Of a stretch of 47,604 bases of DNA, positions 1 to 47,604 are shown piece by piece; the stretch's first letter is position 1, and each line of letters opens with the position of its first letter. A program made the translations under genes and the position numbers. This DNA comes from an uncultured Flavobacteriales bacterium. GTDB taxonomy: Bacteria > Bacteroidota > Bacteroidia > Flavobacteriales > BACL11. Below the pieces are notes generated by a model, which had not been told where the DNA came from, ran no database searches, and worked only from the letters and a program-made list of their open reading frames with translations. Where the stretch lies: assembly GCA_905478765.1 (NCBI GenBank), contig CAJQJY010000014.1, positions 1-47,604 on the forward strand. Direction: 5' to 3'.

Positions 1-1
1 G

Positions 2-55
2 GCTCTTGTCAGCTACTTTATTCTTCTTATTCCATTTTATATTCTGAGAAAATGA
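2..55 (+). CDS. C-terminal end of an ORF entering from the left (unidentified)
   Basis: An open frame enters from the left edge and stops with TGA at 53-55. The visible 17 residues are strongly hydrophobic and end in Leu-Arg-Lys, as the last membrane segment of an integral membrane protein might. The stop overlaps the next ATG (position 52) as ATGA, which is typical of coupled genes in an operon. The fragment is too short to identify. Frame 1 is also open to the left edge, so this frame choice rests only on its composition and the ATGA overlap. Confidence 0.3.
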   Translation, partial: ALVSYFILLIPFYILRK

Positions 56-201
56 AAAGATTAATATTTAGTTTATTTTTTTTAGTTTTTAATTTAGCTA
101 ATGCACAGCATCAGAATCTTTTTTTAGTAAATGATTATTCTACTAATTTTATCAATTTTGGATTAGCCTCCTATTTATCTACTAATTATTTCTATTTTTA
201 A
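52..201 (+). CDS. Small secreted or envelope protein, 49 aa, unknown
   Basis: This 49-codon ORF begins with a textbook signal peptide: MKR, a hydrophobic run rich in Leu and Phe, then an Ala-Asn-Ala cleavage site followed by Gln. The mature part would be about 31 residues, rich in Asn, Tyr and Phe. The ATG overlaps the preceding stop (ATGA) and its own TAA overlaps the tsaB ATG at 201 (TAATG), so it sits as a coupled link in an operon. I do not recognise the family. Because frame 1 is open upstream to the window edge, it could instead be the tail of a longer protein, or the 5' remnant of a truncated outer-membrane protein gene. Confidence 0.5.
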   Translation: MKRLIFSLFFLVFNLANAQHQNLFLVNDYSTNFINFGLASYLSTNYFYF

Positions 202-872
202 TGGCTTATATATTAGCAATTGAAACAACTACAAAAAATTGCTCAGTTGCACTTTTTAATGACGCAAAACAACTTGCACTAAAAGAACTAGTATCGGAAG
301 AATATTCACATTCCGAACAACTCACAATATTTATTGAGGAAGTTTTAAGTGAGGTAAAAATCTCCATTAATAAACTTAATGCTATTGCTTTAAGCATAGG
401 TCCAGGGTCATATACTGGGTTAAGAATAGGAACATCTACTGCTAAAGGTTTGTGTTATTCTTTAGGCATTCCTTTAATTGCTATTTCTACTTTAAAAGCG
501 ATGGCTTTAGGTATTTCTAAAAATTATGATTTTCCCTTGTATTGCCCAATGATAGATGCTAGAAGGATGGAGGTTTTTGCTGGAATTTATGATTCAGAAA
601 ATAATGAGATTAGAGAGATAAATGCAGATGTAGTAGATGTAAATACTTATGCAAAGTATTTAAAAAATGAAGTCCTATTTTTTGGTGATGGGGCATTAAA
701 ATGTGCAGATATAATAAGTAATGATAACGCAAATTTTATTAAATGCTATCCTACGGCAAAAGATATTCTAACTTTAGCATTTCAAAAATATTCCAATAAT
801 GATTTTGTAGATGTTGCTTATTTTGAGCCTTTTTACCTTAAGGATTTTGTTGCAGGAAAGAAGAAAAATTAG
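201..872 (+). CDS. tsaB: tRNA N6-threonylcarbamoyladenosine (t6A37) synthesis protein TsaB
   Basis: TsaB is the non-catalytic partner of the TsaB-TsaD-TsaE complex, which puts the threonylcarbamoyl group on A37 of ANN-decoding tRNAs in the cytoplasm. The protein is 223 aa, normal for the family. It opens with the ASKHA-fold strand and phosphate-loop-like segment AIETTTKNCSVALF (residues 6-19). It carries the family signature GPGSYTGLRIG (about 67-77), followed by the helix with AKGLCYSLGIPL. The ATG overlaps the stop of the 49-aa ORF (TAATG), which fixes the start and suggests translational coupling. Its TAG stop interlocks with the stop of the convergent helicase (TTAG at 869-872), so no terminator separates them. 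Confidence 0.95.
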   Translation: MAYILAIETTTKNCSVALFNDAKQLALKELVSEEYSHSEQLTIFIEEVLSEVKISINKLNAIALSIGPGSYTGLRIGTSTAKGLCYSLGIPLIAISTLKAMALGISKNYDFPLYCPMIDARRMEVFAGIYDSENNEIREINADVVDVNTYAKYLKNEVLFFGDGALKCADIISNDNANFIKCYPTAKDILTLAFQKYSNNDFVDVAYFEPFYLKDFVAGKKKN

Positions 873-2752
873 TCTCTTCTTTTCCTTTTTGCAGCAGCAT
901 TAAATTTTCCTTTAAATGAAGAATCTCCTCCACTGCTTTCTCGTTCGGAGCTTCTTCTTGATAAACTTACGCTATCTCTTTTTGACGATGATCCTCTAGA
1001 ATCAGATCTTCTTCCGTCTCTTCCGCTACTTCTTCTTTTTCTATCTCCTCTTCCTGAATATGAACCACCACTTCTTGGTCTTCTTCTCTCCCCTCCTCTA
1101 CTTGATTTTGTTCCAGGTGCTTGAGAAATTTCTACATTTACTCTATTCCCATTCCAATTTGCATCTATTAAGCCACTCATAACATCAGTTTCAAAATCAG
1201 TTGGAACTTCAAAGAATGAGAATTTCCTCATAATATCAATCTTACCGATAGGAATATTTCTGTTACGAGTGTACTCATTAATTAATCCAATTAAATTATG
1301 AGCTTGTAAATCTTTTTCTTGTCCTAAATTAATAAAAAATCTTGTGTGTCCGGCTTCAGCATGCCCGGTTCTTTCTCCTCTTTTTCTATTACCTCTATCT
1401 TCTCTTTCATTCTTATCTTTTCTGCTATTTCCAGTAACATTTAAATCTTGTGCATTCTTGTAAAAGGCTAAGAATCTATTAAATTCTATAGAAACAAAAT
1501 GTTTGATAATCCCTTCTTTGTCAAGGTGTTCTAATTTCTTTTCAATTGACGGTAAGTATTTATCAATTTGATAATTTACTTCAGTAGCCACTACTTTGTC
1601 AATTAGCTTCATTAATTGTATTTGACAAATCTCATCACCATTAGGTAATTTTTTAAGAATCAAGTCACGCTTAATCATTCTCTCGATTGATTTTAATTTT
1701 CTTCCCTCCCTGCTGTGTGCAATAATAATAGAAATACCTTTGTTTCCTGCTCTTCCAGTTCTTCCAGATCTATGAACATAAATTTCATTATCATCAGGTA
1801 AGTTGTAGTTGATAACATGTGTTAATTCATTTATATCAATTCCTCTTGCAGCAACATCAGTTGCAACTAGTAATTGAATTTTCTTCTTTCTGAATTTCCC
1901 CATTACATTATCTCTTTGTGCTTGAGATAATTCTCCATGAATTGCATCAGCATTATATCCATCTTGCATTAATTTATCTGCAATGTCAGCTGTTTCTCTT
2001 CTTGTACGGCAAAATACAATTCCATAGATTTCCGGGTTTACATCACAAATTCTTCTTAATGCTTTATATCTATCTCTTGCTTGAACCATGTAATAATGGT
2101 GCTCAATATTTTTTGCTCCTTCATTTCTACTGGCAACCTCAATTGTTTTTGGGCTGTGCATGTAGTTTTTACTAATTCTCATTACCTCTTTAGGCATAGT
2201 TGCTGAGAATAATAGTGTTTGTTTTTCTTCTGGTGTTTCAGCTAAAATTGTATCTAAATCATCTTTGAATCCCATGTTTAACATTTCATCAGCCTCATCT
2301 AAAACAACAAATTCAATATCCTTTAGTCTAAGAGCTTTTCTGTTGATTAAATCAATAACTCTACCAGGAGTACCAACAACAACTTGTGTTCCTGATTTTA
2401 ATGATCTCATCTGAGGAACAATACTCGCGCCACCGTAAACAGGAGTGATTTTTAATCCTTTAATATATTTAGCAAAAGTATCCATATCTTTTGCAATTTG
2501 AAGGCAAAGTTCTCTTGTTGGGGCTAAGATAATTGCTTGTGGTAATTTCCTGTCAACTTCAACTTTATGAAGAACTGGAATTCCGAATGCAGCAGTTTTC
2601 CCTGTGCCAGTTTGAGCTAATGCTATAAGGTCAGTTTCATTTTCCAATAAATATGGAATTGATTCTTGTTGTATTGGTGTTGGTGTCTCAAAACCTAAAT
2701 CAGCAATAGCTTTTTGTAAGTTTTTGTTTAGTCCTATTTCAGAAAATGTCAT
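869..2752 (-). CDS. DEAD-box ATP-dependent RNA helicase with DbpA-type RNA-binding domain
   Basis: An RNA-unwinding ATPase of the DeaD/CsdA type, probably acting in ribosome assembly, mRNA decay or cold adaptation. I start it at the ATG at 2752 (627 aa). An in-frame TTG at 2770 lies on top of the -7 element and would not be transcribed. Helicase motifs: AQTGTGKT (46-53), PTREL (about 78-82), DEAD (152-155), SAT (183-185) and HRSGRTGRAG (327-336). Residues about 470-544 match a DbpA RNA-binding domain (FFINLGQ...), preceded by a charged linker. The last 80 or so residues are a low-complexity tail rich in Arg, Gly and Ser, probably an extra RNA-binding region. It diverges from gcvP. The gene symbol is left open because deaD, csdA and rhlE-type names are used loosely in this phylum. 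Confidence 0.93.
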   Translation of the reverse strand: MTFSEIGLNKNLQKAIADLGFETPTPIQQESIPYLLENETDLIALAQTGTGKTAAFGIPVLHKVEVDRKLPQAIILAPTRELCLQIAKDMDTFAKYIKGLKITPVYGGASIVPQMRSLKSGTQVVVGTPGRVIDLINRKALRLKDIEFVVLDEADEMLNMGFKDDLDTILAETPEEKQTLLFSATMPKEVMRISKNYMHSPKTIEVASRNEGAKNIEHHYYMVQARDRYKALRRICDVNPEIYGIVFCRTRRETADIADKLMQDGYNADAIHGELSQAQRDNVMGKFRKKKIQLLVATDVAARGIDINELTHVINYNLPDDNEIYVHRSGRTGRAGNKGISIIIAHSREGRKLKSIERMIKRDLILKKLPNGDEICQIQLMKLIDKVVATEVNYQIDKYLPSIEKKLEHLDKEGIIKHFVSIEFNRFLAFYKNAQDLNVTGNSRKDKNEREDRGNRKRGERTGHAEAGHTRFFINLGQEKDLQAHNLIGLINEYTRNRNIPIGKIDIMRKFSFFEVPTDFETDVMSGLIDANWNGNRVNVEISQAPGTKSSRGGERRRPRSGGSYSGRGDRKRRSSGRDGRRSDSRGSSSKRDSVSLSRRSSERESSGGDSSFKGKFNAAAKRKRRD

Positions 2753-2767
2753 ACTTAAAATTTTTTG

Positions 2768-2775
2768 CAAAATTA
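2768..2775 (-). promoter_or_regulatory. -7 element of the helicase promoter
   Basis: On the minus strand this reads TAATTTTG, a perfect match to the Bacteroidota -7 element TAnnTTTG. It lies 15 nt before the ATG at 2752. I see no convincing TTTG -33 element at the usual distance. It argues for the ATG at 2752 rather than the TTG at 2770, which overlaps this element. Confidence 0.6.
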
Positions 2776-2856
2776 CTCTTAAATAGGAGAATACTATACT
2801 AAATATAAGATTTATATAAATTATAAGTTTTCAACCCCTTAAAAACTAGTTATATT

Positions 2857-2890
2857 TTTGTTTTATTATCTACTACAAAGTGTATTTTTG
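2857..2890 (+). promoter_or_regulatory. gcvP promoter (TTTG, 22 nt, TATTTTTG)
   Basis: TTTG at 2857-2860 and TATTTTTG at 2883-2890 are separated by 22 nt, matching the Bacteroidota housekeeping promoter. The -7 box ends 19 nt before the gcvP ATG. It is back-to-back with the helicase promoter in the same 157-nt divergent gap. Confidence 0.7.
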
Positions 2891-2909
2891 CAATCTAAAA
2901 TAAATCAAA

Positions 2910-5792
2910 ATGAGTACATATAAGTTTTCTGATAGACATATCGGCCTAAGAGCAAATGATATTACTGAGATGTTAAAAGTAGTAAATGCATCCTCTTTAA
3001 ATCAATTAATTGATGAGACAATTCCAGAAAAAATTCATTTAGGAAGAGAAATGAATTTACCTGATGCGTTATCTGAAAGTAGGTTTATTGAACATATGCA
3101 GGCAATAGCTAAGAAGAATAAAAATTATCGTTCATATATTGGAATGGGATATTTTAATACGATACTTCCAGGAGTCATTCAAAGAAATATTTTGGAAAAT
3201 CCAGGTTGGTATACGGCTTATACCCCTTATCAAGCAGAAATTGCACAAGGTAGATTGGAAGCTTTGTTGAATTACCAAACAATGGTGAGCGAACTTACTG
3301 GAATGGAAATTGCAAATGCATCACTTCTAGATGAAGGAACTGCTGCTGCTGAGGCAATGGGAATGTTGTTTAGTAGTAGGAGTAGAGCTCAGAAAAAGGA
3401 AAATGTTGTAAAGTTCTTCATTTCAGAGTTGTGTTATCCACAAACTTTAGAAATTGTGAAAACTAGAGCAATCCCTTTTGGTATAGATTTAGTTATTGGT
3501 AATCATAATGAGGTAGAACTTGATGATGCATATTTTGGATGTTTATTGCAGTACCCTGAAAAATATGGTAAAGTAATAGATTATTCTGAATTTGTAAAAT
3601 CAGCTAAAGAGCATGAAATAGGAGTAGTTGTTGCTGCTGATTTATTGAGTTTAAGTTTATTAACTCCACCAGGAGAATGGGGTGCAGATGTTGTTGTCGG
3701 CACTTCTCAAAGGTTCGGTGTCCCTATGGGTTATGGCGGTCCTCATGCTGCTTATTTTGCAACTTTTGAGAAATATAAAAGAAGTATTCCTGGACGAATT
3801 ATTGGGGTTTCAGAAGATGTTGATGGAAATAGAGCATTAAGAATGGCACTTCAAACAAGGGAACAACATATTAAAAGAGAGAAAGCGACTTCAAATATTT
3901 GTACTGCACAGGTTCTTCTAGCGGTAATGGCTGGGATGTATGCTGTTTATCATGGAGAGGAAGGCTTGAGAGCAATCAGCAAAAAAATTCATTCGTTAAC
4001 TGCTACTTTAGCTGAAGGCTTGACTCAGTTAAGTTATCATCAACTGAACGCAACCTATTTTGATACTTTAAAAATTGGGATTGGAAATGTCTCAATGGAA
4101 AATATTAAAACGTATGCTGAGGACGCAAAAATTAATTTAAATTATATTGATGATGAAACATTGTCAATCAGTATTGATGAAAAAGATGATTTGGTAAACA
4201 TAAATGATATTTTGGAAGTATTTGCAAAAAGTTGTAATCATTCTGATTCTGCTGATTTGATAAAAGAAGTGTTGAGCGGTGATTATACTCAAGCAACTGC
4301 AAGAATTCCTGAGGCACTGTATAGAAAATCATCATTTATGCAGCATGAAGTGTTTAATAAGTATCATTCCGAAACAGAGATGATGCGCTACATGAAAAGT
4401 TTAGAGAATAAAGATTTGTCATTAACTCATTCAATGATTCCATTAGGATCATGCACTATGAAGCTGAATGCCGCATCAGAATTATTCCCATTGAGTTGGT
4501 CAGAATTTGGAAATTTACATCCTTTTGCTCCCTCACATCAATCTAGGGGGTATCATATTATGTTTCATGAACTAGAAGAAATGCTTTGTGAAATTACTGG
4601 ATTTGATGCTATGAGTTTACAGCCAAATTCTGGTGCCCAAGGAGAGTATGCAGGGATGATGGTTATTAGAGCTTACCATGAAAGTAGAGGTGATGAGAAT
4701 AGAAATATTTGCTTGATTCCTTCTTCCGCACATGGAACAAATCCCGCATCAGCAGTTATGGCAGGAATGAAAGTTGTAGTTACTGAATGTGATGAAAATG
4801 GAAATATTGATGTTGAAGCTTTGCGAGAAAAGGCGGAAGAACATAAAGATAATTTATCTTGTTTGATGATTACTTATCCATCTACACATGGAGTTTATGA
4901 AGCGAAAATAATAGAGATTACAAAGATTATTCATGATAATGGAGGGCAAGTTTATATGGATGGTGCTAATATGAATGCTCAGGTTGGAATTACAAATCCT
5001 GCAATTATTGGAGCAGATGTTTGTCATCTAAATTTACATAAAACTTTTGCAATTCCTCATGGAGGTGGTGGTCCTGGAATGGGTCCGATTGGTGTTGTTG
5101 AGCATTTGAAGCCGTTTTTACCAAATAATCCTTTAGTAAAGATGGGAGGTGAAAAAGGTATGTCAATTTCTTCAGCGCCTTGGGGCAGTGCATTGGTTTT
5201 ATCAATTTCTTATGCATATATAATGATGCTTGGTACAAAAGGGTTGAAGTCTTCAACAGAGATAGCAATTTTAAATGCTAACTATATAAAAGAAGTGCTT
5301 TCTCAACATTTTGATATTTTATATACTGGTGATAATGATAGGATAGCACATGAGATGATTGTTGATTTCAGGATGTTTAAAGCAGATGGTATAGAAGTAG
5401 TTGATGTAGCAAAAAGATTGATGGATTACGGGTTTCATGCTCCTACAGTTTCTTTTCCTGTTGCAGGAACTATAATGATTGAGCCCACTGAGAGTGAAAG
5501 TAAGGCTGAGATTGACAGATTTTGTGAAGCAATGATTTCAATAAAATCAGAAATTGATGAGGTGGCAGATGGAAAAGTTAAAATTGAAGAAAGTGTATTG
5601 AAAAATGCACCCCATACTATTAATCTAGCAGTAAATGATAAGTGGAACTTTGTGTACTCAAGACAAAAAGCTCTTTTTCCTTTAAGTTGGGTAAAAGAAC
5701 ATAAATTTTGGCCAAGTGTAAGGAGGGTTAATGATGCTTTTGGTGATAGAAACTTAATTTGTACGTGTGCTCCAATTTCTGAATACATTTAG
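2910..5792 (+). CDS. gcvP: Glycine dehydrogenase (decarboxylating), P-protein of the glycine cleavage system
   Basis: GcvP is PLP-dependent. It decarboxylates glycine and transfers the aminomethyl group to the lipoyl arm of the H-protein, feeding one-carbon units to tetrahydrofolate. At 960 aa this is the full-length fused (homodimer) form, not the split GcvPA/GcvPB type. The N-terminal half has [20 protein letters not shown] (about 78-97) and [12 protein letters not shown]. The C-terminal half has the PLP-binding [18 protein letters not shown], with the Schiff-base lysine at residue 711. GSCTMKLNA and [10 protein letters not shown] are further family signatures. No gcvT or gcvH lies nearby, and it is preceded by its own promoter. 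I see no terminator in the 86-nt gap to the next gene. Confidence 0.97.
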
Positions 5793-5816
5793 CAGATAAT
5801 ACTTTGATAATTTTAG

Positions 5817-5847
5817 TTTGCTAATTGCGATACTTGTCTTATATTTG
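5817..5847 (+). promoter_or_regulatory. Promoter of the first T9SS cargo gene (TTTG, 19 nt, TATATTTG)
   Basis: TTTG at 5817-5820, a 19-nt spacer and TATATTTG at 5840-5847 give an ideal Bacteroidota promoter. The 31-nt leader region before the ATG at 5879 is A-rich (A-tracts broken by single C and T), a common arrangement for strongly translated genes in this phylum. Confidence 0.8.
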
Positions 5848-5878
5848 CAGCATAAAAAATAATTAAAAAAACAAAAAA

Positions 5879-7738
5879 ATGAAAAAAGTTTTACTTTCTA
5901 TTTGTGCTTTAGTAATTGCAACTGTTGCTTTTGCACAGTCAAATTTGGTGAACATGCCAAATGACAATTTAACAAAAGGATATTCGACTATGTTAACTAC
6001 TCCTAATTTTACGCCTTCAGTTTCAGTAGCAGCTCCGGCAACAATTTGGTCAGATGATTGTTCTTCTGCTTCTACTTGGGTATTTACAAATTCAAGCACA
6101 TTGAATTTGGATTGGGCAATTGAAATGGACCCTAATGCTACTCCAGCTGGTGGAAGTTTAACTCCAATGGCATCTGCTTCAGCTGCTAATGGTTACATGA
6201 TGATAAGTTCTGATGCTGATGGAGGTCCTGATGGAGATGGTACAACTATCTCTTGTGAGTTTACTAATGCAACTCCAATTGATTTAACTATGTACCCTAA
6301 TGTGCAGTTAACATTCCAACATAATTTCAGATGGTGGAATGACACACGAGTTGTAAGAATATCTCCTGATAATGGTGTTACTTGGATTGAGATTGATGAA
6401 ATTTCTAATGATAATAGTTATTCTTACCCAAATCAATCTTCTGATAATCCACATTTATCTACTTATGATATCTCTTCAGTTGCTGGTGGAATGTCAGAGG
6501 TTTTAGTTCAATTCTATTACAATGACAATGATATTTGGGCATGGTACTGGGCTGTTGATGATATTGCTATTTCAGAATTACCTGACAACTTAGTTGTTTC
6601 TTCTGAAGAAGTGATGGGTGGTTGGTGGATTGGCTACCAAACTATAGGTGGATTAGGTCAAGATTATACTTTTAACCCTATTTCTCAAGCCACTGCTAAT
6701 CCTTATGCTTTTGAGGCGGTATTAAGAAACGGAGGGATAGGGACACAAGATGTTACTATGCATGTAGAAGTTACTGAAGATGCTACAGGTAGTAATGTTC
6801 TTTCTACCACTGCAAATGTTTTAACACTTGCTGCAGGCGAGCAGGATACTGTTGCTGCTAATTCAACTTTTACTCCCTCTGCTACTGGATTGTATACTGT
6901 GGAAATATATTCAGTTGCTGATTCAGCTGGTTTAGGTAACACGATAACTTATACTGATACTACAACTAAAATGTCATTTGTTACAGATTACCAATACGGA
7001 AAAGACTATGGCTCTGCTAATGGTTATTGGAGGTTAAATAGACCAACAGGTGGTTTTGAAGTTTCTTCTACTTACGATATCTTTGCTGATGAAGACTTAT
7101 ATTCTGTAGATGTTCATATTTCTGACTGGTCAATAGTTGGTTCTGTCATATACGCAACTTTATACGAAGAAGATGTTTCTGGAGGAGATCCAATCCCGTT
7201 AGATGTAACAGATGATTATACTATTACTGCAGCTGATTTAGGTGCGTGGGTTAACATCCCATTCCTTTCTGCCCAATCATTATTAGAAGGAACAGGATAT
7301 AGGATTTCTGTTGGTGCAAATCAACACCCTACTGATACTGTCGGTATTGATATGTCAGGATTAGGAGAATATTCTTCACAAGGTATTTGGGATAATGAAA
7401 ATGTTTTTGATGGAACAACTGGTGCTCAATGGTGGACTATTTCTGATATTCCAATGTTAAGAATGAATTTTAATCCTGTTACAACATCTATTACAGAGGG
7501 TAATAAATCAATTTTTAATGTTTACCCTAACCCATCAAATGGGAAGTTTGTAATTGTTTTAGATGCTACTGCTAAATATGAAGTAACTGTCACTAATGTT
7601 TTAGGACAAAAAGTTTACGCAACTTCAACTAATACTATAGAAACTATTATTGATTTATCAAACTTTGATAAAGGAGTTTACACTGTTGAGTTAAAGAATA
7701 ATGATGCAACATTTACTGAGAAAGTTATTGTCGAGTAA
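5879..7738 (+). CDS. Secreted protein with T9SS type A sorting domain (paralog 1)
   Basis: A 619-aa protein made to cross the inner membrane by Sec and the outer membrane by the type IX system. The signal peptide is MKKVLLSICALVIATVAFAQ. Residues about 55-240 look like a jelly-roll or MAM-like adhesin module (Trp-rich, with repeated Asp-Asn-Asp motifs and VDDIAISE at its end, as in choice-of-anchor domains). A beta-rich middle region follows. The last 73 residues (547-619) are a classic type A C-terminal domain: NVYPNPSNG, NVLGQKVY and GVYTVEL, ending in KVIVE. No catalytic motif is visible, so an adhesin-like or structural surface role is only an inference. The following gene is a clear paralog with the same domain order. 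It has its own promoter and a strong terminator. Confidence 0.88.
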   Translation: MKKVLLSICALVIATVAFAQSNLVNMPNDNLTKGYSTMLTTPNFTPSVSVAAPATIWSDDCSSASTWVFTNSSTLNLDWAIEMDPNATPAGGSLTPMASASAANGYMMISSDADGGPDGDGTTISCEFTNATPIDLTMYPNVQLTFQHNFRWWNDTRVVRISPDNGVTWIEIDEISNDNSYSYPNQSSDNPHLSTYDISSVAGGMSEVLVQFYYNDNDIWAWYWAVDDIAISELPDNLVVSSEEVMGGWWIGYQTIGGLGQDYTFNPISQATANPYAFEAVLRNGGIGTQDVTMHVEVTEDATGSNVLSTTANVLTLAAGEQDTVAANSTFTPSATGLYTVEIYSVADSAGLGNTITYTDTTTKMSFVTDYQYGKDYGSANGYWRLNRPTGGFEVSSTYDIFADEDLYSVDVHISDWSIVGSVIYATLYEEDVSGGDPIPLDVTDDYTITAADLGAWVNIPFLSAQSLLEGTGYRISVGANQHPTDTVGIDMSGLGEYSSQGIWDNENVFDGTTGAQWWTISDIPMLRMNFNPVTTSITEGNKSIFNVYPNPSNGKFVIVLDATAKYEVTVTNVLGQKVYATSTNTIETIIDLSNFDKGVYTVELKNNDATFTEKVIVE

Positions 7739-7763
7739 TTTTTAAATTATTTTAATTAATAAG

Positions 7764-7788
7764 AGCCCGGTTTGCCCGGGCTTTTTTT
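7764..7788 (+). terminator. Intrinsic terminator after T9SS paralog 1
   Basis: A 7-bp GC-rich stem (AGCCCGG at 7764-7770 with CCGGGCT at 7776-7782) closes a 5-nt loop and runs into a T-tract (7782-7788). It lies 25 nt after the stop at 7738 and separates the two paralogs into individual transcription units. Confidence 0.93.
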
Positions 7789-7839
7789 ATGCTTAAATTT
7801 TCATATATTTACACACTTAATAATTTTAATAAACAACCA

Positions 7840-9783
7840 ATGAAAAAATTTTATGTTTCAATTTGTGCTTTAACCATTTCAGTTAGTGCTATTGCACAAT
7901 CATCTTTGGATGCTTTTACGGTATCCAAAGGAAAAAAATCTGATAAAGCCTTTCTCACGAATGCTGAAAAATCTGCTCCTTTTTGGTCAGAAGATTTTGC
8001 AAATGGAATTCCTGCAACATGGACTAATTCTACTGCTCCTTGGGTATATAGAGGAACCCAAACATCTCCAAACAATACAGTTGGTGGGCAGGGGGCTTAT
8101 TCAGGAATAAACAACTCTCCAGCTAGTAATAGTCCAATTGCTTCAACAACAGCATCTAATGGTTTTATTATTTTTGATTCTGACTTTTATGATAATAATG
8201 GTGTAGCCGGAGCATTTGGGACTGGAATTTATCCTACACCTCATAATGGAGATTTGAGGACTGATATGATCGATATGTCAGCGTATAATGATGTAATGTT
8301 AACGTTTAATTCTTACTACAGAACATTTGCAGGCCAAGCTTTTGTTGATTTCTATGTTGCAGGTATTTTTGTAGAAAGAGTTCAGGTACATGCGAATATT
8401 GCTGTAAATGATGCTACGTTTATTGATGAAATAGCGTTAGTAAGAGTTCCATTTAGTGTTGTAGGGAGTTCAGATGTTCAAATGAGTTTTGTATTTGAGG
8501 GAACAACAAATTCTAATAATGGTTTTACTGGCTATTATTTTTGGCAGATTGATGATTTAACTTTATCAGAAACTCCATCAAATATTATTGAAATTGAGGA
8601 TGTTGTTGTTGGGGGTTTCTGGATGGATTACGCAAACTATTCAGGCTTAGGTTTTAATGGTATTGTTGGATTAGATTATACTGTTACTCCAACATCGCAA
8701 TTGGTAAATCATCCTTATGTCATTGAGGGCATTTTAAGAAACTCAGGGGCTACTGATCAAGAATCTATTTTGAGATATGAGACATATGGATCAGGCACTT
8801 ATTCAGGCGCTTCTGCTTCAACTTCTGTTCTTGCCTTTTCTCCTACAAATACTGTTGATTCAGTAATTGTAACAACTGTTCCTCCTTTATCTCCTGCTAT
8901 TGGATCTTACGGGGTCGCTATTTGGGGAGAATCTGATTCTTCAGGTGTAATTACAACTGTTTCAGATACAACATATAAGATGATTGAAATCTCAGAATAC
9001 ATCTATGCTAAAGACCTAGGAGAGGCAAATTCGAATAACTCATGGATTATTGGTGGTCCTGGTGATCAATGGCATTTTACAACACGTTTCGAGATGTATG
9101 CTGATGATGCGCTTAGCGGATTAAGAGTATATATCACAAATGAATCTGTTATTGGCAGTGAAGTAAAAGCAATATTGTATGAGTTAGATACAAATGTTGC
9201 TGCTGCTTCAGGAGGTGTTGTGCTTTTAGATGAATCTGACAATTACACGATTACATCTAGTGATTTGGGTTCATGGGTTGATATTCCATTTGTTAGTCCT
9301 ATAAATTTGTTTAATGGTTATGCTTATGAATTTGGTATAGCAGGATTTCAACATCCAACAGATAGTGTTTTTGTTGGTACTACAGATAATTCGCTATATA
9401 ATGGAGAGCACTCAGTATTTGATGAGTTTGGTTTGAATCCAAATGATCCTGCAGATATTGGAACACCAACATGGTATTATCTTACAAGAGCGCCAATGGT
9501 CCGTATGAATTTTGATCCAGGTAATTTAAATACAGTTGCTGATGTTAAACAATCTATTTTTAATGTTTATCCTAATCCTTCAAATGGAGAGTTTACAATT
9601 GAGTTAGATGCTAATGAAAAGCATGATATCACTGTAAATAATGCGTTAGGACAAACTGTTTACTCATCAACTATTAATGATATTATTACAACTATTAATT
9701 TATCTTCTTACAGTAAAGGTGTTTATACTGTAGAACTGAAGAATAATAGTTTTACTTATGTGGAGCAAGTTATTGTTGAGTAA
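7840..9783 (+). CDS. Secreted protein with T9SS type A sorting domain (paralog 2)
   Basis: A 647-aa secreted protein from the ATG at 7840, with signal peptide MKKFYVSICALTISVSAIAQ. An upstream in-frame ATG at 7789 is rejected because it adds 17 residues before a complete signal peptide and lies at the end of the preceding terminator T-tract. Its domain order matches the gene before it: an N-terminal beta-rich module starting FWSEDFANGIPATW and ending QIDDLTLSE, a middle region with shared signatures (VGGFWMDY, QHPTDSVFVG, PMVRMNF), and a type A sorting domain in the last 73 or so residues (NVYPNPSNG, NALGQTVY, GVYTVEL). The substrate and role are unknown. The two genes are evidently a tandem duplication that has diverged considerably. 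The upstream TATATTTA (7804-7811) is one base off the -7 consensus. Confidence 0.87.
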   Translation: MKKFYVSICALTISVSAIAQSSLDAFTVSKGKKSDKAFLTNAEKSAPFWSEDFANGIPATWTNSTAPWVYRGTQTSPNNTVGGQGAYSGINNSPASNSPIASTTASNGFIIFDSDFYDNNGVAGAFGTGIYPTPHNGDLRTDMIDMSAYNDVMLTFNSYYRTFAGQAFVDFYVAGIFVERVQVHANIAVNDATFIDEIALVRVPFSVVGSSDVQMSFVFEGTTNSNNGFTGYYFWQIDDLTLSETPSNIIEIEDVVVGGFWMDYANYSGLGFNGIVGLDYTVTPTSQLVNHPYVIEGILRNSGATDQESILRYETYGSGTYSGASASTSVLAFSPTNTVDSVIVTTVPPLSPAIGSYGVAIWGESDSSGVITTVSDTTYKMIEISEYIYAKDLGEANSNNSWIIGGPGDQWHFTTRFEMYADDALSGLRVYITNESVIGSEVKAILYELDTNVAAASGGVVLLDESDNYTITSSDLGSWVDIPFVSPINLFNGYAYEFGIAGFQHPTDSVFVGTTDNSLYNGEHSVFDEFGLNPNDPADIGTPTWYYLTRAPMVRMNFDPGNLNTVADVKQSIFNVYPNPSNGEFTIELDANEKHDITVNNALGQTVYSSTINDIITTINLSSYSKGVYTVELKNNSFTYVEQVIVE

Positions 9784-9804
9784 TTTTCAAATAATATAAA
9801 TACT

Positions 9805-9836
9805 AAAAAACCCACTCATTAGAGTGGGTTTTTTTT
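9805..9836. terminator. Bidirectional terminator between T9SS paralog 2 and tRNA-Phe
   Basis: A perfect 7-bp stem (CCCACTC at 9811-9817 with GAGTGGG at 9822-9828) closes an ATTA loop. It is flanked by six A on the left (9805-9810) and eight T on the right (9829-9836), so it forms a stem plus U-tract when read from either strand. It ends the rightward T9SS gene and lies 5 nt beyond the 3' end of the leftward tRNA. Confidence 0.92.
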
Positions 9837-9840
9837 AAAG

Positions 9841-9913
9841 TGGTGCTACCAAGATTCGAACTAGGGACACATGGATTTTCAGTCCATTGCTCTACCAACT
9901 GAGCTATAGCACC
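9841..9913 (-). tRNA. tRNA-Phe (anticodon GAA)
   Basis: On the minus strand the sequence folds as a full 73-nt cloverleaf. The acceptor stem is GGTGCTA paired with TAGCACC. The D-arm is GCTC..GAGC with the AGTTGGTA loop. The anticodon stem ATGGA/TCCAT encloses CTGAAAA (anticodon GAA). The T-arm encloses TTCGAAT, with one G-T pair in its stem. The discriminator is A, and the 3' CCA is not encoded, so it must be added enzymatically. It is a single-gene unit with its own promoter upstream and a shared terminator downstream. Confidence 0.97.
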
Positions 9914-9928
9914 AACTATATTGGGCTG

Positions 9929-9936
9929 CAAATTTA
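9929..9936 (-). promoter_or_regulatory. -7 element of the tRNA-Phe promoter
   Basis: On the minus strand this reads TAAATTTG, a perfect -7 element, 15 nt upstream of the mature tRNA 5' end at 9913. No clear TTTG -33 partner is visible. Confidence 0.6.
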
Positions 9937-9996
9937 ATTCTTTTTTTTAGTTGAAGAAATTTTTGGACGAAATCATCATATAGCATTGTATTTTTA

Positions 9997-10004
9997 TATT
10001 TTTG
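9997..10004 (+). promoter_or_regulatory. Possible -7 element upstream of coaX
   Basis: TATTTTTG matches TAnnTTTG and ends 17 nt before the inferred CTG start at 10022. If it is used, transcription starts downstream of the alternative TTG codon at 9986, leaving CTG as the first usable start. There is no good -33 element at standard spacing. Confidence 0.45.
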
Positions 10005-10021
10005 ACAAAAATTCACATTCT

Positions 10022-10738
10022 CTGAAACTAATTATTGACATAGGAAATACAACATCAAAAATTGCACTATTTGATGGAAAGGAGCTAATTAAGAATGCTA
10101 CTTTCGCTGATTTAGATCTTAGTAAAGTAAAGTTATTTAGCCAAAATCATAAAATAACTTCATCAATTCTCTCTTCAGTAAAAGGGATTTATGCTGAAAT
10201 ATCAGATATTGTTGAATTGTATTCTGCTGAAGTATTGTCAGAAAAAACCCCACTTCCAATTATAAATAGTTACAAAACCCCACTTACTTTAGGCAAAGAT
10301 AGATTGGCTGCTGTTGCAGGCGCTTCTGTATTATATCCTGAAAAAGATATTTTAGTTTTTGATGCAGGAACTTGCCTAACTATTGATTTTATAAATTCGG
10401 ACAAAGAATATATAGGTGGTAGAATATCTCCTGGAATTGAAATGAGATACAATGCTTTACATACTTTTACGGATAAGTTGCCGTTAATTAAAAGTAAAAA
10501 AAATACATTAGTTATTGGTAATGATACTAAAACATCAATTATTTGTGGTGTACAGCAAGGAATTTTAGCTGAAGTAAAAGCAATAATATCAGATTATAAA
10601 AGCCAAAATACAGATACTGTTTTTGTCTTTACAGGTGGGGATAGTTTTTACTTTGAAAAGGAATTAAAAAATAGCATATTTGCAAATCCTAATTTAGTGT
10701 TAATTGGGTTGAATGAAATTTTAGATTATAATGAATAA
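10022..10738 (+). CDS. coaX: Type III pantothenate kinase
   Basis: CoaX phosphorylates pantothenate, the first step of coenzyme A synthesis. The type III enzyme belongs to the ASKHA fold and is not feedback-inhibited by CoA. Visible motifs: the N-terminal phosphate loop IIDIGNTTSK, TLGKDRLAAVAGA (the DR motif of the pantothenate site), FDAGTCLTIDF, and GGRISPGIEMRYNAL. The family normally begins Met-x-Leu-Ile-Ile-Asp-Ile-Gly-Asn. Here that position is a CTG at 10022, giving 238 aa. No ATG or GTG lies in frame between the upstream stop and the core, and the only other near-cognate start is a TTG at 9986, upstream of a probable -7 element. Its stop overlaps the next ORF by 8 nt. It heads an envelope operon. 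Confidence 0.92.
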   Translation: MKLIIDIGNTTSKIALFDGKELIKNATFADLDLSKVKLFSQNHKITSSILSSVKGIYAEISDIVELYSAEVLSEKTPLPIINSYKTPLTLGKDRLAAVAGASVLYPEKDILVFDAGTCLTIDFINSDKEYIGGRISPGIEMRYNALHTFTDKLPLIKSKKNTLVIGNDTKTSIICGVQQGILAEVKAIISDYKSQNTDTVFVFTGGDSFYFEKELKNSIFANPNLVLIGLNEILDYNE

Positions 10739-11984
10739 AATATTTAGTTTAGTTGTAATAATTAGTGGTTTAGCATTGCAAACTTCTGCACAAATTGCCA
10801 CTAGTTCTCCCTACTCTCGTTTTGGTTTGGGTGATTTACATGAAAACATTCTCCCTGAATTTTCAGCTTTTGGAGGAGCTTCAACTGCTTTCTATAGCAG
10901 TTCAACTGTAAATCCGAATAACCCTGCCACTTTTACTTTTATAAAGCCAAATTCTTTTCTATTTTCAACCGGTGGTTGGCACAAAACTACCATAATGCGA
11001 GATAAAACTGAAGAACATACGGTAAACAATAATGCTTTTAGCCATCTTATTGTAGGTTTTCCTTTGTCAAAAAGATGGGGAGCTAGTATGGGAATGTTGC
11101 CTTACAGTAGTGTAGGTTATGAAATAAATGCTAGAAATGAAGATTATAATGCTGATTTGAATTACTTTGGTGATGGTGGCATTAGTAAAATATATTTTGG
11201 AGGCGCGTATGAACCTATACATAATTTCTCTATAGGCTTAAAAGCTTCTTATCTTTTTGGAGGACTTAACAGAAGAAAACAACTTATTTTTGATGATGAT
11301 TCATTTATGAATAGTAGAGCAAATAGCACTATAAACATAAAAGGGTATTATTATGAATTAGGACTTTTATATAAGTACGATATTTCTGATGAAAAATATT
11401 TGACTTTAGGTTTGACGGCAAACAATGACTCTGAAATTCGAGCAAAGAAATCTGATTTAGTGGAGTCTTTTGTATTTTCTGGATTTTTTGAAACAACTAA
11501 AGATACTTTTGTGAATAAGATAGAATGGGGTGATGTTAACTTACCTAAATATATTTCTGGCGGTTTAACTTACAGGAATGGTAAAAAATGGATTTTTGTT
11601 GCTGATTATAGTGTCCAAAATTGGTCTGATTATAGTTTACTGGATGAATCAGATGACTTATCAAATAGCATGAAAATTGCTGGTGGAATTCAATTTACAC
11701 CTGATTATAATTCGATTACTAAATATTATAAAAGGATAGATTATCGTTTAGGAGCTTCTTATAGTAATACGCCTTTAATGTTGGAAGGCAATCAATTAAA
11801 GGAAATGAGTGTTAGTTTTGGTTTTGGTATTCCTGTTAAAAAATCAAGAACAAAATATGATTTTTCATGTACAATTGGTAAAAGAGGGACAACTGAAGGG
11901 AATTTAATTAAGGAACAATTTGCACGTTTAGGATTAAGTGTTACTTATGATGGAATTTGGTTTGTAAAAAGAAAATATGATTAA
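10731..11984 (+). CDS. Putative outer-membrane beta-barrel protein, unknown function
   Basis: A 417-aa protein with signal peptide MNKIFSLVVIISGLALQTSAQ. The mature N-terminus contains SPYSRFGLGDL and SSTVNPNNPATF, resembling conserved Flavobacteriales outer-membrane proteins found next to coaX and distantly recalling FadL/PorV-type barrels. Alternating hydrophobic and polar strands run through the whole length, and it ends in an amphipathic strand (LGLSVTYDGIWFVKRKYD). The start overlaps coaX by 8 nt, so translation is probably coupled. The substrate or partner is unknown. Its neighbours (TPR protein, LptC, PpiD-like foldase) suggest an envelope biogenesis role, but that is inference. Confidence 0.8.
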   Translation: MNKIFSLVVIISGLALQTSAQIATSSPYSRFGLGDLHENILPEFSAFGGASTAFYSSSTVNPNNPATFTFIKPNSFLFSTGGWHKTTIMRDKTEEHTVNNNAFSHLIVGFPLSKRWGASMGMLPYSSVGYEINARNEDYNADLNYFGDGGISKIYFGGAYEPIHNFSIGLKASYLFGGLNRRKQLIFDDDSFMNSRANSTINIKGYYYELGLLYKYDISDEKYLTLGLTANNDSEIRAKKSDLVESFVFSGFFETTKDTFVNKIEWGDVNLPKYISGGLTYRNGKKWIFVADYSVQNWSDYSLLDESDDLSNSMKIAGGIQFTPDYNSITKYYKRIDYRLGASYSNTPLMLEGNQLKEMSVSFGFGIPVKKSRTKYDFSCTIGKRGTTEGNLIKEQFARLGLSVTYDGIWFVKRKYD

Positions 11985-11991
11985 TAAAATT

Positions 11992-13275
11992 ATGAAAAAG
12001 TTTTTAGTTTTAGTTGGTTCAGTTTTAGTGGTTTTCAGTGTAAGTGCTCAAGCTAAATATGGTGCAGATGAGCAGAAATGTAAAGAGAATCTTTCAATGT
12101 ATAGGGAGTACTACAAGCAGAAAAATTATGATGACGCTTATAATCCTTGGAGGTGGGCTTATATGAACTGCCCTGCGGCAAGTGGGAATATATTTAAGAA
12201 TGCACCTAAGATTTTAAAAGCTAAAATGAAAGCTGATAAAGTAAATAAATCAGCTTATGTGGATACTTTAATGATGGTTTTTGATGATAGAATTAAGTAT
12301 TTTGGTAAGGAAGGATATGTTTTAGGAATTAAAGGGTATGAGTTAATTGGGGTTGATAAAAGTAGAAGTGAGGAGGCATTAGGTTATTTGAAACGTTCAA
12401 TTGAATTGGAGGGTAATGATGCTAGCGTACAAGCTGTTTTTGGTTATATGAAAGCAATTGTAAATCTAGAAAAATCAGGTATTAAAGCAAAGCCTGATGT
12501 AATTGAGGCTTACTCAGTTGTTTCGGAGGTGATTGATTACAATATTGTTAACGAAACAAAAATGGCAGTTCACTTTGTTAAATATTCTGAGAAAGTTGAG
12601 GAACTATTTACTCCTTATGCTAATTGTGATGATTTGATTGCATTATTCTCAGTAAAATTTGATCCTGCTACTGTGGATATTAATTTACTTAAAAGAATTA
12701 CTAAAGTATTAGACAATAAAAAATGTACAGATTCTGATTTGTTTTTCAATGTTTCAAGCAGATTGTATGAGTTAGAGCCTTCAGCAGTATCAGCTGATCA
12801 AATGTCAAAAATGAGTATCGCTAAAGGAAAATCATCCAATGCAATTACTTTTGCAAAACAAGCAATTGAGTTAGAAGAAGATGCAAATCAAAGAGCTATT
12901 TACTACTTAGGTTTGGCAGATGCATATCGCAATGCTGCTTCATACGCTTCAGCAAGAAATGCAGTATATAGTTCATTGGAGCTTAGAAATGGATGGGGAG
13001 AAGCATATATGAATTTAGGTAATATCTATATTGCTGGTGCTAAAAACTGTGGCAGTGATTTTGATAAATCAACTGTTTATTGGGTAGCTGTTGATGCGTT
13101 TAGAAAAGCTCGCAAAGATGAAGAAACTAGTGATAGAGCAAATAAAAGTATTAATACATATTCGAAGTATTTCCCTACAAAAGAAAATTGTTTCTTTAAT
13201 GGTGTTGAAGCTGGAAAACCACATAATGTAGCTTGCTGGATAAATAAAACTACTACAGCTCGTACTAGTGATTAA
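11992..13275 (+). CDS. Periplasmic tetratricopeptide-repeat protein
   Basis: A 427-aa exported protein with signal peptide MKKFLVLVGSVLVVFSVSAQ. I choose the ATG at 11992, 7 nt after the preceding stop. A second in-frame ATG at 11977 (5 extra residues, overlapping the upstream gene) is also possible. TPR-like helical pairs are visible: EEALGYLKRSIELEGNDASV in the first half, and NAITFAKQAIELEEDANQRAIYYLGLADAYR with WGEAYMNLGNIYIAGAKN in the second. Several cysteines (CKENLSMY, NCPAAS, NCDDL, KKCTDSD, NCGSD, NCFFNG) could form disulfides in the periplasm. It probably serves as a protein-interaction scaffold for the flanking outer-membrane and LPS-export genes. The exact function is unknown. 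Confidence 0.82.
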   Translation: MKKFLVLVGSVLVVFSVSAQAKYGADEQKCKENLSMYREYYKQKNYDDAYNPWRWAYMNCPAASGNIFKNAPKILKAKMKADKVNKSAYVDTLMMVFDDRIKYFGKEGYVLGIKGYELIGVDKSRSEEALGYLKRSIELEGNDASVQAVFGYMKAIVNLEKSGIKAKPDVIEAYSVVSEVIDYNIVNETKMAVHFVKYSEKVEELFTPYANCDDLIALFSVKFDPATVDINLLKRITKVLDNKKCTDSDLFFNVSSRLYELEPSAVSADQMSKMSIAKGKSSNAITFAKQAIELEEDANQRAIYYLGLADAYRNAASYASARNAVYSSLELRNGWGEAYMNLGNIYIAGAKNCGSDFDKSTVYWVAVDAFRKARKDEETSDRANKSINTYSKYFPTKENCFFNGVEAGKPHNVACWINKTTTARTSD

Positions 13276-13284
13276 ATCATAAAA

Positions 13285-13818
13285 ATGCGTTTTTTATTTT
13301 TTCTTGTTCTTGTTTTTGTTTCATGTTCAAACGATCCAAAATTGGTTCAGCAATTTGTCTCTTCTGAATTTTTGCCAATTGAAAAGATCGAAGGAGCTGA
13401 AATGTTACATACTGAGAATGGACAACTAAAAGTAAAGATTGTTGCAACTACCATAAAACGATTCCAAAACCAACAACCTCAACTCGTTTTCACTAACCAT
13501 TTAGTAGTTTATTTTTATAATGATTCTGCTTTGGTTCAATCTACTTTAAAAGCAGAATATGCTGAAATTAATGACGAAAAAAAGTTAATGATAGCAAAAG
13601 AAAATGTTGTTTTAACAAATATAGCAGGAAAAAAGTTAGAGTCAGAGGAATTGATTTGGGATGAAAAGAAGAATAAGATTTATACTGATAAAAAAGTGAA
13701 GATAACTACAGATAAAGAAGTGATAGAAGGTGAAGGATTTGTTTCTAATCCTGACTTTACGCAATATTCAATTTCTAAAATACAGGGAACTTTCAATTTT
13801 GAAACTCCAAACGAATAA
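13285..13818 (+). CDS. lptC: LPS export protein LptC (lipoprotein form)
   Basis: LptC links the inner-membrane LptBFG extractor to the periplasmic LptA bridge that carries lipopolysaccharide to the cell surface. The 177-aa protein has a short hydrophobic N-terminus ending in a lipobox (LVFVSC, Cys at about residue 14). It is therefore predicted to be a lipoprotein rather than TM-anchored as in E. coli, which is usual for Bacteroidota. The rest is the beta-jellyroll pattern of the family: AEYAEINDEKKLMIAKENVVLTN, then SEELIWDEKKNKIYTDKKVKITT, then GFVSNPDFTQYSISKIQG. It follows the TPR gene by 9 nt and precedes the CNNM gene by 19 nt. Confidence 0.87.
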   Translation: MRFLFFLVLVFVSCSNDPKLVQQFVSSEFLPIEKIEGAEMLHTENGQLKVKIVATTIKRFQNQQPQLVFTNHLVVYFYNDSALVQSTLKAEYAEINDEKKLMIAKENVVLTNIAGKKLESEELIWDEKKNKIYTDKKVKITTDKEVIEGEGFVSNPDFTQYSISKIQGTFNFETPNE

Positions 13819-13837
13819 TCTTTAGTATTTTTACAAT

Positions 13838-15088
13838 ATGCTAATTACAGTTGCTATTATCTCTTTACTTTTTTCTGCTTTCTTTTCTGGAGTTGAAATT
13901 GCTTTTATATCATCTAATAAATTACAATTAGAGTTAGATAAAAATACTGACAAATTCCCATCTAAAATAATTACGTATTTCACTAAGAATGAATCTGATT
14001 TCATTACTACTATGTTGGTGGGTAACAATATCGCTTTGGTAGTTTACGGTATTGTTATGACTCAAATTCTAACGCCACAATTTTCAAGTCATTTTAATTC
14101 AGCATTAATACTCCTACTAGTACAAACCTTCATTACAACTATGATTGTTTTAATTACAGCAGAATTCTTACCGAAAGTAATTTTCAGAATATTTCCTAAT
14201 CAGATACTTAAGCTGTTTTCATTACCAATTTGGTTGTTTTTTGTAATGTTTAGACCTTTAGCATTGTTAATGTTACATTTAGCAAATTTAGTTTTAAAAT
14301 ATGTTTTAAATCAGAAAATATCTAACGATAAACAAGTTTTTGGGAAAACAGATTTAGATGATTTTTTAAGTAATGTAAAATCAGCAGAAGGAGCAGAGGA
14401 TACAAGAGTAGAGGTTGAAATGTTACAAAATGCACTTGATTTAACTGATAAAAAAGTAAGGGAATGTATGATCCCAAGAACTGATATTATAGCTATGAAT
14501 GTTTTATCAACTATTGATGATATAAAAGAGAAATTTATTGACACTAAGTTGTCAAAATTACTAATTTACAAGGGAACTATTGATAGAGTAATTGGCTATA
14601 TCCATTCTTCTGATTTGTTTAAAAATCCTAAGAACGTGAAGTCTGTTTTGCTACCTATTTCTTTTGTGCCAGAAAGTATGTTAGCTTTGGATATGCTTAA
14701 TCAGTTTATTGAAAACAATAAAGGTGTTGCCTTAGTTGTTGATGAATTCGGGGGCACTTCAGGAATGATTACAATAGAAGATGTTACTGAAGAGATTGTT
14801 GGGGAAATCGTTGATGAACATGATATTGAAGAATTGACAGATGAACAGCTATCTGAAAATAGTTATAGATTATTGGCTAAAATTGATGTTGAGATGGTAA
14901 ACAAGAAGTATAATCTCGATCTTCCAGAATCAGATGAATATGAAACAATAGCTGGTTTACTATTGCATCATTTTGAAGAGATCCCTACTATTAATGATGT
15001 AATTAAGCTTGAGGAATACCAATTTACCATCATAAAAGTAAATGAAACTACAATACAGGAAGTGCAATTAGAGCTTATTACTAGGTAA
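13838..15088 (+). CDS. CNNM/CorC-family (hemolysin C-like) membrane protein
   Basis: A 416-aa protein with the standard order of the family. An N-terminal DUF21/CNNM transmembrane region (about 1-150, starting ITVAIISLLFSAFFSGVEIAFISSN) precedes a CBS-domain pair (about 200-320, with MIPRTDIIAMN and GTSGMITIEDVTEEIVGEIVDEHD). A small C-terminal CorC_HlyC domain (about 335-416) ends the protein. The family includes Mg2+ and Co2+ efflux or transport proteins. GldE of gliding flavobacteria is a relative but normally neighbours gldD, which is absent here. The hemolysin name is historical. It is probably cotranscribed with lptC. Confidence 0.88.
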   Translation: MLITVAIISLLFSAFFSGVEIAFISSNKLQLELDKNTDKFPSKIITYFTKNESDFITTMLVGNNIALVVYGIVMTQILTPQFSSHFNSALILLLVQTFITTMIVLITAEFLPKVIFRIFPNQILKLFSLPIWLFFVMFRPLALLMLHLANLVLKYVLNQKISNDKQVFGKTDLDDFLSNVKSAEGAEDTRVEVEMLQNALDLTDKKVRECMIPRTDIIAMNVLSTIDDIKEKFIDTKLSKLLIYKGTIDRVIGYIHSSDLFKNPKNVKSVLLPISFVPESMLALDMLNQFIENNKGVALVVDEFGGTSGMITIEDVTEEIVGEIVDEHDIEELTDEQLSENSYRLLAKIDVEMVNKKYNLDLPESDEYETIAGLLLHHFEEIPTINDVIKLEEYQFTIIKVNETTIQEVQLELITR

Positions 15089-15131
15089 GAATTTCAAATT
15101 AATGAAATTTTAATATCTTAAATAACAATTG

Positions 15132-15139
15132 TATATTCG
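15132..15139 (+). promoter_or_regulatory. Possible -7 element of the ppiD-like gene
   Basis: TATATTCG differs from TAnnTTTG at one position. It lies 28 nt before the ATG at 15168. The same TTCG variant occurs in front of feoA. No clear -33 element is visible. It would give the foldase gene a promoter separate from the coaX operon. Confidence 0.45.
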
Positions 15140-15167
15140 CAAACCTTTAACAAATCAAAACAAACGA

Positions 15168-17270
15168 ATGGCAACACTAGGAAGAATTAGAAATAGATCA
15201 GGATTATTATTAGCAGTAATTGGTATTGCAATGCTATCCTTTATTTTAGGAGATTTCTTAAAATCAACAAACACAGGAGGAGGACAAGGACTTTATGTAG
15301 GTAATGTTTTAGGAGAAGATGTTTTAAGACAAAATTTTGAAATTAAAGTTGAAGAGGGAATTGAGAATTGGAAAAATCAAAATCAACAAGCGGTTTTAAA
15401 TCAAACTACAATTGGCCAGATTAGAGCACAAATATGGGATCAATATGTTAGGGAATTGATTATGAATAATGAGTTTGAGAAATTAGGAATTGATGTTTCT
15501 GATGGTGAGTTTTTTGAGCAATTACAAGGAACAAATGTCCATCCTGAAATTGCAAAGGTTCCTGCTTTTCAGGATCCTGCAACAGGACGGTTTGATAGAA
15601 CTAAAGTAATTATGTATTTACAACAAATAGATCAAGATCAAACAGGTGATGCCCGTAAAAGATGGGTTGGATTCCAAAAATACCTTATTGGTTTGATAAA
15701 AACTTCAAAGTACAATGCATTGGTAAGTAAAGCTATGTATGTTACTGATGAAGAAGCAAGATTTGATTTCAATTCGAATAACCAAAATGCAACTTTCAAT
15801 TATGTTGCAATTCCATTTACTTCTATTGATGATGCAGATGTTGAACCAACAGATAGTGAGCTTAATTCATATTATAATAATCATAAAGATGATTATACTC
15901 AAGTTGCATCAAAAGATGTTGATTTTGTAGTGTATTCAGTTGTTCCATCAGTAGAAGATGATGCAACTACTAAAGCTGAAATTACTGATTTAGTTGCTGA
16001 CTTTAAAATCTTTGAAGATTATGAGTTGATGGCTAGAAGAAATTCTGACAATACAAATTCAAGATTTGTTTTTACTGCTGAGGGCGGATTACAAGATCAA
16101 AATTGGAAAGAACTTTTTAATGCAAAAGAAGGTGCTGTTTACGGTCCTTATCAAGCTAGCCAAGGTGTTTATAGAATTGCAAAATTAGCAGCTATTCAAA
16201 ACAGAGCAGATTCTGTTGAAGCAAGACATATTTTAATTAATCCAACTCAAATGATGAGTATGGATTCAGTAAATAAAAAGATAGATGCATTAAAATTAGC
16301 TATTGAAAATGGTGCAGATTTTGCTGATTTAGCTCAAAAGAATTCAGAAGATAAAAGTTCAGCTATTAAAGGTGGTGATTTAGGTTGGTTTTCAGAAGGT
16401 ACGATGGTAGATGAATTTAACGAAGCATGTTTTACATCTAATAGAGGTGATCTAACAGTAGTAACTTCTCAATTCGGTGTGCATTTAATTGAAGTAACAA
16501 AAACTAGTAGAAAAGTAAAGAAAGTTAAAATTGCTTATATTGACAGAGTAGTTAATCCAAGTACCGAAACTTTTAATACTTACTACTCTCAAGCTGCTCA
16601 ATTTGCTGGTAAAATTTTAAATGAAGGAGTTACTTTTGATTCCTTAGTTGCTGAAAATAATTTAGTTAAAAGAAGCGATAGTAAAGTAACGTCTGATAAA
16701 CAAGCAATTGTTGGTTTGCCAAATTCAAGAGAAATGGTAAGGTGGATGAATACTAATGAGGCTGGTAGTGTTTCTGAAGTGTTTCAATTTGAAAACTCAT
16801 ATGTAGTAGCTTACATAACTAAAGAATATGAAGAAGGAGCTACAAAATTAGAAGATATTAAAGAGCAGATTTCCGCTTTAGTTATAAAAGAAAAGAAAGC
16901 TAATAAAATTGCTGAAAGTATTACTGCAACTAATGATTTAGCATCAATTGCATCTAGCAATTCTACTACTGTAGTTAGTGCCCAAAAAGCTACTATGGCT
17001 AATTTGAGTGTGCAAGGAATTGGGTATGAGCCAGAATTAGTCGGTAGTATTTTTGGAACTGATGTGAATTCAATTTCGACTCCAATTACAGGTAAGAATG
17101 CAGTATATGTTGTTGAAGTAACTGCTATTGATGATGTGCAATTAGAAGGAAATTACACTCAACAAAAAACTAATATTGTAAATCAAGCAAGTTCTGCTGC
17201 TAATGGACAATCTTTTAATGCATTGAAGAAAACAGCTAATGTCCAAGATAACAGATCAGACTTCTACTAA
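15168..17270 (+). CDS. ppiD: PpiD-like membrane-anchored peptidyl-prolyl isomerase (SurA/parvulin type)
   Basis: A 700-aa periplasmic folding factor held to the inner membrane by one N-terminal segment (SGLLLAVIGIAMLSFILGDFL, about residues 9-29). A SurA_N-like chaperone region follows. A parvulin rotamase domain begins at VEARHILINPTQ and contains GADFADLAQKNSEDKSSAIKGGDLGWFSEGTM and FGVHLIEVTKT. A second, degenerate PPIase-like region lies towards the C-terminus. The ATG at 15168 is chosen because the Arg-rich N-terminus plus TM follows directly and the candidate promoter lies just upstream. An upstream TTG at 15129 overlaps that promoter and is rejected. Likely clients are outer-membrane or T9SS proteins; this is inference. 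Confidence 0.9.
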   Translation: MATLGRIRNRSGLLLAVIGIAMLSFILGDFLKSTNTGGGQGLYVGNVLGEDVLRQNFEIKVEEGIENWKNQNQQAVLNQTTIGQIRAQIWDQYVRELIMNNEFEKLGIDVSDGEFFEQLQGTNVHPEIAKVPAFQDPATGRFDRTKVIMYLQQIDQDQTGDARKRWVGFQKYLIGLIKTSKYNALVSKAMYVTDEEARFDFNSNNQNATFNYVAIPFTSIDDADVEPTDSELNSYYNNHKDDYTQVASKDVDFVVYSVVPSVEDDATTKAEITDLVADFKIFEDYELMARRNSDNTNSRFVFTAEGGLQDQNWKELFNAKEGAVYGPYQASQGVYRIAKLAAIQNRADSVEARHILINPTQMMSMDSVNKKIDALKLAIENGADFADLAQKNSEDKSSAIKGGDLGWFSEGTMVDEFNEACFTSNRGDLTVVTSQFGVHLIEVTKTSRKVKKVKIAYIDRVVNPSTETFNTYYSQAAQFAGKILNEGVTFDSLVAENNLVKRSDSKVTSDKQAIVGLPNSREMVRWMNTNEAGSVSEVFQFENSYVVAYITKEYEEGATKLEDIKEQISALVIKEKKANKIAESITATNDLASIASSNSTTVVSAQKATMANLSVQGIGYEPELVGSIFGTDVNSISTPITGKNAVYVVEVTAIDDVQLEGNYTQQKTNIVNQASSAANGQSFNALKKTANVQDNRSDFY

Positions 17271-17319
17271 AATTTAAACAAAAATTTTAGATTGCTTATT
17301 GCAAATGATTGGTATTTGT

Positions 17320-18582
17320 TTACCTTAAAATCTGTAAACGGTAGGAATCAAGATTTAAGAAAATGAAAAGTAGGATAGTAAAACCTATAAGTGAAGATCC
17401 CCCATAACTAATAAAAGGAAGAGGAATACCGATTACTGGTACTAAACCAATTGTCATTCCTATGTTTATTAAAAAGTGCATAAATAGAATAGTAGCAACA
17501 CTATATCCATATATTCTGCTAAAGTTTGATCTTTGCCTTTCAGCTAAAAAAAGTATTCGTAATAAAAGCCCTATAAATACAGACATAAAAAACAGACTCC
17601 CAATAAAACCCCATTCTTCACCTATTGTACAGAAGATAAAATCAGTACTTTGTTCAGGTACAAAATCAAATCGAGTTTGAGTTCCGTTTAAAAATCCTTT
17701 ACCAGATAATCCTCCACTACCAATAGCAATTTTGGATTGTATTAAGTTGTAACCAGCACCATGAGCATCAATTTTCTTACCCAACAATATGTTAATCCTT
17801 ATCTTGTGATGAGGAGCCAGGAAGTTATCAAACATATAATTCACACTTAAAACAAATACCATTGAAACTATTAAAATTCCGCCAAGTGCAATGATTTCTT
17901 TCTTTCTTTTTCTTGAAATTAGGAAAATAATAAAAGCAATTCCGGTTAGAATACTAACAAGTAGAATTTGATCTAATAGTAAAGAAAGAACAAATAAAAC
18001 ACCAACAATTAATCCTAAGATAAGTACGTTACCTGACAATCCTTCTCTATATAAGACTAATATAAAAGAAGCATAAACTAATGCAGTTCCTAAATCATTT
18101 TGTAAAATAATGAGTAAAAATGGAAGTAAAATTATTCCATAAGTTTTCAATTTATCCTGCAAGGAAATGTGCTTGCTATTAATGTTATTGTAGTACTTTG
18201 CTACCGCTAATGCTGTGGCAAATTTTGCAAATTCAGAAGGTTGAAATTTAAAAGACCCTAATTCAAACCAAGATGTTGCTCCACCTGTCATTGCTCCAAG
18301 GAAAAGCACCCCTATCAGCAGTAGAATTACTAATACATAAAGTAAATAAGTTAAAGAATAGAAAAATTTCCAATCAATTATCACTATTAAAAAAGCAATG
18401 AATGCCGCAACTCCAGAAAATAGAATTTGTTTTCCATACCTACTTTGAAGGTCAAAAGTAAATGAAGTATCAGCATTATATTGTGAAGCATAAATATTAA
18501 CAATACCAATAAACACTAGTGTTCCATAAAGTAAAATACTTACATTATCAATATTATCAAATATATTTTTTGAGCTTCTCAT
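17320..18582 (-). CDS. rodA: Rod-shape peptidoglycan glycosyltransferase RodA
   Basis: RodA is the SEDS-family lipid II polymerase that works with PBP2 in the elongasome. The 420-aa protein has about ten hydrophobic segments. Family signatures include FQPSEFAKFATALAVAKYY (about 112-130), LPFLLIILQNDLGTALVY, GKGFLNGTQTRFDFVPEQSTDFIFCTIGEEWGF (with the conserved Pro-Glu and acidic residues), and the C-terminal GIPLPFISYGGSSL. It is the last gene of the purH-mre operon: the PBP2 stop codon and the rodA ATG are directly adjacent at 18583/18582. The 49-nt gap to the convergent ppiD gene has no convincing terminator. Confidence 0.96.
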   Translation of the reverse strand: MRSSKNIFDNIDNVSILLYGTLVFIGIVNIYASQYNADTSFTFDLQSRYGKQILFSGVAAFIAFLIVIIDWKFFYSLTYLLYVLVILLLIGVLFLGAMTGGATSWFELGSFKFQPSEFAKFATALAVAKYYNNINSKHISLQDKLKTYGIILLPFLLIILQNDLGTALVYASFILVLYREGLSGNVLILGLIVGVLFVLSLLLDQILLVSILTGIAFIIFLISRKRKKEIIALGGILIVSMVFVLSVNYMFDNFLAPHHKIRINILLGKKIDAHGAGYNLIQSKIAIGSGGLSGKGFLNGTQTRFDFVPEQSTDFIFCTIGEEWGFIGSLFFMSVFIGLLLRILFLAERQRSNFSRIYGYSVATILFMHFLINIGMTIGLVPVIGIPLPFISYGGSSLIGFTILLFIFLNLDSYRLQILR

Positions 18583-20412
18583 TTAATCTTCTGCAATGAG
18601 ATTGCCGTCTAGTATAAACTTCTCCAGATAGCTATTTGAAATATGATTATTAATGTATTTATCAATCATCAAGGATGCAATCGGAGCTGCCCAAGTAGAG
18701 CCCCAACCTCCATTTTCTACATAAACTGAAATAGCTATCTTAGGGTTATCTTTTGGAGCAAAAGCAATAAAAATTGAATGATCTTCTCCATGTGGATTTT
18801 GAGCTGTACCTGTTTTTCCACAAATGTCAAGGCTTGCAATTTGACTATTTTGTGCCGTACCATCTTCCCCTGCTGTAACTTTTAGCATCCCATCAATTAT
18901 AGGTTCAAAATATTTTGCTTCTATGCTGCAATATTTCTTTTTTATAAAGTTACTATCAATATTTTCCTGCCCAGATATTTCTTTTATGATGTGAGGCGTA
19001 TAGTAAAATCCTCTATTAGCGATAATAGCCGTCATGTTTGCCATTTGTATTGGAGTGAGTAATAACTCTCCTTGCCCAATTGCCATTGAGATAACAGTAT
19101 TTGCATTCCAACTTCCTCTATAAAGTTTTTTAAAATAGGATGATTTTGGTAGCTTTCCAGGCGACCCAGAAATAAAGTCATTATTCATATAATTCCCAAT
19201 TCCGAAACTAGAAACATGGGAGTGCCAATTATCATAAGCATCAACAGTAGAATTAAAATTACTAAAATATTTATTATAAGCTGCACAGAAATAAGCGTTA
19301 CAAGATATCTCAATCCCCTTTTTTAAACTTAAGGGTGTTTTATGTGTATGGCAACCTACAAACCTTCCCTTTATTCCATAAGAATAACCCATATCTCCTT
19401 CGCAATTGAAATTAGTGTTAACAGTAATTCCCTTTTCTTGCAAAGCAATTAACCCATTAATCAATTTAAAAGTTGAGCCTGGAGGATAATTTCCTTGTAA
19501 TGCTCGATTAAAAAGAGGTTTATTATCATCTTTTGTTAGAACCTTGTAGTTCTCTGATCTTTTCCTTCCAATAAGTAAATTAGGATTATAGGTTGGAGCT
19601 GATATTAAAGATAAAATCTCACCAGTTGAAGGTTCAATTGCAACTATTGCTCCAATTTTATTTTGCATGAGCTTCTCTCCATATTTTTGCAGTTCAATAT
19701 CAATAGTTGATTTTAGAGTGTTTCCTGCAATTGGTAGTGTATCAAATTTACCATCTTGAAATTTACCTTGATCTCTATTATGAACATCCACTAACTTTAT
19801 TGTCATTCCTTTCTTTCCTCTCAATTCCTTTTCATAAGCTGCTTCAATTCCACTTACTCCATTCAAATCACCTTTTGTGTAAAAAGGATTGGTTTTAGCT
19901 TTAGTTCTATTTACCTCTCCTAGAAATCCAACCAAGTGGGTAGCTGAGTTGGTGGTATACTCACGCATAGTCAGTTTTCTTAAGTAAAAGCCGTGAAATT
20001 CATAAAGAATCTCCCCAAGTGTGCTTGAGTTTTCTTTACTAATGTGTTTGATAAAAACACTTTCTTTGTATTTGGAGTAATCAGCTGCTTTTTTGTATCT
20101 TTCTAAAAAATCTTCTTTAGTTATACCAACCAAAGTGCAGAATTTTAAAGTATCAATAGTTCTGTCATGAAGATCTTTTGGAACAATCATTAAATCATAA
20201 GCAGGTACATTTGCTACAATTAAGATACTGTCTCTATCATAAATAAGCCCTCTTACAGCATTTTGAACATCATACCGCAAAACATTATTATTAGCTGAGA
20301 ATTTGTAATTTTCATTAATGACTTGAATGTAAAAAAGTTTGGATAAAAAGACAAATGCAATCAATATAATAATTCCTATAACTACTTTATACCTATCTTT
20401 ATACTTTCTCAT
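18583..20412 (-). CDS. mrdA: Penicillin-binding protein 2, class B transpeptidase
   Basis: PBP2 cross-links peptidoglycan during elongation and pairs with RodA. The 609-aa protein has one N-terminal membrane anchor (VVIGIIILIAFVFLSKLFYI, about 10-29), then the PBP dimer domain. Its transpeptidase domain carries all three active-site motifs: STFK with the nucleophile Ser313 (in PPGSTFKL), SCN at 370-372 and KTG at 533-535 (CGKTGTAQNP). Its start overlaps the mreD stop by 4 nt (ATGA), and its stop abuts rodA, so coupled synthesis of the PBP2-RodA pair is expected. All catalytic residues appear intact. Confidence 0.96.
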   Translation of the reverse strand: MRKYKDRYKVVIGIIILIAFVFLSKLFYIQVINENYKFSANNNVLRYDVQNAVRGLIYDRDSILIVANVPAYDLMIVPKDLHDRTIDTLKFCTLVGITKEDFLERYKKAADYSKYKESVFIKHISKENSSTLGEILYEFHGFYLRKLTMREYTTNSATHLVGFLGEVNRTKAKTNPFYTKGDLNGVSGIEAAYEKELRGKKGMTIKLVDVHNRDQGKFQDGKFDTLPIAGNTLKSTIDIELQKYGEKLMQNKIGAIVAIEPSTGEILSLISAPTYNPNLLIGRKRSENYKVLTKDDNKPLFNRALQGNYPPGSTFKLINGLIALQEKGITVNTNFNCEGDMGYSYGIKGRFVGCHTHKTPLSLKKGIEISCNAYFCAAYNKYFSNFNSTVDAYDNWHSHVSSFGIGNYMNNDFISGSPGKLPKSSYFKKLYRGSWNANTVISMAIGQGELLLTPIQMANMTAIIANRGFYYTPHIIKEISGQENIDSNFIKKKYCSIEAKYFEPIIDGMLKVTAGEDGTAQNSQIASLDICGKTGTAQNPHGEDHSIFIAFAPKDNPKIAISVYVENGGWGSTWAAPIASLMIDKYINNHISNSYLEKFILDGNLIAED

Positions 20413-20912
20413 TTCTTCTTATTCTGAAACAATTCCAGTATTAAAATAAGAACAAGTGTAAGGATGCTACTCGAAACAATTTTTACAAATATGGCGAAGC
20501 TAAAACTTAAATGTTCTAAAGAAAATAATACTGTATTATGTATTATAATAAGCAAAAAGGCATAAGTGATAAATGATTTGCCACCAATCTTAGTCATAGA
20601 TATTTTGTCATAATCCCCAAGGATATTATGAGGAATACTTATTTTGGAAATTGTAGGTTTTACAAAAGCTAAAAGAACAGTTGCAGTAGAATGAAACCCT
20701 AAAACTCCTGAAAATAAATCAATTAAAAACCCTAAGGAAAAAGCATATACCAGTAAAAACCACTTTGGTGTTTTTAGAGGCAAACTAAGTATTAAAGCCA
20801 AATATAAATAAGGGTTGAGATAGCTGAAAAATAAAACTTCATTTAAAACTAAAATTTGCAATAAAACAAAGAAAGGTAGTAAGATAAGATATTTTAAATA
20901 GTGCTTATTCAT
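20409..20912 (-). CDS. mreD: Rod shape-determining membrane protein MreD
   Basis: A 167-aa polytopic membrane protein with about five hydrophobic segments, starting YLKYLILLPFFVLLQILVLNE. MreD proteins diverge greatly in sequence, so the identification rests on size, topology, the acidic FLIDLFSGVLGFHS motif (about 63-76, corresponding to the conserved loop with DLFSG) and its place between mreC and mrdA. It overlaps mreC by 8 nt and mrdA by 4 nt. MreD helps connect MreC, PBP2 and RodA in the elongasome. Confidence 0.9.
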   Translation of the reverse strand: MNKHYLKYLILLPFFVLLQILVLNEVLFFSYLNPYLYLALILSLPLKTPKWFLLVYAFSLGFLIDLFSGVLGFHSTATVLLAFVKPTISKISIPHNILGDYDKISMTKIGGKSFITYAFLLIIIHNTVLFSLEHLSFSFAIFVKIVSSSILTLVLILILELFQNKKK

Positions 20913-21717
20913 TTTTCATTAATTGTTCAAGTTTAAGCTGTTCTTCTGAATGAGTAGAATTAACTACATACACATATTTAAGATTGTTAAAATCTTCAAA
21001 AAGGCTAATATTTATGGTGTAAAATCCATCTTCTGAATTCTTTGTGAAATTTGCTATTGTACCAATATTTACTCCTTCAGGATAAATATTACTGTAACTA
21101 TTAGTAATAATAGTATCTCCTTTGTTTAATGGAATATGAACTGGTAAATCTTTAATTACTGCAGTCCTGTAATCAAAACCTTGCCATTTTAGTATTCCTG
21201 TATGCATATTCTTTTTAAGAAAAATTCCTGTTGCAGCTTTTTTATGCAAAAGAGAAAGTACTAATGAATAATTTTTACTTACAGAATATACTACACCAAT
21301 TGCACCCTCATTTGTAATAACTCCCATTCCATTTTTTATTCCACTTTTACTTCCTTTATTTAGGGTGATAAAATTATTCCTTTTATTTACTGAATTATTT
21401 ATCACTTTTGTTGGAATGTAATTGTATTTTTTATTTATAACTAATAAAGAATCAGTAAAATATTCAATATTATTTACAATAGAATGCAACTTTGCATTTT
21501 CATCAATAAGATAATCATTAGTTTCTTTAAGATCTAAATAGTTAGAAAAACTTGATGATGAATTGTGGAAAGCACTAGTATATTGAGTGCTGAATTCAAC
21601 AGATTTCGCCGCTTGAAAGCTATTTTTCTGTAAAAGCAAGGTAATTGAAAGACCTTCTATTAAAATAAATAATAATAGAAATTGATTGAGTTTAATAAAC
21701 CGTAAAAGGTTATGCAT
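20905..21717 (-). CDS. mreC: Rod shape-determining protein MreC
   Basis: MreC is a bitopic protein whose periplasmic beta domain activates PBP2. The 270-aa product has a short cytoplasmic tail, a TM segment (FLLLFILIEGLSITLLL, about 13-29), a coiled-coil-prone stretch (about 50-90, ending in LHSIVNNIEYF), and the family beta-barrel region with NFITLNKGSKSGIKNGMGVITNEGAIGVVYSVSKNYS. The C-terminal SEEQLKLEQLMKNE is helical. It is 13 nt downstream of mreB and overlaps mreD by 8 nt. Confidence 0.94.
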   Translation of the reverse strand: MHNLLRFIKLNQFLLLFILIEGLSITLLLQKNSFQAAKSVEFSTQYTSAFHNSSSSFSNYLDLKETNDYLIDENAKLHSIVNNIEYFTDSLLVINKKYNYIPTKVINNSVNKRNNFITLNKGSKSGIKNGMGVITNEGAIGVVYSVSKNYSLVLSLLHKKAATGIFLKKNMHTGILKWQGFDYRTAVIKDLPVHIPLNKGDTIITNSYSNIYPEGVNIGTIANFTKNSEDGFYTINISLFEDFNNLKYVYVVNSTHSEEQLKLEQLMKNE

Positions 21718-21730
21718 TTGCTCTTATCAG

Positions 21731-22753
21731 CTATTGGATTAGGAAAGTGTAATTATCGGTATTTTTAAGTGCTATTCCAGTTCCTCTTGCTACTGCTCTT
21801 AAAGGATCTTCTGCTACATATACAGGTAATTTTGTTTTCTTTGAAATTCTTTTGTCTAGACCTCTTAGCATTGAACCTCCTCCTGTTAAATATAGTCCTT
21901 CATTGTAAATGTCAGCTGAAAGTGCAGGTGGAGTATTGAAAAGAGCACTCATTACAGCCTCTTCAATTTGTTCAATTGAATTATTTAAGGCTCCTGCAAT
22001 TTCCTTATAAGTCACAATTACTTCTTTAGGTATCCCACTCATTAAATCTCTACCGTGTACAGCATAGTTAGCAGGTGGCTCTTCTAATTCAGTTAATGCA
22101 GAGCCTACATTGATTTTTATTTGCTCAGCCATAATATCACCTACAGCAATATTGTGCCTAGTTTTCATGTAGTTTTTTATGTTGTCAGTAAACTCATCTC
22201 CAGCAACTCTAATGGATTTATCACAAACAATTCCCCCTAATGATATGACAGCAATTTCAGTTGTACCACCACCAATATCAATAACCATATTACCTTTTGG
22301 TTCAAGTACATCAATACCTATACCAATAGCTGCTGCCATAGGTTCGTGTATTAGCCAAACATCTTTTGCTCCTGCATGCTCGGCAGAATCAATTACGGCT
22401 CTTTTCTCCACTTCAGTTACTCCTGAAGGAATACAAATTACCATTTTTAGAGACGGTGAAAAGATGGATCTTTTTTTCTGAATCATATCAATGAACCCTC
22501 TTATCATTTGCTCTGAGGATTGGAAGTCAGCAATTACACCATCTTTTAATGGACGCAAGGTTTCTATCTCTTTGTGTGTTTTTCCGTGCATTTGCTGGGC
22601 TCTTTTACCGATAGCCACTATATCTCCTGTTCTAATGTTTTTAGCAACAATTGAGGGTTCGTCCACAACAACTTTGTCGTTATGAATTATTAGTGTATTT
22701 GCAGTTCCTAAATCAATAGCAATTGCTTCTTGCATAAAGTCAAAAAATCCCAT
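21731..22753 (-). CDS. mreB: Actin-like rod-shape protein MreB
   Basis: MreB forms membrane-bound filaments that orient cell-wall synthesis. The 340-aa protein has the actin-fold nucleotide motifs: AIDLGTANTLI (phosphate 1, about 13-23), KPRE-type sequence replaced by KVVVDEPSIVA, MVIDIGGGTTEIAVISLGG (phosphate 2, about 155-173) and GLYLTGGGSMLRGLDKRI (adenosine region). VCIPSGVTEVEKRAV and WLIHEPMAAAIG are also typical. The N-terminus MGFFDFMQE could act as an amphipathic membrane anchor. It is the first morphogenesis gene after purH, 12 nt downstream. Confidence 0.97.
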   Translation of the reverse strand: MGFFDFMQEAIAIDLGTANTLIIHNDKVVVDEPSIVAKNIRTGDIVAIGKRAQQMHGKTHKEIETLRPLKDGVIADFQSSEQMIRGFIDMIQKKRSIFSPSLKMVICIPSGVTEVEKRAVIDSAEHAGAKDVWLIHEPMAAAIGIGIDVLEPKGNMVIDIGGGTTEIAVISLGGIVCDKSIRVAGDEFTDNIKNYMKTRHNIAVGDIMAEQIKINVGSALTELEEPPANYAVHGRDLMSGIPKEVIVTYKEIAGALNNSIEQIEEAVMSALFNTPPALSADIYNEGLYLTGGGSMLRGLDKRISKKTKLPVYVAEDPLRAVARGTGIALKNTDNYTFLIQ

Positions 22754-22765
22754 AGTCCTTTATTT

Positions 22766-24289
22766 TTAATGTTTAAAATGTCTTGTTCCTGTTAGTATCA
22801 TTGCTATATTGTTAGCGTTACAATAATCAATTGATAATTGGTCTTTTATTGATCCGCCTGGTTGTATTACAGCTTTTATTCCTGCATTATTTGCTAATTC
22901 TACACAATCAGGGAAAGGAAAAAATGCATCAGATGCCATTACAGAACCCATCAAATCAAAGCCGAAATTTTTGGCTTTTTCTACCGCTTGTTTTAACGCA
23001 TCTACTCTTGATGTTTGTCCAACTCCACTTGCAAATAATTGTTTTCCTTTTGCGAATACAATCGTGTTGGATTTTGTATGCTTACATACTTTTGAAGCAA
23101 ATACTAAATCAGTTATTTGTTCCTGTGTTGGAGCTAGTTTAGTAGCCGTTACCATGTCAGCAATTTTATCACTCTTCAAATCTTTATCTTGATGTAACAC
23201 ACCATTTAGTACAGTACGAAATTGTACTTTAGTTAAAGCAACTTCATTCTGTTGTAAAAGTACTCTGTTCTTTTTCCCCTTTAATAATTCTAGAGCATTA
23301 TTAGCAAATGAAGGTGCGATAAGCACTTCATAGAATAATTTATTTATTTCTTCAGCAGTTTCTAAATCTACTTCTTTGTTAGTGATAAGTACTCCTCCAA
23401 AAGCTGAGGTTGGATCTCCTGCTAAAGCAGCAGTCCAAGCATCTAATAAATTAGGTCGAGAAGCTAAGCCACATGCATTGTTATGTTTTAAAACTGCAAA
23501 TGTAGTTTCGTCAAATTCAGCAATTAAGTTCACGGCAGCATCAACATCTAGTAAGTTGTTGTAGGAAAGTTCTTTTCCGTTTAGCTTTGTGAACATAGTA
23601 TCTAGGTCGCCATAAAAAGTTCCTGATTGATGAGGATTTTCTCCATAGCGCAAAGTTTTTCCTTCACGGATACTTTCCTTAAATACTGGTGTGTTGTTGG
23701 TATTAAAATAATTAAAAATTGCTGTATCATAGTGGGAAGAAACATTGAAAGCAGTTTTTGCAAAACTTCTTCTTTCCTCCATATTTGTACTTGCACCATT
23801 GTTGTTTAACATCTCCAATGTTTCGCTATACTGGCTCATTTCTGATACGGTTAACACATCTTTAAAATTCTTTGCAGCAGCACGAATTAATGAAATTCCA
23901 CCGATATCAATTTTCTCAATAATGTCTTGTTCTTCAGCTCCTGAAGCAACTGTTTTTTCAAAAGGGTAGAGGTCAACAATTACTAAATCAAACTCAGGAA
24001 TATTGTATTGTTCCAATTGTTGTTTGTCGCTTGCTAATTCTCTTCTAGATAAAATACCACCAAATACATTTGGGTGTAAAGTTTTTACTCTTCCGCCTAA
24101 AATTGAAGGGTAAGTTGTAAGGTCTTCTACACGCTTTACGGCAATTCCTTGCTCTTCAATAAAGCTTTGTGTACCTCCTGTTGAGTAGATATTTACTCCT
24201 AATTCTGTTAGTTTTTTTACTATAGGTGCTAATCCGTCCTTATGGAATACGGAAACTAGTGCGTTTTTAATGGTTCTCTTTTCTGACAT
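22766..24289 (-). CDS. purH: Bifunctional AICAR formyltransferase / IMP cyclohydrolase
   Basis: PurH performs the last two steps of IMP synthesis. The 507-aa protein has an N-terminal MGS-like IMP cyclohydrolase domain (about 1-140, ALVSVFHKDGLAPIVKKL, IYSTGGTQSFIE, GGRVKTLHPNVFGGILSRR). The C-terminal AICAR transformylase domain contains the catalytic Lys-His pair in LKHNNACG, with SYNNLLDVDAA and FPFPDCVE. It heads an operon that continues into mreB, mreC, mreD, mrdA and rodA with 12-nt or smaller gaps. This linkage is known in several Bacteroidota. A perfect 7-4-7 inverted repeat sits just upstream of its probable -7 element. Confidence 0.97.
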   Translation of the reverse strand: MSEKRTIKNALVSVFHKDGLAPIVKKLTELGVNIYSTGGTQSFIEEQGIAVKRVEDLTTYPSILGGRVKTLHPNVFGGILSRRELASDKQQLEQYNIPEFDLVIVDLYPFEKTVASGAEEQDIIEKIDIGGISLIRAAAKNFKDVLTVSEMSQYSETLEMLNNNGASTNMEERRSFAKTAFNVSSHYDTAIFNYFNTNNTPVFKESIREGKTLRYGENPHQSGTFYGDLDTMFTKLNGKELSYNNLLDVDAAVNLIAEFDETTFAVLKHNNACGLASRPNLLDAWTAALAGDPTSAFGGVLITNKEVDLETAEEINKLFYEVLIAPSFANNALELLKGKKNRVLLQQNEVALTKVQFRTVLNGVLHQDKDLKSDKIADMVTATKLAPTQEQITDLVFASKVCKHTKSNTIVFAKGKQLFASGVGQTSRVDALKQAVEKAKNFGFDLMGSVMASDAFFPFPDCVELANNAGIKAVIQPGGSIKDQLSIDYCNANNIAMILTGTRHFKH

Positions 24290-24310
24290 TTTAGTTTTTT
24301 AATACTACTG

Positions 24311-24338
24311 CAATTTTACTTAAATCCTAGGGGATTTA
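24311..24338 (-). promoter_or_regulatory. Probable purH promoter with inverted-repeat candidate operator
   Basis: On the minus strand, TAAAATTG (24311-24318) is one base off TAnnTTTG and lies 21 nt before the purH ATG. Directly upstream of it is a perfect inverted repeat: TAAATCC (24321-24327), 4-nt TAGG, GGATTTA (24332-24338). The repeat occupies the spacer between the -7 box and where a -33 element would lie, the position of a repressor operator. No known regulator is assigned. Confidence 0.42.
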
Positions 24339-24388
24339 TGCTGTGTATCACATCAAAAAAATAAATTGTTGATAAGTTGAATTAATTG

Positions 24389-24416
24389 TTGATTAAGGGT
24401 TGATTAAGGGTTGATT
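24389..24416. repeat. Tandem 11-bp repeat upstream of purH
   Basis: TTGATTAAGGG occurs twice in tandem (24389-24399 and 24400-24410), followed by a partial third copy, TTGATT (24411-24416). A looser copy, TTGATAAG, lies at about 24370. It sits between the mfd stop and the purH promoter region. Its function is unknown; chance slippage is possible. Confidence 0.6.
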
Positions 24417-24423
24417 TTATCTT

Positions 24424-27400
24424 TTAACCTACTATCTCCTTACATACCTTTAAGGCTCCTTTTATATCAGAAATATCTTTTATTCTAATAGAAAGTTTTC
24501 CTTTCTTTTCTGTCATTTCACAGCTGTCAAAATGGTGTTTTAAATAATCCAAAGATTTTTTAAAGGCATCAGAATTATAGTAAGGAGAATCTGCTTTTGA
24601 AGGGAAGTAAGCACGCATTTTTTTATTTTTAAGTATGATACGCTCAAAGCCAATTTCTTTGGCAAACCACCTTAGTCGTAAAGCATCACACACATTGTAA
24701 ATTTCTCTAGGTACGCTACCAAATCTATCATTTAATTGTTCAATAAATGTCATAATTTCCTCTTCCTCAGTAAAGTTGTTTAGCTCTTTATAAAGGTTCA
24801 ATCGCTCGCTTATATTGCTTACATAAGTATCAGGAATCAATATTTCTAAGTCTGTATCCAACTGACAATCTTTCACATAGAACCTTTCTGTTTCATCTTC
24901 AAATAAATCTTTGAATTTTTCATGTTTCAGTTCTTCAATCGCTTCATTCAATATCTTTTGATAGGTTTCAAAACCAATCTCATTAATAAATCCACTTTGG
25001 TCGGCTCCTAATAAATCTCCTGCTCCTCTTATGTCCAAATCACGCATGGCAATTTTAAAGCCACTCCCAAGTGTTGAAAATTGCTCTAAGGCAGTAAGTC
25101 TTTTCCTGCTTTCTTCTGAAACTGTATGCAGTGGAGGACTAATTAAATAACAAAATGCTTTTTTATTTGAACGCCCAACTCTTCCTCTCATTTGGTGCAA
25201 ATCACTCAGTCCGAAATTCTGTGCATTGTTAATAATAATGGTATTGGCATTGGGTACATCTACTCCATTTTCAATAATTGTGGTGGAAACCAATACATCA
25301 AAATCACCTTCCATAAAATCAATCATAAGTTCTTCCAATTGCTTACCTTCCATTTGTCCGTGTCCAGTTCTTATTTTTGCATCAGGGCATAGCCTTTGTA
25401 ATAAGCCAGCTACTTCCTTTATGTTTTCTATTCGGTTATGTATAAAAAATATTTGTCCGTTTCGGGCCATTTCATAACTTATGGCATCACGAATTATTTC
25501 CTGATTAAAGCCAATAATATTAGTTTCTACCGACTGTCGGTTAGGAGGTGGAGTATTGATGAGTGATAAATCCCTTGCGCCTAGTAATGAAAATTGTAAT
25601 GTTCTTGGGATAGGAGTTGCACTTAAAGTTAGGGTGTCAATATTTTCTTTGAACAGCTTAAGTTTATCTTTTATATTTACTCCAAATTTTTGCTCTTCAT
25701 CAATTATCATTAGTCCTAAATCCAAAAATTTCACATCTTTTCCTACTATCCTGTGTGTTCCTATAAGGATATCAATTTCTCCTCTCGCTACTTTTTCGAG
25801 TGTTTCTCTTTGCTGCTTAGGTGTTTTAAATCTGTTGATGTAATCAACCGTGCAAGGTAAGTGTTTAAATCTCTTTTTAAATGTTTTGTAATGTTGTAGC
25901 GCTAAGATAGTTGTAGGGACTAAAACCGCAACTTGTTTGCTGTCCGCTACTGCTTTAAATGCTGCTCTTATTGCAATTTCAGTTTTACCAAATCCTACAT
26001 CTCCACATACTAATCTGTCCATTGGCATTTCCTTTTCCATATCATCTTTTATAGCAATGGTTGCTTTGCTTTGGTCAGGGGTGTCTTCATACATAAATGA
26101 AGCCTCCAGCTCATGTTGCAAATAAGTATCTGGTGCGAATGCAAATCCTTTTTTCAGTTTTCTTTTTGCGTATAAGTTAATGAGGTTAAATGCAATTTTT
26201 TTTACTCTTAATTTTGTTTTTGCTTTTGTTTTTTTCCAAACTGGTGAGCCTAACTGATTGATTTTAGGAACACCTCCTTCCTTTCCTGAAAATTTAGCGA
26301 TTTTATGAAGTGAATGTATGCTGATGTAAAGTATGTCTCCAGCTTTATAAGTCAGCTTTATTACCTCCTGATACTTCCCGTTATTTTCAATTTTGTGTAG
26401 GCCTTCAAATTTTCCGATACCATGATCAATATGAGTTACAAAATCACCAAGTTCTAGCTGTGTAAGTTGCTTTATTGTTATGGCTTGCTTATCAGTAAAT
26501 TTAGTTTTTGATTTAAATTTATGATACCTGTCAAAAATCTGATGATCGGTATATATTGCTTGTTTATTGGTAAAGTCAATAAATCCTTCATGCAATGAAA
26601 ATAGGATGCATTTGTAATTCAGCTCTTCCTCTGAGTGTTTAAATATGGCATTAAATCTTTCTTCCTGCTCATCTGATGAGCACAGAATAATATTTTGTAA
26701 TCCTTGTTCTTTATTCTTTAATAAATCCTCTTTTAGTAAATCAAACTGCTTGTTAATTTTGGTTAATGAAGTGGTGTTTACTACTATGGTTTTATCGCTA
26801 TCAAAATAAGTGTTGTTTGCATTTTCAATTATGCAGTAGTTTTTCAGTTCTACTGAAAAATCCTCTCCATTTGTAAATAAATATTTTGGGTCTAAGTGGT
26901 TGATTACACTCTCTTTTATCTTTTGATATTCTTCTTCAGCTCGTGCAAAATAATCAGTTAGTATTCCTTTAGTGTATTTGATGTCTTTAGTCCATATTAC
27001 AGAATTGCTAGGCAGATATTCTAAAAAACTTACTTGTGTATTTTTACTTTTTTTAGCTTCAGTATTTGGGATAATTGTTATTTTATCTTCAGAGTGTAGA
27101 GATAGCTGAGTGTTTACATCAAAAGTTCTGATGCTCTCAATTTCAGTATCAAAGAACTCCAAACGAAAAGGGTATTCATCTGCATAAGAGTAAACATCAA
27201 GTATTCCTCCTCTTATAGAGTATTGCCCTACTTCAATCACAAAATCAACTGCTTCAAAATGTAAGTCTTGCAGTATTTCTTCCAAATCTTCAATAGCAAT
27301 GTCCTCTCCTTTTTTAAGGGTAATGGTGTGTTTTTTAAGCTCTTTTCTGCTTACTACTTTTTCTGATAATGCTTCAGAATAAGTTACAATTATGGGATTT

Positions 27401-27747
27401 CTTTTATTGTTAAGTTTGTTTAGGACTTCTGCTCTTAAAAGGATGTTAGCATTATCAGTTTCTTCTATTTGGTAAGCTCTTCTATATGATGCTGGAAAAA
27501 AGAAAACTTCATTTTTGAGTAGGTTTTCTATGTCATTTACAAAGTAGGATGCTTCTTCCTTATCTCTAAAAATAAAAAGATGAGGTTTGTTGCTTTCTCT
27601 TACAGCTGAACTAGCTGTTGTTGCAAATGAGGAACCAATTAAACCTTTAAGTTGAATTTTAGTGTTACCAATTGCAACAGCTGATTTTAAGGAATTAGTC
27701 TGTTTTGGAGTTCCAAAATAAGTAAGTAATGGTGCTTGTACTGCCAA
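24424..27747 (-). CDS. mfd: Transcription-repair coupling factor
   Basis: Mfd removes RNA polymerase stalled at DNA lesions and recruits UvrA. The 1107-aa protein has the full architecture: a UvrB-like N-terminal region (SAVRESNKPHLFIFRDKEEASYFVNDIENLL, then RGGILDVYSY) and a CarD-like RNA-polymerase-interacting domain (LGDFVTHIDHGIGKFEGL...YKAGDILYISIHSLHKIAKF). A RecG-like translocase follows with Walker A GDVGFGKTE, the DEEQ box (IIDEEQKFGV), SATPIPRTL, and the translocation motif region QMRGRVGRSNKKAFCYL. A C-terminal D7 domain ends it. It begins directly after the phosphofructokinase stop (27748/27747), so the two are cotranscribed. Confidence 0.97.
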   Translation of the reverse strand: MAVQAPLLTYFGTPKQTNSLKSAVAIGNTKIQLKGLIGSSFATTASSAVRESNKPHLFIFRDKEEASYFVNDIENLLKNEVFFFPASYRRAYQIEETDNANILLRAEVLNKLNNKRNPIIVTYSEALSEKVVSRKELKKHTITLKKGEDIAIEDLEEILQDLHFEAVDFVIEVGQYSIRGGILDVYSYADEYPFRLEFFDTEIESIRTFDVNTQLSLHSEDKITIIPNTEAKKSKNTQVSFLEYLPSNSVIWTKDIKYTKGILTDYFARAEEEYQKIKESVINHLDPKYLFTNGEDFSVELKNYCIIENANNTYFDSDKTIVVNTTSLTKINKQFDLLKEDLLKNKEQGLQNIILCSSDEQEERFNAIFKHSEEELNYKCILFSLHEGFIDFTNKQAIYTDHQIFDRYHKFKSKTKFTDKQAITIKQLTQLELGDFVTHIDHGIGKFEGLHKIENNGKYQEVIKLTYKAGDILYISIHSLHKIAKFSGKEGGVPKINQLGSPVWKKTKAKTKLRVKKIAFNLINLYAKRKLKKGFAFAPDTYLQHELEASFMYEDTPDQSKATIAIKDDMEKEMPMDRLVCGDVGFGKTEIAIRAAFKAVADSKQVAVLVPTTILALQHYKTFKKRFKHLPCTVDYINRFKTPKQQRETLEKVARGEIDILIGTHRIVGKDVKFLDLGLMIIDEEQKFGVNIKDKLKLFKENIDTLTLSATPIPRTLQFSLLGARDLSLINTPPPNRQSVETNIIGFNQEIIRDAISYEMARNGQIFFIHNRIENIKEVAGLLQRLCPDAKIRTGHGQMEGKQLEELMIDFMEGDFDVLVSTTIIENGVDVPNANTIIINNAQNFGLSDLHQMRGRVGRSNKKAFCYLISPPLHTVSEESRKRLTALEQFSTLGSGFKIAMRDLDIRGAGDLLGADQSGFINEIGFETYQKILNEAIEELKHEKFKDLFEDETERFYVKDCQLDTDLEILIPDTYVSNISERLNLYKELNNFTEEEEIMTFIEQLNDRFGSVPREIYNVCDALRLRWFAKEIGFERIILKNKKMRAYFPSKADSPYYNSDAFKKSLDYLKHHFDSCEMTEKKGKLSIRIKDISDIKGALKVCKEIVG

Positions 27748-28938
27748 TTATATTGCCTTGATTTCATTCATCATTTTCTTGTACCAATCTTGATTTACAT
27801 CAAATGCTTTCCCTCCTTTAATTCTGTTAAATTCAATGCATGTAAGTTTATTATTGTTATCTTCATCCCATCCTGCCACTCCACTTATTCCTGCGACTGC
27901 TGATTTTACCGCATGATCAGCTACTTCAAATATTAAATCCAAATCAGCTTTATTTGCTTTTGATGATCTTCCAAAATAACCACTTTTTTGAACGAGTACT
28001 TTGTTAGCGTTTAATCGTTTGCCTAATTGTTTCGCAAACCATTGTCCTGGCTTTAGCTCGTCAAGTCTAACATGTCCAAAGGCATCACGTAAAACGGTTT
28101 CTCCACTTTTTTCAGTTTCTGTAATAATTACGTCCATTCCAGCACCTTCACTTAAAAATACATTTACACAATCATATTTATCCATTACTTTATTAAGGCG
28201 TTCGCATTCTTTCTCAAAGTTAATTTCTTCTTCAGGTAATAATACCGAGTGCACCTCCCACTTCTCTTTGCTAACCCCAACTTCTGGTATAAAATTGATG
28301 TTATCTAATCTGTTGCGGTATGCTAATGCAGTAGCTGCAGTTAGCCAACCACAATGTCTGCCCATTAATTCATGTATTATAAGCTGCCTATCAGAAGTTG
28401 TATTTTCATTTACTACATTTTCAAAAAATATTGCTCCTTGTTCTGCTGCCGTCCAAGCACCTAAAGTTTGTGCGATTGGGAATACATCATTATCCACAGT
28501 TTTTGGCAAACCAACTACAGTTAAATTGTAATTATTTTCTTTTAAGTAGTTTGATAAATCTGCTGCTGTTGTGTTTGTGTCATCTCCACCAATTGTATGT
28601 AGTATTGTTATCCCATCTTTTACTAATTGATTAGCTGCTACTTCAAGTGGATTTTCACCTTCTTTCACATATGATTTTTTGATGCAATCCTGAATGTTAG
28701 TTAGTTTTACTCGGCTATTTCCTATTGGAGATCCTCCAAATTGGTAAAACTTATCAGTATTTCCTAAAAGTGATTTTGGAAAATTGATAGAGTTGCCTAA
28801 TAACAAGCCTTTGTATCCATTTAAGTATCCAATAATTTCTGAATCAGGGTAGGATCTTAAGTAATTTTCAGTTAATCGACCAATTGATGCTGATAAGCAT
28901 GGAGCAATTCCTCCAGATGTTAAAAATGCAATCTTCAT
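27748..28938 (-). CDS. Phosphofructokinase, probably pyrophosphate-dependent
   Basis: This enzyme phosphorylates fructose 6-phosphate in glycolysis; the PPi-dependent type is reversible. The 396-aa protein has the group II phosphofructokinase pattern: FLTSGGIAPCLSA (6-18), GGDDTNT (117-123), PKTVDND (145-151) and MGRHCGWLT (192-200). Two positions point to pyrophosphate rather than ATP. The second Asp of GGDD stands where ATP enzymes have Gly, and Lys in PKTVDND stands where they have Gly. FGHVRLDELKPG is the following family motif. The ATG at 28938 gives the usual N-terminus. It precedes mfd without a gap and diverges from the aspartate kinase gene. Confidence 0.88.
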   Translation of the reverse strand: MKIAFLTSGGIAPCLSASIGRLTENYLRSYPDSEIIGYLNGYKGLLLGNSINFPKSLLGNTDKFYQFGGSPIGNSRVKLTNIQDCIKKSYVKEGENPLEVAANQLVKDGITILHTIGGDDTNTTAADLSNYLKENNYNLTVVGLPKTVDNDVFPIAQTLGAWTAAEQGAIFFENVVNENTTSDRQLIIHELMGRHCGWLTAATALAYRNRLDNINFIPEVGVSKEKWEVHSVLLPEEEINFEKECERLNKVMDKYDCVNVFLSEGAGMDVIITETEKSGETVLRDAFGHVRLDELKPGQWFAKQLGKRLNANKVLVQKSGYFGRSSKANKADLDLIFEVADHAVKSAVAGISGVAGWDEDNNNKLTCIEFNRIKGGKAFDVNQDWYKKMMNEIKAI

Positions 28939-29000
28939 TTTGAGTGTTATTTGATTGCAAATATCTAAAAATTTAAAGGATTTGATGAGAAAATAATCTT

Positions 29001-29040
29001 TACTTTGTACCTGATTTTTAATCCTGTAATGTACAAAGTA
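29001..29040. repeat. Perfect 10-bp inverted repeat around the lysC start
   Basis: TACTTTGTAC (29001-29010) and its exact reverse complement GTACAAAGTA (29031-29040) are separated by 20 nt. The right arm includes the G of the lysC ATG (29029-29031) and codons 2-4. The left arm includes a degenerate -7 element (TTACTTTG, 29000-29007), with TTTG at 28981-28984 as a possible -33 element. It may be a paired operator or, if transcription starts further upstream, an mRNA hairpin covering the start codon. Confidence 0.55.
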
Positions 29041-30276
29041 TTTAAATTTGGTGGGGCATCAATTAAAGATGTAGAAAGCATTAAGAATGTTGGAGATATT
29101 CTTCTTTCATATGATGCAGAAAAATTAGTAGTAGTTTTTTCAGCAATGGGAAAAGTTACTAATATGCTTGAAAAAGTTGTGGACTCTTATGTTACAAAAT
29201 CTAATGATTCAATTGAAAAATTGCAAGATGTTAAAGATTTTCATGACAATATTTTATCACAACTTTTTGATAAGAAACATGCTATTTATGATGAGGTAAA
29301 TAATCTTTTTGTTGAGATTGAATGGATACTTGAAGATGATCCAAATCAAGAATACCCCTATAATTACGATCAAATAGTTTCTATTGGGGAGTTTCTTTCA
29401 ACTAAAATTATGAGTGCTTATTTACATCAAATAGGTTTTTATAATAAATGGATTGATGCTCGTGATTTAATTAGAACTAATAATGCTTACAGAAATGCAA
29501 AAGTAGATTGGAAAACTACTACTTCATTTGTCAATAATCAAATTAAAGAAAAACATTCAGTTACTCAAGGTTTTATTGGCTGTACTTCTGAGAACTTTAC
29601 TTCAACTCTAGGCAGAGAGGGGAGTGATTTTACAGCATCTATTTTGGCTTTTGCTTTAAATGCTGCTGAGGTTGTGATTTGGAAAGATGTACCTGGAATG
29701 ATGAATGCCGACCCTAAATATTTTAGTGAAGCTACTTTGTTGGATAGAATCTCCTTTGATGAAGCAATTGAGTTGGCTTATTTTGGTGCAAAAGTGATAC
29801 ATCCCAAAACAATTCAGCCTTTAAAGCAGAAGGGCATCCCTTTGTATATTAAGTCATTTTTAAGACCAAGTGAAAGAGGTTCTAAAATTTCAGAAGGCAT
29901 TGCAACAAGCCCTAAAACACCATCATATATTGTTAAGGAGAATCAAATTCTGATTTCAATTTCTGATACTTCATTGTCTTTTATTGTTGAAACACATATG
30001 AGTAAGATATTTTCGCTTTTATCTAAATATAGTGTTAGAGTAAATATGATGCAAAACTCAGCCGTTTCATTTTCTATTTGTGTAGATAATGATGCTCATA
30101 AAGTCCCAAGACTTTTGGATGATTTAAAAAATGATTTTGAGGTATTTTTTAATGAATGTTTAAAGCTTTATACTATCAGGCACTATACAAGTGATTCTGT
30201 AAAGATTCTTGTTAAGAATAAAGATGTAATTTTAGAACAGAAATCTAGAAATACTTTGCAAATAGTAGCAAAGTAA
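29029..30276 (+). CDS. lysC: Aspartate kinase (monofunctional)
   Basis: Aspartate kinase makes aspartyl phosphate, the entry to lysine, threonine, methionine and diaminopimelate synthesis. The 415-aa protein from the ATG at 29029 opens with the amino-acid kinase signature VFKFGGAS (residues 4-11). It contains GFIGCTSENFTSTLGREGSDFTASILAFALNA and WKDVPGMMNADPKYF. The C-terminal third is a pair of ACT-like regulatory modules (QILISISDTSLSFI... VRVNMMQNSAVSFSICVD). There is no fused homoserine dehydrogenase. The alternative TTG at 29005 lies in the promoter-like element and is rejected. The gene is flanked by an unusual 10-bp inverted repeat at its start. The symbol is given by function; which effector controls it cannot be told. 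Confidence 0.88.
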   Translation: MYKVFKFGGASIKDVESIKNVGDILLSYDAEKLVVVFSAMGKVTNMLEKVVDSYVTKSNDSIEKLQDVKDFHDNILSQLFDKKHAIYDEVNNLFVEIEWILEDDPNQEYPYNYDQIVSIGEFLSTKIMSAYLHQIGFYNKWIDARDLIRTNNAYRNAKVDWKTTTSFVNNQIKEKHSVTQGFIGCTSENFTSTLGREGSDFTASILAFALNAAEVVIWKDVPGMMNADPKYFSEATLLDRISFDEAIELAYFGAKVIHPKTIQPLKQKGIPLYIKSFLRPSERGSKISEGIATSPKTPSYIVKENQILISISDTSLSFIVETHMSKIFSLLSKYSVRVNMMQNSAVSFSICVDNDAHKVPRLLDDLKNDFEVFFNECLKLYTIRHYTSDSVKILVKNKDVILEQKSRNTLQIVAK

Positions 30277-30295
30277 ATTATAACCTTTTAATACG

Positions 30296-30303
30296 TATAT
30301 TTG
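30296..30303 (+). promoter_or_regulatory. -7 element of the 591-aa protein gene
   Basis: TATATTTG matches TAnnTTTG perfectly and ends 21 nt before the ATG at 30325. It gives the gene its own start site, separate from lysC 48 nt upstream. The -33 region is not recognisable. Confidence 0.6.
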
Positions 30304-30324
30304 CACCCAAATTTTGTTTATAAT

Positions 30325-32100
30325 ATGACTTCACAACATACTTTTCATATTCCTGTAATGGGAACAGCATTTACGGCAGATTCTCCATTAAAAGTAGCAC
30401 ATTATGGTATCAATACTGTAATTGCATTGGCTGATGATGTTTTGTTGGAGCGATTAAGAAAATATTATTCTGATTTGAATGATATTTATTATGATGAAAT
30501 TAAGAACAATACAGTTGATTATAGAGCTGAGAGAATTACTGCTTATTTGGATGTGGTAAATAAAATTGTTTCTGATAAATTTGATGAATTTACTACTTCT
30601 ACTAAAGATAAATTTGAAGAAGTAAAGAAGTATTTTGCAATGTTGCCTGAAAGTAGTGATGTTAAGCGAGAATTCAATAAGTTAATTGAAAATTCATTTA
30701 GTTTTGATGACTTATCAGTTTGGTTAAAGAATAATTTATCAATGGGAAGTATTGATGTAAACATCATGACTAAAGTTGATAAGAAGAATTATTTTAAAAA
30801 AGAGGAGTTACCTTCTGAGTATAATGACGCTCATGCAGGATTAAGAGGATATGCTAATTCTGATTTAGCTTCTTCTGTAATTTTCTCTGCAGGAATGAAT
30901 CCAAGACTGTATGGGTATATTGCACAATTTGATGATTTTTTCCCTGATGTAAATGGATATATTAAGAAGAAAATAGTTTTAAAAGTATCTGATTATCGAT
31001 CAGCAATTATTCAAGGTAAATTTTTAGCTAAAAAAGGACTTTGGATTTCAGAATATCGTATTGAGTCAGGCTTGAATTGTGGAGGTCATGCTTTTGCAAC
31101 TGATGGTTATCTAATGGGACCAATATTAGCAGAGTTTAGAGATAGAAGACAAGAATTAGTTGATGAACTTTATGCAATTTGCAAGTCAGCATTAGAGGCT
31201 AATGGAAAAGTAGTGCCAAATGATACTTTGGCTGTTACTATTACAGCACAAGGTGGAGTTGCAACTTCTGAGGAGCATGATTTTTTAATTGACCATTATA
31301 AATTAGATACTGTTGGCTGGGGAACGCCATTTTTATTAGTTCCTGAAGCAACTACTGTTGATAAAGCGACAATGAAACAATTACAAGATGCAAAGGAAAA
31401 AGATCTATATTTAAGTAATGTTTCTCCTTTAGGAGTTCCGTTTAATAACTTGAGAAATTCATCAAAAGATGTAGAAAAATTTCAAAAAATTGAAGAGGGA
31501 AAACCAGGGAGTCCTTGTCCAAGAAAATTCTTGGCATTGAGTGATGAGTATGGCACGCAAGGAGTTTGCACCGCTTCTCGTTTATTTCAAAAAAATAAAA
31601 TTGAAGAGAAAGGAATTTCTGATCAAATTACCGACAAGACCTGTTTGTGTATGGGATTAGCAGCTACAGCAGTTATTAACTATGGGATAGAAACACGTGA
31701 AAGCAAAGGGGTTTCAATTTGCCCTGGTCCAAATATGGCTTATTTTAATCAGGAACTTTCTCTACAAGACATGTCACATCACATCTATAATGGTGAGGAA
31801 GGTATTGTTCGTGCTGATAGGCCTCATATGTTTGTAAATGAATTAGTTATGTATTTAAAATACTTATCTGAAAAGATAGAAGAACACAAAGAAGATTGGG
31901 GAAGAAAATCAGGCAGATATTTGAATGGGTTTACTGCAAATATGAATGAAGGAATTTCTTATTATCAAGAAATGTTTACTTCTATTGGAGATACTTTTAA
32001 TTCTGTAAAGGAATCAGCTATAAACTCATTAAATGATGCAGCTACAAGTATGCAAAAAATGGGAGATGAGATAGCAACTCTTATTGAAGAGAAGAAGTAA
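30325..32100 (+). CDS. Conserved protein of unknown function with FMN TIM-barrel-like motifs
   Basis: A 591-aa soluble protein, with no signal peptide or TM segment. I recognise it only as a conserved Bacteroidota-type protein. Several motifs recall nitronate monooxygenase/FabK-like FMN barrels: IPVMGTAFTADSPLKVAHYGI near the N-terminus (like the P-x-M-A strand and following helix), SGLNCGGHAF at about 249-258 (like E-A-G-G-H), and ITAQGGVATSEEHDFLI...VGWGTPFLLVPEA at about 306-342 (like the A-G-G-I...G-T-x-F phosphate site). An acidic helical insert lies at about 40-140. The C-terminal third has clustered cysteines (Cys398, 415, 440, 442, 466), which suggest a metal or Fe-S site. The TTG at 30301 overlaps the -7 box and is rejected as a start. 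The enzyme assignment is inference. Confidence 0.72.
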   Translation: MTSQHTFHIPVMGTAFTADSPLKVAHYGINTVIALADDVLLERLRKYYSDLNDIYYDEIKNNTVDYRAERITAYLDVVNKIVSDKFDEFTTSTKDKFEEVKKYFAMLPESSDVKREFNKLIENSFSFDDLSVWLKNNLSMGSIDVNIMTKVDKKNYFKKEELPSEYNDAHAGLRGYANSDLASSVIFSAGMNPRLYGYIAQFDDFFPDVNGYIKKKIVLKVSDYRSAIIQGKFLAKKGLWISEYRIESGLNCGGHAFATDGYLMGPILAEFRDRRQELVDELYAICKSALEANGKVVPNDTLAVTITAQGGVATSEEHDFLIDHYKLDTVGWGTPFLLVPEATTVDKATMKQLQDAKEKDLYLSNVSPLGVPFNNLRNSSKDVEKFQKIEEGKPGSPCPRKFLALSDEYGTQGVCTASRLFQKNKIEEKGISDQITDKTCLCMGLAATAVINYGIETRESKGVSICPGPNMAYFNQELSLQDMSHHIYNGEEGIVRADRPHMFVNELVMYLKYLSEKIEEHKEDWGRKSGRYLNGFTANMNEGISYYQEMFTSIGDTFNSVKESAINSLNDAATSMQKMGDEIATLIEEKK

Positions 32101-33007
32101 TTTTCACTAACAAAATTTTAGCAATTTTAATGTTACTTTCGTGTGTCCAGCCTGCAATATGAGGAGAAAGGATCGTTTTTTTACTATCAATTAAGTGTTG
32201 CATTTCAGTTGTAAGTCCGTCTTTACTCAATTTCTCAAAAGATGTTTTTTCGTATTCTAATACATCAAGGCAAGCGCCCTTAATTTTTCCATTATTAAGC
32301 CCTTTTACTAAGCTAATAGTGTTAACGCATTTTCCTCTTGCAGTATTGATCAGATAGAAATCTTTTTCAAAATTATTAATGAATTTATCATCAACTAAAT
32401 AAGTAGTTTCTTCCGTTAATGGTATATGTAGACTTACAATATCAGCCTTTTTATATATGTTTTCCATATTACTTTGGTAGGTGTAATTATTTAGGTATTT
32501 ATCAAAAGCTAATATAGTTACATCAAACCCTTTTAATGCTTCTGTAAATGCTGATCCGTTATTCCCAAATCCAATAATTCCTATAGTCTTGCCTGAAAGC
32601 TCTACACCTCTATTTGCTTCTCTTTCCCAAATTCCATTTCTCACTTCTTGGTTAGATTTATTAAGGTTATTAAATAAAGAAAGGAGCATTCCAAGAGCAT
32701 GTTCAGCAACTGCTTGCCTGTTACCTACAGCAGCATTGTAGCATTTTATATTTTTACTTTGTGCGTATTCTGTATTTATGTTTTCCAGTCCACTACCTGC
32801 TCGTGCTATAAATTTCAAGTTAGTTGCTTTGTCAATAAATTGCCTGTCAATTTTAAACCTACTTCTTATAATTATTCCTTCATAGCCATCTATTATATCT
32901 TCAATTTCTGATTTACTTTTTTTATAAGCTGTATCGCAACAATAATTTAGTTTTTCTAATTCTTCTTTTAAAAGAGGGTGTATGGTATCTATAAAAAGGA
33001 TTTTCAT
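32081..33007 (-). CDS. D-isomer-specific 2-hydroxyacid dehydrogenase (phosphoglycerate-dehydrogenase-like)
   Basis: A 308-aa NAD-dependent dehydrogenase of the 2-hydroxyacid family, reducing 2-keto acids or oxidising D-2-hydroxyacids. The Rossmann motif GFGNNG is at 146-151. The catalytic set is present: Arg in INTARGK (Arg224), Glu in DVLEYE (Glu251 region) and His in SPHIAGWT (His283). I start at the ATG at 33007, 1 nt after the mgtE stop; upstream extension gives a hydrophobic stretch that lies inside mgtE. It is short, with no C-terminal ACT or regulatory domain, and no serC beside it, so a role in serine synthesis is possible but unproven. Its last 20 nt overlap the convergent 591-aa gene. 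Confidence 0.87.
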   Translation of the reverse strand: MKILFIDTIHPLLKEELEKLNYCCDTAYKKSKSEIEDIIDGYEGIIIRSRFKIDRQFIDKATNLKFIARAGSGLENINTEYAQSKNIKCYNAAVGNRQAVAEHALGMLLSLFNNLNKSNQEVRNGIWEREANRGVELSGKTIGIIGFGNNGSAFTEALKGFDVTILAFDKYLNNYTYQSNMENIYKKADIVSLHIPLTEETTYLVDDKFINNFEKDFYLINTARGKCVNTISLVKGLNNGKIKGACLDVLEYEKTSFEKLSKDGLTTEMQHLIDSKKTILSPHIAGWTHESNIKIAKILLVKITSSLQ

Positions 33008-33008
33008 T

Positions 33009-34361
33009 TTATAGAATGGCTTGTCCAATCCAAAAATAAATAAACAAACCAAGTACATCATTTACAGTAGTGATAAAAGGACCGGTTGCTAATGCCGGAT
33101 CAATCTTGTATTTTTCTAATGTTAATGGAATAAATGTTCCAAATACTGCAGCAAAAATAATTACTGCTAGTAGTGAAATACTTACTGTAAGGCTAAGTTC
33201 TAAACTGTATCCTAAACCAAAAGCTGCACCTAAAATAATCACTGAACAAATTAACCCATTCAATAATCCTACACCTAATTCTTTTATCAATTTCTGAAGT
33301 AAATTCTCCATTTTAAGGGAGTCATTTGCCAATCCTTGCACAACTATTGCTGCTGATTGTACTCCAACATTACCTCCCATTGCAGCAATTAAGGGAATGA
33401 AAAATGCGAGTTCAAGATTTTCTTTTAAATCAAAAACACCAATAACTTCTGCGCCTAATAAACCGCCCATCATTCCGATAAGTAACCAAGGTAATCTAGC
33501 TCTTGTAAGTTCCCTTACACTATCACTACTTTCTACATCTTCTGTTATACCTGAAGCCATTTGATAATCTTTCTCGGCTTCTTCTTTTGCAACATCCATC
33601 ACATCATCAACTGTAATTCTTCCAATTAATCTTCCTAAGTTATCAATTACAGGCAGTGCAACTAAATCGTATTTCAGCATTATGTTCGCAACATCTTCAT
33701 CATCAGTTGTAGCTTTTACGGATGTAATTTCTGTAGTGATAATATCTCTTATTGAAGTTGATCTTTCTGTAAGTAAAAGTTTTCTTAATGAAAGAAGTCC
33801 AAGTAATTTATCATTATCATCTACTACATATATAGTGTAAACTTTTTTTACATCATCTGCCTGCTTTCGCATTTCTTTAAGGCATTGAACTGTATTCCAG
33901 TTTTCGTTTACTTTTATCAGCTCTTTTGCCATTAACCCACCGGCAGTATCTTCAGGATAATTTAACAAATCGCTAATATCTTTCGCTAGCTCCTCATCTT
34001 CAATATGAGATAAAACTTCTTCTTTTTTATCTTCTGATAACTCTCCAATGATATCTGCTGCATCATCTGATTCTAGGTTATCAATTACTTCTTTTGCAAT
34101 TTCTTTAGCAGATAAATCTTCTAATAACTCTTCTCTAGTATCATCTTCTAGCTCAACTAATACTGCTGCTGATTTCTCCTCATCTGAGATAAGTTCAAAT
34201 AAGTATTTTGCATTTTCTAATGATAAATCTTCAATAATTTCAGCAATATCAGCAATGTGTAATTCCACTATTCTTGAAATTAACTCATTTGAGTTTTGTG
34301 CTTCAATTAGTAAGGTTAGCTCATCAATATATGAGCTATTTATTTCTGTTTTATCTGACAT
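33009..34361 (-). CDS. mgtE: Magnesium transporter MgtE
   Basis: A Mg2+ channel of the inner membrane gated by cytosolic Mg2+. The 450-aa protein has the standard order. An N-terminal superhelical MgtE_N domain (about 20-130, with repeated Leu-Glu-Asp-Asp patterns) is followed by a CBS pair (about 135-255; LMAKELIKVNENWNTV, GRITVDDVMDVAKEEA). A five-helix membrane domain follows (about 285-450; RLPWLLIGMMGGLLGAEVIGVF, AAMGGNVGVQSAAIVVQGL, DPALATGPFITTVNDVLGLFIYF, which carries the pore Asp). It overlaps rsmA by 11 nt and is followed by the dehydrogenase after 1 nt. Confidence 0.95.
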   Translation of the reverse strand: MSDKTEINSSYIDELTLLIEAQNSNELISRIVELHIADIAEIIEDLSLENAKYLFELISDEEKSAAVLVELEDDTREELLEDLSAKEIAKEVIDNLESDDAADIIGELSEDKKEEVLSHIEDEELAKDISDLLNYPEDTAGGLMAKELIKVNENWNTVQCLKEMRKQADDVKKVYTIYVVDDNDKLLGLLSLRKLLLTERSTSIRDIITTEITSVKATTDDEDVANIMLKYDLVALPVIDNLGRLIGRITVDDVMDVAKEEAEKDYQMASGITEDVESSDSVRELTRARLPWLLIGMMGGLLGAEVIGVFDLKENLELAFFIPLIAAMGGNVGVQSAAIVVQGLANDSLKMENLLQKLIKELGVGLLNGLICSVIILGAAFGLGYSLELSLTVSISLLAVIIFAAVFGTFIPLTLEKYKIDPALATGPFITTVNDVLGLFIYFWIGQAIL

Positions 34362-35103
34362 GATTTGTAAGTTTTATAAAATCATCAACTGATAATTGTT
34401 CAGCTCGTAAAGCTAATAAATCTATAATCTCATTTCCATTTATTATCTCAAATGGTTTCATTGCATTTTTCAAAGTTTTCCTCCTTTGATTATATCCTGC
34501 TTTTACTACCCTTCTAAATTTTTTCTCGTCAACCGTCAGTGCTTTTCTGCTATTTCTTACTAATTTTATTACTCCTGATTTTACTTTTGGAGGTGGGTTG
34601 AATACATGTTCATCAACTGTAAAGCAATACTCAACATCATAAAAAGCTTGAAGAAAAACGGAAAGTATTCCTCTTTTTTTACCTTTTTTACAGGCAATTC
34701 TTTCTGCTACTTCCTTTTGAAACATTCCAACAACTTCAGGAATTTGATCTCTGTTTTCAAATGCTTTAAATAATATTTGAGAGGAGATATTGTAAGGAAA
34801 ATTTCCAATTAAGGAAAAGCTGTACGGGTATTGTTCTTTTAAATCAAGCTGTAGAAAATCACCTTCATGAATTTCTAATTCAGGGTAGTTTAATCTTAGA
34901 TAAAACACACTTTCTCTGTCAATTTCTACTACTTCTGTTATGCAATCTTTCTTTACTAGGTATTGAGTTAGAACACCCATTCCTGGCCCAATTTCTACCA
35001 CATTATTTGCTTTATCTGATAATAAATTTGTGATATCAAATGCAATTTGCTCATCATTTAAAAAATGTTGACCAAGATGTTTTTTAGCTCTTACATTTTT
35101 CAT
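34351..35103 (-). CDS. rsmA: 16S rRNA (A1518/A1519-N6) dimethyltransferase
   Basis: RsmA (KsgA) dimethylates two adjacent adenines near the 3' end of 16S rRNA, a late step of 30S assembly. The 250-aa protein has KKHLGQHFLNDEQIA (7-21), the SAM-binding VVEIGPGMGVLTQYL (about 35-49), the catalytic NFPYNISS (NLPY-type motif, about 100-107), and the C-terminal helical region with FNPPPKVKSGVI and NQRRKTLKNAMK. The start overlaps the ABC ATPase stop by one base (TAATG at 35101-35105). It overlaps mgtE by 11 nt. Confidence 0.97.
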   Translation of the reverse strand: MKNVRAKKHLGQHFLNDEQIAFDITNLLSDKANNVVEIGPGMGVLTQYLVKKDCITEVVEIDRESVFYLRLNYPELEIHEGDFLQLDLKEQYPYSFSLIGNFPYNISSQILFKAFENRDQIPEVVGMFQKEVAERIACKKGKKRGILSVFLQAFYDVEYCFTVDEHVFNPPPKVKSGVIKLVRNSRKALTVDEKKFRRVVKAGYNQRRKTLKNAMKPFEIINGNEIIDLLALRAEQLSVDDFIKLTNHVR

Positions 35104-35852
35104 TAAACATTCTTTATTCTTTTAAATAATTCTGATGCAAATACAAAGTCATTTAAATCTTTGTTGTCTGATTTAATTAAATCTTCTTTGCTTCCTGTCC
35201 ACGAAATTTCTCCTTTATTGATGTATGCAATATGTTCTCCAATTTCCATAACTGAGTTCATATCATGTGTGTTTACAATAGTTGTAATATTGTATTCTAT
35301 TGTAATTTCTTGAATCAAGTTATCAATTAAAATTGAAGTTTTTGGATCTAGCCCAGAGTTTGGTTCATCACAAAAAAGGTATTTAGGCTGCATAACTATT
35401 GCCCTTGCAATGGCAACTCTTTTTTTCATTCCACCACTCAGTTCAGATGGCATTAGATAGTTTTTACCATCTAGGTTTACTCTCTTCAAACAAAAGTTTA
35501 CTCTTTCTAATTTTTCATCTTCTGTTTTCTCTGTAAACATAGTTAAAGGGAACATGATGTTTTCCTCAACAGTCATGTAATCGTAGAGCGCACCTCCTTG
35601 AAAAAGCATTCCAACTTCTTGACGTAAAGCTTTCTTCTCTTTTCGTTTCATTTTATCTACATCTATTCCGTCAAAAAGAACTGAGCCATTGTCGTTATTG
35701 TACAGCCCAACTAAAATTTTCAGCAAAGTAGTTTTTCCTGAGCCACTCTCTCCAATAATTAGATTTGTTTTTCCTTGTTCAAACTTGTGTGTCATGTCTT
35801 TTAAAACATGATTATCTCCAAAGTATTTTTCTATATTTTTAATTTCTATCAT
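35103..35852 (-). CDS. mlaF: ABC transporter ATP-binding protein, MlaF type
   Basis: The ATPase of an Mla-like phospholipid transporter that keeps outer-membrane lipid asymmetry or moves lipids between the membranes. The 249-aa protein has Walker A GESGSGKTT (34-42), Q-loop LFQGGALYDYMTVEENI, ABC signature ELSGGMKKRVAIARAI and Walker B KYLFCDEPNSGLDP, followed by the H-loop (VNTHDMNSVMEIG). FQGGALYDYMTV and GGMKKRV are typical of MlaF. It overlaps the permease by 4 nt. No MlaD-type periplasmic gene follows; rsmA does. Confidence 0.9.
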   Translation of the reverse strand: MIEIKNIEKYFGDNHVLKDMTHKFEQGKTNLIIGESGSGKTTLLKILVGLYNNDNGSVLFDGIDVDKMKRKEKKALRQEVGMLFQGGALYDYMTVEENIMFPLTMFTEKTEDEKLERVNFCLKRVNLDGKNYLMPSELSGGMKKRVAIARAIVMQPKYLFCDEPNSGLDPKTSILIDNLIQEITIEYNITTIVNTHDMNSVMEIGEHIAYINKGEISWTGSKEDLIKSDNKDLNDFVFASELFKRIKNV

Positions 35853-36589
35853 GCTAAAAGAAGATTTGTAAGGATAAAATTAAAAAAGAGAATTAGAATA
35901 CTACTAGATACTACTGCCTTTGTGCTGGATTTTCCAACTGCTATTGAGCCTCCTTTTGTAAAGTAACCAAAATAAGATGATACTGAGGCTATGATAAAAG
36001 CAAAAACAACTGTCTTTATTAAAGAATAGGTTACATAAAAAGGGGTGAATTCATATTTTAATCCTGATAGAAAATCTGCAGTTGTAACATCTACTGATAA
36101 CCCTCCAATCCAAGCACCAATCATACCTATACCCATGCTTATTATTACTAAAAAGGGAAAAAAGAATACTGTTGCAATGATTTTTGGAAGGATTAAAAAT
36201 GAAGCTGAGTTTACTCCCATTATATCAAGAGCATCTAACTGTTCGCTAACCCTCATGCTACCAAGTTCAGAGGCAATGCTTGATCCTACTTTCCCCGCTA
36301 GAATTAGCGATATCATGGTTGGTGAAAATTCTAAGATTAATGAGTCACGGCTTGCTAATCCAACTAAGTATTTTGGGAGTATTGGACTACTCATATTAAT
36401 AGCAGTTTGGATGCTAACAACCCCTCCTACAAAAAAGGAAATGAAAAGTACAATTCCTATTGAGTTAATCCCAACTTTCTCAATTTCTAACAATAATTGC
36501 TTCCAAAAAACTTTAAATTTTTCAGGCTTACTAATCACTTTCTTCATCATGATAAAGTATTGTCCTAGATGTTTAAGTATTTTTAACAT
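35849..36589 (-). CDS. mlaE: ABC transporter permease, MlaE type
   Basis: The inner-membrane permease of the Mla-like system. The 246-aa protein has five or six hydrophobic segments and the strong MlaE signatures FISFFVGGVVSIQTA (about 49-63), SPTMISLILAGKVGSSIASELGSMRVSEQLDAL (about 89-121) and ISMGIGMIGAWIGG. An amphipathic N-terminal helix (HLGQYFIMMKKVISKPEKFKVF) fits the family. It is the first gene of a minus-strand operon running mlaE-mlaF-rsmA-mgtE-dehydrogenase. The divergent small lipoprotein ORF starts 42 nt away. No perfect -7 element is seen for this strand. Confidence 0.92.
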   Translation of the reverse strand: MLKILKHLGQYFIMMKKVISKPEKFKVFWKQLLLEIEKVGINSIGIVLFISFFVGGVVSIQTAINMSSPILPKYLVGLASRDSLILEFSPTMISLILAGKVGSSIASELGSMRVSEQLDALDIMGVNSASFLILPKIIATVFFFPFLVIISMGIGMIGAWIGGLSVDVTTADFLSGLKYEFTPFYVTYSLIKTVVFAFIIASVSSYFGYFTKGGSIAVGKSSTKAVVSSSILILFFNFILTNLLLA

Positions 36590-36622
36590 TTGAGTAGTAA
36601 TAAAGTAATTTGTTTAAATTTG
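36589..36622 (+). promoter_or_regulatory. Promoter of the small lipoprotein gene (TTTG, 22 nt, TAAATTTG)
   Basis: TTTG at 36589-36592 and TAAATTTG at 36615-36622, 22 nt apart, match both elements of the Bacteroidota promoter. The -7 box ends 8 nt before the small ORF ATG. It could also feed feoAB further downstream. Confidence 0.68.
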
Positions 36623-36630
36623 CAATACTT

Positions 36631-36750
36631 ATGAAAATACAAAAATATCATCTTTTATTTATTTTTGCTTTGTTTTTACTTACTTCTTGCGGAACAATAA
36701 AGAAAAATGGGTGCAATACTTGTCCTAATTTTTCATCAAACGCTAATTAA
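36631..36750 (+). CDS. Small CxxC lipoprotein, 39 aa
   Basis: This short ORF has clear lipoprotein features: MKIQKY, a hydrophobic run LLFIFALFLL, then the lipobox LTSC with the lipidated Cys at residue 20. The mature peptide is only 20 residues and has a CNTC motif (Cys28, Cys31), so up to three cysteines including the anchor. It is preceded by a good two-element promoter and lies 48 nt upstream of feoA on the same strand. It is well supported as a gene by the signal sequence plus the promoter. I do not recognise a family. Binding of iron or another metal is speculation from CxxC and the neighbouring feoAB. Confidence 0.62.
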   Translation: MKIQKYHLLFIFALFLLTSCGTIKKNGCNTCPNFSSNAN

Positions 36751-36765
36751 TTTCAAGTAATTTAG

Positions 36766-36794
36766 TTTAGAATTCTTCTAAATAGTTATATTCG
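36766..36794 (+). promoter_or_regulatory. feoA -7 element with candidate metal-responsive operator
   Basis: TATATTCG (36787-36794) is a one-mismatch -7 element ending only 4 nt before the feoA ATG. Immediately upstream is a perfect 7-3-7 inverted repeat: TTTAGAA (36766-36772), TTC, TTCTAAA (36776-36782). Its position between the promoter elements suits a repressor site such as Fur or a DtxR-type protein, but it does not match either consensus closely. It may also form a weak hairpin. Confidence 0.42.
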
Positions 36795-36798
36795 CGCC

Positions 36799-37032
36799 AT
36801 GAAAATTTTAGCGTATTTAAGTATAGGAGCAAAGGGAGAAATGCTTGATATTTCAGATGATTTATTGGAACAGAAATTATTAGAAATGGGATGCACTCCT
36901 GGTGAGCAGTTTGAAGTTGTCCGTAAAGCACCTTTTGGAGGGCCAATAGCTATATTAATTTCGTCATATGTATTAAGTATTAGAAAAGAAGATGCGATGA
37001 GTATTAAGGTTAAATTATTAGAGAATGAGTAG
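36799..37032 (+). CDS. feoA: Ferrous iron transport protein FeoA
   Basis: FeoA is a small SH3-like cytosolic partner of the FeoB iron channel. The 77-aa protein shows the family pattern: an N-terminal strand with SIGAKGEM, the helix LEQKLLEMGCTPGEQFEVVRKAPFGGPIAILI (about 23-54), and the final strands with LSIRKEDAMSIKVK. It overlaps feoB by 8 nt, so the two are coupled. The short distance from the -7 element (4 nt) suggests a leaderless or near-leaderless mRNA, unless it is transcribed from the lipoprotein promoter upstream. Confidence 0.95.
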   Translation: MKILAYLSIGAKGEMLDISDDLLEQKLLEMGCTPGEQFEVVRKAPFGGPIAILISSYVLSIRKEDAMSIKVKLLENE

Positions 37033-39100
37033 TAAAACTTTAAAAATTGCTCTTGCAGGTAATCCTAATTCAGGAAAAACTACTCTCTTTAATGCACTTA
37101 CAGGTTTAAAACAAAAAGTTGGAAATTATCCAGGAATTACTGTAGAAAAGAAAACTGGGAAGGCAATTCTATCAGAAAAAATTCTTGCAGAAATTATAGA
37201 TTTACCTGGAACATATTCTTTATTTCCAAAGTCAATGGATGAGCAAGTTGCGCAACAAACAATCTGTAATAATGATAATGAAGATTATCCAGATATAACT
37301 GTCGTTATAGCTGATTCCACTAATTTAAGGCGTTCAATATTTTTGCTTACTCAAATTATTGACTTGAATATGGTGGTTGTTTTGGCCTTAAATATGGTTG
37401 ATATTGCTACTAAAAAAGGAATTGTTATAGATGTTAATTTACTTTCAAGAGAATTAGGAATTCCTGTTGTTGCAATAAATGCAAGGCAAGGAAAGGGGAT
37501 TGTTTCTTTGAAGGAGATAATTATTAATTCTATTGATGCAAAACCTAAATCTCCTTTTTTAGAAGTGGATAAATTATTTAAAGGAGTAATTGAGCAAGCA
37601 AATAAAATTAGAGGAGTAGAAAATAATTTTGCTTCTTTTATGGCGCTCTGTAAGCAAAAATTAAGTGGCGAAATTGATTATAGATGTGCTTTAAATCAAC
37701 TTAGTAAAAAAGAAGAAATTATTCCTGAAAGAGCTCAGGCTAAGGAAACAGTAAAGCGATATGCTCAGATAGATAAAGTAATAAATTCTACAGTAAAAAA
37801 AGGATCCCCTATTGGAAAGTATATGCTTACAAAAAAGATTGATGATGTTTTGATTCATCCAATTCTTGGATATGTTGTTTTCTTATCAATTTTATTTTTA
37901 CTTTTTCAGGCCGTATTTTCTTGGTCAGCATACCCAATGGAATTGATTGATGTATTGTTTACAAATTTACAGCAGTTTACAGCTGATTCAATGCCTAAAG
38001 GAATGCTGAATGACTTAGTGGTAAATGGTATTTTAGCTGGTCTTGGAGGGATTGTTATATTTGTTCCACAAATAGCATTTTTATTTGCATTTATTGCTTT
38101 TCTGGAAGATACAGGTTATATGGCTCGGGTAAGTTTTATTACTGACAAACTTCTTAGGGGAGTGGGTTTAAACGGCAGGTCAATTATTCCTTTATTGAGT
38201 GGCGCTGCGTGTGCTGTTCCTGCAATAATGTCGGCTCGTACAATCTCTTCATGGAAGGAAAGATTGATTACTATTATGGTTACTCCATTAATGAGTTGTT
38301 CAGCTCGTTTACCCGTTTATACTTTAATTATTTCTTTAGTTATTCCAGCTGATGAATTTTTAGGATTTAACTTGCAAGGCTTAGTAATGATGGTATTTTA
38401 TTTAATAGGCTTTGTGTCTGCAATCGTAATTGCATTCTTAATGAAGTTTATTATAAAGTCAAAAGGGGAATCCTATTATATAATGGAAATGCCTTCTTAT
38501 AAAATTCCTGATTGGAAAACTGTACTTTATACTATTATTGAAAAAGTAAAAGTGTTTTTATTTGATGCGGGTAAGATAATTATCGCAATTTCAATTGTAC
38601 TTTGGGTGCTTTCATCTTTTGCTCCTGGCAAAAAGTTTGAGCAAATTGAACAAAAGTGGGCAGGTATTGAAAATGCAGAAATGCAGATTTCATCTGAAAA
38701 ATTAGAACATTCTTATGCAGGAATCATAGGAAAATCAATTGAGCCAGCAATTAAACCACTTGGTTTTGATTGGAAAATAGGAATTTCTTTACTTACTTCT
38801 TTTGCAGCTCGTGAAGTCTTTGTAGGAACTATGTCTACTATATATAGCGTTGGTGATGATGATATTCGATCAATTCAGAAAAGATTGGCTGATGTCAAGA
38901 GGCAGGATGGCGAGAGATTTTTTACGCCAGCAGTAGGAATCTCATTGATGCTTTTTTATGCTTTTGCAATGCAATGTATGAGTACTCTTGCGATTGTGTA
39001 TAGAGAAACAAATCATATTAAATGGCCAATCATTCAGTTTTTGTATATGGGTGTAATGGCTTATTTGTCTAGTTTTATAGCATTTCAATTATTAAGCTAA
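37025..39100 (+). CDS. feoB: Ferrous iron transporter FeoB
   Basis: The inner-membrane Fe2+ transporter with an N-terminal G domain. The 691-aa protein has G1 GNPNSGKT (12-19), Thr39 in the switch I segment (NYPGITVEKKTG), G3 DLPG (59-62) and G4 NMVD (123-126). A helical GDI-like spacer follows, then the membrane part with two Gate repeats: SGAACAVPAIMSARTI and SCSARLPVYTLI, each with the conserved Cys, then FAAREVFVGTMSTIYSVGD. It is somewhat shorter than the E. coli protein (773 aa). No FeoC follows; the next gene, 3 nt after the stop, is a SprT-like protein. Confidence 0.96.
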   Translation: MSSKTLKIALAGNPNSGKTTLFNALTGLKQKVGNYPGITVEKKTGKAILSEKILAEIIDLPGTYSLFPKSMDEQVAQQTICNNDNEDYPDITVVIADSTNLRRSIFLLTQIIDLNMVVVLALNMVDIATKKGIVIDVNLLSRELGIPVVAINARQGKGIVSLKEIIINSIDAKPKSPFLEVDKLFKGVIEQANKIRGVENNFASFMALCKQKLSGEIDYRCALNQLSKKEEIIPERAQAKETVKRYAQIDKVINSTVKKGSPIGKYMLTKKIDDVLIHPILGYVVFLSILFLLFQAVFSWSAYPMELIDVLFTNLQQFTADSMPKGMLNDLVVNGILAGLGGIVIFVPQIAFLFAFIAFLEDTGYMARVSFITDKLLRGVGLNGRSIIPLLSGAACAVPAIMSARTISSWKERLITIMVTPLMSCSARLPVYTLIISLVIPADEFLGFNLQGLVMMVFYLIGFVSAIVIAFLMKFIIKSKGESYYIMEMPSYKIPDWKTVLYTIIEKVKVFLFDAGKIIIAISIVLWVLSSFAPGKKFEQIEQKWAGIENAEMQISSEKLEHSYAGIIGKSIEPAIKPLGFDWKIGISLLTSFAAREVFVGTMSTIYSVGDDDIRSIQKRLADVKRQDGERFFTPAVGISLMLFYAFAMQCMSTLAIVYRETNHIKWPIIQFLYMGVMAYLSSFIAFQLLS

Positions 39101-39103
39101 ATC

Positions 39104-39688
39104 ATGACCTTTCACTCATTCGTTCCAGATAAAAGTATTGATCTATTGCAATGTTGGGTTGATGAGTTAAACGTAACAGTAGTTGTATCAAATCCTAGAA
39201 AAACTAAGTTAGGTGATTTTAAAGTTAGAGGGAATAAGCTAATTGTTAGTGTGAATAATAATCTGAACAAGTATGCTTTCCTGATTACTTTTACTCATGA
39301 GTTAGCTCATGCTTTTGTCTTTAAAAAACATACAAACTCGCTTAAACCTCATGGTAATAGTTGGAGGCTGACTTTCAAGTCTATGATGTTAAACTTTTTA
39401 ACTCCTGATTACTTTCCTGAGGATATTTTAAAAGTTTTGAGTAATCATATTATTATTCCAAAAGCATCAACTTTTTCTGATGTTGAATTGTCCAAAGTTT
39501 TGAGAAATTATGATTCAAGAAACGCACTTACTATTTCTGATTTATTAGAAGGTGTTATATTTAAACTGAGTAATGGAAAAGTTTTTGAAAAAGGAATAAA
39601 ATTGAGGAAGCGTTTTAAGTGTATTGAAATTAAAACAAATAAAGTTTATTTGTTTCATCCGCTTGCAGAAGTTGAAATTGTACAATAA
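39104..39688 (+). CDS. SprT-like zinc metallopeptidase-fold protein
   Basis: A 194-aa protein with an HExxH zinc motif (HELAH, 65-69) and a likely third ligand His83 in KPHGNSW, the SprT/Spartan pattern. The N-terminal strand-rich region (VTVVVSNPRKTKLGDFKV) fits the family. The C-terminal half (about 115-194) has the conserved strands KLSNGKVFEKGIKLRKRFKCIEI, but the four-Cys zinc ribbon found in E. coli SprT is absent. The function of bacterial members is poorly known. It starts 3 nt after feoB and precedes manC, a pairing I know from other Flavobacteriales. Confidence 0.83.
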   Translation: MTFHSFVPDKSIDLLQCWVDELNVTVVVSNPRKTKLGDFKVRGNKLIVSVNNNLNKYAFLITFTHELAHAFVFKKHTNSLKPHGNSWRLTFKSMMLNFLTPDYFPEDILKVLSNHIIIPKASTFSDVELSKVLRNYDSRNALTISDLLEGVIFKLSNGKVFEKGIKLRKRFKCIEIKTNKVYLFHPLAEVEIVQ

Positions 39689-39742
39689 TTTGTCTGTTTA
39701 ATTGTTGTATTTTAGCAACAGATTTTCAAAAATATATAAGGT

Positions 39743-40831
39743 ATGAATAAAAATAATTATGCAGTAATAATGGCAGGAGGGATAGGTTCAAGATTTTGGC
39801 CAATGAGTAAATCCTCTTTTCCAAAGCAGTTCTTAGATATTTTAGGAACAGGAGAAACATTAATCCAACAAACTTTTAACCGTTTAGAACGAATTTGCCC
39901 AACTGAAAATATACTTATTGTAACAAATATAAATTATAAGAATTTGTGTTTGGAACAGTTACCAAATGTTATAGAAAGTAATATTCTATATGAACCAGTA
40001 ATGAGGAATACTGCTGCATGTGTGGCTTATGCAGCTTTCAAAATTCAAAGTATGAATGAGGATGCTAATATGATAATTGCAGCTTCTGATCATATTATTT
40101 TAAAAGAGGATGAGTTTGTAAGAGTAGCAAATGATTGCTTTGATATTGTTGCTAAAAATGATGTGCTTTTAACATTAGGAATTACGGCATCTCGTCCAGA
40201 TACTGGTTATGGGTATATTCAATTTTCTGAAGATAATTTGTCTGGATCTAAAAAAGCTAGAAAGGTTAAAACTTTTACTGAAAAACCAAATCAGGAGTTG
40301 GCACTTAGTTTTTTAGATAGTGGAGATTTCTTATGGAACTCTGGAATGTTTATTTGGAGCGTCAAGTCAATAACTTTAGCTTATCGTAAGCATTTAAGAG
40401 ATATGTATGAAGTTTTTGATGAAGGAAAGCAATTCTATAATACTATTAAAGAAAAGCAATTTATTAACAGGATTTTCCCGGCTTGTAAAAATATTTCTAT
40501 TGATTATGGTATAATGGAAAAATCTCAGAATGTATATGTTTATCCAGCTGATTTTGGTTGGAGTGATTTAGGAACTTGGGGTTCATTATATTCTCATCTT
40601 GAATTAGATGAATATAATAATACGATTAAGGGAAATAATGTAATGATTTATGACTCTACTGATAATTTGGTAAAAGTATCTGATGATAAGCTTGTAGTTC
40701 TACAAGGCTTAAATGGTTATATAGTTGTGGAAAATGAGGGAACGATACTCGTGTGTAAAAAAGAAGATGAGCAAAAAATAAAACAATTTGTTGCTGATTT
40801 AAAACAAAAAGGAGAAACTGAGAGGGTTTAA
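39743..40831 (+). CDS. manC: Mannose-1-phosphate guanylyltransferase
   Basis: This enzyme makes GDP-mannose from mannose 1-phosphate and GTP for surface polysaccharide. The 362-aa protein has the nucleotide-binding signature MAGGIGSRFWPMSKSSFPKQF (split here as residues 10-20 and 21-30), EPVMRNTAAC (about 84-93), AASDHII, TFTEKP and the sugar-site FLWNSGMFIW. It ends with the left-handed beta-helix region (VVLQGLNGYIVVENEGTILVC). It lacks the C-terminal cupin isomerase domain of bifunctional AlgA-type enzymes. Its TAA overlaps the TAA of the convergent MBL gene inside a 10-bp palindrome. Confidence 0.95.
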   Translation: MNKNNYAVIMAGGIGSRFWPMSKSSFPKQFLDILGTGETLIQQTFNRLERICPTENILIVTNINYKNLCLEQLPNVIESNILYEPVMRNTAACVAYAAFKIQSMNEDANMIIAASDHIILKEDEFVRVANDCFDIVAKNDVLLTLGITASRPDTGYGYIQFSEDNLSGSKKARKVKTFTEKPNQELALSFLDSGDFLWNSGMFIWSVKSITLAYRKHLRDMYEVFDEGKQFYNTIKEKQFINRIFPACKNISIDYGIMEKSQNVYVYPADFGWSDLGTWGSLYSHLELDEYNNTIKGNNVMIYDSTDNLVKVSDDKLVVLQGLNGYIVVENEGTILVCKKEDEQKIKQFVADLKQKGETERV

Positions 40832-41466
40832 ACCAAAAAAGGATTATTCATTTTTTCTTTTCCAATGCTAGTTGAAGGTCCATGGCCGCAATAAACAATA
40901 GTATTTTCATCTAATGGAAGAAGTTTAGTTTTAATACTTTCAATTAATTTATCGTAATCTCCACCTGGCAAATCTGTTCTGCCGACACTTCCATTAAAAA
41001 GCACATCTCCAGCAATAATAAACCCTTCTTTTTTACTTAGTAAACAGATGTGTCCTGGCGCGTGTCCTGGCGCAAAAATAATTTCAAGTTCACTTGCCCC
41101 AAATTTAAGCGTTTCCCCTTCTTCTAAGAAATGCTTTGGATAAGGAGATTCTTCATATTTTTCAAACCCATACATTTTGGCAACTGTACCTGCATTTGCA
41201 AGTAATGGTAAATCTTCCTTGTGCGCATATAATTCTATTTCCCATTGTTCACTCACAAATTTGTTTCCTAAAACATGATCAATATGACAATGTGTATTAA
41301 TAAGTTTTACTGGTTTTAGGTTATTGGTTTTAATAAAATCGATCAACTCAGTTCTCTCAAAATCTTGATAGCAACCAGGGTCAATTATAATGCATTCCTT
41401 TGTATTATCAAAAATAATGTAAGTGTTTTCATGAAATTGATTAAATGTTAATGCTGTAACGTTCAT
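40828..41466 (-). CDS. MBL-fold metallo-hydrolase (glyoxalase II-like)
   Basis: A 212-aa metallo-beta-lactamase-fold hydrolase. The zinc motif THCHIDH is at 58-64, with further ligands in GHAPGH (134-139) and AGDVLFNGSVGRTDLPGGD (Asp154 region), and the terminal His in YCGHGPSTSIG. GRTDLPGG is characteristic of the glyoxalase II-like subgroup common in many bacteria (YcbL type). The substrate is unknown, perhaps a thioester or phosphoester. It has its own promoter, diverges from the TauE gene and converges on manC. Confidence 0.9.
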   Translation of the reverse strand: MNVTALTFNQFHENTYIIFDNTKECIIIDPGCYQDFERTELIDFIKTNNLKPVKLINTHCHIDHVLGNKFVSEQWEIELYAHKEDLPLLANAGTVAKMYGFEKYEESPYPKHFLEEGETLKFGASELEIIFAPGHAPGHICLLSKKEGFIIAGDVLFNGSVGRTDLPGGDYDKLIESIKTKLLPLDENTIVYCGHGPSTSIGKEKMNNPFLV

Positions 41467-41483
41467 AGTATATTTTTTCTATG

Positions 41484-41491
41484 CAAAGATA
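41484..41491 (-). promoter_or_regulatory. -7 element of the MBL hydrolase gene
   Basis: The minus strand reads TATCTTTG, a perfect -7 element, 17 nt before the ATG at 41466. The divergent TauE -7 element lies about 60 nt away in the same gap. Confidence 0.6.
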
Positions 41492-41549
41492 TGTTAATTA
41501 ATGTATGAAAAATATAAGATTCATGTGTAGCATCCCTAAAATTCATTTT

Positions 41550-41557
41550 TATATTTG
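41550..41557 (+). promoter_or_regulatory. -7 element of the TauE-like gene
   Basis: TATATTTG is a perfect -7 element but ends only 4 nt before the ATG at 41562. Transcription would start at or next to the start codon, implying a leaderless or very short-leader mRNA. The alternative is an upstream start at 41505, whose extra residues do not look like a TauE N-terminus. Confidence 0.55.
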
Positions 41558-41561
41558 CGGT

Positions 41562-41930
41562 ATGAGTTTTTCTACATTTATTGTATTAATAATTATTGGT
41601 TTACTTGCAGGGATGTTAAGTGGGTTTGTTGGAGTTGGTGGAGGTCTTGTGATGATTCCTTTACTGATGATGTTTCTCGGTTTATCACAGCTTGAAGCAC
41701 AAGGAACAGCCATTGTTGCAATGTTGCCTCCAATTGGAATTTTAGCTGCAATAAACTATTTTAAATCTGGTTATGTAAAATGGGAATACGCTGTTATTAT
41801 AGCTCTTACTTTTGTGGTTGGAGGTTATTTTGGTTCTAAAATTTCTTTAAATTTAAATCCGGAAATTGTAAAAAAAATATTTGGTATTGTAATGTTATTT
41901 GCTGCAATTAAGTTAATTTTCACAAAGTGA
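41562..41930 (+). CDS. Half-size TauE/SafE-family membrane permease
   Basis: A 122-aa integral membrane protein with about four hydrophobic segments. It has the TauE/SafE signature LLAGMLSGFVGVGGGLVMIPLLMMFLG (residues about 13-39), then AQGTAIVAMLPPIGILAAINYFKSG and VGGYFGSKISLNL. Full TauE/SafE proteins have two such repeats (about 250 aa), so this is a single-repeat form that would need to dimerise. The family exports sulfoacetate, sulfite or other organic anions, but the substrate here is unknown. The ATG at 41562 is chosen because the TM segment follows directly. Its TGA overlaps the GTG of the next gene (GTGA), indicating translational coupling. Confidence 0.85.
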   Translation: MSFSTFIVLIIIGLLAGMLSGFVGVGGGLVMIPLLMMFLGLSQLEAQGTAIVAMLPPIGILAAINYFKSGYVKWEYAVIIALTFVVGGYFGSKISLNLNPEIVKKIFGIVMLFAAIKLIFTK

Positions 41931-43096
41931 TAGAAAAGATTAAACAATTAGTAGAGGCAACATTTGATGAAATTGTTGAGATTAGAAGATACATTCATAA
42001 ACACCCTGAATTATCTTTTAAGGAACATAAAACATCTACTTACATTAAATCAGTACTTACTAGCTGGGGTATTGATTATTCTGAGGACATTGCCGATACT
42101 GGGATTGTAGTTTTGTTAGAGGGAAATAATCCAAGTTCAAAAACTCTTGCTTTGCGTGCTGATTTTGATGCTTTACCAATTACTGAGGAAAATGAAATTA
42201 ATTATTGTTCTGTAAATAAAGGGGTGATGCATGCTTGCGGGCATGATGCGCACACGGCCTCCTTGCTTGGTGTTGTTAAAATATTAAATAGCCTAATTCG
42301 GGAATGGGAAGGAAGTGTTAAGTTTATCTTCCAACCTGCTGAGGAGATGCTTCCTGGTGGCGCTCAGCAAATGATAAAAGAGGGTGTGCTTGAAAATCCT
42401 AAGGTTGAAAAGATGATAGCTCAACATGTTTTACCTGATTTAGAAGTAGGCAAGGTCGGTTTCCGACCTGGTAAATACATGGCATCAACTGATGAATTAC
42501 ATATTATAGTTAAGGGAATAGGGGGGCATGCGGCATTGCCACATAAGTACAATAGTCCTATATTGGCTGCTGCTAAATTAATTACTGATTTAGATGTTTT
42601 TTTTCTAAAAGAGAAAGACCGACCTGCTGTTTTGGCAATTGGGTTTATTGAAGGATTAGGCTCAACAAATGTTATTCCTGAACATGTAGAACTCAAAGGC
42701 ACCTTGCGTGCAATAGATGAGGTTTTTAGAGCATTAGCACATGATAAAATATTAGAAATTTCAAATGCTATTGCTCAAGCATATAACATAGAAATTGACT
42801 TTGATATTCGTAAAGGCTACCCTTGTTTAATTAATGATGAGTATTTAACTAAAAAGTCCATTGCTTTCGCAAAACAGTATTTGGGCGCGGGCAATGTAAT
42901 TGACTTACCAATAAGAATGACAGCTGAGGATTTTTCTTATTATTCCAAAGAAGTTCCATCCACTTTTTATCGTTTAGGTACAGCTAATAAAAGCAAAGGT
43001 ATTTCCCATGGCCTGCATACTTCTCGCTTTAATATTGATGAGCAATCATTAAAAATTGGGATGGGTTTAATGGCATACCTAGCTATAAAAAACTAA
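41927..43096 (+). CDS. M20-family amidohydrolase (amino-acid amidase type)
   Basis: A 389-aa zinc or manganese hydrolase of the M20D group, which removes acyl groups from N-acyl amino acids or related conjugates. Signatures: RRYIHKHPELSFKE (about 20-33), LALRADFDALPI (74-85), MHACGHDAHT (101-110, metal-binding Cys104/His106), QPAEEMLPGGAQQMI and the bacterial dimerisation domain (IIVKGIGGHAALPH). MTAEDFSYY near the C-terminus is also typical. It starts with GTG inside the TauE stop (GTGA at 41927-41930), so the start is set by the overlap. Co-expression with a small permease suggests uptake or export of its substrate or product; this is inference. Confidence 0.92.
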   Translation: MIEKIKQLVEATFDEIVEIRRYIHKHPELSFKEHKTSTYIKSVLTSWGIDYSEDIADTGIVVLLEGNNPSSKTLALRADFDALPITEENEINYCSVNKGVMHACGHDAHTASLLGVVKILNSLIREWEGSVKFIFQPAEEMLPGGAQQMIKEGVLENPKVEKMIAQHVLPDLEVGKVGFRPGKYMASTDELHIIVKGIGGHAALPHKYNSPILAAAKLITDLDVFFLKEKDRPAVLAIGFIEGLGSTNVIPEHVELKGTLRAIDEVFRALAHDKILEISNAIAQAYNIEIDFDIRKGYPCLINDEYLTKKSIAFAKQYLGAGNVIDLPIRMTAEDFSYYSKEVPSTFYRLGTANKSKGISHGLHTSRFNIDEQSLKIGMGLMAYLAIKN

Positions 43097-43605
43097 GATA
43101 ATTTACTTCCTATTGTATGGAATTCTTCTGAAAAAAGGGTTATTCTTTCTAGTAAATCAGATGAAATAATGACGTCATCTTTAAAGTCTTTTCCGGTAGC
43201 ATAAACAATTCTTGGTAATTGCATCATACGCCACTCATTCATGCAAATTTGGGTAAGTTGCATCGTAGATAGATAACTTCTTTCTCCCCCTGCAGCACAC
43301 AATATTCCAAAGAACTTACCAGTTGCTTTTCCAAAACACGAATCTAATAAAATTTTTAAACCATCATTTACGCTATAACAGTGGACACCCATACCTATTA
43401 TGATATTGTCAGCCTCATCCACTTGCTTAGATAAATTTTCCATTTCAGGCGTTCGTCTTCTGTGTATTGGTTGCATGGGTATATTCATAGCATCTACAAA
43501 AGTAATATTATTACCTCTTGCAATTAGATCTTCCATTACAGCTTTGCATAGTAAATAGGATCGAGAGTTCTCAGAAAGAGAACTTGATAATATCAATGTT
43601 TTCAT
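43093..43605 (-). CDS. NAD(P)H-dependent FMN reductase-like flavoprotein
   Basis: A 170-aa protein of the flavodoxin-like NADPH-dependent FMN reductase family. It starts LILSSSLSENSRSYLLCKAVMEDL (the phosphate-binding loop of the FMN site, about residues 3-20), with DEADNIIIGMGVHCYSVNDGLKILLDSC (about 68-95, flavin edge) and GKFFGILCAAGGERSY (about 96-111). It probably uses FMN to reduce quinones, nitro or azo compounds or metals; the substrate is unknown. It follows recQ with a one-base TAATG overlap and ends inside the stop of the convergent amidohydrolase. Confidence 0.82.
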   Translation of the reverse strand: MKTLILSSSLSENSRSYLLCKAVMEDLIARGNNITFVDAMNIPMQPIHRRRTPEMENLSKQVDEADNIIIGMGVHCYSVNDGLKILLDSCFGKATGKFFGILCAAGGERSYLSTMQLTQICMNEWRMMQLPRIVYATGKDFKDDVIISSDLLERITLFSEEFHTIGSKLS

Positions 43606-45788
43606 TAGTTTGCTACTTTTGAGATAAAATCAATTCTTAATAATCGTATTTCATTATCCGAAAATTCATCTTCATCAAATTCAACTCTTGCTTCATCAAA
43701 AGAGAATTCTTCTGTTTCTTTAAAAAATTCATGAATTTCTTCCCTTTCTTCTTCATCCATCATGTCAATAATAATATGGTCAAGATTTAGACGAGTACCT
43801 TTCTCTACAATCTCTTCCATTTCTGTTAGTAAATTCTTAGGAGATAATCCTTTTCCTTTTGCGATATCATCAATGCATAATTTTTTATCTAATGATTGTA
43901 TGATATAAATTTTATTAGAGGATTTAGATGCCATAGTTCTAACTACAATGTCTTGTGGGCGATCAATCTCATGTTCCTCAACATACTCTTTAATAGTAGA
44001 GATAAATTCTAAACCATATTTTTTTGCTTTACCAGTACCTACCCCTTGAACTTGAGCAAGTTCATCCATAGTTATTGGATACTGATTTGCCATATCAATT
44101 AAAGAAGGTTCCATGAATAAAATTGCTGGTGGTAGCCCAACTTTTTTTGCTATTTTTTTCCTTAAATTTTTTAGTATTTTAAATAGTAATGGGTCTGCAG
44201 CTTGTCCTTTCTGGTTTCCACTACTGTTATTAGCAACTGAGTCGTAATCATGATCTTCAGTTATCATAAAACTATAAGGGGCTTTTATGAATTCTTTACC
44301 GGAATCAGTAACTTTAAGTAGGCCATAACTTTCAATTTCTTTAGTTAAAAGTTGTTTTACATATGCTTGTCTGATAATTGAGTGCCAAAACCCTAATGAT
44401 TTGTCATTTCCTGTGCCAAATACATCACTTAATTGTGACATATTTTGTTTTATAAGCGAATTACTTTCTCCCATCATTATTCGTGCCATCTCTTTAGGCT
44501 TGAACCTTCCTCTAGCACCTTCAACCCCTTTTAGTAATAGTTTTATAGATTCTTGCCCTTCAATCTTTTCCTTAGGATTCTTGCAGTTGTCACACATATC
44601 CTCACATTTTACAGCATCAAATTCCTCGCCAAAGTAGTGTAATAAATATTTCCTTCTACACATTGATGTTTCGGAAAATGCAATGGTTTCCATGATTAAA
44701 AGTCGTCCAACTTCTTGCTCAGCAACAGGTTTCCCTTGTAAGAAATTTTCTAATTTTTCAATATCTTTATAGTCGTAAAAGGTAATTAAGTCTCCCTTTC
44801 CACCATCTCTACCTGCTCTACCAGTTTCTTGATAATATCCTTCTAAACTTTTAGGAATATCATGATGCACCACAAACCGAATATCTGGCTTATCAATTCC
44901 CATCCCAAAAGCAATAGTTGCAACAATTACATCACAATCATCCATTAAAAATGCTTCTTGATGAGCTACTCTCTTTTTAGGTTCTAAACCTGCATGATAA
45001 GGCAAGGCATTAATTCCATTTATTTGAAGTACCTCAGCAATTTCCTCTACTTTTTTTCTACTTAAGCAATATACAATTCCTGATTCTCCTTTACGATTAT
45101 TAATATATTGTATGATTTGCTTTGCGACATCTTTTTTAGGTTGTATTTCATAAAACAGGTTGCTTCTATTAAAGGAGTCAAGAAATAATTTACTATCCAA
45201 TATGTGTAAATTCTTCATGATGTCATATCTTACTTTTGGTGTTGCGGTTGCTGTAAGTGCTATTATTGGAGCTTGACCAATATCATCAATAATTCTTTTT
45301 AGGTTTCTGTATTCTGGTCTGAAATCATGTCCCCATTCTGAGATACAATGTGCCTCATCAATAGCATAAAAACTAATTTTTACTGATCTAAAAAACTCAG
45401 TGTTTTCAGCTTTAACCAATGATTCTGGAGCTACGAAAAGTAGTTTTGTTTTCCCTGAAGCTATATCCTCCTTTACCTGTTTGGTTTGTGTTTTAGATAG
45501 AGATGAGTTCAGTACATGTGCAATGCTATCATTTTGATAATACCCTCTTAAAACATCAACTTGATTTTTCATTAAAGCTATAAGTGGCGAAACAACAATT
45601 GCACAGCCATCAGAAATAAGAGCTGGAAGTTGATAGCACATTGATTTACCACCCCCTGTTGGCATAATTACCATACTACTTTTTCCATCTAAAAGGTTAG
45701 ATATAATTGCTTCTTGATCAGCCCTAAAAGTATTAAAACCAAAGATGTCTTTAAGGTTTTTATGTAGTGTTTCTGTAGATGTGCTCAT
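43605..45788 (-). CDS. recQ: ATP-dependent DNA helicase RecQ
   Basis: RecQ is a 3'-5' helicase in recombination and replication-fork repair. The 727-aa protein has Walker A MPTGGGKS (42-49), the DEAH box with the aromatic-rich loop (DEAHCISEWGHDFRPEY), HHDIPKSLEGYYQETGRAGRDG (motif VI region), the RQC zinc site (Cys residues in SMCRRKYLLHYFGEEF and KCEDMCDNC), and the HRDC domain (DPLLFKILKNLRKKIAKK). A C-terminal extension of over 100 residues has a winged-helix-like part (IDDIAKGKGLSPKNLL) and an acidic tail. It is divergent from kdsD. Confidence 0.96.
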   Translation of the reverse strand: MSTSTETLHKNLKDIFGFNTFRADQEAIISNLLDGKSSMVIMPTGGGKSMCYQLPALISDGCAIVVSPLIALMKNQVDVLRGYYQNDSIAHVLNSSLSKTQTKQVKEDIASGKTKLLFVAPESLVKAENTEFFRSVKISFYAIDEAHCISEWGHDFRPEYRNLKRIIDDIGQAPIIALTATATPKVRYDIMKNLHILDSKLFLDSFNRSNLFYEIQPKKDVAKQIIQYINNRKGESGIVYCLSRKKVEEIAEVLQINGINALPYHAGLEPKKRVAHQEAFLMDDCDVIVATIAFGMGIDKPDIRFVVHHDIPKSLEGYYQETGRAGRDGGKGDLITFYDYKDIEKLENFLQGKPVAEQEVGRLLIMETIAFSETSMCRRKYLLHYFGEEFDAVKCEDMCDNCKNPKEKIEGQESIKLLLKGVEGARGRFKPKEMARIMMGESNSLIKQNMSQLSDVFGTGNDKSLGFWHSIIRQAYVKQLLTKEIESYGLLKVTDSGKEFIKAPYSFMITEDHDYDSVANNSSGNQKGQAADPLLFKILKNLRKKIAKKVGLPPAILFMEPSLIDMANQYPITMDELAQVQGVGTGKAKKYGLEFISTIKEYVEEHEIDRPQDIVVRTMASKSSNKIYIIQSLDKKLCIDDIAKGKGLSPKNLLTEMEEIVEKGTRLNLDHIIIDMMDEEEREEIHEFFKETEEFSFDEARVEFDEDEFSDNEIRLLRIDFISKVAN

Positions 45789-45805
45789 TTATGATAAAAA
45801 TGTGA

Positions 45806-45813
45806 TACTTTTG
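45806..45813 (+). promoter_or_regulatory. Possible -7 element of the kdsD-tatC unit
   Basis: TACTTTTG matches TAnnTTTG and lies 39 nt before the kdsD ATG, in the 64-nt gap divergent from recQ. No -33 element is seen; that position would fall inside the recQ start region. Confidence 0.5.
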
Positions 45814-45852
45814 TTGAGGTTTTTGTGTGAACGAATATACTAATTTATTTTT

Positions 45853-46818
45853 ATGAAATCTTCAGCTGAAATAAAAAAAATTGCAAAAGAGACAATCTTA
45901 CTTGAGGTTGATGCTATTTCTAAATTACAAAATAGAATAGAAGATGATTTTGTAAATGTTATCAATTTGATACTTAATGCTAAAGGTAGGGTTATTGTAG
46001 TGGGAATTGGAAAGAGTGCGAACATTGCAAATAAGATGGTTGCTACATTTAATTCTACTGGTCAGCCGGCTATTTTTGTGCATGCAGCTGATGCAATACA
46101 TGGTGATCTAGGCAATATTCAAAGTGGTGATATAGTGATTTGCATTTCAAAAAGTGGAAATACACCTGAAATTACAGCTTTACTTCCTCTTATTAAAAAT
46201 ATGGGCAATTCAATTATTGCTTTAGTGGGAAATATGAATTCCTTTTTAGCTAAAGAATCTGATTTCGCATTAGATGTTAGTGTTGAAAAGGAAGCATGTC
46301 CCAATAACTTAGCACCAACATCATCAACAACTGCACAACTAGTAATGGGTGATTCAATTGCAGTTAGTTTGTTAGCGTGCAAAGATTTTACAGATAAGGA
46401 CTTTGCTCGTTTTCATCCAGGAGGAACTTTAGGTAAGCGTTTATATTTAAAAATATCTGATATTTTATCACTAGAAAATAATCCAGCAGTTAGAGTTGAG
46501 GCATCAATAAATGAAGTTATTATTGAGATTTCAAATAAAAGATTAGGTGCAACTGCTGTTATTGATAATGATGAGTTGCAAGGAATTATTACTGATGGAG
46601 ATTTGAGAAGGATGCTAGAAAATGGCGCTTCATTTGGTGATTTGACTGCTAATGACATTATGAATGAGTATCCAAAAAAAATTTCGACTGATACTTTAGT
46701 TTATGATGCAATGCAAATAATGGAATCAGGTAATATTAGTCAATTAGTGGTTATGGATAGCTCAAAATATGTTGGGATAGTTCATCTACATGATATATTA
46801 AAAGAAGGAGTAGTTTAA
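45853..46818 (+). CDS. kdsD: Arabinose-5-phosphate isomerase (KpsF/GutQ family)
   Basis: This enzyme converts ribulose 5-phosphate to arabinose 5-phosphate, the first step to Kdo in LPS. The 321-aa protein has an N-terminal SIS domain (about 30-185; VVGIGKSANIANKMVATFNSTG, HAADAIHGDLG, ISKSGNTPEI, APTSSTTAQLVMGDSIAVSLL, FARFHPGGTLGKRL). A pair of CBS domains follows (about 195-321; GIITDGDLRRMLENG, MNEYPKKISTD, GIVHLHDILKEG). It precedes tatC by 1 nt. The recQ-kdsD-tatC order is one I know from flavobacterial genomes. Confidence 0.95.
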   Translation: MKSSAEIKKIAKETILLEVDAISKLQNRIEDDFVNVINLILNAKGRVIVVGIGKSANIANKMVATFNSTGQPAIFVHAADAIHGDLGNIQSGDIVICISKSGNTPEITALLPLIKNMGNSIIALVGNMNSFLAKESDFALDVSVEKEACPNNLAPTSSTTAQLVMGDSIAVSLLACKDFTDKDFARFHPGGTLGKRLYLKISDILSLENNPAVRVEASINEVIIEISNKRLGATAVIDNDELQGIITDGDLRRMLENGASFGDLTANDIMNEYPKKISTDTLVYDAMQIMESGNISQLVVMDSSKYVGIVHLHDILKEGVV

Positions 46819-46819
46819 G

Positions 46820-47604
46820 ATGAGCAAAGAGGATAATGAAATGTCATTTTTGGATCATCTTGAAATTTTCAGATGGCATTTAATAAGAGCTGCAGCTGCA
46901 ATTATGTTCTTTGCAATTATTGCTTTTATGTACAGGGGTATTGTTTTTGATGTAATCTTGCTCGGTCCAAAAGACCCAAACTTCCTAACTTACAAAGTGC
47001 TTTGCGAGATCTCTCGTTTCTTAGGATTTGAAGATGCTTTATGCTTAATAGAATCTCCTTTTAGTTTGATGAATATTAGTATGAGTGGTCAGTTTTCTGC
47101 CCATATAACCAGTTCTATTTTTGCAGGATTTATTTTGGCATTCCCTTATGTTTTTTGGGAAATGTGGCGTTTTTTAAGACCTGCTTTGCATGATGGAGAA
47201 ACAAAGTTAGCTAAAGGAATTGTTTTTTTTAGTTCATTATTATTTGTGTTTGGTATAGTTTTTGGTTATTATGTTGTTGCTCCTTTATCAGTTAATTTTT
47301 TAGGTTCGTATCAAGTGAGTAGCACTGTTGCAAATCAGATAAGTTTATCTTCATTTATTTCTACAGTAACAACAGTTAGTTTTGCTAATGGAATAATATT
47401 TGAGTTGCCTATTTTGGTTTATTTCTTAACTAAAATTGGTTTATTGACTCCTGAATTTATGCGAGTGTACCGTAAGCACGCAATGGTTGTTACTCTTATT
47501 TTATCAGCAATTATTACACCACCAGATGTAACCTCACAGATATTAGTTTCATTGCCTTTAATTGTACTTTATGAGATGAGTATTAAGATTTCAGCAAGGG
47601 TTAT
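46820..47604 (+). CDS. tatC: Sec-independent protein translocase TatC (truncated by the window edge)
   Basis: TatC is the twin-arginine signal-peptide receptor in the inner membrane. The reading frame from the ATG at 46820 stays open to the edge (261 complete codons seen, no stop). The N-terminus carries the TatC-specific MSFLDHLEIFRWHLIRAA (residues 8-25). Later come FSAHITSSIFAGFILAFPYVFWEMWRFLRPAL (about 92-123), FANGIIFELPILVYFLTKIGLL and ILSAIITPPDVTSQILVSLPLIVLYE, all highly typical. The TM count visible is six. Bacteroidota TatC is usually a little longer than this, so only a short tail should be missing. It starts 1 nt after the kdsD stop. Confidence 0.95.
   Translation, partial: MSKEDNEMSFLDHLEIFRWHLIRAAAAIMFFAIIAFMYRGIVFDVILLGPKDPNFLTYKVLCEISRFLGFEDALCLIESPFSLMNISMSGQFSAHITSSIFAGFILAFPYVFWEMWRFLRPALHDGETKLAKGIVFFSSLLFVFGIVFGYYVVAPLSVNFLGSYQVSSTVANQISLSSFISTVTTVSFANGIIFELPILVYFLTKIGLLTPEFMRVYRKHAMVVTLILSAIITPPDVTSQILVSLPLIVLYEMSIKISARV

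Follow-up and report, generated by a model that had tools for sequence, protein, structure and literature searches.

The window, i.e. the whole stretch of 47,604 nucleotides that was analysed, carries a very short gene for a lipoprotein between a divergent mlaF-mlaE pair and the ferrous iron transport genes, in the order mlaF-mlaE <> lipoprotein > feoA > feoB > sprT-like. The features of this region are the following:

35103..35852, reverse strand: ABC ATPase gene, named mlaF from its position adjoining mlaE
35849..36589, reverse strand: mlaE (lipid ABC permease), divergent neighbour (PF02405, E 8.2e-62)
36589..36592, forward strand: candidate -33 box TTTG, which shares one base with the mlaE start codon and shows weak conservation
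36615..36622, forward strand: -7 promoter box TAAATTTG of the lipoprotein gene, a box that relatives have too
36631..36750, forward strand: gene of the tiny lipoprotein, 39 codons and a stop codon, ATG...TAA, MKIQKYHLLFIFALFLLTSCGTIKKNGCNTCPNFSSNAN
36631..36687, forward strand: signal peptide MKIQKYHLLFIFALFLLTS, ending in the lipobox LTSC (with Cys20)
36688..36747, forward strand: mature peptide CGTIKKNGCNTCPNFSSNAN, C20-N39, with the predicted lipidated Cys (36688-36690), the Cys pair (36712-36714 and 36721-36723) and Pro (36724-36726)
36766..36782, forward strand: palindrome TTTAGAATTCTTCTAAA, conserved before feoA, for which it is a putative metalloregulator operator
36787..36794, forward strand: -7 box located 4 nt 5' of the feoA ATG, TATATTCG here and TATATTTG in a number of relatives
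36799..37032, forward strand: feoA (PF04023, E 3.7e-17)
37025..39100, forward strand: feoB (TIGR00437, 528.6 bits, cut-off 315.65)
39104..39688, forward strand: SprT-like gene, belonging to the recurrent block (PF10263, 24.5 bits, slightly under the cut-off of 25.6)

An earlier note on this DNA had described a complete lipoprotein signal with the lipobox LTSC, a mature peptide of 20 residues containing CNTC and a same-strand position 48 nt before feoA. The first two are read directly from the sequence, and the gap between the lipoprotein stop and the feoA ATG (36799) is indeed 48 nt, FeoA and FeoB both being confirmed by their models. The strong two-element promoter proposed at the same time holds in part: both elements are present, with 22 nt between TTTG and TAAATTTG in the window, and the -7 box recurs in relatives, a TANNTTTG box lying at most 12 nt from the peptide start in 54 of the 136 genomes considered below and at most 40 nt from it in 79, but TTTG is rarely conserved, since inspection by eye of 28 loci finds it at the same place in two further genera (L017, L020) besides the window and the two relatives closest to it. 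Regarding the ATPase (35103..35852), the NCBIfam MlaF model matches at E 1.9e-48, under its cut-off, and four other ABC ATPase models score slightly above it, likewise under cut-off.

The stretch 36631-36750 almost certainly codes for a protein, and belongs to a family of tiny lipoproteins that spans the class. Across 16 aligned sequences from the genus and the family, pN/pS is 0.257 for the whole ORF while the two alternative frames give 1.26 and 1.72, and third codon positions hold 64% of the differences (column permutation over the 16 sequences, p<=5e-5). The ratio amounts to 0.137 in the mature part (codons 20-35) vs. 0.455 in the signal (codons 1-19); purifying selection being strongest in the mature codons, the mature part is what selection keeps. 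Among 40 genomes including the window's own, 35 give a match at E<=1, though often a weak one, and in 16, again counting its own, the match reaches E<1e-12, while the peptide query returns a single match at E<=0.001 in the window's own genome, namely itself. The alternative that the gap between mlaE and feoA holds a spurious ORF or a regulatory leader, with no functional peptide, could call on the shortness of the ORF, the incomplete conservation of the promoter and the lack of any Pfam or NCBIfam family above cut-off. It is nonetheless hardly credible, as the selection is frame-specific, as homologous peptides are also found in other gene neighbourhoods, and as Rfam gives no match in 36400-37100; a search for tandem repeats at the lipoprotein region likewise found nothing. 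The view of the earlier note that this is a genuine small gene, easily missed, is thus borne out by frame-specific purifying selection together with conserved Cys positions, the loss of frame and Cys in relatives, which it had named as grounds for dismissal, not being what is seen: both are kept. The gene is presumably translated.

By a strict reading pattern, peptides of the family were read in 136 genomes from 31 families, all of one class. Of 141 genomes entered, five were left out (G217, G609, G526, G411 and G408), four of which show a recognisable peptide, G217 being the one without; loci L201, L203, L204, L206 and L220-L226 had been set aside beforehand as other peptides. In the profile searches, 352 of 393 genomes of the order match at E<=0.05, many of the matches listed covering the signal peptide only and being excluded from the count (good order-level matches left unfetched include G057, G131, G322 and G193), and 117 of 256 genomes of the class match at E<=0.001, a mixed set. 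At the level of the phylum, 11 of 148 genomes (own included, the non-class share being unstated) reach E<=1e-4, and none of these is shown to lie outside the class. The lipoprotein is dispensable, as the peptide was not found beside mlaE in 24 of 27 genomes inspected, which were mostly chosen as profile-negative, including 12 of 12 in the families f3 and f6.

The peptides share a predicted lipidated Cys, a short K/R linker and then C-x(1,2)-C-P in 135 of the 136, with K/R in the linker throughout, C-x(1,2)-C-P-x-[FW] in 110 and varied tail sequences; as the reading pattern itself includes C-x(1,2)-C-[P/F], this near-invariance is partly built in. Independent support for the motif comes from alignments built from similarity matches and the place beside mlaE: the residues C, C, C and P are invariant in such an alignment of 17 sequences (A2), and also in a larger one of 50 sequences (A4), the members of which were partly chosen by motif. 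The Cys pair is therefore kept, but the CxxC spacing emphasised in the earlier note is not fixed, CxCP (103 peptides) being commoner than CxxCP (32), besides one CxCF. The lipobox, LTSC in the window, is present in all 136 peptides, where it was a selection criterion, and was picked a few residues too early in a few of them, e.g. in G045, G043 and G052. No convincing family was found by Pfam and NCBIfam for 35 members, the window peptide likewise staying under cut-offs (Pfam LPAM_1, 13.1 bits for a cut-off of 20); a plasmid search gave no convincing match to the peptide, and the literature, judged on titles and the start of abstracts with most subscription papers outside reach, yielded no paper concerning it. 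While tiny lipoproteins are known as a kind, this family is without a match in the two libraries searched.

Around the peptide, the gene order of the window recurs widely. Each of the 26 nearest loci (L001-L026) has a divergent mlaE, and feoA lies downstream in 16 of them. Over the 136 genomes, mlaE is divergent in 97 (21 of 31 families), at a median distance of 60 nt as measured to the similarity match, and feoA or feoB lies downstream on the same strand in 56 (17 of 31 families), three loci having less than 300 nt of downstream sequence (G061, G277, G499); both neighbours are found in 42 genomes, mlaE only in 55, feo only in 14 and neither in 25, and 12 families have both adjacencies. Among the 42 genomes with both neighbours, the SprT-like gene is present in each of the 14 (8 families) with at least 4.5 kb of downstream sequence in hand, so that the window order reappears across the class, probably as the ancestral state, no tree having been built. 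The block can break on either side: the peptide stays by mlaE with feoB elsewhere in 15 genomes of 6 families (G114, one of them, having a merely partial feoB match, below cut-off) and by feo with mlaE elsewhere in 14 genomes of 5 families, so that neither mlaE nor feo is thereby shown to be its partner. In 15 genomes, 14 of which belong to the window's own family, an ArsP_2-like gene (PF11449; L031, 4512-5618, for instance) fills the feo slot after the lipoprotein, as assigned by Pfam for three genomes and by similarity for the others. At some other loci, the divergent neighbour is VCA0040-like (L187, L199, L217, L179) or carries a VTT domain (L184) and adjoins a shikimate-dehydrogenase-type gene, the VCA0040-like and VTT-domain genes swapping places at lipoprotein loci.

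The same-strand feo neighbourhood supposed by the earlier note to reflect a link with ferrous iron transport, and possibly cotranscription, is therefore widespread, but a role dedicated to the feo unit is weakened by carriers in which feoB is undetected. A Feo accessory, i.e. a periplasmic Cys peptide handing Fe2+ to FeoB or keeping iron reduced, would agree with the 56 genomes from 17 families having feo downstream, with the peptide staying by feo in the 14 genomes where mlaE is elsewhere, with the ArsP_2 alternative in the slot also being annotated as a metal or arsenic exporter, and with a feoB located some 6.2 kb downstream of the peptide, on its strand, in G478 and G558, two genomes of the class with neither neighbour. 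However, 46 of 80 genomes with a lipoprotein match, including 31 of the 64 of good quality, yielded no feoB match, the 80 having been picked as feo non-adjacent or, for ten of them, as members of feo-less groups with peptide and neighbourhood unread (G322, G193, G273, G209, G221, G297, G233, G181, G189 and G057), five of the eight f1 bins being 69-81% complete. Leaving out these ten and two more genomes outside the tally (G217, G408), feoB is undetected for 36 of 68 tallied peptides without adjacent feo (7 families) and present for 32. Whereas a component of the Feo operon would always accompany feoAB and be lost with it, the lipoprotein persists where feoB is undetected, so it is probably more than a part of iron uptake alone. 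Considering also that the feo palindrome and -7 box sit 3' of the lipoprotein gene, the Feo accessory is an unlikely reading, and it was rejected as the best one on account of the 46 genomes; an iron or redox role of the lipoprotein is a guess. Another tiny Cys-bearing membrane peptide near feo, occurring also in Bacteroidetes, is the FeoB-associated Cys-rich protein PF12669, which, in the excerpt of PMC8749426, lies downstream of feoB with a Cx3-5Cx2-3Cx6-8C pattern, whereas the window peptide lies upstream of feoA with a lipobox and one Cys pair; PF12669 gives no match on the window peptide.

The feo genes have control signals separate from the lipoprotein gene. The palindrome between the peptide and feoA reads TTTAGA-N5-TCTAAA and is found, with at most one mismatch, in 38 of the 55 genomes having feo within 400 nt vs. 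1 of the 81 others, the stretch searched being the gap to feoA in the former and the 200 nt after the peptide in the latter. Its single exact occurrence in the window's genome was rejected as evidence in its own right, as a backward-read control pattern is equally frequent (once). In this genome, the Fe_dep_repress family has a single match, which is the putative ligand of the palindrome. With feoA having its own palindrome and -7 box, cotranscription with feoAB was rejected as the main reading, being unnecessary, but read-through from the lipoprotein gene into feoAB may occur since no terminator was found in the search of the lipoprotein-feoA region. Given the position of the -7 box with G at -5, as described in an excerpt of PMC6847099, the lipoprotein transcript is predicted to have a leader of 4 nt and the feoA transcript none; such short or absent leaders would be unusual, as leaderless mRNAs represent 5.5% in F. 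psychrophilum according to the portion of PMC9723704 at hand. The feoA start (window 36766-36794) would thus be leaderless, and possibly metal-regulated.

On the other side of the gene, the recurrent divergence from mlaE (97 genomes, 21 of 31 families, median 60 nt) could designate the peptide as a periplasmic or outer-membrane lipoprotein partner of the Mla-type lipid transport encoded there, in line with all 40 of the 40 genomes lacking an adjacent mlaE having it elsewhere and with four f51 genomes in which the divergent neighbour is VCA0040-like or a VTT-domain gene (by Pfam for L187 and L184, by clustering for the others), two families that we take to be undecaprenyl-phosphate, i.e. lipid-carrier, translocases. 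The presence of mlaE says little, though, as it is also found in 27 of 30 genomes mostly chosen as lacking the lipoprotein, and the linkage is often broken, as in the 14 genomes with feo only and the 25 with neither neighbour. For this last reason, a role dedicated to Mla was not adopted as the best reading and stays as a rival, a rather unlikely one.

With slightly better than even confidence, the whole is best explained by a periplasm-facing lipoprotein that acts through its Cys pair within an envelope complex, as a subunit or as an assembly factor, and is not dedicated to Feo. The Sec and lipoprotein pathways are predicted to export the peptide and acylate Cys20, and it would finally face the periplasm, most likely anchored in the outer membrane. 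Such a placement follows from the signal, the lipobox, the absence of Asp+2 in all 136 peptides and the absence, by a simple pattern, of an acidic lipoprotein export signal (LES) right after the Cys in any of the 136, the LES rules for surface-exposed lipoproteins being those of an excerpt of PMC5080379; K-E-D occurs further along the linker in G054, G063 and G448, which might conceivably constitute a surface-export signal in these three. The working part would be the short stretch next to the predicted lipid anchor, namely the basic linker and C-x(1,2)-C-P-x-aromatic. That this block is conserved while the tail varies is suggestive of docking at the surface of the membrane, most likely on a larger envelope complex, and the Cys pair would act there as a disulfide or thiol. 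Localisation and thiol role are inferences, as is the larger partner. On this explanation, the feoAB neighbourhood would reflect an ancient gene arrangement that many lineages retain. Taken alone, the last step, in which the peptide would be a small stabilising subunit or assembly factor working in the manner of LptM or VirB7, is a tentative proposal by analogy.

Small lipoproteins of the VirB7/TraV type can be disulfide-linked to a larger partner, and the window peptide is likewise a small lipoprotein. None of the scanned neighbours in the window is a secretion gene, and among 35 members one TraV match (E 0.0017) and one LvhB7 match (E 0.0065) were obtained, too weak over 35 scans, so that neither a convincing model nor a secretion context places the family there. 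In E. coli, LptM (YifL) is an outer-membrane lipoprotein of about 6 kDa acting on the disulfide maturation of an outer-membrane machine, as far as the excerpt of PMC10567701 goes; the window peptide resembles it as a very small lipoprotein with a conserved stretch by the lipobox Cys, but differs in taxa and neighbours, making LptM a precedent of working rather than a demonstrated relative. The LptM model NF047847 gives 12.5 bits on the window peptide, over residues 1-21 only and for a cut-off of 27.7, and 2 matches over the 35 members (best E 0.0056).

Against the best explanation, the recurrent mlaE and feoAB neighbourhood could be an undervalued functional link, and the Cys pair could equally bind metal. 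Regarding the latter, a metal or thiol buffer at the membrane without a fixed partner, its Cys pair coordinating Cu(I), Zn or Fe and possibly doing so as a dimer, would fit the alternation of CxC and CxxC, as presumably allowed in metal knuckles, and the metal transporters adjoining the peptide gene in many genomes. As the peptide has merely two free Cys, accompanied by a conserved Pro and an aromatic residue, and as the scanned neighbours are mixed in the genomes with neither mlaE nor feo, such a buffer appears quite unlikely.

So small a gene is easily skipped, yet in 31 families of one class it shows strong conservation of its motif and a recurring gene order, and the lipoprotein is a concrete and testable candidate for a missing small subunit of the Bacteroidota envelope. 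Neighbourhood alone would have merged it with the ferrous iron transporter, which has its own control site, and the two are separated here. More broadly, and as an improbable extension at this stage, Bacteroidia might carry a class-specific set of tiny thiol lipoproteins as membrane-anchored disulfide or metal sites for envelope machines, comprising the C-x(1,2)-CP family, a KKCDGxKKIKxxMW family, CPGV peptides and CPAY peptides; if true, the window gene would be a member of this set, linked to lipid transport and ferrous iron import through an ancient gene order.

Besides the window gene, its genome encodes a second tiny lipoprotein of 36 aa, ending in KKCDGGKKIKTQMW (L092, G000:C3:153871-153948, reverse strand), directly 3' of a gene for an 899-aa protein bearing a T9SS sorting tail, and similar peptides occur in L093 and L095. 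A further tiny lipoprotein bears CPGV (L091, G000:C7:49247-49348), L094 and L110 being similar with CPGV or CEGV, and another bears CPAY (L042, 7545-7685), a motif also seen in L203, L206, L220-L222, L224 and L225; at both L091 and L042, the divergent gene is of the uracil-DNA glycosylase type.
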